From positions 5,485 through 45,353 of the forward strand of contig PMKN01000068.1 of the NCBI GenBank assembly GCA_003158675.1: DNA of 39,869 bases. The letters are read 5' to 3'. Within the stretch, counting starts at the first letter, position 1; each line of letters begins with the position of its first letter. The DNA is from Chloroflexota bacterium (lineage in GTDB: Bacteria > Chloroflexota > Limnocylindria > Limnocylindrales > CSP1-4). Below, piece by piece: positions 1-39,869 of the stretch. The notes under the pieces are model-generated. The model did no database searches and was not told the origin of the DNA. It saw only the letters and a list, made by a program, of their open reading frames with translations. The translations under genes were made by a program, and so were the position numbers.

Positions 1-156
1 CGATACAGGGCAGCACCGATCGGCAGGAGTCGTGCGGCAAGGGCCACGAGCCCGAACCCAAGAGAGCCCGTCCCGTCGGCCAAGAGAGCGGCTTCGCCGA
101 ATGTGGGTGGCACCGCGGAAGGATCGACCTTTCGTCCCTTGACGAAAGGTCGTTTT
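1..156 (+). promoter_or_regulatory. T-box riboswitch, 3' part, of the trp operon leader
   Basis: The motif GGGTGGCACCGCGG at 105-118 matches the conserved T-box sequence that pairs with the acceptor end of uncharged tRNA. It is followed directly by an intrinsic terminator (125-156). A small hairpin GCGGC-TTC-GCCG just upstream (about 89-99) could be stem III. In this family, uncharged tRNA stabilises an antiterminator that uses the T-box bases and the 5' arm of the terminator. Since trpE follows, the cognate tRNA is presumably tRNA-Trp. I could not find a convincing TGG specifier loop in bases 1-100, so stem I probably begins before the window. The Trp specificity is therefore inferred from context only. 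Confidence 0.85.
125..156 (+). terminator. Intrinsic terminator of the T-box leader
   Basis: Bases 125-136 (CGACCTTTCGTC) pair perfectly with 141-152 across the loop CCTT, giving a 12-bp stem followed by TTTT at 153-156. It lies 80 bases before the trpE start. This is the off state of the T-box switch. Confidence 0.88.
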
Positions 157-235
157 GATTCCCCGCCAGCGCTTGGGGTCGACCGCCGGGACCGCAGGGG
201 GCCCGACGCCACAAACGGAGAAAGGCAACACGTCG

Positions 236-1990
236 ATGGCACTCACAGATCCGCTCAGTCTTCGCGAGGTCCGGCAACTGTCCGGGTCGGCCGACACGAT
301 CCTGCTGACGGCCACCCGTAATGCCGACCTCGAGACCCCTATCGGCGCCTTCATGCGCTTCGACGACGGGGGACCGGCGTTCCTGCTCGAGTCCGTGGAG
401 GGCGGCGAGCGACTCGGTCGCTATTCGTTCATGGGCGTCGGCCCGCGCCGGCTGCTGACTGTGCGCGACGGCCAGGCCACGATCCAGACCCGGCCGGTGG
501 GCGTTGCGGAGTTCTGCCCGGACCTGCCGACCGAGACCTTCGCCACGCCGGATCCGCTGACCGCGCTCCGCCAGTTCCTGCCGAAGAGGCGGATTCTCCC
601 CGGTGAGGGCATCCCGCGCTTCCCGGGCGGGGCCGTCGGCGCCCTCGCTTACGACGCCGTCTCCACGTTCGAACCGACGGTTCCGCTGCCGGCGCGCGAC
701 CCGATCGGAGTCCCGATGGCCGCCTTCCAGGAGACGGACCTGGTCCTGGTCTTCGACCACCTGAGCCACACGCTCTCGGCTGTGGCCTCGCTCCACACCG
801 AGACGCCGGATCTCGAGGGCCGCTACGCGATCGCCGAACGGGCGATCTTCGATGCCCTGGAACGAACCGGGCGACCGACGGAACTGGAACTCGCGAGCCT
901 GACCCGGCGAACGACTCCAGTCGAAAGGACGGACGGTACCAGGCCCGGCGGAGGTGCCGGCCCGGGAGAGGGCCGCGCAGCCCCAGGCGGCGCCACGGGG
1001 AGCGGCCTGCGCCAGATCGAAGTCAGCATGGAGCGTGGTGAGTACGAGGCGGCCGTCCGATCGGCCAAGGTGGCGATCGCGGCCGGCGAGGCGATACAGA
1101 TCGTGGTCGCCCGCCGCCAGACCTACGAGCGGCCGGTCATCGCCGGCGAGCCAGGCCAGCCCGGCCGGCCTCTCGACCCGGTGGCTCTGTATCGCTCGCT
1201 GCGCCGCATCAACCCGAGCCCGTACCTGTTCTTCGTCAGGATGCCGGAGTTCTCGGTCGTCGGGGCGAGTCCGGAGCTCCTGGTCCGGGTCGAAGGAGAC
1301 CGCATGACCACGCACCCGATCGCCGGAACGCGGCCGCGCGGCGCCACCCCGGCCGAGGACGCGCAGCTTGCCTACAACTTGGAGCGCGATCCCAAGGAAC
1401 GTGCCGAGCACGTCATGCTCGTCGATCTCGGCCGCAACGACCTGGGCCGCGTCGCCAGACCCGGCACGGTGGTCGTGACCAAGTACATGGAAGTGGAGCG
1501 CTATAGCCACGTCCTGCATCTCGTGAGCAACGTTGAAGCGCGCCTCAAGCCCGGCTGCGACGCCCTCGACGCACTGCGCAGCATCTTCCCGGCCGGCACT
1601 CTCTCGGGCGCGCCAAAGGTCCGCGCGATGCAGCTCATCGCCGAGGCTGAGAACGAGCGGCGCGGGCTGTACGGCGGAGCCGTGGGCTACCTCGGCTACG
1701 ACGGCAATCTCGACACCGCGATCACGATTCGCTCGGCAGTGCTCAAGGACGATCTGGTTCACCTCACGGTGGGCGCTGGGATCGTGGCCCGTTCGATCCC
1801 GGAGCGGGAATTCGAGGAGACCGAACACAAGGCCGGGGCTATCAGGCGGGCTCTTGAGATGGCGGTGGAAGAGGCGACAGGAGCGGGGGCGGTAGCCGGG
1901 GCCGTGGATGCGACGGGGAGTGGCACGACCACGTCCCGAGGCGTGGCCCGCGAGGCAGTCGCCGCCGGCTCAGAGGAGACGTCCCGATGA
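236..1990 (+). CDS. trpE: Anthranilate synthase component I
   Basis: TrpE converts chorismate to anthranilate, using ammonia supplied by TrpG; this is the first committed step of tryptophan synthesis. The start at 236 is preceded by GGAGAAAGG; an in-frame start at 155 would lie inside the terminator. The product is 584 residues. The N-terminal domain carries FLLESVEGGERLGRYSFMG, the region where tryptophan feedback acts in this family. A Gly/Pro-rich linker (about residues 240-260) leads to the chorismate-binding domain with PIAGTRPRG, LVDLGRNDLGRV, FPAGTLSGAPK and a C-terminal VGAGIVARS-type motif. About 40 Ala/Gly/Thr-rich residues extend the C-terminus beyond the usual end. The stop overlaps the trpG start (ATGA). 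The presence of the LLES motif suggests feedback inhibition besides T-box control. Confidence 0.97.
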   Translation: MALTDPLSLREVRQLSGSADTILLTATRNADLETPIGAFMRFDDGGPAFLLESVEGGERLGRYSFMGVGPRRLLTVRDGQATIQTRPVGVAEFCPDLPTETFATPDPLTALRQFLPKRRILPGEGIPRFPGGAVGALAYDAVSTFEPTVPLPARDPIGVPMAAFQETDLVLVFDHLSHTLSAVASLHTETPDLEGRYAIAERAIFDALERTGRPTELELASLTRRTTPVERTDGTRPGGGAGPGEGRAAPGGATGSGLRQIEVSMERGEYEAAVRSAKVAIAAGEAIQIVVARRQTYERPVIAGEPGQPGRPLDPVALYRSLRRINPSPYLFFVRMPEFSVVGASPELLVRVEGDRMTTHPIAGTRPRGATPAEDAQLAYNLERDPKERAEHVMLVDLGRNDLGRVARPGTVVVTKYMEVERYSHVLHLVSNVEARLKPGCDALDALRSIFPAGTLSGAPKVRAMQLIAEAENERRGLYGGAVGYLGYDGNLDTAITIRSAVLKDDLVHLTVGAGIVARSIPEREFEETEHKAGAIRRALEMAVEEATGAGAVAGAVDATGSGTTTSRGVAREAVAAGSEETSR

Positions 1991-2724
1991 TCCTGATGAT
2001 CGACAACTACGACTCGTTCACGTTCAACCTGGTCCAGGCCCTCGAGGCGGCCGGGGCCGATGTGCGCGTGCTGCGCAACGACGCCATCGACCGCGCCGGC
2101 CTGGAGGCCCTCGCCGACGACCCGGCGGCCCAACTGCGCGGTATCGTCGTCTCGCCCGGCCCGGGCGACCCCGACTCGGCGGGCGTCTCGATGGACGCAG
2201 TTCAAGTGGCCGTCGAGCGCAAGATCCCGCTCCTGGGCGTGTGTCTTGGGATGCAGTCGATGGGCGCCGCCCTGGGCGCCACAATCGGGCGCGCCCCGAC
2301 GCTCGTCCACGGAGAGGCGTCCAGCATCCGCCACGACGGCAAGGGCCTGCTCGCGGGGATGCCGGTGCCCTTCATGGCCGCGCGGTACCACTCCTTGAGC
2401 GTGGCTGCAGACACGCTCCCGCCCGACGTGATCGTGACGGCCCGGACCGAGGAGGATGGCGTAGTCATGGGCATTCGCCATCTCAACGCCCCGCTCGAGG
2501 GCGTGCAGTTTCACCCGGAGTCGGTCCTTACGCCGGAGGGACCTCACCTTCTGGCCAACTTCCTGCGGCTGGCAGGCGAGGGCGATGCCGCGCTCCTGGA
2601 CCGGACCAGCGGCTCGTTCGCCCTGGCGGGGTTCGCGGTAGACCAGCCCGCGGCAGAGTCGGAGACGCAAACGCGGACAGCGCGAGAGGCGGCCGTCGTA
2701 GGCCGCGGGGAGATCGTCGGATGA
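1987..2724 (+). CDS. trpG: Anthranilate synthase component II, glutamine amidotransferase
   Basis: TrpG is the class I glutamine amidotransferase subunit that hydrolyses glutamine and passes ammonia to TrpE. The product is 245 residues, against roughly 190-200 for a typical stand-alone TrpG. It starts MILMIDNYDSFTFNLVQ, followed by the oxyanion-region motif VVSPGPGDP, the nucleophile elbow LLGVCLGMQ (catalytic Cys) and VQFHPESVLTPEG (catalytic His and Glu). The last 45 or so residues after the amidotransferase fold are Ala/Glu/Arg-rich and unconserved in appearance. Both ends are ATGA overlaps with trpE and trpD, which suggests translational coupling and balanced TrpE:TrpG output. A shared role with para-aminobenzoate synthase is possible, as in some bacteria, but nothing here shows it. 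Confidence 0.96.
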   Translation: MILMIDNYDSFTFNLVQALEAAGADVRVLRNDAIDRAGLEALADDPAAQLRGIVVSPGPGDPDSAGVSMDAVQVAVERKIPLLGVCLGMQSMGAALGATIGRAPTLVHGEASSIRHDGKGLLAGMPVPFMAARYHSLSVAADTLPPDVIVTARTEEDGVVMGIRHLNAPLEGVQFHPESVLTPEGPHLLANFLRLAGEGDAALLDRTSGSFALAGFAVDQPAAESETQTRTAREAAVVGRGEIVG

Positions 2725-3800
2725 GCGACGTGGTGAGGGCGGCGGTGGCCGCGGTGGTAGATGGCCAGCGCCTCTCCATGGACGAGGCGCGGGCGGCGAT
2801 GGGATCGGTCATGGACGGCGAGGCGACGCCGGCTCAGCTAGCGGCGCTGCTCGTAGCGTTGCGGATGCGGGGCGAGACGGTGGAGGAACTGGCCGGCTTC
2901 GCCTCGGCGATGCGCGACCGAGTTCTGCGAGTGGCGGCCCCGGACGGTGCGATCGATACGTGCGGCACCGGCGGCGACGGCAGCAATACCTTCAACATCT
3001 CCACAGCCGCGGCGCTGGTCGTGGCCGCCGCCGGGGTGCCCGTGGCCAAGCACGGCAACCGGGCGATCACCTCCAAGTCGGGCTCGGCCGACGTGCTGGA
3101 GGCGCTCGGGGTCCGGACGGATCTCGGAGCCGACGAAGCGGCCCAGGCGCTGCGGACCGATGGCTTTGCCTTCCTCTTCGCCGCGGGTTACCACCCGGCC
3201 ATGAAACACGCCGGCCCAACTCGCCGCGAGATCGGCGTGCGGACGGCGTTCAACCTTCTGGGCCCGCTCACGAACCCAGCCGGGGCGCGGCGGCAGGTGG
3301 TGGGCGTTGGCGATCCCGCCGCCGCGCCGCGCATTGCCGAAGTGCTTCGCCTCCTCGGCGCGGAGCGGGCACTGGTGGTTCACGGCGACGGCCTGGACGA
3401 GTTGCCGCTCGACGGGTCCGGCGTTCTATATGACGTCACACCCGCCGGCGTCGCGCGACATGAGGTCGTCGCCGTGGAACTCGGTCTCTCGGCGGCGCCG
3501 GTTGCGGCGCTGGCGGGCGGCACGGCGGCCGAGAACGCGGCCACCGTGGAGGCGATTCTGGGCGGGGCAAGCGGCCCCGGTCGCGACGTGGTCCTGCTCA
3601 ACGCCGCCGCCGGCTTCCTGGTTTCGGGTCGAGCCGAGGGCCTGCGAGACGGTATCGCCATGGCTGCCGATGCGGTGGATGGCGGCGCGGCAACTCGACT
3701 GCTCGGTCGACTGCGCGCCGCCAGGGCTGCGAGCGACGCCGCCAGGGCCGTAGCCGACGCGGCCACGGCTGCGCAGGGCATGGAGGCGACGCCGGTATGA
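2721..3800 (+). CDS. trpD: Anthranilate phosphoribosyltransferase
   Basis: TrpD transfers the phosphoribosyl group from PRPP to anthranilate. The product is 359 residues, close to the family norm of about 340. An N-terminal helical domain (about residues 1-70) precedes the PRPP and metal site CGTGGDGSNTFNIST (near residue 80). Then come KHGNRAITSKSGSADVLEALG, HPAMKHAGPTRREIGVRTAFNLLGPLTNP and HGDGLDE, all typical anthranilate and PRPP contact motifs. The start at 2721 overlaps the trpG stop by ATGA. The open frame extends upstream to 1908, but that part lies over trpG and is not TrpD-like. The 3' end overlaps the next gene by ATGA. Confidence 0.97.
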   Translation: MSDVVRAAVAAVVDGQRLSMDEARAAMGSVMDGEATPAQLAALLVALRMRGETVEELAGFASAMRDRVLRVAAPDGAIDTCGTGGDGSNTFNISTAAALVVAAAGVPVAKHGNRAITSKSGSADVLEALGVRTDLGADEAAQALRTDGFAFLFAAGYHPAMKHAGPTRREIGVRTAFNLLGPLTNPAGARRQVVGVGDPAAAPRIAEVLRLLGAERALVVHGDGLDELPLDGSGVLYDVTPAGVARHEVVAVELGLSAAPVAALAGGTAAENAATVEAILGGASGPGRDVVLLNAAAGFLVSGRAEGLRDGIAMAADAVDGGAATRLLGRLRAARAASDAARAVADAATAAQGMEATPV

Positions 3801-6727
3801 CGATCGCCTCACGCGCGCCGCGCCGCGCCGCGCCGCCCCCCGCCGCCCCGGGCCGCGCCGGTGTCGTGGTCGAGATCGCGGCCCGGCGTCTCGCCGACGT
3901 GCGTGATGAGTTCGGCCGCCGGAGCTATCGGTCCCTGGCCGACGAAGCCGCCGAACGTTCCGCACTTCCCGGCGGCGCCGCTCGGCCCGTCGCGGAACGC
4001 CTCGCCGCTCCCGGCCTGCATCTCATCGCCGAGGTGAAGCGCAGCTCGCCCTCGGCCGGTGCAATCGCCACAGACGCCGATCCGATCGCCCTCGCCCGCG
4101 CCTACGAGGCGGGTGGAGCGGCGGCAATCTCCGTGCTGTGCGAGCCGCACTGGTTCGGAGGTTCCGTAGCCGACGTATCTGCGGTCCGCGCCGCAGTCAG
4201 CATCCCGGTCCTCGCCAAAGAGTTCGTCGTCGACGAGCGCCAGCTCCCCATCCTGCGGTCCGCTGGAGCCGACATGGTCCTGCTGCTGGCCTGCATCCTG
4301 CCACCGCGTCGTTTGGCCCGGTTCGTCGGCCTTGCCTGCGAGCTAGGTCTGGAGCCGCTGGTCGAGGCCCACGACGAGCGTGAGCTGGACGCCGCCCTCT
4401 CGAGCGGAGCTCGCCTCATCGGCCTCAACAACCGCAACCTGCGCACCCTCGAGGTGGACCCAGAACACTGCCTGCGACTGCGAACGATGGTTCCGGACGA
4501 CCGGCTGGTCGTTGGCGAATCCGGTGTTAGCGAGCCCCGAACGCTGGTCGGCTGGCGGGCGGCCGGGCTCGACGCTGCCCTCATCGGTGAAGCCTTGATG
4601 CGCTCGGCCCAGCCGGCGGCGGCTGCCCGGGCGTTCGTGAGCGCGGGTTCGGTGCCACACGACGTGGCTGCAGAGGCGCGGCAGCCGCTGGTCAAGATTT
4701 GCGGCGTCACGGATTCCGATGGAGTGCTATCGGCGATCCGTTCCGGCGCAGATGCCATTGGCCTGAATCTGGTTCCAGGCACGCCCCGCTGCCTGACCCT
4801 GACCGAGGCCTCATGGCTCGCCACGCTGGCGCGAAGCGCCTCGCACGGACCCGCTCGGCCGCGGATCGTGATCGTGACCGCGGACGCGACTGCAGCGGAG
4901 CTGCGGGCCGCAATCGCAGCCATCAATCCCGAAGCGATCCAGTTCTCCGGCAACGAACCCGTCGAGTCGATCGCGACCGTCGGCCGCCCAGTCTGGAAGG
5001 TGCTCCACCTGCCCGCCGCGGGCGGTGAGGCCCAGATGACCGCGCAGGCCCTCGCAGTCGCAATCGCGACCGCCACGGCCCAAGCTCAGCTGGCGCTCGC
5101 TGCCGGCGCCGCCCTGATCATTCTCGATGCCGCCGGCGGCCATTTCGCCGGTGGCACCGGCAAGCTCGTCGATCGTGGCGTGGCCGCGGCCGTAGCCCGC
5201 GAGCTGCCAGTCATCCTGGCCGGCGGCCTCGAACCGTTGAACGTGGCGCGGGCCGTGCTCGAGGTGCCGGCCGTAGGTGTCGACGTGAGCTCGGGCGTAG
5301 AGGAGAACGGCTCCGCCGGTCGGTCGCGCGCACCGCGCGCCCCCGGGTCTCGGCCGCGCAAGGATCCGCTCCGAGTGGCGATCTTCATCAAGCGGGCGCG
5401 CGCCGCTCGCTTCGATCGGCCCCACATCCGACCTCGCCCGACGCCGGGCGCGGAGGCTCTCTTCGACCCGGACGCGAATGGCCGCTGGGGGATCGACCGC
5501 GACTTCGGCGGTCGGTACGTGCCCGAGACCCTGATCGCGGCCCTGGAACAGCTCGAAGCGGCGTGGGCGCAGACCCGGCACGATCCGCGCTTCTGGGCGG
5601 AGTTGCGTGAGCTGCAGTTCCACTACGGTGGCCGGCCCACGCCCATCTACCGGGCCGATCGGCTGGGCAGGGAAGTGCTCGATGAGGCCCGCCGGATCGC
5701 CGGCCAGGAGGCAGATCGGCTGCCCGATCGAATCCGGCTGTACCTGAAGCGCGAGGACCTCAACCACACCGGCGCCCACAAACTCAACAACGCCCTGGGC
5801 CAGGTGCTGCTCACGCGGCGCCTGGGCAAGAGCCGCGTCATCGCCGAAACTGGAGCCGGAATGCATGGGGTTGCCACGGCCACGGCCTGTGCGCTGCTCG
5901 AGATCCCATGCGTCGTACATATGGGCGTCGAGGACATCAAGCGCCAGGCTCCCAACGTGCTGCGCATGGAGGCGCTCGGGGCGGAAGTAAGGCCTGTCCA
6001 CGGCGGCTCCGGGACGCTCAAGGATGCGGTGAGCGAGGCACTGCGCGACTGGGTCACCAACGTCGAGACCTCGCATTACTGCCTGGGTTCGACGATGGGT
6101 CCGCATCCTTATCCGATGATCGTGCGCGACTTCCAGCGCGTCATCGGCGACGAGGCGGCCGCGCAACTCCAAGAGGTCGAGGGGCGGCTGCCGGACATGG
6201 CGATTGCCTGCGTCGGCGGCGGGTCGAACGCCCTCGGTTTGCTGAACCGGTTCATCGGCGAGCCGTCGGTGCGGCTGGCCGTGGCCGAGGCGGCGGGGGA
6301 GGGGATCGGCACCGGACGGCATGCGGCGGCCCTGCTCGGCGGCACGCCTGGGATCCTCCATGGCTCGCGTTCTTACATGCTCCAGGATCCCGACGGCCAG
6401 GTCATCGATGCGGTCTCGATCTCGGCCGGGCTCGACTACCCGGGCATCGGCCCGCAGCTCGCGGCGCTGATGCAGGCCGGGCGGCTGATCGTCTCCTCCG
6501 CGACGGACACGGAAGCTGTCGCCGCGCTGCGTCAGGTGGCGCGGACGGAAGGAATCCTGGCGGCGGTCGAATCGGCGCACGCCGTCGCGGCGCTGCCAGG
6601 CGTGCTCGCGCAGACGGCGGCGACCGCGAAGGATCGTCTGCCGGCCGAAGCGGTCGTCGTCCTGGGGCTCTCGGGTCGTGGTGACAAGGACCTGGCGGCG
6701 ATCGGCCCGAAGGAGTCCAAGCGATGA
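3797..6727 (+). CDS. trpCFB: Trifunctional TrpC-TrpF-TrpB fusion (IGP synthase, PRA isomerase, tryptophan synthase beta)
   Basis: A single uninterrupted 976-residue frame carries three enzymes. Residues about 1-290 are indole-3-glycerol-phosphate synthase, with LIAEVKRSSPSAG, VLAKEFVVDE, LVEAHDERE, GLNNRNLRTLEVD and VGESGVSE. Residues about 296-530 are phosphoribosylanthranilate isomerase, with VKICGVTD (catalytic Cys), IGLNLVPGTPR, LDAAGG-FAGGTGK (catalytic Asp region) and GVDVSSGVEENG. Residues about 555-976 are the tryptophan synthase beta chain, with FGGRYVPETL, the PLP-lysine motif NHTGAHKLNNALGQ (K662), ETGAGMHG, GVEDIKRQAPNV and CVGGGSNA. All key residues I can check are present, so all three parts look active. 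An Arg/Pro-rich linker near 505-520 joins TrpF to TrpB. TrpC-F fusions are classical; the three-way order C-F-B is unusual. ATGA overlaps link it to trpD and trpA. Confidence 0.95.
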   Translation: MTIASRAPRRAAPPPAAPGRAGVVVEIAARRLADVRDEFGRRSYRSLADEAAERSALPGGAARPVAERLAAPGLHLIAEVKRSSPSAGAIATDADPIALARAYEAGGAAAISVLCEPHWFGGSVADVSAVRAAVSIPVLAKEFVVDERQLPILRSAGADMVLLLACILPPRRLARFVGLACELGLEPLVEAHDERELDAALSSGARLIGLNNRNLRTLEVDPEHCLRLRTMVPDDRLVVGESGVSEPRTLVGWRAAGLDAALIGEALMRSAQPAAAARAFVSAGSVPHDVAAEARQPLVKICGVTDSDGVLSAIRSGADAIGLNLVPGTPRCLTLTEASWLATLARSASHGPARPRIVIVTADATAAELRAAIAAINPEAIQFSGNEPVESIATVGRPVWKVLHLPAAGGEAQMTAQALAVAIATATAQAQLALAAGAALIILDAAGGHFAGGTGKLVDRGVAAAVARELPVILAGGLEPLNVARAVLEVPAVGVDVSSGVEENGSAGRSRAPRAPGSRPRKDPLRVAIFIKRARAARFDRPHIRPRPTPGAEALFDPDANGRWGIDRDFGGRYVPETLIAALEQLEAAWAQTRHDPRFWAELRELQFHYGGRPTPIYRADRLGREVLDEARRIAGQEADRLPDRIRLYLKREDLNHTGAHKLNNALGQVLLTRRLGKSRVIAETGAGMHGVATATACALLEIPCVVHMGVEDIKRQAPNVLRMEALGAEVRPVHGGSGTLKDAVSEALRDWVTNVETSHYCLGSTMGPHPYPMIVRDFQRVIGDEAAAQLQEVEGRLPDMAIACVGGGSNALGLLNRFIGEPSVRLAVAEAAGEGIGTGRHAAALLGGTPGILHGSRSYMLQDPDGQVIDAVSISAGLDYPGIGPQLAALMQAGRLIVSSATDTEAVAALRQVARTEGILAAVESAHAVAALPGVLAQTAATAKDRLPAEAVVVLGLSGRGDKDLAAIGPKESKR

Positions 6728-7581
6728 GCGGCGCGACTGCCCCGGCTGTGGAGCGGCTCGGCACCAACGACACCCCCGGCGCGGGCCGGATCGCGGCCGC
6801 ATTCGCGCGCGCGGCCTCGCAGGGCCGCGCGGCGTTGATCCCGTACGTGGTAGCCGGCTATCCGGACCACGAGACGTCGCTGGCGGCGGCGCTGGCGGCC
6901 GCCGACGCGGGGGCGGACCTGCTCGAGGTCGGATTGCCGTATTCCGATCCACTCGCCGACGGAGCCACTCTCCAGCGGGCGACGTCGGTCGCGCTGCGGG
7001 CCGGAGCCACCTTGGAGCGCTCAGTGGCTTTGATCGGGGCCATCTCGGCGGCCCGACCGGATCTCCCGCTCGTTCCCATGTGCTACGCCAACCAGATCCT
7101 GGGCGGCGGCGACGGACGCGCCGTGGCCACTCGGCTGGCAGGCGCCGGCGCGTCCGGTGTCATCGTGGCGGACGTCACTCCCGACGACGGAACACGATTC
7201 GAGGCGGTCGCTCGGGACGTCGGGCTCGCAGTCGTGTACCTCATCGCCCCGACCACGACGCCGCAGCGCCGCGCAGCCGTGGCCAGGCGCTCGGGCGGAT
7301 TCCTGTACTGCGTGTCACTCGTCGGGGTGACGGGCGCCCGTTCGTCGTTGCCACCGTCCGTGCGCGGTCTGGTCGCCGCGGCGAAGGCCGATTCGCCGAT
7401 CCCGATCGCGGTGGGCTTTGGCGTGAGCCGCCCCGAGCACGTCCGAATGCTCGTCTCAGCCGGCGCCGACGGCGTCATCGTGGCTTCGGCCCTGGTTGAC
7501 GCCCTGGGCCCCGATGGCCGCGACGTTGTGGCCCTGGCCCGCCGCGTTAGGGAGCTGCGTGGAGCGACAGTCAGGGTCTGA
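6724..7581 (+). CDS. trpA: Tryptophan synthase alpha chain
   Basis: TrpA cleaves indole-3-glycerol phosphate to indole, which is channelled to the TrpB active site, here the C-terminal part of the fusion encoded just upstream. The product is 285 residues, slightly longer than the usual 260-270 because of an N-terminal extension of about 20 residues. Visible motifs are IPYVVAGYPDHE, LLEVGLPYSDPLADGATLQ (catalytic Glu and Asp), GVIVADVTPDD, YCVSLVGVTGAR (phosphate-binding loop) and PIAVGFGVSRPEHV. The start overlaps the fusion gene's stop by ATGA. This is the last gene of the operon; the 55 bases to the convergent gene hold no clear terminator. Confidence 0.96.
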   Translation: MSGATAPAVERLGTNDTPGAGRIAAAFARAASQGRAALIPYVVAGYPDHETSLAAALAAADAGADLLEVGLPYSDPLADGATLQRATSVALRAGATLERSVALIGAISAARPDLPLVPMCYANQILGGGDGRAVATRLAGAGASGVIVADVTPDDGTRFEAVARDVGLAVVYLIAPTTTPQRRAAVARRSGGFLYCVSLVGVTGARSSLPPSVRGLVAAAKADSPIPIAVGFGVSRPEHVRMLVSAGADGVIVASALVDALGPDGRDVVALARRVRELRGATVRV

Positions 7582-7636
7582 CCATTGGGCGGCCCCTCTC
7601 GGACCGCGAGGCGCCTTCCTGACGTCCGGCCTGAAA

Positions 7637-9658
7637 CTACGCGGCCTCCTGGCGGCGGCGCTTGCGGTTGGAGGCGCCGCGCGCTCCGCCCACTACCGCG
7701 TCGGTGGCACCGGCGGATCGGCCGATGAGTTCGGGCTGGAGCAGGTCGTCCCAGGCGCTCGCGTCGAGCGGTCGGGCGAAGAAGAAGCCCTGCCCGAATT
7801 CGCAGCCGAGCGTTCGGAGCGTCTCCGCCTGCTCGTCGGCCTCGATTCCCTCGGCTACCGTCTCTATCCGCATCGCTCGGCCGAGGTCGATTATCGAGCG
7901 GGCAATCGCCGACTCGACCCCGTCGGCCGCGACGCCATCCACGAACGACTTGTCGATCTTCACGATGTCGATCGGGAAGCGGCGTAGATGGCTCAAGGAC
8001 GAGTACCCGGAGCCGAAGTCGTCCAGGGCCACTCGCACGCCCAGGTCGCGGATATTGCCGAGCGCCCTTGCCGCCACGACCGGGTCCGCCATTAGGACCG
8101 TCTCGGTGACCTCCAGCACGAGCCAGCTCGCCCGGATCCCGGACGCGTCCACGGCCGCGGCGACCTCGTCGACGATGGCGTCGCGCACAAGCTGGCGGGA
8201 TGAGAGGTTGACGTTCATGACGAATGGTTTGCCCCCGCCGCGGTGGCGCTGCCAGTCGGCGAGCTGCCGGCAGGCCTCACGCAGGACCCAGCCGCCGAGC
8301 GGGACGATGAGGCCCGTTTCTTCCGCCAGCGGGATGAACTGCACGGGCGGCAGCAGTCCGCGCGTGGGGTGCTGCCAGCGCACCAGGGCCTCCGCTCCGG
8401 TTACTTCGCCGGTCTCGAGCTTCACGATGGGCTGGTAGTGGACGACGAACTCGTGCCGTTCGATGGCTCGCCTCAGATCGGCCTCGAGCGCCAGACGCGC
8501 CATCACCGCGTCGTGCATCCGAGGCTCGAAGATCTCGAAGCGGGCCTTGCCTTTCGTCTTGGCCGTGTACATGGCCACGTCCGCATTCCGCAGCAGCTCG
8601 GTTGCCGTGTCGCCCGGCTCCCGAGCGGCGATGCCGATGCTGGCGCTGATGTAGACCTCCTGGCCCAGAAGCCAGAACGGCACGCCCAGGGCAGTGCGAA
8701 CGCGCTCCGCGATGCGCGCCGACATGGTTATGTCGGCCTCTTCGAGCAGGACCGCGAACTCGTCGCCGCCGAGACGCGCCGCCGTATCTTCCGCGCGCAG
8801 AGTCGACCGCAGCCGATGCGCCGTCTCCACGAGGACGTGGTCGCCGGCGGCGTGGCCAAGGCTGTCGTTGATGGTCTTGAAGTTGTCCAGGTCGATGAAC
8901 AGCACGGCAAGTTCGCCCGTCTTACGTCGGTCCAGGGCGTGCTCGACCCGCTCGCGGAACAGGCTCCGGTTCGCCAGGCGGGTGAGCGGATCGTGGAATG
9001 CCTGGAAAGTGAGCTTCTGTTCGAAGGCCTTGCGTTCTTGCAGGTCACGCGTGTTCAGGACGACGCCCGGTTTGTCGCCGTCGAGGGCCCCGCCCGTGGC
9101 CACGGTCTCGACGGGTAGCCACGACCCGTCGCCGCGCTGCAGCCTCCACTCGCCGCTCATTCGTTCGCCGGGCGAACGCATGGCGCGATCCAGCAGCTCC
9201 TCGATCGCGCCGGCGTCGTCCGGGTGGGCGAGGTCGGCTAGGTGGGCGCCCATCAGCTGGCCCTCGGACGCTTGCAGCAGCCTCTCGACCGATGGGCTGA
9301 CGTAGTCGACAGTACCCGCAGTATCGACGGCCATGATCAGGTCGGATGAGTTCATGACGAGCCATCCGAAGCGAGCCTCGGACTTGAGGCGGGCCCGGTC
9401 CAGCTCCACGACCCTGCGCACCGTCACGAGCTGCCGGATTACCACGAGGCCGGCCAGGACCATCGACACGGCCGCGATCAGGGAGTAGCTGGTGGACGCG
9501 CCGAGGGTCACGAGCGCGAGAGTGGCGGCCAGGACCAGGAGGTCAAGCCTGGGCGCGATGCCGCGGCAAAGCGAAGTCAGATGGCCCGGGCGCGCCCAGA
9601 GCCACGCCCGAGTCAAGACTGAGCTGCCGTCGCAGGCCGCGGTAGTAGGCACCCTCAA
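7637..9658 (-). CDS. Membrane PAS-GGDEF-EAL cyclic-di-GMP turnover protein
   Basis: The predicted product (673 residues) makes and/or degrades the second messenger c-di-GMP. Two hydrophobic helices lie at about residues 38-54 and 57-76. A PAS sensor domain covers about 90-210 and a GGDEF domain about 210-375, with intact GGDEF at 297-301 preceded by RAED five residues earlier, which is a product-inhibition I-site. An EAL domain covers about 390-640, with EALVRW, NVNLSSRQL, EVTETVL, DDFGSGYSSL, KIDKSF and QGFFFARP. Both catalytic domains look intact, so the net activity cannot be predicted. The start used is TTG at 9658 (GTG at 9652 is an alternative) and no good ribosome site is visible, so the N-terminus is uncertain. 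It converges on trpA and follows the aro operon in the same direction. Confidence 0.92.
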   Translation of the reverse strand: MRVPTTAACDGSSVLTRAWLWARPGHLTSLCRGIAPRLDLLVLAATLALVTLGASTSYSLIAAVSMVLAGLVVIRQLVTVRRVVELDRARLKSEARFGWLVMNSSDLIMAVDTAGTVDYVSPSVERLLQASEGQLMGAHLADLAHPDDAGAIEELLDRAMRSPGERMSGEWRLQRGDGSWLPVETVATGGALDGDKPGVVLNTRDLQERKAFEQKLTFQAFHDPLTRLANRSLFRERVEHALDRRKTGELAVLFIDLDNFKTINDSLGHAAGDHVLVETAHRLRSTLRAEDTAARLGGDEFAVLLEEADITMSARIAERVRTALGVPFWLLGQEVYISASIGIAAREPGDTATELLRNADVAMYTAKTKGKARFEIFEPRMHDAVMARLALEADLRRAIERHEFVVHYQPIVKLETGEVTGAEALVRWQHPTRGLLPPVQFIPLAEETGLIVPLGGWVLREACRQLADWQRHRGGGKPFVMNVNLSSRQLVRDAIVDEVAAAVDASGIRASWLVLEVTETVLMADPVVAARALGNIRDLGVRVALDDFGSGYSSLSHLRRFPIDIVKIDKSFVDGVAADGVESAIARSIIDLGRAMRIETVAEGIEADEQAETLRTLGCEFGQGFFFARPLDASAWDDLLQPELIGRSAGATDAVVGGARGASNRKRRRQEAA

Positions 9659-9715
9659 GGTGTCGGACGCGTCGGGTCATTTCCGTACGGGGGCGTAACT
9701 CAAGGGACGTAGTGG

Positions 9716-9745
9716 GTCCGGGAGCAGGCCCGGCGGCGCCCGGAC
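9716..9745 (-). terminator. Hairpin after the aro operon, possible terminator
   Basis: GTCCGGG at 9716-9722 pairs with CCCGGAC at 9739-9745 around a GC-rich loop. It lies just after the last small gene of the aro operon and before the GGDEF-EAL gene. There is no T-tract, so it may be only a weak or factor-dependent terminator. Confidence 0.35.
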
Positions 9746-9751
9746 AGGCGA

Positions 9752-9922
9752 CTACGATTCCGTGCCGGCGCCTCTGTTCATGGTCGACTTCACGAGCCGC
9801 GATAGCCGCCCAGGGAGGAGCCGGCTGGCGACCGCCAGCAACGCTGCCGTGATGAAGATGCCGAGGAGCGCGGCGACGGTGTAGCTGCGCATCTTCTTCT
9901 TGCGCTGGCTGGTGTCATCCAT
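9752..9922 (-). CDS. Small single-pass membrane protein coupled to chorismate mutase
   Basis: I recognise no family. The ATG at 9922 gives 56 residues: a short charged N-terminus (DDTSQRKKKMRS), one hydrophobic helix (about residues 14-32, TVAALLGIFITAALLAVAS) and a basic C-terminus. The start overlaps the end of the chorismate mutase gene by 8 bases (ATGGATGA), the same type of overlap that joins chorismate mutase to aroQ, which supports translation. By the positive-inside pattern both flanks are basic, so topology is unclear. It could anchor something at the membrane or be unrelated to aromatic synthesis; no function can be given. Confidence 0.6.
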   Translation of the reverse strand: MDDTSQRKKKMRSYTVAALLGIFITAALLAVASRLLPGRLSRLVKSTMNRGAGTES

Positions 9923-10244
9923 TCGAGCCCCCATCCGAGCCTGAGCCAAGCTCCTCAAGACGCTTGATCGTCTCGATCAACTGGCGGTACAGCGCCACGA
10001 GCGCATCCTGAGGCATGGGGCCGTCGTTGGCCATAGCCACTCGGACCAGAACCTCGCGCTCTCGATCGGAATCGGCCACCGGCTTGCCCCTGCTGGCCTT
10101 GACGCTGCCGGCCCGGAGCCCGAGTCGAGCGCGGCGGTTCAGCAGCCTAACGATCTGAACGTCCAGGTCGTCGATTTGCGAACGCAGGGCATCGAGTTCG
10201 CCGGTCCCGATCTCGTCCTTGGGTTCCATCGGCTCGTCACCCAT
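9915..10244 (-). CDS. Chorismate mutase, AroQ class (type II)
   Basis: Chorismate mutase converts chorismate to prephenate, the entry to Phe and Tyr synthesis. The product is 109 residues and all-helical in appearance. The helix-1 motif LDALRSQIDDLDVQIVRLLNRRARLG, the central Lys of VKASRGKPVADSDRE, and the C-terminal ALYRQLIETIKRLEE fit the small monofunctional AroQ family. There is no fused prephenate dehydratase or DAHP synthase domain. The start at 10244 (ATGGGTGA) overlaps the aroQ stop by 8 bases. An in-frame upstream start at 10337 would lie deep inside aroQ. Its place in an operon led by a Phe/Tyr attenuator fits the role. Confidence 0.9.
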   Translation of the reverse strand: MGDEPMEPKDEIGTGELDALRSQIDDLDVQIVRLLNRRARLGLRAGSVKASRGKPVADSDREREVLVRVAMANDGPMPQDALVALYRQLIETIKRLEELGSGSDGGSNG

Positions 10245-10710
10245 TGCCGTCATCCGAGGGCTTCTCTCGAGGCTGCGCCACCGAGCCGAGCCGAATGGCG
10301 ATGAGCTCGAGGGCGGCGGTGTAGCCCGCGGGTCCACGGCCCACGATCCGCTCGACCGCGATGTCGTGCAGGAAGTTGACGTGCCGGAACTCCTCGCGCT
10401 CGGACGGGTCCGAGAGGTGCACCTCCACGAACGGACGGTCGATCCCGAGCAGGGCGTCCCGAAGCGAGACGCTGGTATGGGTCAACCCGCCCGCGTTCAC
10501 GATCGCCCAGTCGAAGTCGCGCCGTTGCAATCGGTCGATGAGGGCGCCTTCGTGGTTCGACTGGAAGGCCTCGACGGTCAGCCCGAGTTCGGCGCCGCGG
10601 CGAACCAGCCGTTCTTCTATCTCGGCCAGCGTCGTGGTGCCGTAGATTTCCGGCTCGCGCGTTCCGAGCAGGTTGAGGTTGGGGCCGTTGAGCACGAGAA
10701 CGCGAGTCAT
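10237..10710 (-). CDS. aroQ: Type II 3-dehydroquinate dehydratase
   Basis: This enzyme removes water from 3-dehydroquinate to give 3-dehydroshikimate, the third shikimate step. The 157 residues fit the type II family of about 145-160, which forms dodecamers. Motifs are LVLNGPNLNLLGTREPEIYG (catalytic Tyr in the flexible lid), FQSNHEGALIDRL, VNAGGLTHTSVSLRDAL, EVHLSDPSEREEFRH (catalytic His) and GRGPAGYTAAL. The usual INPGA(F/Y)THTS segment reads VNAGGLTHTS, a small departure. It overlaps the end of the kinase-synthase fusion by ATGA. Confidence 0.95.
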   Translation of the reverse strand: MTRVLVLNGPNLNLLGTREPEIYGTTTLAEIEERLVRRGAELGLTVEAFQSNHEGALIDRLQRRDFDWAIVNAGGLTHTSVSLRDALLGIDRPFVEVHLSDPSEREEFRHVNFLHDIAVERIVGRGPAGYTAALELIAIRLGSVAQPREKPSDDGNG

Positions 10711-12365
10711 AGTCGGATCGAGGCCTCCATGGCATGCGTTGGCGGGGCAGTTCGAAGAGCCGCGGCCAGGCCGATTTCCACTACCTCGGGGGGCACATCG
10801 GAACGAACGACGACCCCGCTTTCGGTCGGCAGCACCCAGCTCAGGCGACCCATGCCCCGCTTCTTGTCCGTGGCCATGTGCTCATGAACCATCTCCGCGG
10901 TCACCCGCGGTGCGGCGAGGGCCAGGCCCAGCCGGTCGAGCAGGTCCCCGATTCGGCGGGCCCGTTCCTCCGGAACGATGTCGAGGGCGCGGGCCATGGC
11001 GAAGGCGCCACGCAGGCCGTAGGCGACCGCCTCACCATGGAGAATCGTCTCGTAGCCCGCGGCCGCCTCGATGCCATGGCCGATGGTATGGCCTAGGTTC
11101 AGCGTCATGCGCAGGCCGGCATCGCGCTCATCCGCGGTGACTACCTCGACCTTGGCCCAGGCGCAACGCTCGACCAATTCGGCCAGACTGCCCGACTCGA
11201 ACGGCTGCTTGTCTCCGCGCGCGATCGCCTCGCCGTCCTGTTCGATCAACTCGAGGAGCCGCTCGTCGCCCAGGCAGCCCACCTTGACGGCTTCGCCGAG
11301 GGCGGCGCGAAGCTGGCGCGTTGGCAGGGTCGCCAGCAGCGCGATATCGGCCACGAAGGCAACGGGCTGATGAAATGCGCCCACCAGGTTCTTGCCCTCC
11401 GGCAGGTCTACTGCCGTCTTTCCGCCCAGAGCCGCGTCGATCTGACCCACGAGCGTCGTTGGGACCTGAACGATCGACACGCCGCGCAGGTAGGTGGCGG
11501 CCACGAACCCGGCCGTGTCGGTGAGCGCGCCGCCCCCGATCGCGACCAGCGTCTCCTTGCGATCGACGTGCAGCCGAACAAGCTCGCGGGAGATTCGTTC
11601 GACGACTCGCAGACGTTTGGCACGCTCGCCGCGCGGCAGGAGGATGCGCTCGACCGGCCAGCCGCCGGCGGCAAGGGCCGCCGCGATGGCGGCGCCTGCC
11701 ACTTCCCAGGCTTTGGGTTCCGACAGCAAGATGGCTCGGCTGGCCTGCTGACGTTGGAGGGCCACGTAGACCGAGGAGGCGGCAATCCCTTGGCCGATCT
11801 CGACTCGCCCGATCGACGTCTCGGCGCGCATCGTCATGACGGAGCCTGTCGGACCGGCTGCAGCGCGGGCCTCGACAGCCCGCACGATCGCACCTGCTGG
11901 AGCGCTCGAGCCGATCTCCAGTGCCGGCGAGTAGAAGCGGTCGCGCTCGGTTGCCAGTTCCCGCAGTGCGGCGACCGGGTCGCGCCCGGCGATCAGGGGG
12001 CGCACGTTTGCACTGTGGCTCAGGCGGCTGCCAAGGATGACGGGCGAGGCGCGCAGCCAGACGGCGACCCGGCCGCGGTACAGGTACCAGCGGTTCCGCG
12101 GATCGACTACGGCGCCACCGCCAGTCGCGATGACGCGGCGAATCCGCGGGTCCGAATCTGCCGGTCCGAGTGCGTGGACGGCTTCGCGTTCATGACCGCG
12201 AAAGCCGGCTTCGCCCTCGGTTTCGAAGATGGCGGATATGGAGCGGCCGACTCGGCGCTCGATCATCTCGTCGAGGTCGATGAAGGTGGCGTCGTGGCGG
12301 TGGGCGAGCCGCCGGCCCACGGCGCTCTTGCCGCTCCCCGGCAGGCCGACCAGGACAACGTCCAT
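10707..12365 (-). CDS. aroKB: Shikimate kinase-3-dehydroquinate synthase fusion
   Basis: A 552-residue bifunctional enzyme. Residues about 1-170 are shikimate kinase: Walker A GLPGSGKSAVG, DLDEMIERRVGRSI, FRGHE, ATGGGAVVDPRN and RPLIAG. Residues about 185-540 are dehydroquinate synthase: GGGALTDTAGFVAATYLRG, VPTTLVGQIDAALGGKT, GKNLVGAFHQP, GEAVKVG, LNLGHTIGHGIE and LHGEAVAYG, including the zinc-ligand Glu and His positions. It therefore covers steps 2 and 5 of the shikimate pathway. The start at 12365 lies 4 bases after the aroC stop; an in-frame start at 12425 would intrude into aroC. The same fusion order is known in other bacteria. Its stop overlaps aroQ by ATGA. Confidence 0.95.
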   Translation of the reverse strand: MDVVLVGLPGSGKSAVGRRLAHRHDATFIDLDEMIERRVGRSISAIFETEGEAGFRGHEREAVHALGPADSDPRIRRVIATGGGAVVDPRNRWYLYRGRVAVWLRASPVILGSRLSHSANVRPLIAGRDPVAALRELATERDRFYSPALEIGSSAPAGAIVRAVEARAAAGPTGSVMTMRAETSIGRVEIGQGIAASSVYVALQRQQASRAILLSEPKAWEVAGAAIAAALAAGGWPVERILLPRGERAKRLRVVERISRELVRLHVDRKETLVAIGGGALTDTAGFVAATYLRGVSIVQVPTTLVGQIDAALGGKTAVDLPEGKNLVGAFHQPVAFVADIALLATLPTRQLRAALGEAVKVGCLGDERLLELIEQDGEAIARGDKQPFESGSLAELVERCAWAKVEVVTADERDAGLRMTLNLGHTIGHGIEAAAGYETILHGEAVAYGLRGAFAMARALDIVPEERARRIGDLLDRLGLALAAPRVTAEMVHEHMATDKKRGMGRLSWVLPTESGVVVRSDVPPEVVEIGLAAALRTAPPTHAMEASIRL

Positions 12366-12369
12366 GGCC

Positions 12370-13653
12370 CTACTCGCTCTCGGCCGGGATTGCCCCCGGG
12401 CCTGCGGCCGGAGGCGTCGTGGCACGGCTCGATCGCGCGATGTTTCGGCGCGCGGTCTGCGCCCTGAACCGCGCGGCGTTGTCCAGTAGTTCCGTCATGG
12501 AGTCGCCGCCGAACTTGTCCAGCACGAAGCTCGCGAGCGTCAGGCAGACCATGGCCTCGGCCACGACTCCGGTGGCCGGCACGACGCTGATGTCGCTGCG
12601 TTCGTAGTGGGCCTTCTCGACGGGCTCGCCCGTTATGAGATCGGCCGACGCGAGCGGCCGCGGCAGCGTCGAGATGGGCTTGACCGCGCCCCGGATCAGG
12701 ATCGGCTGGCCGTTGGAGATGCCGCCCTCCAGGCCTCCGGCGTTGTTCGTACCGCGGAGCCAGTTGCCGTCGGCATCGCGCCTCTGGATGACGTCCTGGA
12801 CCGCCGAGCCGAACAGGCGCGTCTGTGCAAAGCCCAGCCCGAACTCGACGCCCTTGACGATCGGAATACTGGTAATAGCGCCGGCCAGCGCCGCATCGAG
12901 ACGCCGATCCCAATGGACATGGCTGCCGAGGCCGATCGGGACGCCCCGGACCACGACTTCGAAGACGCCGCCAACCGTATCGCCAGCATCGCGCGCAGCG
13001 TCGATGCGGGCGATCATCCGCGGCTCAGCCTCGGGGTCAAGGCAGCGCAGCGGACTTGCCTCGGCCTCTTTGCGAGGGCGAGTGGCGCGCCCCGGCTCGA
13101 TCGCCACTCCGCCGACTTCGGCAGTGTGCGACCAGACGTCGATGTCGAGCGCGGCGAGCATTGCCCGAGCCACGGCCCCGGCCGCGACTCGGGCAGCCGT
13201 CTCCCGGGCGGACGCTCTCTCCAGGACGTTGCGGACGTCGTCGAAGCCGTACTTGACGGCGCCGGCTAGATCCGCGTGCCCTGCTCGCAGCCGAGTGATC
13301 GGAGCGGCGCGTTTGTCGCCACTCTCAATCAACGCAGCCAGCTGGGAGGCCTGTTCGGCCGTCAGTGGCTCGATCTGCATCACCCGCGTCCAGTTGTCCC
13401 AGTCGCGGTTGCGGATGAGCAGGAGAATTGGCGAGCCGAGCGTAAGGCCATGCCGGACCCCGGCCAGGATCTCGGCTCGGTCGCGCTCTATCGAGGTACT
13501 GCGGGCCCCGCGGCCGTAGCCGAGCTGGCGCCGCGCCAGATCGAAAGCGATCGCCTCGGCGGTGAGTGGGAGCCCGGCGGGGATTCCGTCCAGCGTCGCA
13601 GCCAGGGCAGGACCGTGCGATTCTCCGGCGGTCAGGAAGCGCAGGCGACCCAT
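12370..13653 (-). CDS. aroC: Chorismate synthase
   Basis: AroC eliminates phosphate from EPSP to form chorismate using reduced FMN, the last shikimate step and the branch point feeding the trp operon on the other strand. The product is 427 residues, longer than the usual 360-390, with a poorly conserved C-terminal tail rich in Arg, Ala and Pro. Motifs are LTAGESHGPALAATLDGIPAGLPL, RRQLGYGRGARSTSIERD, the GHADLAGAVKYGFDDVRNVLERASARETAARVA region (given here only as its start and end) and GGLEGGISNGQPI. It lies 11 bases after aroE. Confidence 0.96.
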   Translation of the reverse strand: MGRLRFLTAGESHGPALAATLDGIPAGLPLTAEAIAFDLARRQLGYGRGARSTSIERDRAEILAGVRHGLTLGSPILLLIRNRDWDNWTRVMQIEPLTAEQASQLAALIESGDKRAAPITRLRAGHADLAGAVKYGFDDVRNVLERASARETAARVAAGAVARAMLAALDIDVWSHTAEVGGVAIEPGRATRPRKEAEASPLRCLDPEAEPRMIARIDAARDAGDTVGGVFEVVVRGVPIGLGSHVHWDRRLDAALAGAITSIPIVKGVEFGLGFAQTRLFGSAVQDVIQRRDADGNWLRGTNNAGGLEGGISNGQPILIRGAVKPISTLPRPLASADLITGEPVEKAHYERSDISVVPATGVVAEAMVCLTLASFVLDKFGGDSMTELLDNAARFRAQTARRNIARSSRATTPPAAGPGAIPAESE

Positions 13654-13664
13654 TGGACCGACCC

Positions 13665-14588
13665 TCAGCCGAGGGGCGCTGGCGAGCCGGCGCCAGAATC
13701 GGCCGGCGGCAGCGCGGTAGATCCCATGTCGATGGGCAGCTGACGAGGGCCTTGTTCGCGGGCACGATCCAATTCAGCCTGCATGACCTGCAGCGGGGCG
13801 GGCTTGCCCGTCCAGAGCTCGAACGATTTCGCGCCCTGCTGTAGCAGCATTTGCTCGCCGCTGGCTGTGGTGCAGCCGGCAGCGGCCGCATCTTTGAGGA
13901 GCTGCGATACGGGCGGGTTGTAGATGAGGTCCATGACCAGGAGATCGGGTGGCAGAAGCTCGGCCGGGATGGGCGTCTCGCCCGCCAGGCCCAGCGAGGT
14001 GCAGTTGATCAGGATCTTGCCCTTGGCCAGCTCAGCCTCCAGGACCGACTCGTGCCACGGCATCGCCCGCAGATCCATGTGCGCGGCGCTCCGGCCGAAG
14101 TGGCGGACCATGCCCTCGGCTCGATGGAGGTGGCGATTGAAGACCACGACTCGCTGGAATCCCTCCGTGATCAGGGCGTAGACGACAGCCCGCGCGGCTC
14201 CGCCAGCGCCGAGGACGACCGCATGGCGCGGCATCTTCTGGCGACCGACGAGCTTGTCGAGGGCGGCTTTGAAGCCGGCTACGTCCGTGTTGTGCCCGAT
14301 CAGCCGCTTGCCGTCGCGCGATATGACGTTGACGGCGCCGATCGCCTGGGCCTCCTCGGTCAGTTTGTCGACGAGCGGAACGACATGCTCCTTGTGGGGA
14401 ATCGTGATGTTCGCCCCGAGGAAGTCGTCGCCGCGCAACTCGGCAATGGCGTCGGGAAGCTCGGACGTCCGCCGGTCCCAGAGTTCGTAGCGGGCATCGA
14501 TGTCGAGCGCATCGAAGGCAGCCTGCTGCATCCCACCCGAGAACGAGTGGGCGACCGGGTGGCCGATCAGGACGACGCGGTTGGTCAT
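13665..14588 (-). CDS. aroE: Shikimate dehydrogenase (NADP)
   Basis: AroE reduces 3-dehydroshikimate to shikimate. The product is 307 residues, about 30 more than usual, the excess being a C-terminal Pro/Ala-rich tail. Motifs are LIGHPVAHSFSGGMQQAAFDAL (substrate loop), NITIPHKEHV (catalytic Lys), IGHNTDVAGF (catalytic Asp), the nucleotide loop VLGAGGAARAVVYAL, VFNRHLHRAE and LINCTSLG. The substrate-loop HSLSP of most family members reads HSFSG. The start at 14588 overlaps the aroA stop by ATGA. Confidence 0.95.
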   Translation of the reverse strand: MTNRVVLIGHPVAHSFSGGMQQAAFDALDIDARYELWDRRTSELPDAIAELRGDDFLGANITIPHKEHVVPLVDKLTEEAQAIGAVNVISRDGKRLIGHNTDVAGFKAALDKLVGRQKMPRHAVVLGAGGAARAVVYALITEGFQRVVVFNRHLHRAEGMVRHFGRSAAHMDLRAMPWHESVLEAELAKGKILINCTSLGLAGETPIPAELLPPDLLVMDLIYNPPVSQLLKDAAAAGCTTASGEQMLLQQGAKSFELWTGKPAPLQVMQAELDRAREQGPRQLPIDMGSTALPPADSGAGSPAPLG

Positions 14589-15973
14589 GCTCTCAGCCTC
14601 TCAAGTTCCGTGAAGAAGCTCGGGTAGGAGACGGCCGCGCTCTCGGCGTGGTCTATCGTCGTTGCTCCCCGGGCGATGGTTCCGGCCACGGCGAATGTCA
14701 TCGCCAGCCGATGGTCGTCGAGTGTCCGTGTGGCGGCCCCGACGAGCGGCGTCGGGCCGATGATCGTGATGTCGTCGCCGCTCACCGAGATCCGCGCTCC
14801 AAGCGCGCTGAGCCCGGCGGCCACGCCCGCGATGCGATCGGATTCCTTGTTGCGCAGCTCGCCGGCGCCACGGATCGTGGTCTCGCCGCGAGCCTGCGTG
14901 GCAGCCAGGCACAGTATCGGAATCTCGTCGATCGCTGCGGCCACCTCCGCCGGCCCGAGCTGGACCGCTCGCAACTCGCTGGTCCGAACGGTCAGGTCGG
15001 CCAGCGGCTCGCCGACTCCGTCCGCTTCTCGGGAGCCGGCCGCGTCGGCCGGACGCCCACCCGCAGGCGCCTCGTCGATGAGAGCACCCATCCGGACCAG
15101 GTAGTCGATGGCGGCCCGGCGAGTGGGATTGACACCCACATTGCGCAACGTCAGCTGCGCGTCCGGGTGGATCGCTCCCGCGACCAGCCAGAAGGCCGCG
15201 GCCGAGGGATCGGCCGGCACTCGTTCGTCGAGCGTGGAGAGTCGCACTCCACCCTCCAGCGTCCAGGCCACCGCTCCGCCTCCAGACTCATCCGCCGACT
15301 CACGCCGGACCTCGACGCCGCGCGAGCGCAGCATTCGCTCCGTATGGTCCCGCGTGGCAATAGCCTCGCGCACCGTCGTTCGCCCCTCTGCGCGCAGGCC
15401 GGCCAGCAGGATCGCCGACTTGACCTGGGCGCTCGGCACGCGAGTCGAGAAGTCGATCGCCCGAAGTGGCGAGCGACCGATGACGACCAGCGGTGGGAGG
15501 GAATCGGATCGACGCGCGCAGAGATCTGCGCCCATCGAGCGCAGCGGTTCGATGATACGGGCCACCGGACGGCTCCGCAACGAATCGTCGCCGTCCAAGA
15601 CGGAGAAGAAGGGCAGCCCGGCGAGGACGCCGGAACACAGCCGCAGGCTCGTCCCCGAGTTGCGACAGTCGAGCACGCCTGCGGCTTCGTGGAGACCCTC
15701 GACGCCTGGCGAGACGACCATGTAGTTCACGTTCAGGCCGTCTTCGGCGAGCCGCTCCACGTGAGCGCCGAGCGCGGCAACGATCCCCGCGGTGGCCTGG
15801 ACGTCGCGCCCGTCGCCCGCGCCTGAAATCAGGCTACGGCCTTCGGCCAGGGCAGCCATGAGCAAAGCCCGGTGCGAGATCGACTTGTCGCCGGGCAGGC
15901 GAGGCTCGCCGCGCAGGCGCGCGACGGGCTGGACAGACCGGGGTCGCTCCCCGGGAAGCTGCGAGGGGTTCAT
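14585..15973 (-). CDS. aroA: 3-phosphoshikimate 1-carboxyvinyltransferase (EPSP synthase)
   Basis: AroA joins phosphoenolpyruvate to shikimate 3-phosphate. The product is 462 residues against a usual 430, with a variable Gly/Ala/Asp insert at about residues 305-330. Motifs are LPGDKSISHRALLMAALAEG (start of domain 1), NSGTSLRLCSGVLAG, RPVARIIEPLRSMGA, PSAQVKSAILLAGL and, near the C-terminus, NKESDRIAGVAAGL and DDHRLAMTFAVAG. The ATG at 15973 lies 5 bases after the DAHP synthase stop. Sensitivity to PEP-analogue inhibitors cannot be judged by eye. Confidence 0.96.
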   Translation of the reverse strand: MNPSQLPGERPRSVQPVARLRGEPRLPGDKSISHRALLMAALAEGRSLISGAGDGRDVQATAGIVAALGAHVERLAEDGLNVNYMVVSPGVEGLHEAAGVLDCRNSGTSLRLCSGVLAGLPFFSVLDGDDSLRSRPVARIIEPLRSMGADLCARRSDSLPPLVVIGRSPLRAIDFSTRVPSAQVKSAILLAGLRAEGRTTVREAIATRDHTERMLRSRGVEVRRESADESGGGAVAWTLEGGVRLSTLDERVPADPSAAAFWLVAGAIHPDAQLTLRNVGVNPTRRAAIDYLVRMGALIDEAPAGGRPADAAGSREADGVGEPLADLTVRTSELRAVQLGPAEVAAAIDEIPILCLAATQARGETTIRGAGELRNKESDRIAGVAAGLSALGARISVSGDDITIIGPTPLVGAATRTLDDHRLAMTFAVAGTIARGATTIDHAESAAVSYPSFFTELERLRA

Positions 15974-15978
15974 GGCCG

Positions 15979-17055
15979 TCAGTGCTTGCTGACCCCGTCA
16001 ACCCGAACCGGGCCGGCCATGGCAAAAGGATCCTTGTTGAGGGTCTTGACCTCCTCGTGGATCTTCTTGAGCGCGCTCGCCATGTCTTCGAACTGGGCGA
16101 ACGTGAGCGATTGCTCGCCGTCGGACTTGGCCTCGTCCGGCTTGGGGTGAACCTCGACCATGATCCCGTCGGCTCCGGCGGCGACCGCAGCCATTGCCAT
16201 CGGCCTCACCAGCCAGCGCTTCCCGGTGGCATGGGACGGGTCGACGACGACCGGCAGATGGGTCAGATGGTGGAGCAGAGGCACGGCCGTCAGGTCGAGC
16301 GTGTTGCGGGTGTAGGTCTCGAAGGTTCGGATGCCGCGCTCGCACAGGATCACGTTGGGCTGGCCCGACGAGACGATGTACTCGGCGGCCATGAGCCACT
16401 CTTCGATCGTGGCCCCGAAGCCGCGCTTGAGCATGACGGGCTTGCCGGCCTTTCCCACTGCCGTCAACAGGGAGTAGTTCTGCATGTTGCGGGTGCCGAC
16501 CTGGAGGATGTCGGAGTGCTTTGCGACGACCTCCACCTGGCTCGGCTCCATGACCTCGGTGATCGTGGGCAGGCCCGTCGCCTTGCCGGCGTCATGGAGG
16601 TATTCCAGGCCCTCGATGCCCAGTCCCTGGAAGGCGTACGGGCTGGTGCGCGGCTTGAACGCACCGCCTCGCAGGATCGTGGCGCCGCCATTGGCCACGG
16701 CCTGGGCCGTCTCGATCATCATGGCTCGCCCTTCGATGGAGCAGGGGCCGGCCATGATCGTGAGCGTGCCGTTGCCTATCCTGGTGCCGTGCAGCTCGAC
16801 GATCGTGTCTTCGGGGTGGGACTCCCGCGATGTGAGCTTGAAGGGCCGGCTGATGGGCGTCACGGAGTCGACGCCGGGCATGAGGTTCAACTTGCTCATG
16901 AGATGGTCCCTCTGCGGCCCAACGTCGCCCAGGACGGCGATCACCACTCGTTGCGTGCCGTAGTTGTCATGTGGCGTTAGTCCGGCACTCGCTATCAAGT
17001 CCCGGACGTCTTTGGCTTCTTGTTCGGTTGCCCCTACGGACATCACGACGATCAT
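15979..17055 (-). CDS. aroF: 3-deoxy-7-phosphoheptulonate (DAHP) synthase, type I-beta
   Basis: DAHP synthase condenses PEP and erythrose 4-phosphate, the first shikimate step. From the ATG at 17055 (AGAAGGA seven bases upstream) the product is 358 residues. An N-terminal ferredoxin-like domain (about residues 1-70, [17 protein letters not shown]) is the regulatory domain known from Thermotoga-type enzymes, where it mediates feedback inhibition. The TIM barrel follows with [67 protein letters not shown] and [19 protein letters not shown]. The open frame extends to 17163 but that part contains the terminator stem, so 17055 is preferred. It is first in the operon, right after the Phe/Tyr attenuator. 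Confidence 0.95.
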
Positions 17056-17126
17056 CTGGCGGTCCTTCTTGCGGGGCCGGCGGTGGCCAATGGCGGCGGA
17101 TCCGACAACGGCTCCAGGTCGGGCAA

Positions 17127-17154
17127 CAAAAAAGCAGAGGCGCTGCCTCTGCTT
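17127..17154 (-). terminator. Attenuator terminator of the aro operon
   Basis: On the minus strand AAGCAGAGGC (17154-17145) pairs perfectly with GCCTCTGCTT (17141-17132) across a 3-base loop, ending in a run of six T (17133-17128). It lies between the leader peptide stop and the DAHP synthase start, the position of a transcription attenuator. Confidence 0.88.
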
Positions 17155-17197
17155 ACCCGGCACGACCCGCGATCCCGGGCCTAGGCTCCGGGAACGG

Positions 17198-17236
17198 TCA
17201 TGCCGGGTTGCGGTAAAAGAAGAAGATGTGTTCCAT
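17198..17236 (-). CDS. Phe/Tyr attenuator leader peptide (MEHIFFFYRNPA)
   Basis: An ATG at 17236 opens a 12-codon frame ending in TGA at 17200-17198. It reads MEHIFFFYRNPA, with three Phe codons and one Tyr codon in a row (codons 5-8). The frame lies between a promoter (17250-17278) and an intrinsic terminator (17127-17154), upstream of the complete shikimate operon plus chorismate mutase. This is the layout of classical ribosome-mediated attenuation: shortage of charged tRNA-Phe or tRNA-Tyr stalls the ribosome at codons 5-8 and favours read-through. The bases of codons 9-12 (ACCCGGCA, 17208-17201) are perfectly complementary to TGCCGGGT (17162-17155) next to the terminator. No Shine-Dalgarno site is seen; the mRNA would start only about 7 bases upstream. 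Confidence 0.82.
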   Translation of the reverse strand: MEHIFFFYRNPA

Positions 17237-17249
17237 GTCAGTGGAGCCG

Positions 17250-17278
17250 ACAGTAGCGGGCGCCGGGGCGGGTGTCAA
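17250..17278 (-). promoter_or_regulatory. Promoter of the aro operon
   Basis: On the minus strand a perfect -35 box TTGACA (17278-17273) is followed after 17 bases by TACTGT (17255-17250). Transcription would start near 17243, about 7 bases before the leader-peptide ATG. A 10-base inverted repeat, ATGTCAGTGG (17235-17244) and CCACTGACAT (17297-17306), brackets the promoter. Confidence 0.7.
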
Positions 17279-17449
17279 ATCGTAGTCTCCAGCAGGCCAC
17301 TGACATCGCAGGCGGACGCATTGCGTGCTGCGTGGCGCCGAAAGCGGGCTTCGACGGAATAGAATGGGCGCGTTTCGCGGGGCTGGACGGGGTCGGGCGA
17401 TTGGGGTCGGTTCCGGGCCCGAATGCCCGGGCCGGCAGAGGATGGGCCG

Positions 17450-17704
17450 TTGACTCGACACGAGGACGCCTACAACGAGGTCTTGTTCGGCTACGACAGC
17501 GACTACGCCTACGCCGTGAACATAGTCAAGAATCTCTATCTGGGTCCCGGCGAAGCTGGACCCGGGGACGAGTGGAACATGCCGCGTCGGCCGCTCGATG
17601 AGGCCGCGATGGAGGCCGACGACGGCGCTGAGGAGGCCCGTTCGAGCCATGGCGGTTGGCGTAGCCGCCTGATCGGCTTGTTCCGGCGGCAGCCTCCCGA
17701 GTAG
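17450..17704 (+). CDS. Small acidic hypothetical protein
   Basis: I do not recognise a family. The TTG at 17450 is preceded by AGAGGA at a good distance and gives 84 residues beginning with TRHEDAYNEVLFGYDSDYAY, followed by AVNIVKNLYLGPG; ATG at 17423 is an alternative that adds nine residues. The first half is Tyr/Asp-rich and looks protein-like, with third-codon G/C preference like its neighbours. The second half is acidic (EADDGAEEA) and ends in a basic-amphipathic stretch, WRSRLIGLFRRQP. It is transcribed divergently from the aro leader. Overlapping minus-strand frames are less protein-like. Confidence 0.55.
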   Translation: MTRHEDAYNEVLFGYDSDYAYAVNIVKNLYLGPGEAGPGDEWNMPRRPLDEAAMEADDGAEEARSSHGGWRSRLIGLFRRQPPE

Positions 17705-17873
17705 CCGTCCGATCTGCGCGCCTGTCCGGATGGTTCGCCGCACCGCTGGCTTGCTGCCGGCGGGCGGGAGTCGGCGTCACGGTTGCTGAGCGGCCTCGCT
17801 TCCTGGAGTCGTTGGGTCTGCGGCGGATCAGGTCGGTCGGGCGATCGGCACCGTGGCGAGGGCCGTTGTGCGG

Positions 17874-18887
17874 CTAGGGCTTCGGCCGGACCACGATCTT
17901 GAGTCCATCACGCCCGGCGGCGGTCCGGAAGGCGGCTTCATGCTCGGCCAGCGGGAAGCTGGCCGTCACGACCGATCGAACGTCGGCGAGTCCGGCCGCG
18001 ACCAGCCGGATCGCCTCAGGGTAGACACGATTCATGCGGCGTGAGAGCTTGACCGTGAGGCCCTTTCGACGGGCGGTGGAGGCCGTGAAGGTCGTTCGAT
18101 CCTCTGATGGGATGCCGACGACCACGACCGTGCCGCCCGGAGCCGCGAGCGCGACTGCAGTCTCGACCGAGTCGTCGACGCCGGCGGCCTCGAATGCGAC
18201 ATCCACGCCGTGCCCGTCTGTGGTGGCCCGCAAGAGAGTGCGCTCAGAGCCGCCCGCGACGGGTGTCGCATCAGTTGCGCCGGCCTGGCGAGCGGCTGCG
18301 AGGCGATGCTCCAGCACGTCGGTGGCGACGATCGTTGTGGCGCCCGCGGCGCGAGCCAGCTGGATGATGAGCAGCCCGATCGGCCCGCAGCCGAAGACTC
18401 CGACGCGCTCGCCCGGTCGGATGCCCCCGAGCCTGACGGCGTGGAGGGCGACTCCGAGGGGCTCGAGCATCGCCACGTCGGCATCGCCCAGAGCGTCGGG
18501 TACCGGAATGAGGCTGTTCGATGGCCAGGCAACGAACTCGCGCAGCGCGCCGTCTGTCGTGCCGTCGCCGGCGAATCGCAGGGCAAGGCAGAAATGCGCG
18601 TGGCCGGCCCGGCATTGCTCGCACTTCTCGCACGGAATGGCCGGATCTATGGCCACCCGAAGCCCGGCCCGCGGCCCCGCCTCGATGACGCCAGCCGCCT
18701 CGTGACCCAGGACCGTCGGCCGGGACAGGGCCACGTCGCCGATCCCCGACTCGGAGTACCAGTGGAGATCGGAACCGCAGATGCCAACTGCGGTCACGCG
18801 AACGAGTTCCTCGCCCGGGCCCGGAGTGGGCAGAGGCTCGTCGACGATACGGATATCGCCGGGCCCGTACAGCCGCAATGACTTCAT
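17874..18887 (-). CDS. Zinc-dependent sorbitol/L-threonine-type dehydrogenase
   Basis: A 337-residue medium-chain dehydrogenase that presumably oxidises a sugar alcohol or related secondary alcohol with NAD. The catalytic-zinc ligands lie in VGICGSDLHWY (Cys) and LGHEAAG (His-Glu), with EPLGVALHAV further on. A structural-zinc loop CEKCEQCRAGHAHFC has all four Cys, and the cofactor loop is FGCGPIGLL with an acidic residue (ATDVLEHR) suiting NAD. The ATG at 18887 overlaps the preceding stop by one base (TGATG), so the two are translationally coupled. Substrate is unknown; the sorbitol/xylitol dehydrogenase branch is most likely from context. A decayed second copy of its C-terminal part lies near 30205-30456. 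Confidence 0.9.
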   Translation of the reverse strand: MKSLRLYGPGDIRIVDEPLPTPGPGEELVRVTAVGICGSDLHWYSESGIGDVALSRPTVLGHEAAGVIEAGPRAGLRVAIDPAIPCEKCEQCRAGHAHFCLALRFAGDGTTDGALREFVAWPSNSLIPVPDALGDADVAMLEPLGVALHAVRLGGIRPGERVGVFGCGPIGLLIIQLARAAGATTIVATDVLEHRLAAARQAGATDATPVAGGSERTLLRATTDGHGVDVAFEAAGVDDSVETAVALAAPGGTVVVVGIPSEDRTTFTASTARRKGLTVKLSRRMNRVYPEAIRLVAAGLADVRSVVTASFPLAEHEAAFRTAAGRDGLKIVVRPKP

Positions 18888-20599
18888 CACCGTGCTCCGG
18901 ACTGGCCGGCAACCCGCAGCAACTCCTGCTCGGCGGCCTTGGTCCAGCGGCCGTCATCGAGCGCGGCGGCGACGCTGGGGAACCGCTCGCCCAGCTCGGA
19001 TAGCCGGACCAGACCGAGGTCTGGAAGAGACGGATAGACCATGATCTTGCCTGCGGCCGTGCGGCCCTCGACCGCCGCCAGCGCATCCGCGACTCCTTCG
19101 AACCCGCAGACCGCGTCGAGGGAGATGTTCGTGTCGAGTTCTCCGGCCTCGACTTTGCGAAGGACGGCCTTCATGTCCGGGATCCCGGAGCCGCTCGTGC
19201 CGAGGAAATAGCAGTGTCGCTCGATGTAACGATCGAGATCGATCTCCGCTCGCGTGCCGGTGGCGAAGCCGGCGAAGATGTTGATGCGGCAGCCGGCCCC
19301 GGCGAGCGATAGTGCCTGACCGACAAGCGTCGGCGCGGGGACCATCAATGCGACATAAGTGAAGCCGGGCGCGACCTCGCTGGTCCGGGAGTTGGCCGTC
19401 CTGAGCTCGACGCCGCGCGACCGTGCGATCGGCCCCGCGGCCAGCTCAAGGTGCGCAAGACGAGCGTCGTCGATGTCGATCGCCGCAATCGAGAGATTCG
19501 TCAGGCCGGCCGACGCGGCTCGGACCACGTGCATCAGACCCATTGGGCCCGCGGCCCCGATGACGGCCATTCGGTCACTCGAGCGAACCTCGCCGTTGGC
19601 GGGAATCGACGCGTAGCTCTCGGTCGCGGAGGCGCCCGAGGTCCCGCTCCAGCGAGTCAGGTCGTAGTGCACGCGGCCGACATCGAGCGCGATCGCTCGC
19701 CCGATCGGGACGCCGCCGGTCACGACGTTGATCAAACCTCGAAACGCCAGGCAATCCTGCAGGACTTCGATCGTGGCGGGGTTGGCTCCGAAGTAGACGA
19801 TGTCGTCGAATCCCTGGCGGGCCAGGTCGCCGAGGTCCGCGGCGGTCGAAGCGGCGGCTCCAGCGGCCGCGAGCGCCGCCCGCTGGGGCGCGTCGGCCAG
19901 GAGCGCGGTCAGTTCGGCAGGGCGTGCTTGCTCGAGCAATTCGGCAAAGCCGTGGAGCGCGTGATCCTCGTCCGCGACGACCAGGAAGCGGCCGCCTGCG
20001 AGTGGCGAACGCCGCTCGCGGTACACGTACGAGGCTTCCACGCATGCCCAGGGCTCTACCAGTGCCACTGCCGAGGCGCTCGGCTCGTCGCCCACCGGGA
20101 TGAGGAACCTTTCGTTGGTCTCCGGCTCCACGATCATTCGCTCGTCGAGCAGGACGTACTCCTGGAGGCCGCCTTCGAAGTTGTAGCCGAAGGCGGCGTT
20201 CGCGGCCGCTGTCGGCAAGTGCCGGTAGTCGGTTTGGATGAGGCACCGTTCGCCGACGCGATGACGGCGCACGCGGTCGCCCACGGCGACGATGTGGCCC
20301 ACGGGCTCGTGCCCGGGAACCGTCGGCAAGGATCCGGGAACGTACGAGGGGATCTCGGCCAGCACGTCCGCGTCCAGGCCCGAGAGAACCTCGCTCTTGC
20401 GGGGATGGCTCGTGAAGGCATGCAGGAGCTTCGTGTCGGAGAAGCAGATCCCGACCGCCTCCATGCACACCAGGATCTGGTGCGGCCCGGGCTGCGGCAC
20501 GACCTTCTCCCGATTGTGGACGATCCGGCCGGCGTCGACGATCTGGATCGCGTGCTGGCGGGCAGGCAAAGACATCTGGTGCGGCTCCATGCCGCTCAT
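18887..20599 (-). CDS. Large zinc-binding dehydrogenase with two Rossmann-like segments, sorbose-1-phosphate-reductase-like
   Basis: The start at 20599 has GAGGA seven bases upstream and gives 570 residues, far above the 340-410 of ordinary medium-chain dehydrogenases. Residues about 1-190 form the GroES-like catalytic domain with AVGICFSDTK (Cys), VPGHEPVGHIVAVGD (His-Glu) and VEPWACVEASYV; the structural four-Cys zinc loop is absent. Then come two alpha-beta segments. One spans about 200-330 and ends in INVVTGGVPIG and ALDVGRVHYD. A second opens with MAVIGAAGPMGLMHVVRAA (about 345) and ends in AAGKIMVYPSL. The gene is coupled to the downstream dehydrogenase. I infer a phosphoketose/polyol-phosphate oxidoreductase role because it sits beside an SrlD-like domain and a SorC regulator; this is not proven by sequence. 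Confidence 0.75.
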   Translation of the reverse strand: MSGMEPHQMSLPARQHAIQIVDAGRIVHNREKVVPQPGPHQILVCMEAVGICFSDTKLLHAFTSHPRKSEVLSGLDADVLAEIPSYVPGSLPTVPGHEPVGHIVAVGDRVRRHRVGERCLIQTDYRHLPTAAANAAFGYNFEGGLQEYVLLDERMIVEPETNERFLIPVGDEPSASAVALVEPWACVEASYVYRERRSPLAGGRFLVVADEDHALHGFAELLEQARPAELTALLADAPQRAALAAAGAAASTAADLGDLARQGFDDIVYFGANPATIEVLQDCLAFRGLINVVTGGVPIGRAIALDVGRVHYDLTRWSGTSGASATESYASIPANGEVRSSDRMAVIGAAGPMGLMHVVRAASAGLTNLSIAAIDIDDARLAHLELAAGPIARSRGVELRTANSRTSEVAPGFTYVALMVPAPTLVGQALSLAGAGCRINIFAGFATGTRAEIDLDRYIERHCYFLGTSGSGIPDMKAVLRKVEAGELDTNISLDAVCGFEGVADALAAVEGRTAAGKIMVYPSLPDLGLVRLSELGERFPSVAAALDDGRWTKAAEQELLRVAGQSGAR

Positions 20600-20613
20600 G
20601 CTTGGGTCCTCAT

Positions 20614-22662
20614 CTACTTCAGCATCACCTGTCCGCCGGTGACCGCGATGGCCTGGCCGGTTTCGTATCGTTGGGCGACCACATAGTAGAGGGCCTCGAG
20701 CACATCGGCCGGAGTGCAGCCGCGGCCCATCGGCACCTTCGCTTCGTAGAAGCGGCGCACGTCCTCGACATCCCTGGCGCCGGGAACCTTTCGTTCGCGC
20801 AGGTACTGCACGAACAGGCCGTTCTCGGGGTCGGACCACAGCGGCCCGCCGAAGAAGTTGCCGGGGCAGATGGCGTTGACCTTGATACCGTCGCCGACAA
20901 GTTCCAGAGCGAAAGACTGCGTCAGGCCTATCCCGCCGAATTTGCTTCCGGCGTAAGCGCTGTTGCGGCTTGAACCCTCGAGCCCCGATTTGGAGTTGAT
21001 CTCGACGATGTCGGCCCAGTACTCAGGCCGGGCCCGGTGCTGGCTCGCGAGGATCGGCGCCGCGTGTCGAACGCACACGAAGTAGCCCCGGTAGTTGACG
21101 CGCGTGACCGCGTCGAACTCCGCGATAGGTTGGGCCGTGACGCTGCCGGCCCGCAGGATGCCGGCGTTCGAAACCAACAGGTCGAATCCGCCGTAGCGGC
21201 GCACGACCTGGTCGAAGCAGGTCGTCACCGACGCCTCGTCGGTGACGTCGAGGGCAGCTCCGACGGCGCGCCCCTGCCCGAATTCGGAAGCCAGCGCGTC
21301 TGCCTGTCGTTCCGCCAGGGCGGCATTGACGTCCGCAAGGACGACGTGCCCTCCGTGAGCCACCAGATCGGCGGCGATCGCATGTCCGAAGCCCTGGGCG
21401 GCGCCTGTCACCACGGCCACGATGCCTCCCGCCCGGTCGGTGGACGGATTGCCAGCCGCAACGACGTGTCGATACGTCTCTGCCCGGCTGCGCTCGATGG
21501 GCTCCCGCTCCGCGGCCGACAGCGGACGCACCCCACCCAGCCGATGCGCCTCTGTCGTCACCGACGCCGCGTCCAGGTATACCTGCCGCGCCATGTCGGC
21601 CTGGGCGTACGAATCGCCGGCGGCGAAGAGCCCCAGGCCAGCCACGATGACGACGGCCGGCGGTCCGGCCTCGGTGGCGGCGCGGTTGGCAATCTGGCTT
21701 GTCAGGGCGTCGACGAGCTGGGCGGCTCCGGCGCCGCCGGGGGCATCCACCAAGAGCGGGAACGAGCCCGAGCACACGATCTGCTCGGGGGTGAGCGGGC
21801 CGTCGAGGGCAAACTCCCGGCCCAGTGCCGATCCCGCCACTGAGACGGCCAGCGGAGAGTCGTCGAACGTTACGACCTTGAGTCGGTCGCCCGTCGCGAG
21901 GAGCGCCCGCAGCGTGGGGCCCACGACCCGCAGCGTCGCTCGGACGTCCTCGTCCGCCAGTCGCGAGATGTCGCCCCACGCGATCGCTGGCACGTCCGCC
22001 AGGTGGGCCCGAATGGCGTGCACGAGACGCGCTGACGTAGCCTCGATCTCGGCGGTTGAGTCGCCAGCCACGATGAGGCCGTGGTTCTGTAGAAACATCG
22101 AGCGGGGAGCGGCACCGGCGGTGCGCTGCTGGTAGTCGCGCCGGGCATCGCGGATGGCGCGGGCGAGTGGCAACCCCGGTTCCGCGTACGGAACCCACAG
22201 GACGCTCGAGCAGAAGATCCGTTCGGCGATCTGGGCGCCCTGGCTGGCGCATGTGACTGCGTTCACGATCGTGGGATGGGTGTGGAGAACGAATGGCTCC
22301 GGCAGCAGGGCGTGGGACATCAGCTCGACGGATGGGCGGCGGCCGTCCGGCGGATCGACTCGATACCTCAGGGCGGCCCGCAGGACCTCGTCCGTGGGGG
22401 TGTCAACGGCATCCGCAGTCGCGGCGTCCAGCAGCTCCAGCAGCGGCTCGATCTCGAGAGCGATCAGCGATTCGATCGTCAGGGTCGCGAGCGAGGCTCC
22501 CCTCGGCTTGATGTACAGAATTCCGTCCGCCTTGACTGAGACGTTGCCGCCGGTGCCGCGCGTGAACTCGGGGTCCTCGCCGTATCGGCGCGAGAGCCCG
22601 ATGGCGTCGCGAAGAAGCTCGCTGGGCATGGTGCGCCGCTCTGACCTCGGCTGACTGCTCAC
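20614..22662 (-). CDS. Class II aldolase-short-chain dehydrogenase fusion
   Basis: A 682-residue protein from GTG at 22662, which overlaps the previous stop as GTGA; ATG at 22629 is the alternative. Residues about 15-220 form a class II aldolase/adducin domain with TGGNVSVK, FVLHTHPTIVNAV (metal His pair) and FLQNHGLIVAG (third His). A middle region (about 220-420, with VVIVAGLGLFAAGDSYAQA) links to an SDR domain: VTGAAQGFGHAIA (cofactor), LVSNAGI, EINSKSG (catalytic Ser), YAGSKFGG (Tyr-x3-Lys) and GQAIAVTGGQVM at the end. The overall plan recalls the RhaEW/YuxG aldolase-dehydrogenases of rhamnose breakdown, but the SDR end resembles sorbitol-6-phosphate 2-dehydrogenase. It would cleave a ketose (phosphate) and/or interconvert a polyol and ketose phosphate. 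Confidence 0.85.
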   Translation of the reverse strand: MSSQPRSERRTMPSELLRDAIGLSRRYGEDPEFTRGTGGNVSVKADGILYIKPRGASLATLTIESLIALEIEPLLELLDAATADAVDTPTDEVLRAALRYRVDPPDGRRPSVELMSHALLPEPFVLHTHPTIVNAVTCASQGAQIAERIFCSSVLWVPYAEPGLPLARAIRDARRDYQQRTAGAAPRSMFLQNHGLIVAGDSTAEIEATSARLVHAIRAHLADVPAIAWGDISRLADEDVRATLRVVGPTLRALLATGDRLKVVTFDDSPLAVSVAGSALGREFALDGPLTPEQIVCSGSFPLLVDAPGGAGAAQLVDALTSQIANRAATEAGPPAVVIVAGLGLFAAGDSYAQADMARQVYLDAASVTTEAHRLGGVRPLSAAEREPIERSRAETYRHVVAAGNPSTDRAGGIVAVVTGAAQGFGHAIAADLVAHGGHVVLADVNAALAERQADALASEFGQGRAVGAALDVTDEASVTTCFDQVVRRYGGFDLLVSNAGILRAGSVTAQPIAEFDAVTRVNYRGYFVCVRHAAPILASQHRARPEYWADIVEINSKSGLEGSSRNSAYAGSKFGGIGLTQSFALELVGDGIKVNAICPGNFFGGPLWSDPENGLFVQYLRERKVPGARDVEDVRRFYEAKVPMGRGCTPADVLEALYYVVAQRYETGQAIAVTGGQVMLK

Positions 22663-23900
22663 GCTTGAACCCCCGCGCCACATCGGGCGGCGATGAGATC
22701 GGCGCCGATCTCACGGAACCATCGGATCCGCGCTTCGTCGTCGGCGAACTCTCCGTTGGGCCGGCCATCTGCGTCGACGAACCCCGGCCGGCCGGCCGCC
22801 GCGAGATTCTGATGTGCGGCCACGATGCAGGTACCCTCCCAGAAGGTTTCTCGCGATAGCGGCGACAGGGGTTCCCCGCCCAGCGCCATGGGCTCGAGCG
22901 GAATCATCCGTCGCGTATTGTGTTCCGTGCCAGCCATGATCACGATGCCGGCCCGGCGCAGCACTGCTACGTAGCGATCGATGACCTCGGGCCGGTTGCG
23001 TACCGGTATCAGTTCGGCGCAGTGGATGCCACGAGCGAGCAGCCGCTGTGCCAGTTCCTCGGCCGGAGCTTCGAAGGCGCAGATCGGCGAGGCGCCGTCG
23101 GCGAGTATCGGGTAGCACGGAATGCCCCCCAGCTCGAGGATGAGCCTGAAGGCATCGTCGAACGAGACGGCTGCCTCGGGCACGAAGGCGGGTCTGCCGG
23201 CCTTCATCAGGTTCGCGCGGATCGCCTCCTGGACCGCCGCCGCATCGGCCGTGTCGACGCTCGTCGTCGTCCCGAACAAGCGGCCGAGAATGGCCGTTCG
23301 GTCGTCCTGCGGAACTTCGCGGAAGAGGAGCTCCTGGAAGGCCATGGCGACGTGGCGCTCCTGTAGCGCCACCCATTCGACAGGGACGCCGGCGCGTTCG
23401 GCGACCGAGGCGGCGATCGTCGCGTCGGTTGTTCCGCCCTCGAGTCCGACCTGCCCAAAGCGCTCGGCAAGGAGGGCTGTCATGGTTCGGATTCGGTCGT
23501 CGCTGGCTGAGCGCATCGCCGCGATCCGGCGCGCGGCGGACGGCGTAGGAGGGTCGAAACGGGTGATTGCCTTGCCGCACAAATACATCCGGTTGAGGTT
23601 CGTCGGGTCGTTCACGAGCATCCCGCCGCCCGGCAGGTCGTCGATGAGGGTGATGATCTCGAGGCCGAACAGCGGCACGATTCCAGCTTGGGCAGCGGCT
23701 GCCGCGAAACGCCGGTAGACCCGGAAGTCGTGGTAGTTGGCGGTCCCCATCGCCGCGACGCCCTCTGCTGCCCCGATCTGGACCGCCTGCTCCGGTGTTT
23801 CGAACGCGGAGAAGTTCGGCGGCAGGTGGATGTGCGTGTTGACGATCGGTCGGCCCGACCCCGCATCCGAGTCGGCGTTCAGGCTTTGGTTGTCGTCCAT
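22659..23900 (-). CDS. PHP-domain-like metal-dependent hydrolase
   Basis: The ATG at 23900 has AAAGGAAG just upstream and gives 413 residues; the open frame reaches 23990 without support. The N-terminus has PIVNTHIHLPPNFSAFETPEQ, then ANYHDFRVYRRF and VPLFGLEI, and near residue 335 VIMAGTEHNTRR. Spaced H-x-H, His-Asp, Glu and late His motifs fit the PHP superfamily (histidinol-phosphatase and polymerase-associated metallohydrolases). It is longer than simple PHP phosphatases, with a central helical insert. In this operon (first gene before the aldolase-SDR fusion, GTGA overlap) it could remove phosphate from, or open, a sugar derivative. The exact reaction cannot be read from the sequence. 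Confidence 0.65.
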   Translation of the reverse strand: MDDNQSLNADSDAGSGRPIVNTHIHLPPNFSAFETPEQAVQIGAAEGVAAMGTANYHDFRVYRRFAAAAAQAGIVPLFGLEIITLIDDLPGGGMLVNDPTNLNRMYLCGKAITRFDPPTPSAARRIAAMRSASDDRIRTMTALLAERFGQVGLEGGTTDATIAASVAERAGVPVEWVALQERHVAMAFQELLFREVPQDDRTAILGRLFGTTTSVDTADAAAVQEAIRANLMKAGRPAFVPEAAVSFDDAFRLILELGGIPCYPILADGASPICAFEAPAEELAQRLLARGIHCAELIPVRNRPEVIDRYVAVLRRAGIVIMAGTEHNTRRMIPLEPMALGGEPLSPLSRETFWEGTCIVAAHQNLAAAGRPGFVDADGRPNGEFADDEARIRWFREIGADLIAARCGAGVQA

Positions 23901-24218
23901 GCTTCCTTTGACCCGGATCCAACCGGTGCAGCGCCCTCGCTCCGATCGGCGCCGCATCCCTGCGGTGGTTCCCGCTCGGCGGCCCGACATTCTGCGGAGC
24001 GCGGTCGGAGGCGCCCTCGGGAACGACGGGCATGCTCGAGACCGGTGGGCGTGGTTTCGTCGATTTACGCTTGGTTTCGGCTATTTGCGATTCCAGCGCT
24101 GGCGCAAATGTTACGTTCCCGGGAGTCGGCTATCAAGCCGGCCGGCGGGAACGAGACGGACGCGGCTTCACGGGCGCCTCGGACCGCTCCGAGGACACTA
24201 TCGAGGGCCGGGCGGAAA
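23901..24218. promoter_or_regulatory. Intergenic regulatory region with tandem 20-bp repeats and a dyad
   Basis: This 318-base gap between the transporter genes and the metabolic genes has no credible gene. Two adjacent 20-bp units start with TGGTTTCG at 24052 and 24072 and agree at 16 of 20 positions. Just downstream lies an inverted repeat: TTTGCG (24084-24089), CCAGCGCTGG (24093-24102) and CGCAAA (24103-24108). The spacing is close to two helical turns, as for a regulator binding one face. A promoter for the minus-strand metabolic genes is expected here, but no clear -10/-35 pair was found. Confidence 0.5.
24177..24194 (-). terminator. Hairpin after the ABC transporter genes
   Basis: CCTCGGA at 24177-24183 pairs with TCCGAGG at 24188-24194 across a 4-base loop, 25 bases beyond the ATPase stop. 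No T-tract follows, so it may be a weak terminator or an RNA-stabilising hairpin. Confidence 0.4.
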
Positions 24219-24998
24219 TCAGCCGTGGAGCTCGGCCAGATCGTGTTGCGTCACTTCTTGAGGCATCTTGCCCATGATGATCATGGCCAGGACCTCATCC
24301 GTCGTCACGTCCGCCTTGTTGACCGTACCCACCAGCCGGCCGTGGAGCATCACGCTGATCCGATCCGCGAGATCGAAGACGTCGTGGATGTCGTGGCTGA
24401 TAAGGAAGATGCCGATGCCTTCCGACTTGAGCTGCTTGATCAGGTCGCGGACCTGGGCAGTCTCGGCGGGCCCGAGGGCGGCAGTGGGCTCGTCCATGAT
24501 CAGGATCCGAGCGTTGAAATGGACTGCCCGGCCGATGGCGATCGCCTGGCGCTGGCCACCGGAGAGCGACACGACCGCCGTCTTAAAGTTCTTGAAGTTG
24601 GGGTTCAGCCGCCCCATGACCTGCCGCGTGGCGGATTCCATTGCCGCGTCGTCGAGATCGCCGAACCGGCTCGTCAGCTCCCGGCCGAGGAAGACGTTGG
24701 CCGACGCATCGATGTTCTCGGCCAGCGCCAGAGTCTGGTAGATAGTCTCGATCCCGAGCGCCTTGGCATCACGCGGGTTGGCGATCGACACCGGCTTCCC
24801 GTCGATGAGGATCTGGCCCGAGTCGGCCGGATGCGCGCCGGACAGGCATCGAATCAATGTCGTCTTGCCGGCTCCGTTGCCGCCGACCAGACCGACGACC
24901 TCGCCGGGCCGAAGGTCGACCGTGACGTTCTGGACCGCGTGAACACCTCCGAAGGCGACGTTGATGTGCTGCAGCTCCACGAGCGGAGTGCCATCCAT
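24219..24998 (-). CDS. Sugar ABC transporter ATP-binding protein
   Basis: A single-domain ATPase of 259 residues that powers the sugar importer encoded upstream. Motifs are Walker [13 protein letters not shown], a Q-loop [11 protein letters not shown], signature [15 protein letters not shown], Walker [12 protein letters not shown] and the switch His in [11 protein letters not shown]. Unlike XylG or RbsA, which carry two ATPase halves (about 500 residues), it has one, like FrcA-type proteins, so it should act as a homodimer. Two starts compete: ATG 24998 with AGGAGG about 12 bases upstream, and TTG 25028 with GGAGGG six bases upstream, adding ten residues. It follows the permease by 13 or 43 bases. 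Confidence 0.93.
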
Positions 24999-25041
24999 AT
25001 GGGCGAGAGTTCCTCCTGTAAACGTCAAAGTGGTCCCTCCG

Positions 25042-26367
25042 TCAGCTGCGAGACCGGCGCCGGTTCCACGCGTCGAAGCCGACGGCGAGGATCAGGACGA
25101 TGCCCGCAACGACATTCTGGCCCGGCGAGTTGACGCCGTTGAAGCTGAGGCCGTACGCAATCGACTGCATGACGAAGGCGCCGACGACCGCACCCGCGAT
25201 CGATCCGGTGCCGCCCGCGAAAGATGTGCCGCCGACCACGGCGGCCGCGATGACGTAGAGCTCGTAGCTCTGGCCGACGTCGAGGGTCGACCCATTAAGG
25301 CGGGCCGCCGCGATGGCCGCCGCGATGGCGCACAGAATGCCCATCACGATGTACGTCTTCATGATCGTCCAGCGGGTATTGATACCTCCCAGCAGGGCCG
25401 CGTCGGGGTTGCCACCGTAGGCGTAGACATACCGGCCGAAGCGGCGGCGCTTCGCGATCCAGCTCATCACGAGCGTCACGCCGATGAGGATCATGATCGG
25501 GTACGGGAACCCAGTGGAGATCTGTAGGCCGCCCGCCGGGACCGCGATGCCGTTGGCAGCGGCGTACTGATCGGCCAGGCCCTTCGGCCAGTAATTCGCG
25601 TTCGCAAAGGCGGCTAGACCGAGAATTGCGAGGCAACCGACCAATCCGATCACCGCCTCGGCCCACATGGGTCGAACCGGGAACGCAAACCGGCGACGCT
25701 GCCGGCGCGCAGTGAAGAGGAACCAGACGATTGCGAGACAGCCGACAACCCCGACGCCCCACGTCAGTGTCGCGCCCATCGAGCCCGCGGCTCCTCCGCC
25801 GATCAGCTGGAAGGTTGGGTCAAGGCCGGACACGGCGGCGCCCTGCGACAGGTACCAGACGAGTCCGCGAATGGTCAGCAGGCCGCCGAGGGTGACGATG
25901 AACGAGGGCACGCCGACGTAAGCGATGATGAAACCCTGCACGGCACCGAATCCAGCGCCTATCCCGATCCCGATGCCGACGGCGATCGCCCACGTCAGTG
26001 GGAAGTCAGGAGGCAGATGCAGGATGTTGGGGAACCAGTCGGTCATCAGCAGCGCGTAGCTCATGGCCACGAAACCAACCAGCGACCCGACTGAGAGGTC
26101 GATGTTTCGCGAGACGATGACCAGCACCATCCCGGTCGCGATGATCGCGATACCCGTCGCCTGCACGGACAGAGTGACCATGTTCGTCGGGCTGATCATC
26201 TGCCCGCCGCTAATGATGTCAAAGACGAGCAGGATTACCGCGAGTGCGACGAGCATCCCGAAGAGTCGGAGATCGACTTCGGTCTGGGCAATGAGGCCAG
26301 ACAGGGATAGCCGCGGCGGCGGTTGCATCTGACCCTGTACCGGTGGCGCATCGGCCACGTTCGTCAC
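25042..26367 (-). CDS. Sugar ABC transporter permease, XylH-like
   Basis: The membrane subunit of a sugar importer; 441 residues with about ten hydrophobic segments. Family motifs include [54 protein letters not shown] (the loop that meets the ATPase), [14 protein letters not shown] and [12 protein letters not shown]. It is longer than RbsC (about 320) and close to XylH (about 390-430), with the long periplasmic or central loop near residues 240-290 seen in XylH-type proteins. The start is GTG at 26367 with AGGAG eight bases upstream. It lies 92 bases after the binding-protein gene, a gap that may hold an RNA-processing site but no clear terminator. Confidence 0.93.
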
Positions 26368-26459
26368 GGTGGCGCTCCTGTTCCACGAAAAGGACCTGCG
26401 TCCACGGGGTGTTGCCCCGGGGACGCAGGTCAGGCTGTCGAGTTAGTGCTTGGCTATCG

Positions 26460-27695
26460 TTACTTGCAGGCGGGTGGCGCAGTGGCTGCGGCAACTCCCT
26501 TGCAGAGGTCAGCCTTGGTGATCTGGCCGGCATCGATCGCGGTCTGGAGGGTGTCCGCGGTCAGCGGGGTCGGCTGGAGGATGAACGAATTGACGACGGT
26601 CCCACCCGGGGTGGTGAAGGGCTTAGAGGCGAGACCGGCCGCCGGGGCGACGGACGGGTCGATGAGCCCGGTCGGGAGGGACAGGCTGGCCATCGCGGTG
26701 CCATTGCAGAGCGCCAACGCGGCGGCCCCAGCGGCCTTGCCGAGCTCATTGGCGTTCTTGAACACGTCGACGTACTGCTTGCCGAGGGCTACGTTGTTCA
26801 GGTTGGCCGGGTCGCCGTCCTGGCCGCTGAGCGGCGGGAACCCGTAGTTCTTGGCCGTGAGAGCGGCCACGACGCCGAGCGCCGTGCTGTCGTTCTCGTC
26901 GAGGACGGCATCGATGGTCTGCTTCGGGTTGGACGAGTTGGCCTTGTCGATGATCGTTTCCATGTTCGCCTGGGCCGTCTCGGTCTTCCAGGCGTCGGTG
27001 AACGTACCGGTCGCGGGTCCGACGATCTTGATGTCACCGGAAGCGACCAGCTTGGAGAGGCCCGCCTGGTCCCAGCCCTGCGGCAGGAACGTCGCGGCGT
27101 TCGGGTCGCCCGGGTCGCCCTTGATCAGGACGTAGTTGCCCTTCGGGACCTTCTTGATGATGGCGTCCGCCTGGGCCTTGCCGACGGCGACGTTGTCGAA
27201 GGTGATGTACAGGATGCTCGGATCTTCGATGAGCCGGTCATAGGCAATGACCGGGATACCGGCAGCCTTCGCCTTCGCGACCGCAGGCAGGATTGCCTTG
27301 TTGTCCTGCGCGAGCAGGATCAAGACGTTGGCGCCCTTCGAGATGAGCGTATCGACATCGGTCAGCTGCTGCTCGTTGCTGAGGTTGGCGTCAGCGTCGA
27401 TGTACTTTCCGCCGGCCGCCTCAACGGTCTTCTGAATGCCTGGCTTGTCATGGGCCGCCCAGCGCGGCTGCTGGAAGTTGTTCCAGGAGACGCCGACGGT
27501 GCAGGGCTTCTGCGCGGCCGTAGAAGCGGCCGCAGAGATGGCTGCGGTGGGAGCTGTTACCGCAGTCGCTGCCGCGGTGGCTACTGGCGGCGCGGTTGGT
27601 GCCGCAGTTGGTACCGGCGTTGCTGAGCTTGAGCACGCCGATGCGGCAAGAGCCGCTACCGACAGCAGGACTGCGATCCTGCGAGTGTTGGACAT
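26460..27695 (-). CDS. XylF-like periplasmic sugar-binding lipoprotein
   Basis: The substrate-recognition subunit of the importer, 411 residues from ATG 27695 (GGAGGAAGG upstream). A signal peptide ends in LAASACSSS, a loose lipobox, followed by a Thr/Ala/Pro-rich tether of about 50 residues. The periplasmic-binding fold shows VGVSWNNFQQPRW, NEQQLTDVDTLISKGANVLI, GIPVIAYDRLI, ITFDNVAVGKAQADAI, NYVLIKGDPGD, DAVLDENDSTALGVVAAL and SGQDGD. These match the xylose-binding XylF subgroup better than ribose- or galactose-binding proteins. A pentose, hexose or polyol ligand is possible. Expression of binding protein first in the operon fits its need for excess. Confidence 0.92.
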   Translation of the reverse strand: MSNTRRIAVLLSVAALAASACSSSATPVPTAAPTAPPVATAAATAVTAPTAAISAAASTAAQKPCTVGVSWNNFQQPRWAAHDKPGIQKTVEAAGGKYIDADANLSNEQQLTDVDTLISKGANVLILLAQDNKAILPAVAKAKAAGIPVIAYDRLIEDPSILYITFDNVAVGKAQADAIIKKVPKGNYVLIKGDPGDPNAATFLPQGWDQAGLSKLVASGDIKIVGPATGTFTDAWKTETAQANMETIIDKANSSNPKQTIDAVLDENDSTALGVVAALTAKNYGFPPLSGQDGDPANLNNVALGKQYVDVFKNANELGKAAGAAALALCNGTAMASLSLPTGLIDPSVAPAAGLASKPFTTPGGTVVNSFILQPTPLTADTLQTAIDAGQITKADLCKGVAAATAPPACK

Positions 27696-28054
27696 GATCC
27701 CTTCCTCCAGTGCATTTGGTCTTTGCCTACGTTGGGAAATGCCTTGGCCGACCAAACCTCCTCTCAGTTTAGCGACGGGCTGTCGGTCTCGCTGCTCCAA
27801 GGCCGCGAACATCGTGAGCCCGCCCAGGCCGCCGCCAAATGTGTACGACCTTGCTAGGGACGAGCTGTCGGGCAGCGTGCCTGCAAGGAGCGGACATCTC
27901 CGCCCCTGACTCCTTCACCGCGACGATGCGGATGGACGCTTGTGTAGCATACGCAAGCTTGCGCAGTCAAGGGCAGCCTCGGCGCAGGCGGGCGCTATGA
28001 TGAGCGCGATTCGATTGCTTGCGCGCCCTCGAAGTGACGCGATTGGCGGACCGA
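27696..28054. promoter_or_regulatory. Upstream region of the transporter operon with a perfect 12-bp palindrome
   Basis: This stretch of about 360 bases has no supported gene. The palindrome CGCAAGCTTGCG lies at 27952-27963. On the minus strand it is preceded by TTGACT and followed by TATGCT, promoter-like boxes but only 13 bases apart if taken together, so the true pair is unclear. The palindrome is a plausible operator for the sugar transporter, which would have a 5' leader of roughly 250 bases. Confidence 0.45.
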
Positions 28055-28321
28055 TCATCCGAAGCGATCGCTGACTTGCCAAGGGTAAAGAGCCCCGATC
28101 TGGGATCGGACACTCGATTCCACGAGCAAGGCGCGCTCGCTCACGCTCGAGGCCGGCCCGATCACCGACATCCACTCGAATGGGCGACCTACTTCGATGC
28201 CGCGGGCCAGGCGGGCCAGTCGAGGCTGCGGGGTGGCATCCACGTCCAGGCGGATGACTTCACCGGTCGCCGAGTCGGGTCGGAATGTGGCAAGGCGGCC
28301 TCGACGATAGCCCAGCGCCAT
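28055..28321 (-). CDS. Doubtful small open frame or gene remnant
   Basis: An 88-residue frame from ATG 28321, ending WQVSDRFG, occupies the gap before the FG-GAP gene. It has fair third-position G/C bias (about three quarters) and a plausible composition (GEVIRLDVDATPQPRL, GRPFEWMSVIGPASSVSE). There is no ribosome site, no recognised family, and the start lies only 26 bases from the divergent gene. A plus-strand frame (28019-28342) overlaps it and looks less protein-like. It could be a fragment of a lost gene. Confidence 0.25.
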   Translation of the reverse strand: MALGYRRGRLATFRPDSATGEVIRLDVDATPQPRLARLARGIEVGRPFEWMSVIGPASSVSERALLVESSVRSQIGALYPWQVSDRFG

Positions 28322-28346
28322 TACAGCGGCATAATCCAGTGATGGG

Positions 28347-30041
28347 ATGGGTCCGATGAGAGCTGCGATGCGTGTTCGGCGGCGCACCACCCTGGCGATT
28401 GCCGGAGCCGTGGCGATCGTCGCCATAGTGGCAGTCACGGCCACCGGCTTCGCTCTGGGGTATTTCGGCGGCTCCGCGAGGCCGACCACGGCCGGCGGCA
28501 CTCCCCATTTCGTCGAGGAGACCGCCGGCTCCGGATTGAGCCACACCTATGGGGGCGGCGATGCGTACGTCGCGGGCGGCGGAGTGGCAGTCTTCGACTG
28601 CAACGGGGACGGCCGGCCCGACATCTATCTGGCGGGCGGTAGCAACCCTGCCGCTCTGTACCGCAACGACAGTCCCCTGGGCGGCGATCTCAAGTTCACT
28701 CAGCTCCACGACACCACGACCGATCTCACCGGCGTCGAAGGCGCATACCCGATAGACATCGAAGGCGACGGCAACGTCGACCTCGTGGTGCTCCGGCTGG
28801 GCGAGACTGAGCTGCTCCGCGGCCTGGGCGGCTGCCGCTTCGAGAAGGCGAACGCCGCATGGTCGTTCGACGGCGGCAACGACTACGCCACGGCCTTTAG
28901 CGCGACCTGGGAGGGTTCGAACGCCCTGCCAACGCTCGCCATCGGTCACTACCTCAAGCTCGATGCCACGGGCACGCCGACGCGGGCCTGCGCCGACAGC
29001 GAACTCGTGCGTCCGAAGGCGGACGGAACGGCGTTCGATCGCCCGATCGCGCTCACGCCCGGCTACTGCACCCTGTCGATGCTCTTCAGCGACTGGGATC
29101 TCTCGGGGCGGCGTGACCTGCGCCTCGCCAACGATCGCAACTACTACGTGAACGGCGAGGAACAGTTGTGGCGGGTCGCTCCGGGCGAAAGCCCGCGCCT
29201 GTACACGAACGCTGACGGCTGGGTATCGCTGCAGATCTGGGGAATGGGCATCGCCGGATACGACGTCAACGGTGATGGCTACCCCGACTACTACGTCACG
29301 AGCCAGGCCGACAACCGGCTCCAGACGCTCGCCGCAGGACCGAACCAGCCGAGCTACCGCGACATCGCCCTCGAGCGTGGCGTCGCTGCCACGAGGCCCG
29401 GCAGTGGCGGACAGGACCTGCCCTCGACCTCCTGGCATCCCGAGTTCGAGGACGTCAACAACGACGGCCTCATCGACCTGTTCGTCTCCAAAGGCAACAT
29501 CAACGAGCAGCTGGACTTCGCCACAAAGGATCCGAGCGACCTGTTCCTCGGGCAGCCGGACGGCACCTTCAAGGAGCAGGCCGAGGCGGCCGGCATCGTC
29601 GAGTACGATCGCGGGCGTGGTGCGGCCCTGGCCGACTTCAACATGGACGGCCTGCTGGATCTGATCGAAGTCCATTACGGCGCGCCGGTGCGGGTCTGGC
29701 GGAACGTTGGCTCAGGCGACGCGGCCGCGCCCGGCCAGATGGGCAACTGGCTGGAGGTCCGGCCGACGCAAGCGGGCCCGAACCGCGATGCCATAGGAGC
29801 CTGGATCGAGGTCAAGGTCGGCGACGCGACCACGCGGCGCGAGCTGACGATCGGCGGCGGCCACGCCAGCGGGCAGCTCGGCTGGACCCATTTCGGCCTC
29901 GGACCGGCCGGCACCGCCCAGGTCCGGGTGAAGTGGCCGGACGGCCAGGCCGGGCCGTGGCTCCAGGTGGCCGCGAACCAGTTCGTTGACATTGTGCGGG
30001 GCGCGACCGAGGCACGCCCGTGGTCGCCTCCGAGCGCATAA
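28347..30041 (+). CDS. Exported FG-GAP/VCBS repeat protein with ASPIC/UnbV domain
   Basis: A 564-residue protein with an N-terminal membrane anchor or signal (about residues 14-38, TLAIAGAVAIVAIVAVTATG). Calcium-binding FG-GAP loops follow: DCNGDGRPDIYLA, DIEGDGNVDLVVL, DVNGDGYPDYYV, DVNNDGLIDLFV and DFNMDGLLDLIEV, which would build a beta-propeller. The C-terminal part (about 465-550) is an ASPIC/UnbV domain: WLEVRPTQAGPNRDAIGAWIEV, GGGHASGQLGWTHFGLG and VRVKWPDG. Such proteins are extracellular and usually of unknown role. The start is uncertain: ATG at 28347, 28356 and 28368 are close together and none has a strong ribosome site, but a CATAAT -10-like box at 28330-28335 suggests a very short leader. 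Confidence 0.85.
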   Translation: MGPMRAAMRVRRRTTLAIAGAVAIVAIVAVTATGFALGYFGGSARPTTAGGTPHFVEETAGSGLSHTYGGGDAYVAGGGVAVFDCNGDGRPDIYLAGGSNPAALYRNDSPLGGDLKFTQLHDTTTDLTGVEGAYPIDIEGDGNVDLVVLRLGETELLRGLGGCRFEKANAAWSFDGGNDYATAFSATWEGSNALPTLAIGHYLKLDATGTPTRACADSELVRPKADGTAFDRPIALTPGYCTLSMLFSDWDLSGRRDLRLANDRNYYVNGEEQLWRVAPGESPRLYTNADGWVSLQIWGMGIAGYDVNGDGYPDYYVTSQADNRLQTLAAGPNQPSYRDIALERGVAATRPGSGGQDLPSTSWHPEFEDVNNDGLIDLFVSKGNINEQLDFATKDPSDLFLGQPDGTFKEQAEAAGIVEYDRGRGAALADFNMDGLLDLIEVHYGAPVRVWRNVGSGDAAAPGQMGNWLEVRPTQAGPNRDAIGAWIEVKVGDATTRRELTIGGGHASGQLGWTHFGLGPAGTAQVRVKWPDGQAGPWLQVAANQFVDIVRGATEARPWSPPSA

Positions 30042-30158
30042 AGCGAGGGTCGCGAGTGGCCCGAAGCGCGACTGGCGGAAATCGGTCCACCAGGGCGAGC
30101 AGGCGGAGCGAGCGGGTCCGCCGGGCTTCCGTACTCCGAGGTCGGCTAACCACCTTCT

Positions 30159-30178
30159 CGCCCTCGCGGGTGAGGGCG
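30159..30178 (+). terminator. Hairpin downstream of the FG-GAP gene
   Basis: CGCCCTC (30159-30165) pairs with GAGGGCG (30172-30178) across GCGGGT. It lies about 120 bases after the stop and lacks a T-tract, so terminator function is possible but unproven. Confidence 0.3.
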
Positions 30179-30204
30179 GTGGTGAACGCCCTTGAGCCCT
30201 GATC

Positions 30205-30456
30205 CATAGGGGAAACTGGCGGTCACGACGGATCGGACATCGGCCCGACCGGCCTCGACGAGCCGGATCGCTTCGGGGTAGACCCGGTTCATCCGGCGCG
30301 CGATCTTGATCGGCAGACCCTTGCGGCGAGCGGGCGACGCCCTGAGGGCCGTGTGATCCAGCGACGAGACGCCGACCGTCAACGACGGTCCGGCTCCGGG
30401 CGGCGAGCCGGACAGCAGTCTCGACCGAATCGTCCACGCGGGCCGCAGGCTGCCTT
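30205..30456 (-). pseudogene. Decayed fragment of the zinc-dependent alcohol dehydrogenase
   Basis: The minus strand encodes, in two frames, pieces that match the dehydrogenase at 17874-18887. DDSVETAVRLAA lies in one frame, then ARRKGLPIKIARRMNRVYPE and AIRLVEAGRADVRSVVTASFP in another. The intact gene reads DDSVETAVALAA, then ARRKGLTVKLSRRMNRVYPE and AIRLVAAGLADVRSVVTASFP. The DNA is also clearly alignable with 17950-18190. The N-terminal half and extreme C-terminus are missing and a frame change separates the pieces, so no enzyme can be made. It lies just upstream of the SorC-family gene and suggests that a second copy of the dehydrogenase once stood here. The exact ends are approximate. 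Confidence 0.85.
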
Positions 30457-30494
30457 GCGGTTCGTCCGGGAGGGGAGTTCAGAGCGTCTAGCCC

Positions 30495-30519
30495 GCTCAG
30501 TTGAGCACTTGCCGCTCAG
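30495..30519 (+). promoter_or_regulatory. Possible operator of the SorC-family regulator
   Basis: GCTCAG occurs at 30495 and again at 30514, 19 bases apart on the same face, and the first copy is part of the palindrome GCTCAGTTGAGC (30495-30506). It lies just before the regulator's ATG at 30536. Autoregulation at such sites is common in the family; here it is inference. Confidence 0.4.
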
Positions 30520-30535
30520 ATGTGCCGATGCTACC

Positions 30536-31576
30536 ATGACCTGGCCCCCGCCTGTCGAGGTTGTCGTCGAGCCCTTCGATGCCGCTGGGCGGGCCGCATA
30601 CGAGGAGCGGATGCAGCCGCCGGACCGATCCGAAGCCCACGCCACGCGTCTGCACGTAGTCACCACGGTCCTCGCCGCGCGCCGCTACTTCCTCGACGGC
30701 GCCAGCAAGAGCGAGATAGCCCAGGAACTCGGGATCTCGCGCTTCAAAGTCGCGCGCCTCCTGGACGCCGCCCGTCGAGAGGGGATCGTCCGGATCGAGA
30801 TCGGGACGCCGTCGGAGATCGATGTGACGCTCTCCGGCGAACTCGCGGTCCGTCACGGCCTCAGGGACGCAATCGTGGTCCGGGCCATCGATGGACCTGA
30901 CGGGTACAAGCGCGACCAGCTGGGTCGGGCGTGCGCTGAACTGCTGACGCAGACGCTTGAGCCGAGCGACGTGCTGGGGATTTCGTGGGGCCGGACCCTC
31001 CACTCGATGGTCGGCCATCTGTCCAAACTACCCGGCTGCACGGTCGTCCAGATAGTGGGTGGCGTCCCCACGCTCGAGCTGGACCTGAACTCAATGGAGC
31101 TCGTCCGGCGGGTCGCCGATTGTGCCGGCGGCCCCGTGTTTCCGCTGCACGTTCCGCTCGTCGTGGACAGTCCCGAGATGGCCGCCGCACTCCGGAGCGA
31201 CCCGCATGTCCGCAAGACCGTGGCGATGTTCGACCGGCTCACGAAGGCGGTCGTCGGCATCGGCGCCTGGACGGCGAGTGGGTCCACGGTCCGAGCGGCG
31301 CTGCCGGAAGAGCTGGCCTCTCAACTGGATGCCGCTGGGGCCATCGCGGAGGTCTGCTCTACGGTCCTCGACGCAAGCGGGTCCGCCATTCGGGCCGACG
31401 GCTTGCCAGGTCGATTCATAGCCATCAGCTCGGAGCAGCTACGCGCCGTGCCGGACGTGGTTGCGATCGCCGGCGGCGCCGCCAAGGCGGCCGCAATCCT
31501 GGCCGCCCTGCGAAGTGGACTCATTCACAGGTTGATCACCGATGAGGAAGCCGCCCGGCTGCTCCTCGCCGCATGA
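30536..31576 (+). CDS. SorC-family sugar-responsive transcription regulator
   Basis: A DNA-binding regulator whose effector is usually a sugar phosphate. From ATG 30536 it has 346 residues. ATG 30611, preceded by GAGGAG at very close range, gives 321, nearer the family norm. The N-terminal helix-turn-helix is visible in YFLDGASKSEIAQELGISRF and KVARLLDAARREGIVRI. The C-terminal sugar-binding domain (about residues 90-340) has VLGISWGRTLHSMV, VVQIVGGV and VVGIGAW, then VVAIAGGAAKAAAILAALRSGL and LITDEEAARLLL, all typical. The stop overlaps the E1 gene by ATGA, so it heads the operon. It probably controls this operon and perhaps the polyol/sugar cluster on the other strand. Confidence 0.88.
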   Translation: MTWPPPVEVVVEPFDAAGRAAYEERMQPPDRSEAHATRLHVVTTVLAARRYFLDGASKSEIAQELGISRFKVARLLDAARREGIVRIEIGTPSEIDVTLSGELAVRHGLRDAIVVRAIDGPDGYKRDQLGRACAELLTQTLEPSDVLGISWGRTLHSMVGHLSKLPGCTVVQIVGGVPTLELDLNSMELVRRVADCAGGPVFPLHVPLVVDSPEMAAALRSDPHVRKTVAMFDRLTKAVVGIGAWTASGSTVRAALPEELASQLDAAGAIAEVCSTVLDASGSAIRADGLPGRFIAISSEQLRAVPDVVAIAGGAAKAAAILAALRSGLIHRLITDEEAARLLLAA

Positions 31577-33936
31577 AGGAGACGACAGCTCGCCGCATGA
31601 AGACGACAGCACGATCGGAGCCAGAAGCAAACACCGTGGCCACGGGGCCGGCCTACAAGAGCGACACCAGACCCGACCTCGCGCCGTTCGAGGAATCCCT
31701 GGGTACGATCCGCGGTTTCGATTTCGTCGGCGACGCCGCGTCCCAGATCGCCGCGGGGAAACTCACTCCCTCCGCGGCCATCGACCTGCTCGACGACATG
31801 CTGGCCATCCGCGAACTCGAGGAGATGATCGTCCGGCTCCGTTCGGGCGGTTACGACCCGCTGCCGGGTTACGACTACCGTGGCCCCACCCACGTCTCCA
31901 TCGGCCAGGAGGCCACCTCGGTCGGCGCCTGCGCCGCCATCCGCCCCGACGACCACATCACCAGCTCGCACCGCGGCCACGGCGACGCTGTCGCCAAGGG
32001 CTTCGCGGCGGTTCGAGCCATGTCCGACGACGACCTGCGGGCCCGTGCTCCCTGGACCCAGGCCAAGGACCACGACGGCCTCCTTGCCGATGCCCTCGAG
32101 GAACACATCTACCGGGTTGTCGCCGAGTTGTTCGGCAAGGAAGAGGGCTACTGCCGCGGTCGCGGCGGCGGCATGCATATCGGCGACTTCTCGACCGGGC
32201 ATCTCGGCGCCAACGCCATCGTAGGTGGCAGCGTCCCGATCGCGACCGGCGCAGCCATGGCGCTCCGCTACCGCGCCACTGACAAGGTCGTGTGCTGCTT
32301 CGCCGGTGACGGCGCCTACGCCAACGGGGTGGTCCTCGAAGCCCTGAACTGGGCGTCGCAGGAGCAATGGACCAACCACCTTGCCGGGGCGCGGGCAGCC
32401 GGCCTGCCGGTCATCTACCTGATCGTCAACAACCACTACGGCATGACCCACCGGACGGACGAAGAGGTCATGGGCGTGGACCACCTGTCTCGCCGGGCGG
32501 CCGGCTTCGCCCAGAACAACATGCATGCTGAGACGGTCAACGGTATGGACGTGCTCGCGGTTCGAGACGCGGTGGAGCGAGCCGCGGCGATCTGCCGAGC
32601 CGGCGACGGCCCGGTCATGATCGAGGCGAGCACGTATCGCTATTACGGCCACTCCCTCTCCGACCCTCGCAACGAATACCGAACCCGCGAAGAAGAGGCG
32701 GCCTGGCGGGCCATCGACCCGATCGAGCGGCTCAAGAGCCAGTTGGTCGCCTCCGGGGCGGCCGACGCCGCGGCGATTGCCGCCGTCGAAGCGGGAGCCC
32801 GCGAGCGCAACGCCCGAGCCGCCGTCCGCGCGTCCAAAGCGACCGACCCGGCCCCCGCGGATCTTCTTAAGTACCTCTATACGGACACAGCGGCCAACAT
32901 CGTCCCCGACCCCGAGGGCGCCGTCGTCACGTACGCGGATCCGCCCGTCGGAAAGCGCGTCAACGGCGCGATGACATATAAGGACGCGCTTCGCGAGGCG
33001 CTCGTGGAGGAGATGCTGCGCGACCGCCGCGTCATCGTCTATGGAGAGGACGTGGCCGACTACGGTGGCGCCTTCAAGTTGACCAAGGATCTGCTCGAGG
33101 CGTTCGGTCGGCAGCGTGTCTTCAACACGCCGATCTCGGAAGCCTGCATCTGCGGCACGGCCGTCGGTGCCTCGATGGTGGGGCTCCGCCCCGTCGTCGA
33201 ACTCATGTATATGGACTTCGCTCTGATGGCCTCAGACCAGATCGCGAATCAGGCCGGGAAGTGGCACTACATGTCGGGCGCCCAGACCGAAGTCCCGCTC
33301 GTAATCCGCGCCTCCGTCGGTGCCGGCAAGGGCTATGGCGGCCAGCACTCGCAGTCGCTGGAGAGCGTCTTCACCCACATCCCCGGGCTCTACGTCATCT
33401 ACCCGGCCACCCCGGCCGATGCCAAAGGACTCCTGAAGTCCGCCATCCGGGACAACAACCCCGTCCTCTTTGTCGAGAGCCAGGGTCTGTACAGCACCAA
33501 AGGCGTCGTGCCCGAGGAGGAGTACCTGGAGCCCATCGGCGTTGCGAAGGTCGTCCGCGAAGGCTCGGATGCCACTATCGTGGCCTGGGGCCCGGCCGTG
33601 CTCGACGCGCTTGGCGCCGCCGAGCGACTCAAGGTCGAGCGTGGCGTCGAAACCGAGGTCATCGATCTGCGGAGCCTCGTCCCGCTGGACATGGAGACGG
33701 TCCTGACCTCGGTCCGCAAGACCGGCCGGTGCGTAGTCGCGGCGCAGGCCGTACTCATCGGCAGCTTCGTCAACGAGATCGTGGCCCGCATCCAGCTCGA
33801 AGTCTTCGACTATCTGGACGCGCCGGTAGGACGTGTCGGCGCCGCCAACGGCATCTCGCCGCAGGCTGAAGGTCTCGAGAAGGCTTTCCTGCCGAACGCG
33901 GGCGACATCTACGCGGCTATTGCCGCGCTACTGTAG
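31573..33936 (+). CDS. 2-oxo acid dehydrogenase E1, alpha and beta subunits fused
   Basis: A 787-residue thiamine-diphosphate enzyme of the pyruvate/acetoin/branched-chain dehydrogenase type. Residues about 60-400 are the alpha part, with HRGHGDAVAKG, GRGGGMHIGDF, the ThDP motif AGDGAYANGVVLEALNWAS closing in IVNNHYGMTH, and YRYYGHSLSDPRNEYRT. Residues about 445-787 are the beta part, with MTYKDALREAL, VYGEDVADYGGAFKLT, NTPISEACICG, VELMYMDFALMASDQI, GAGKGYGGQHSQSLE and DLRSLVPLD. The alpha-beta fusion in one chain is seen in some bacteria. Overlap with the SorC gene is ATGA. A near-duplicate of 21-24 bases (31565-31609) covers the start and gives a second ATG at 31597. GMTHRTDEE and the neighbours hint at acetoin or pyruvate, but the substrate is undecided. 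Confidence 0.92.
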   Translation: MKETTARRMKTTARSEPEANTVATGPAYKSDTRPDLAPFEESLGTIRGFDFVGDAASQIAAGKLTPSAAIDLLDDMLAIRELEEMIVRLRSGGYDPLPGYDYRGPTHVSIGQEATSVGACAAIRPDDHITSSHRGHGDAVAKGFAAVRAMSDDDLRARAPWTQAKDHDGLLADALEEHIYRVVAELFGKEEGYCRGRGGGMHIGDFSTGHLGANAIVGGSVPIATGAAMALRYRATDKVVCCFAGDGAYANGVVLEALNWASQEQWTNHLAGARAAGLPVIYLIVNNHYGMTHRTDEEVMGVDHLSRRAAGFAQNNMHAETVNGMDVLAVRDAVERAAAICRAGDGPVMIEASTYRYYGHSLSDPRNEYRTREEEAAWRAIDPIERLKSQLVASGAADAAAIAAVEAGARERNARAAVRASKATDPAPADLLKYLYTDTAANIVPDPEGAVVTYADPPVGKRVNGAMTYKDALREALVEEMLRDRRVIVYGEDVADYGGAFKLTKDLLEAFGRQRVFNTPISEACICGTAVGASMVGLRPVVELMYMDFALMASDQIANQAGKWHYMSGAQTEVPLVIRASVGAGKGYGGQHSQSLESVFTHIPGLYVIYPATPADAKGLLKSAIRDNNPVLFVESQGLYSTKGVVPEEEYLEPIGVAKVVREGSDATIVAWGPAVLDALGAAERLKVERGVETEVIDLRSLVPLDMETVLTSVRKTGRCVVAAQAVLIGSFVNEIVARIQLEVFDYLDAPVGRVGAANGISPQAEGLEKAFLPNAGDIYAAIAALL

Positions 33937-33968
33937 ACCCAGCCGCCGCCAGCTCCGCGAGGGACACC

Positions 33969-35219
33969 ATGGCCCATCCGATCCTCATGCCGAAACCCGG
34001 CCAGATGACAGAGGAGTGCACCCTCGTTGCCTGGCTCAAGAACGAGGGCGACGTCGTCAAGAAAGGCGATGTCCTCTTCGAGATCGAGACCGACAAGTCG
34101 AACATGGACGTCGAGTCTTTCGAGGCTGGCGTTCTACTCAAGCAGGTCGTCGCCGTCGGTCAGACCGTGCCGGTCAACGCCGTCTGCGGGTATGTGGGCG
34201 AACCCGGCGAGGCGGTGCCGGACGCCCCGTCGATCCCGGCCGCCCCGGCGGTGCTGGTGCCGCCCGTCCCGGTAACAGCGACGACGCCGGTTCCGGCTGT
34301 GGCTCCTGTTGCCGTGGCCGTCACGCCGACGGTGGTCGGCGATGTGCGGCTCCGAATAAGCCCGCGAGCCAGCCGTCTGGCCGCCGATTCGGGCATCGAT
34401 CCTCGCACCATCACCGGAACCGGGCCGGAAGGTCGCATCATCGAACGAGACGTCAAGGCGGCGGCTGCGAAGCCGGCTGCGGCTGCGAAGCCGGCTGCAC
34501 CGGTTGCGGTCGCAGCGTCCGCCTCAGACGAAGATACGCCGCGGCAACTGAGCCGGATGCGCCGCGTCATCGCCGAGCGGCTGACGCTGAGCGCTACCAC
34601 GGTGCCTCAATTCACCGTCACCGTCGCCGTGGACGTGACGAAGCTGCTGGCGCTGCGCACCGAGTTCAAGGCCGCGGGCACCCTTCTCACCATCACCGAT
34701 TTCATCGTTTCGGCCGCGGCTCAAACGCTGGCCGAGTTCCCGGACGTCAATTCCCGGACAGACGGCGTCTCGGTCTGGCCGCGGCGCAGGGTTCACATGG
34801 GCCTCGCTGTGGCACTGTCCGACGGCCTGGTAGTGCCCGTGATCCGCGACGCGGATCGCCTCCCCTTGGAGGTTCTTCACACGCGCGCCGCGGCGCTTGC
34901 CGAGGGAGCGCGCAATGGTGCCCTGAGCCCGGACGACCTGGCCGGCAGCACGTTCACCATTTCGAACCTGGGTATGCTGGGCGTCGACGAATTCAGCGCC
35001 ATCATCAACCCGGGCGAATCGGCCATCCTCGCCGTTTCGAGCGTCGTGCCCACACCGGTCGCGGTCGGCGACGGAATTGGCATTCGGCAGATAATGAAGC
35101 TGACATTGACATCGGATCACCGGCTCGTCGACGGCGAGCTTGCGGCACGCTTCCTGAACGCGCTCCGGCGTCGGCTGCAGGATGCCGACGCATTCCGCGG
35201 CGACTTGCTCAACGGCTGA
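33969..35219 (+). CDS. Dihydrolipoamide acyltransferase (E2)
   Basis: E2 moves the acyl group from E1 to CoA. The 416-residue chain starts at ATG 33969 (GAGGG upstream). A lipoyl domain (residues 1-80) has the lipoylated Lys in FEIETDKSNMDVESFEAG. An Ala/Val/Pro-rich linker follows, then the peripheral subunit-binding domain ISPRASRLAADSGIDPRTIT and GTGPEGRIIERDV (about 120-160), an Ala/Lys linker, and the catalytic domain from about 190 with MRRVIAERLTLSATTVPQFT, STFTISNLGMLGVDEFSAII and TSDHRLVDGELAARFL (catalytic His and Asp). No E3 (dihydrolipoamide dehydrogenase) gene lies in the window, so E3 must come from elsewhere. The gap to E1 is 32 bases. Confidence 0.95.
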   Translation: MAHPILMPKPGQMTEECTLVAWLKNEGDVVKKGDVLFEIETDKSNMDVESFEAGVLLKQVVAVGQTVPVNAVCGYVGEPGEAVPDAPSIPAAPAVLVPPVPVTATTPVPAVAPVAVAVTPTVVGDVRLRISPRASRLAADSGIDPRTITGTGPEGRIIERDVKAAAAKPAAAAKPAAPVAVAASASDEDTPRQLSRMRRVIAERLTLSATTVPQFTVTVAVDVTKLLALRTEFKAAGTLLTITDFIVSAAAQTLAEFPDVNSRTDGVSVWPRRRVHMGLAVALSDGLVVPVIRDADRLPLEVLHTRAAALAEGARNGALSPDDLAGSTFTISNLGMLGVDEFSAIINPGESAILAVSSVVPTPVAVGDGIGIRQIMKLTLTSDHRLVDGELAARFLNALRRRLQDADAFRGDLLNG

Positions 35220-35244
35220 GGGCAATCGGACGACAGGAGGCGAA

Positions 35245-36333
35245 ATGAACCGGACCGCATCACTTCGGGCCGTTGGGCAGAGTGTCTGGCTGGATAACAT
35301 CACCCGAGACCTGCTGGACAGCGGCAAGCTCAAGCACTACATCGACGAACTGTCCGTCACTGGGCTGACGTCCAACCCATCGATCTACGACAAGGCGATC
35401 GGCGGATCATCCTCCTACGACGAGCAGATCCGGCGACTTCATGCGGATGGCGCGAAGGCTGAGGAGATCTTCTTCGAACTGGCGCTGGACGACCTGCGGC
35501 GGGCGGCCGACCTCTTCCGGCCGGTGTTCGACCGGACCGACGGCGTCGACGGCTTCGTCTCCCTCGAGGTCTCGCCCCTCCTCGCCGACGATTCTGCGAC
35601 CACGGCGACCGACGCCGCCCGGCTGCACGCCCTTGCCGACCGACCGAACTTCTTCATCAAGATCCCCGGCACGGCTGCCGGACTGAAGGCGATCGAGGAG
35701 TCGGTCCTCGCGGGCGTGCCGGTTAACGTGACGCTGCTCTTTTCCACCGAGCAATACCTTGCCGCGGCGGAGGCCTACACGCGCGCCATCGAGCGCCGCA
35801 TCGAAGCCGGCCTCAATCCGTACGTGCCTTCGGTGGCGTCCGTCTTCGTGTCCCGCTGGGACGGCCCGATTGCCGGAGCGCTGCCCGACGATCTCCGCCT
35901 CAAGCTCGGCATCGCCACAGCCCAGATGACCTACAACGCCTACACCGAGTTCATCCATAGCGATCGCTGGGCCCGGCTCACGAACGAGGGTGCCCGACCG
36001 CAGCGGCTTCTCTGGGCCAGCACCGGCACCAAGGACAAGGCCGCCTCTGATGTGCTCTACATCGAGGCCCTGGCTGCTCCGCTCACCGTGAACACGATGC
36101 CCGAGGAAACGCTCCTCGCATTCGCCGATCACGGCAACGTCCCGAGTGTGCTCCAGGCTCGAGCTGACCTGCCCGATCCCGCGCTCATGGCCGGCTTCAC
36201 AGCCGCGGGTGTGGACCTCGACGATCTGGCGCGCCGCCTGCAGGAAGCCGGCGTCGAGTCGTTCAACGGCGCGTGGAGATCGCTGCTCTCGCGCATCGAG
36301 CAGTGCGCCGCTGCCGCCTCAGCAGCGCACTGA
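35245..36333 (+). CDS. tal: Transaldolase
   Basis: Transaldolase moves a three-carbon dihydroxyacetone unit between sugar phosphates in the pentose phosphate pathway. The start at 35245 has CAGGAGG six bases upstream and gives 362 residues, the length of the longer (actinobacterial/cyanobacterial) transaldolase group. Motifs are SVWLDNITRDLLDSG, LSVTGLTSNPSIYDKAI, FVSLEVSPLLA, the Schiff-base Lys in NFFIKIPGTAAGLKAIE, VNVTLLFS, ASVFVSRWD, LLWASTGTKDK and YIEALAAPLTVNTMPEETL. The frame extends to 35182 over the E2 gene but without support. As the last gene in the SorC operon it links the imported sugar to central metabolism. Confidence 0.96.
   Translation: MNRTASLRAVGQSVWLDNITRDLLDSGKLKHYIDELSVTGLTSNPSIYDKAIGGSSSYDEQIRRLHADGAKAEEIFFELALDDLRRAADLFRPVFDRTDGVDGFVSLEVSPLLADDSATTATDAARLHALADRPNFFIKIPGTAAGLKAIEESVLAGVPVNVTLLFSTEQYLAAAEAYTRAIERRIEAGLNPYVPSVASVFVSRWDGPIAGALPDDLRLKLGIATAQMTYNAYTEFIHSDRWARLTNEGARPQRLLWASTGTKDKAASDVLYIEALAAPLTVNTMPEETLLAFADHGNVPSVLQARADLPDPALMAGFTAAGVDLDDLARRLQEAGVESFNGAWRSLLSRIEQCAAAASAAH
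36301..36332 (+). terminator. Hairpin overlapping the end of the transaldolase gene
   Basis: CAGTGCGC (36301-36308) and GCTG (36310-36313) pair with CAGC (36320-36323) and GCGCACTG (36325-36332), one mismatch apart, around a 6-base loop. The stem covers the stop codon. The following bases (AGGTCTGACTTCTTCG) are only mildly T-rich. It could terminate the plus-strand operon. Confidence 0.5.
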
Positions 36334-36483
36334 GGTCTGACTTCTTCGCTCATGCCTGGACCGAGTGGCGAGTTGGCGCCCACCTGATCGCGGTTGGCGA
36401 AGTGCTGCGGCGAACGGAATAGAGCGCGGCGGGCTTCATGGCCAGTTCGTTCTGGAGCGTGGTCAGCTGCGTGTCAACCGGAG

Positions 36484-37680
36484 CTACGGCTGGAACACTT
36501 CGGCTGAAGCGGTGCTGGGCCCCACGCCGGCAACCCTTCCGCCAGCGATGAGGACGCGGCCGTCGGAGAGCAACGTGGCGGTGGCGGACTCGCGCGCGGT
36601 CCCCATTTCGCTGGTCGCACTGAAGGTGCCGGACGCCGGGTCATACAGCTCGGAGGCCCCGAGGTAGCTTCCAAACCGCCCTCCTGTGATGAGGACGCGG
36701 CCGTCTAAGAGCAGCGTCGCGGTCTGGCCCGAGCGAGTCTTGACCATCTCGCCGGTAGGGCTGAAGGTGCCGGTCGCCGGGTCATACAGGTCCGCCGAGG
36801 CGGTAGAGGGCATGCCGGTCAGCGACCCTCCGGCGACGAGGACGCGGCCGTTGTGGAGCAACGTTGCGGTGTGGTGCGCCCGGGCTGCGGTCATCTCGCC
36901 GGTCGTGCTGAATCGGCCGGTCGCCGGGTCATATAGCTCGGCGGAGGCAAAGTCGGAATTCCCCCCGCCGGCGACCAGGACGCGGCCGTCCGGCAGCAGC
37001 GTGGCGGTGTGACTCGCCCGAGGTGTGGTCATCGTGCCGGTCGCGCTGAATGTGCCGGTCGCCGGGTCATACAGCTCGGCAGAGGAGAGGATGGCGATAT
37101 CCGTCGTCCCGCCGGCGACCAGGACGCGGCCGTCCGGCAGTAGAGTGGCTGTATGACCCATCCGAGGTGTGATCATCGAGCCGGTCGCGCTGAATATGCC
37201 GGTCGCCGGATCGTACAGCTCGGCGGAGGCCGGGTCGGAACTCTGCCCTCCGGCTACCAGGACGCGGCCGTCGGAGAGCAGCGTTGCGGTGTGAGAGGAT
37301 CGAGGCGTCGCCATCGCGCCGGTCCGGCTGAAGGTGCCGGTCTTGGGGTCATACAACTCGGCCGTATCCCCTCCGGCGATGAGGACGCGTCCGTCGTGGA
37401 GCAGCGTCGCGGTGTGGGAGTCGCGGACCCTGGTCATCGAGCCGGTCTGGCTGAAGCCAGGAACAGGCGTGGCGGCGGGGACTGGTGGGGAACTCGGCGC
37501 CGCGGTGGGCGCTGCGGTGGGCGCCGCGGTCGGAGAGCCTCCGGAGCAGGCCGCCATCGCGAGGGCTAGGAGCAGGCCCGCCGGGCCCAGGCAGCTTGCG
37601 CGCCTATGCGTGAGGATCCGCCGCCCAAGACGCGCGCCGCCGCCGGCGGTGCTCCGGGGTGTTCGAATGCGGGTCGTCAT
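36484..37680 (-). CDS. Kelch-repeat lipoprotein, second of a tandem pair
   Basis: A 398-residue exported protein. The basic N-terminus and hydrophobic segment end in [10 protein letters not shown], a lipobox-like site, followed by a Pro/Thr/Ala tether. Then come seven Kelch-type repeats of about 45-50 residues, each with HTATLL-DGRVL-AGG and [15 protein letters not shown], expected to fold as a seven-bladed beta-propeller. The last repeat ends AEVFQP. It is a close paralogue of the gene before it, whose stop it overlaps by ATGA. Function is unknown; surface binding or attachment is possible from the fold alone. The DNA is strongly repetitive, so assembly errors in repeat number cannot be excluded. 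Confidence 0.88.
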
Positions 37681-39041
37681 CCGTGGCCTCCCTCGCTGGG
37701 TGACTCAGTGAGTGCCGGTCGTGGGTCAAAAAGCTCGGCGGAGGCGAGACTCACGGAGTTCGAGCCGCTCGTGCAGCCTCCGGCGATGAGGACGCGGCCG
37801 TCGGAGAGCAGCGTCGCGGTGGGAAAGACGCGAACGGAGGCCATCGGAGCGGTCCGAACGAACTTGCCGGTCGCCGGGTCGTACAGCTCGTTGAAAAGCT
37901 CCAAACCGTTGTACTCCTGCCCTCCGGCGATGAGGACGCGGCCGTCAGACAGCAGCGTCTCGGTACCGAAGAAGTGAACCGAAGCGGTCGAGCCGGTTGG
38001 GTTGAACTTGCCGGTCGCCGGGTCATACAGGTCGGCCGAGGTCAACGGAAAGCTGGGGTACCCGCCGACGACGAGAACGCTGCCGTCCGAGAGCAGGGTT
38101 GCTGTATGGACGTAGCGCGAGGCAGTCATGGAGCCGGTGGGGCTGAAGGTGCCCGACGCCGGATCGTAGAGCTCGGCAGAGGCGTAGATAACGTTGCCGT
38201 TCGCTCCTCCGGCGATGAGGACCCGACCGTCGGACAGTAGTGTCGCCGTGTGGGAGTACCGAGCGTTGGTCATCGGGCCGGTGGGGCTGAACTTGCCGGT
38301 AGCCGGGTCATAGAGCTCGGCCGAAGCGAGTGCGGAGGAACTGCCGCCCCACGGCCCGAACGTGGCGGCGCCTCCGGCGATGAGGACGCGTCCGTCGGAC
38401 AGTAATGTGGCCGTATGGCCGCCCCGAGCGGTGGTCATCGGGCCGGTCCGGCTGAACTTGCCCGTTGCCGGGTCGTAGAGTTCGGCCGAGGCGAGGGCGG
38501 AGGGTTGACCGTTCGCTTCGCCGATAGGGACTCCTCCGGCGATCAGGACGCGTCCGTCGGACAGCAACGTCGCGGTCTGGGATTCGCGGGCTGTGGCCAT
38601 CGAGCCCGTCCGGCTGAACGTGCCGGTCTTGGGGTCATACAACTCGGCCGAAGCCAGGGGGATCCCGTTGGAACCTCCGGCGATGAGGACGCGACCGTCG
38701 TGGAGCAACGTTGCGGTGTGCGAGTACCGAGCCGTGGCCATCGAGCCTGTCTGGCTGAAGCCGGCAATAGGGGAGGCGGCCGTCGGTGCGGCGGCGGCAG
38801 TGGGCGTGGGACCAGGAGTCGAGGTTCGCGCGGCTGTGGGAGTCGGCTCGGCGGTCCCGATGGTCATTGGCGAGGCGGTGGGCGACACAGCCGGATAACC
38901 TCCGGAGCAACCGGCGACTGCGACGGCCGAGAGCAGGCTCGCCAGACCAAGGCAGCTCCCGCGCAGATGCGAAAATGCCCGCCGTGCATGACCCGTCCCA
39001 CGGCCGGCCGTACTCCAGCGTGCACGATTGCGAGTTGTCAT
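37677..39041 (-). CDS. Kelch-repeat lipoprotein, first of a tandem pair
   Basis: The start at 39041 (GGAAGG six bases upstream) gives 454 residues; the upstream in-frame start at 39125 has no support. The signal segment ends in [11 protein letters not shown] with a fitting lipobox, then a Thr/Pro/Ala tether of about 55 residues. Seven Kelch-like repeats follow (DGRVLIAGG with one DGSVLVVGG), with longer loops than the downstream paralogue. The Cys lipobox and lack of other domains suggest a lipid-anchored extracellular propeller. It is joined to its paralogue by ATGA, which points to a recent tandem duplication. A TAGAAT -10-like box at 39124-39129 (minus strand) may mark its promoter. Confidence 0.88.
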
Positions 39042-39238
39042 GCGTGCCTTCCGGCCCTCGGCGGCTCGGCGCGCGCCGGCCTTGCAAGCGGTCAGCCACA
39101 ACGCGCAGCCCCGGCTAAAGGGCATTCTAGCGACCGTCAGGTAGCCGCCGATGACGCGCCAGCGCGCGCAAGTCGAAGCTCATAGCACCTGACGCGAGCC
39201 ACCAGCTCGCCTCTCGCCATCGAGCTCAGGCCCAAAGA

Positions 39239-39269
39239 CAAGACCGCCGCCGGTGAGGCGACGGTCTTG
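39239..39269 (-). terminator. Terminator of the inositol-3-phosphate synthase gene
   Basis: A 13-bp stem (39239-39251 with 39257-39269, one G-U pair when read as minus-strand RNA) with a 5-base loop lies about 90 bases after the stop and is followed on the minus strand by TCTTTG. It also ends the 200-base spacer before the Kelch genes. Confidence 0.65.
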
Positions 39270-39356
39270 GGGTTCGGCGATGGAGGATGTTTCGTTCGGG
39301 CCGGTTCCGGTGGGAGTCCCACCAGCCCGGGTCGCGCGATGCGACCAGGTGGTGTG

Positions 39357-39869
39357 TTACTTGGCTGTGGTCGGGGCACCGCCGCGAAGCGGGGCCGGCC
39401 GCATCACGCGTTTGGGCAGCGTTTCGGTGCCGACAAGGGTTTCGTTGTCCTCACCGCGGATGAAGGCCTCGACCCGGTTGAAGGCGATGTCGTCGTGGAG
39501 CTGGATGGGCGGGCTCTTCTTGAAGTACGCCGACGGCGCGACGAGCGCGCCCTTGAGGCCACGATCGAGGCCGAGCTTCAAGCAACGGACGGCGTCGATC
39601 ACGACGCCGGCGCTGTTGGGACTGTCCCAGACCTCGAGCTTCATCTCGCACTTGAGCGGCACATCGCCGAAGGTCGTGCCCTCCATGACGATGTAGCAAT
39701 ACTTGCGATCGAGCAGCCACGGAACGTGGTCCGACGGGCCGACGTGGATGTTGTCGGGGTCGATCTCGTAGTCGAGCATCGAAGTGACCGCGTTGGTCTT
39801 CGAGATCTTCTTGGACTCGAGGCGCTCGCGCTCGAGCATATTGAGGAAGTCCGTGTTGCCGCCGAAGTT
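39357..39869 (-). CDS. ino1: Inositol-3-phosphate synthase, C-terminal part (runs off the window)
   Basis: The enzyme converts glucose 6-phosphate to inositol 3-phosphate with NAD, feeding inositol lipids or thiols and osmolytes. Only about 170 C-terminal residues are inside the window; the frame is open to the right edge ([20 protein letters not shown]). Motifs are [74 protein letters not shown] and [16 protein letters not shown]. These match the prokaryotic MIPS family well. The C-terminus ([15 protein letters not shown]) is intact. The ATG at 39839 is internal, not the start. Confidence 0.93.

Follow-up and report, generated by a model that had tools for sequence, protein, structure and literature searches.

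How is the shikimate operon of this Chloroflexota bacterium regulated, and does the DNA in front of its first gene encode a switch that senses amino acids? The window, i.e., the whole stretch of 39,869 nucleotides analysed here, carries the following genes, listed in the order of transcription:

15979..17055, minus strand, DAHP synthase (AroF type), first gene of the operon (Pfam DAHP_synth_1, 1.9e-82; start inferred)
14585..15973, minus strand, aroA, EPSP synthase
13665..14588, minus strand, aroE, shikimate dehydrogenase
12370..13653, minus strand, aroC, chorismate synthase
10707..12425, minus strand, aroKB fusion, shikimate kinase and 3-dehydroquinate synthase
10237..10710, minus strand, aroQ, type II dehydroquinase
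9915..10337, minus strand, chorismate mutase (CM_2)

The most likely start of the DAHP synthase gene is the ATG at 17055 (MIVVMS, after AAGAAGGA) rather than the more upstream GTG assigned to the mechanical ORF. The mechanical ORFs of this tight aro operon overlap or are separated by gaps of at most 11 nt, and we infer from this packing that a leader in front of the first gene would control all seven genes. The initial annotation counted seven common-pathway genes plus chorismate mutase; all the activities are indeed present, but, because shikimate kinase and 3-dehydroquinate synthase are fused, the seven common-pathway activities are accommodated in six ORFs. Upstream of the operon, the following elements can be recognized:

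17278-17273, minus strand, -35 element TTGACA, read from the sequence
17255-17250, minus strand, -10 element TACTGT, read from the sequence, 17-nt spacer from the -35 element
17236-17198, minus strand, leader peptide ORF MEHIFFFYRNPA, read from the sequence, with ATG at 17236-17234 and stop codon TGA at 17200-17198
17224-17213, minus strand, regulatory codons TTC TTC TTT TAC (Phe5-Phe7, Tyr8), the last Phe codon being TTT
17207-17156, minus strand, hairpin A, with an outer stem of 17207-17196 paired with 17167-17156 and an inner stem of 17193-17188 paired with 17178-17173
17201-17181, minus strand, possible AUGA-coupled mini-ORF ATG ACC GTT CCC GGA GCC TAG (MTVPGA), speculative and found in some lineages only
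17154-17132, minus strand, intrinsic terminator with the 10-bp stem AAGCAGAGGC/GCCTCTGCTT, followed by a U-tract to 17128

The promoter TTGACA-17-TACTGT, the ATG, the Phe-Phe-Phe-Tyr leader and the perfect 10-bp terminator described in the initial annotation are all present on the minus strand; hairpin A is absent from that description. The leader frame reads ATG GAA CAC ATC TTC TTC TTT TAC CGC AAC CCG GCA TGA, which translates as M E H I F F F Y R N P A stop, with Phe-Phe-Phe-Tyr at codons 5-8, i.e., a short ORF in which codons for amino acids made downstream form a run, as expected of a ribosome-mediated attenuator. The ATG lies 13 nt downstream of TACTGT. As a promoter call, the latter hexamer is weak by itself, being equal to TATAAT at only 3 of the 6 positions and escaping a consensus scan; it becomes believable as a -10 element because a TTGACA-like box (at least 5/6) followed by TAnnnT at a spacing of 16-18 is present in 50/53 leaders of the window's order, Limnocylindrales (class Limnocylindria), compared to 0.08% of base shuffles. 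Thus, the leader ORF is preceded by a conserved promoter-like pair, another expected component of such attenuators. In the leaders of this order, the start codon lies 6-15 nt (mostly 9-13) behind the -10 box, and among the 124 leaders compared across the phylum, 87 have a TAnnnT box 6-13 nt upstream of an in-frame start (most commonly at 9 nt, in 27 leaders) and 37 do not, in a count that allowed 4-14 nt, took the best box and has no chance control. This conserved spacing supports the earlier suggestion that the transcript is leaderless or near-leaderless. The leader stop codon overlaps a start codon as AUGA in 63 leaders, with an ensuing frame of 5-7 codons in 53 of these; in the window, the stop of this frame falls in the loop of hairpin A. 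Such frames may represent coupled mini-ORFs or relics of longer leaders.

The RNA structure of the leader is unusually stable. The 122-nt leader folds with -61.6 kcal/mol (z = -6.0), a value that 0/200 shuffled sequences equalled. The terminator, located between the leader ORF and the first gene as in other attenuators of this kind, consists of a perfect 10-bp stem with 6 G-C pairs, a loop of 3 and TTTTTTG (a run of six T), and in the window is separated from hairpin A by the single base T17155. Our assessment of covariation is based on a model-guided alignment of 101 matches (A2), which leans to the modelled structure and includes one antisense match (L003). In this alignment, hairpin A covaries strongly: all 12 outer pairs and all 6 inner pairs show two-sided changes. 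The structure as a whole is paired in 92.2% of the cells compared to 76.1% after shuffling and 37-55% after sliding, with 389 double-change cells compared to 121 in the shuffled control. RNAalifold on a MAFFT alignment (A1) recovered only 8 hairpin A pairs, one of them compensatory, and no terminator, the latter because MAFFT misaligned the terminator 5′ arms. Beside the freely covarying hairpin A, the terminator stem GCAGAGG/CCTCTGC (A2 columns 176-182 paired with 207-213) is nearly frozen: its seven core pairs are almost invariant, with the commonest pair in 94-100 of the 101 rows and, at one position, 91, whereas the pair adjoining the loop varies freely. The exact GCAGAGG is found in 117/125 leaders, a figure inflated by the covariance model used for the search (R1, see below), which was built with this motif and favours such stems, and variant terminator stems do occur (L040, L188, L199, L261 and L266). 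L261 (MKSFFWYYT by eye) and L266 (MSHLYYWFT) are two divergent leaders from the same family; their terminators have changed, and the first hairpin contains a copy of GCAGAGG.

The spatial arrangement of these parts is conserved as well. The linker between hairpin A and the seven-base terminator core measures 1-7 nt (1-3 in 81/118 leaders, 1-4 in 103/118). The leader stop codon lies 6-13 nt past the first base of hairpin A, in its 5′ arm, in 88/124 leaders and 20-46 nt past it, in the far arm or loop, in the remaining 36; at all these positions, a ribosome that has finished the peptide would disturb the upstream hairpin, as in trp-type attenuators. No Rfam model (4227 models, release 15) matched the window at the gathering score, and at E up to 1, an irrelevant microRNA model was the sole match. 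As a separate observation, terminators with the GCAGAGG stem are also found where there is no such leader, before an MFS gene in L276 and after a transporter-like gene (assigned by eye) in the family f10 genomes represented by L273, L281 and L283.

How widespread is the element? Among the named DAHP synthase loci, the closest relatives belong to Chloroflexi MAGs, e.g., fen_1069. DAHP synthase was found in 51/61 genomes, including the window's own, and the loci read upstream show the same kind of leader. Both the codon run and the terminator are retained in homologues, so that the objection anticipated in the initial annotation, namely, homologous loci devoid of both, does not apply. R1, built from 29 leaders, matches 90/107 genomes of the window's family, the own genome included, where the element was found once (at 82% completeness); this recurrence, combined with the single occurrence, argues against chance. 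Across the phylum, R1 matches 119/400 sampled genomes (E up to 0.01), 30 in the window's family, 3 in a sister family of the same order and 86 elsewhere. One hundred further stretches were fetched in five batches of 20. For the 119 genomes, matches in about 100 stretches were inspected singly, and at least two of these are doubtful. Leaders from distant families include MQHFYYWFSPPA, MEAMAARHQYWFAYYFSPPALLVGREVLSG and MHTAFYYFSGGTTELLIAQ. Of 80 named DAHP synthase loci, nine match R1 at E below 1e-6, eight of them labelled Chloroflexi and one Proteobacteria; the other 71 lack a sense-strand match at E up to 1, and the non-matching loci include two from Dehalococcoidia, one from Anaerolineales and L046, a Chloroflexi contig that ends before any leader could lie. 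The contig labelled as a Proteobacteria MAG (L040; leader WYYYF) could reflect either a mislabelled bin or a transfer. In three DAHP synthase loci from other families of the class (G056, G058 and G060), there is no such leader, and aroF follows closely behind another gene, as judged by eye. Two covariance model matches were disregarded as doubtful or due to chance, namely, L183 and L197, the latter located in front of a gene that by eye resembles uvrB. Together with these two, L035, L036, L055, L185 and L261 were left out before terminators were counted, leaving 129 leaders; L168, L198, L212 and L232, which have no recognised terminator, and L186 were dropped before folding (124 leaders), and six more before the 5′-arm pairing test (118 leaders). 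Two pairs of apparently identical contigs, L037/L244 and L041/L256, which agree in length and sequence, are counted twice, and all counts ignore kinship between the sequences.

The genes behind the leaders offer a way to ask what the codon run senses. A DAHP synthase-like match lies downstream of 116/117 leaders without assignment to another gene; given that 33 loci had been fetched by DAHP synthase itself, the independent figure is 83/84. Other leaders precede pheS (L164, L166 and L167), tyrS (L172, and L278, found by its terminator pattern), a chorismate mutase-prephenate dehydrogenase (TyrA) fusion (L188), AroH-type chorismate mutases (L186 and L237/L262) and a tyrA-aroF pair (L226/L263). 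Every one of the 124 leaders scored has a codon for Phe, Tyr or Trp among the 8 codons before hairpin A, and 109/124 have three or more, counted in the frame chosen as the richest in these codons. Tyr-only leaders account for 4 of the 5 scored tyrosine-branch loci and 0/117 others (Fisher 6e-7, kinship ignored): over the eleven codons that end at hairpin A, L172, L186, L188 and L237 contain Tyr but neither Phe nor Trp, the exception being the mixed leader L226, before tyrA and then aroF. Likewise, Phe-only leaders precede 2 of the 3 pheS genes and 2/117 others, the third pheS leader (L167) being mixed. Outside the scored set, and judged by eye, the tyrS leader L278 has a single Tyr, and L274, before a chorismate mutase fusion, is mixed. 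In two genomes of family f38 (G288 and G390), a Trp/Tyr leader at one locus is paired with a Tyr-only leader at the other (L184/L237 and L187/L188), which suggests isozyme-specific sensing. Even with its exceptions, this match of residues to genes speaks more strongly than any other observation for the codons being the sensor. A pattern search for further Tyr-type leaders yielded raw, uninspected matches in 86/400 genomes.

Several related loci deserve mention in their own right. In genome G190, two DAHP synthase genes, of different types by eye, both lie behind such leaders (L173 and L174). In family f13, related leaders were found by the terminator pattern alone (L274, L275 and L284), one of them with four consecutive Trp codons; L275 and L284 precede DAHP synthase and L274 a methyltransferase-chorismate mutase fusion, and the hairpin that precedes the terminator was seen by eye to carry CUCUG, a complement of the terminator arm.

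Codon choice within the run is also biased. In the window's family, the Phe codon nearest hairpin A is TTT in 43/49 leaders, compared to 7/50 for the other Phe codons of the same leaders (TTC in 43/50), and TTC is used for 38/42 Phe codons in five aro operon genes (Fisher 3e-14 against the other leader codons and 8e-15 against the aro genes, kinship ignored). In other Chloroflexota, the nearest Phe codon is TTT in 61/61 leaders, and the remaining leader Phe codons are TTT in 45/66. A codon read by wobble may make a slower stall codon; the last TTT could possibly be such a codon or else reflect a constraint on the RNA.

Collectively, the sequence, its conservation and covariation, the association with aromatic genes and the trend of leader residues to match the gene make it highly probable that the element attenuates transcription by way of the ribosome, with charged tRNA-Phe and tRNA-Tyr as the signal and the shikimate operon as the target; the initial proposal of an attenuator with a Phe/Tyr leader in front of a complete shikimate operon is supported. 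From anatomy and logic, the switch might operate as follows. Judging from promoter spacing, RNA polymerase would start a few nucleotides before the leader ATG, and a ribosome would load on the bare 5′ end. With ample Phe and Tyr, the ribosome would pass the codon run and reach the stop, which lies in the 5′ arm of hairpin A, and it might then hop via the AUGA overlap to the second stop in the loop; hairpin A would then be blocked, the terminator would form and transcription would stop. When Phe or Tyr is short, the ribosome would stall on codons 5-8, just before hairpin A, which would fold, and, by the logic of biosynthetic control, the polymerase would continue into the operon.

In the classical attenuator model, the terminator is opposed by a competing 2:3 antiterminator. 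It is here that the initial annotation, which considered the attenuation to be classical, parts with our results: folding and pairing tests on the Chloroflexota leaders detected no antiterminator that excludes the terminator, as would be expected of the trp type. Throughout the 124 folded leaders, the terminator has a predicted probability of 0.95-1.00, regardless of whether the ribosome is missing, has stalled or has reached the stop, so that none of the modelled ribosome positions is predicted to exclude the terminator thermodynamically. Two candidate pairings of the terminator 5′ arm fail as well: one with the leader RNA that precedes hairpin A (mean 0.476 compared to 0.500 for permuted arms, better than the control in 45/118 leaders) and one with the RNA that follows the blocked part, for the most part the hairpin A 3′ arm (0.366 compared to 0.424, and 0.403 compared to 0.413). 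Pairing of the aromatic codons with the terminator arm was rejected by eye, given that a stalled ribosome covers these codons. When the transcript is truncated ahead of the terminator 3′ arm, mean pairing of the 5′ arm is 0.24 in the stalled state and 0.45 with the ribosome at the stop, i.e., the arm is freer when the ribosome stalls, opposite to the simple model.

How, then, might readthrough be achieved? The mechanism that we favour, as a guess, is that hairpin A is transiently extended before the terminator 3′ arm is made, such that RNA just past the stall codons would pair with the terminator 5′ arm. This amounts to a classical three-helix switch, where a stalled ribosome lets the post-stall RNA pair around hairpin A, the extended hairpin A being the antiterminator, and a moving ribosome prevents the pairing; we consider this scenario a serious contender but somewhat short of an even chance. 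The extension is predicted in both actinobacterial DAHP synthase leaders examined, L093 (a Streptosporangiaceae MAG) and L099 (Planotetraspora), which share the layout and, once truncated ahead of the terminator 3′ arm and blocked over their first 30 nt, form the enclosing helix, in a calculation without permutation control; at full length, however, both fold with the terminator. Some Chloroflexota lineages with ACUUUAGC before hairpin A also outperform permuted arms (0.82 compared to 0.59 in L163, 0.82 compared to 0.55 in L173 and 0.85 compared to 0.54 in L174), and the preference for TTT as the last Phe codon (43/49 compared to 7/50) implies an RNA-level or decoding constraint. Against this, over the 118 leaders, the pairing is no better than with permuted arms, the window's own leader scoring 0.37 compared to 0.43, so that the extension is unsupported as a general rule in Chloroflexota, and a ribosome stalled in the window's codons, with a footprint as generally known, would cover most of the partner segment. 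The greater freedom of the terminator 5′ arm in the stalled state would even suit a switch of the opposite sign, in which stalling causes termination and flow causes readthrough, but such a switch makes little sense for biosynthetic and tRNA synthetase genes and runs contrary to what is reported, in the portions of the literature available, for aroR of Corynebacterium glutamicum; we regard it as very improbable.

Alternatively, readthrough might require no alternative pairing at all, if the adjacent hairpin A hinders termination or a factor reads the GCAGAGG/CCTCTGC stem. The short linker (1-3 nt in 81/118 leaders, 7 at most), the contrast between a hairpin A that is free to vary and seven terminator pairs that hardly do, with exact GCAGAGG in 117/125 leaders, and the fruitless search for alternative pairings all fit this possibility. 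Yet, R1 was built with GCAGAGG and favours this stem, changed stems exist (L040, L188, L199 and L266), and we know of no factor that reads it, so that we deem this explanation rather unlikely, without dismissing it. With similar reserve, we entertain as a speculation a Chloroflexota-wide leaderless-peptide regulon (aroF, pheS, tyrS and chorismate mutase/TyrA) in which a freely evolving hairpin is set against a frozen terminator, with no competing antiterminator, and adjacency or a GCAGAGG-reading factor would make the decision. Finally, the element could be no more than a common 5′ terminator or insulator in which an ORF occurs by chance, or the ORF could encode a real small protein, given that the peptide ending PA is near-constant in the window's family. 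This ending is, however, explained by the RNA arm CCCGGCATGA, and the aromatic codons are kept and mostly matched to the gene while the other residues and the lengths vary; this last alternative is scarcely credible.

Returning to the ribosome-mediated attenuator, how novel is it? According to the parts of the sources available, leader-peptide attenuation was known in 2010 from Proteobacteria and Actinobacteria alone, before the His case of the survey in question (PMC2965389), and His leaders in Firmicutes were added by a 2022 study (PMC9413887). The open-licence literature searched, including the accessible portions of PMC4833913, PMC3766115, PMC9413887 and PMC2864571, yielded no description of an attenuator of this kind from Chloroflexi/Chloroflexota. 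Within that literature, we very likely deal with a conserved aromatic amino acid leader-peptide attenuator new to Chloroflexota, and, as modelled, its layout appears to be a variant one, with no detectable antiterminator. The results point to one RNA element, with residues tending to follow the gene, in front of aromatic genes across many families of a phylum that has, for the most part, not been cultured, and the element names the likely signal for a whole operon. R1 is provided as a ready covariance model, and the leaders pose a sharp question, namely, how a stalled ribosome overrides a terminator without a visible competitor.

Among known systems, mycobacterial poly-Cys leaders, reportedly described by Canestrari in 2020, are said to be leaderless attenuators. 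The trpL1, leuL and ilvL leaders of Streptomyces lividans are likewise leaderless amino acid attenuators, and trpL1, as far as the available part of the source describes it, has the same general layout, a leaderless ORF followed by two hairpins and a U-rich stretch; these leaders serve other amino acids and genes, and the likeness drawn here is one of layout (PMC8079986). The classical trp attenuators of Actinobacteria share the leader, stop and terminator, but, judging from the portion of the source at hand, their antiterminator and terminator have conserved complementary triples in common, and no such triple was found here (PMC1262725). A ‘pheA’ motif from Actinobacteria, listed in a table of PMC2864571, is a candidate cis-regulatory RNA named after a Phe gene and is compared here by name only. 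By eye, the actinobacterial leaders L093 and L099 (QFWFWFGY and FSFWYG) have the two-hairpin layout and a predicted competing helix enclosing the first hairpin. Attenuation of this kind was initially held to be best known from enterobacterial phe/pheST operons, and E. coli pheA (pheL) and pheST, in the partial accounts available, do resemble the present system in the Phe leader, with pheS also a target in some Chloroflexota, but there, the classical model has a competing 2:3 antiterminator, whereas none was found in the Chloroflexota leaders. This comparison overlooks what appears to be the nearest known system, the aroR-aroF attenuator of C. glutamicum, reportedly described by Neshat et al. 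in 2014. As far as the consulted parts of the literature go, with the experimental evidence cited from a review, stalling on the aroR leader (Phe-Tyr-Phe) under Phe limitation raises transcription of aroF, with no response to Tyr (PMC11802643, PMC4046766). That system is actinobacterial and, as reported, unresponsive to Tyr, and we liken the two by leader and gene alone; in both, an aromatic leader stands before a DAHP synthase gene.
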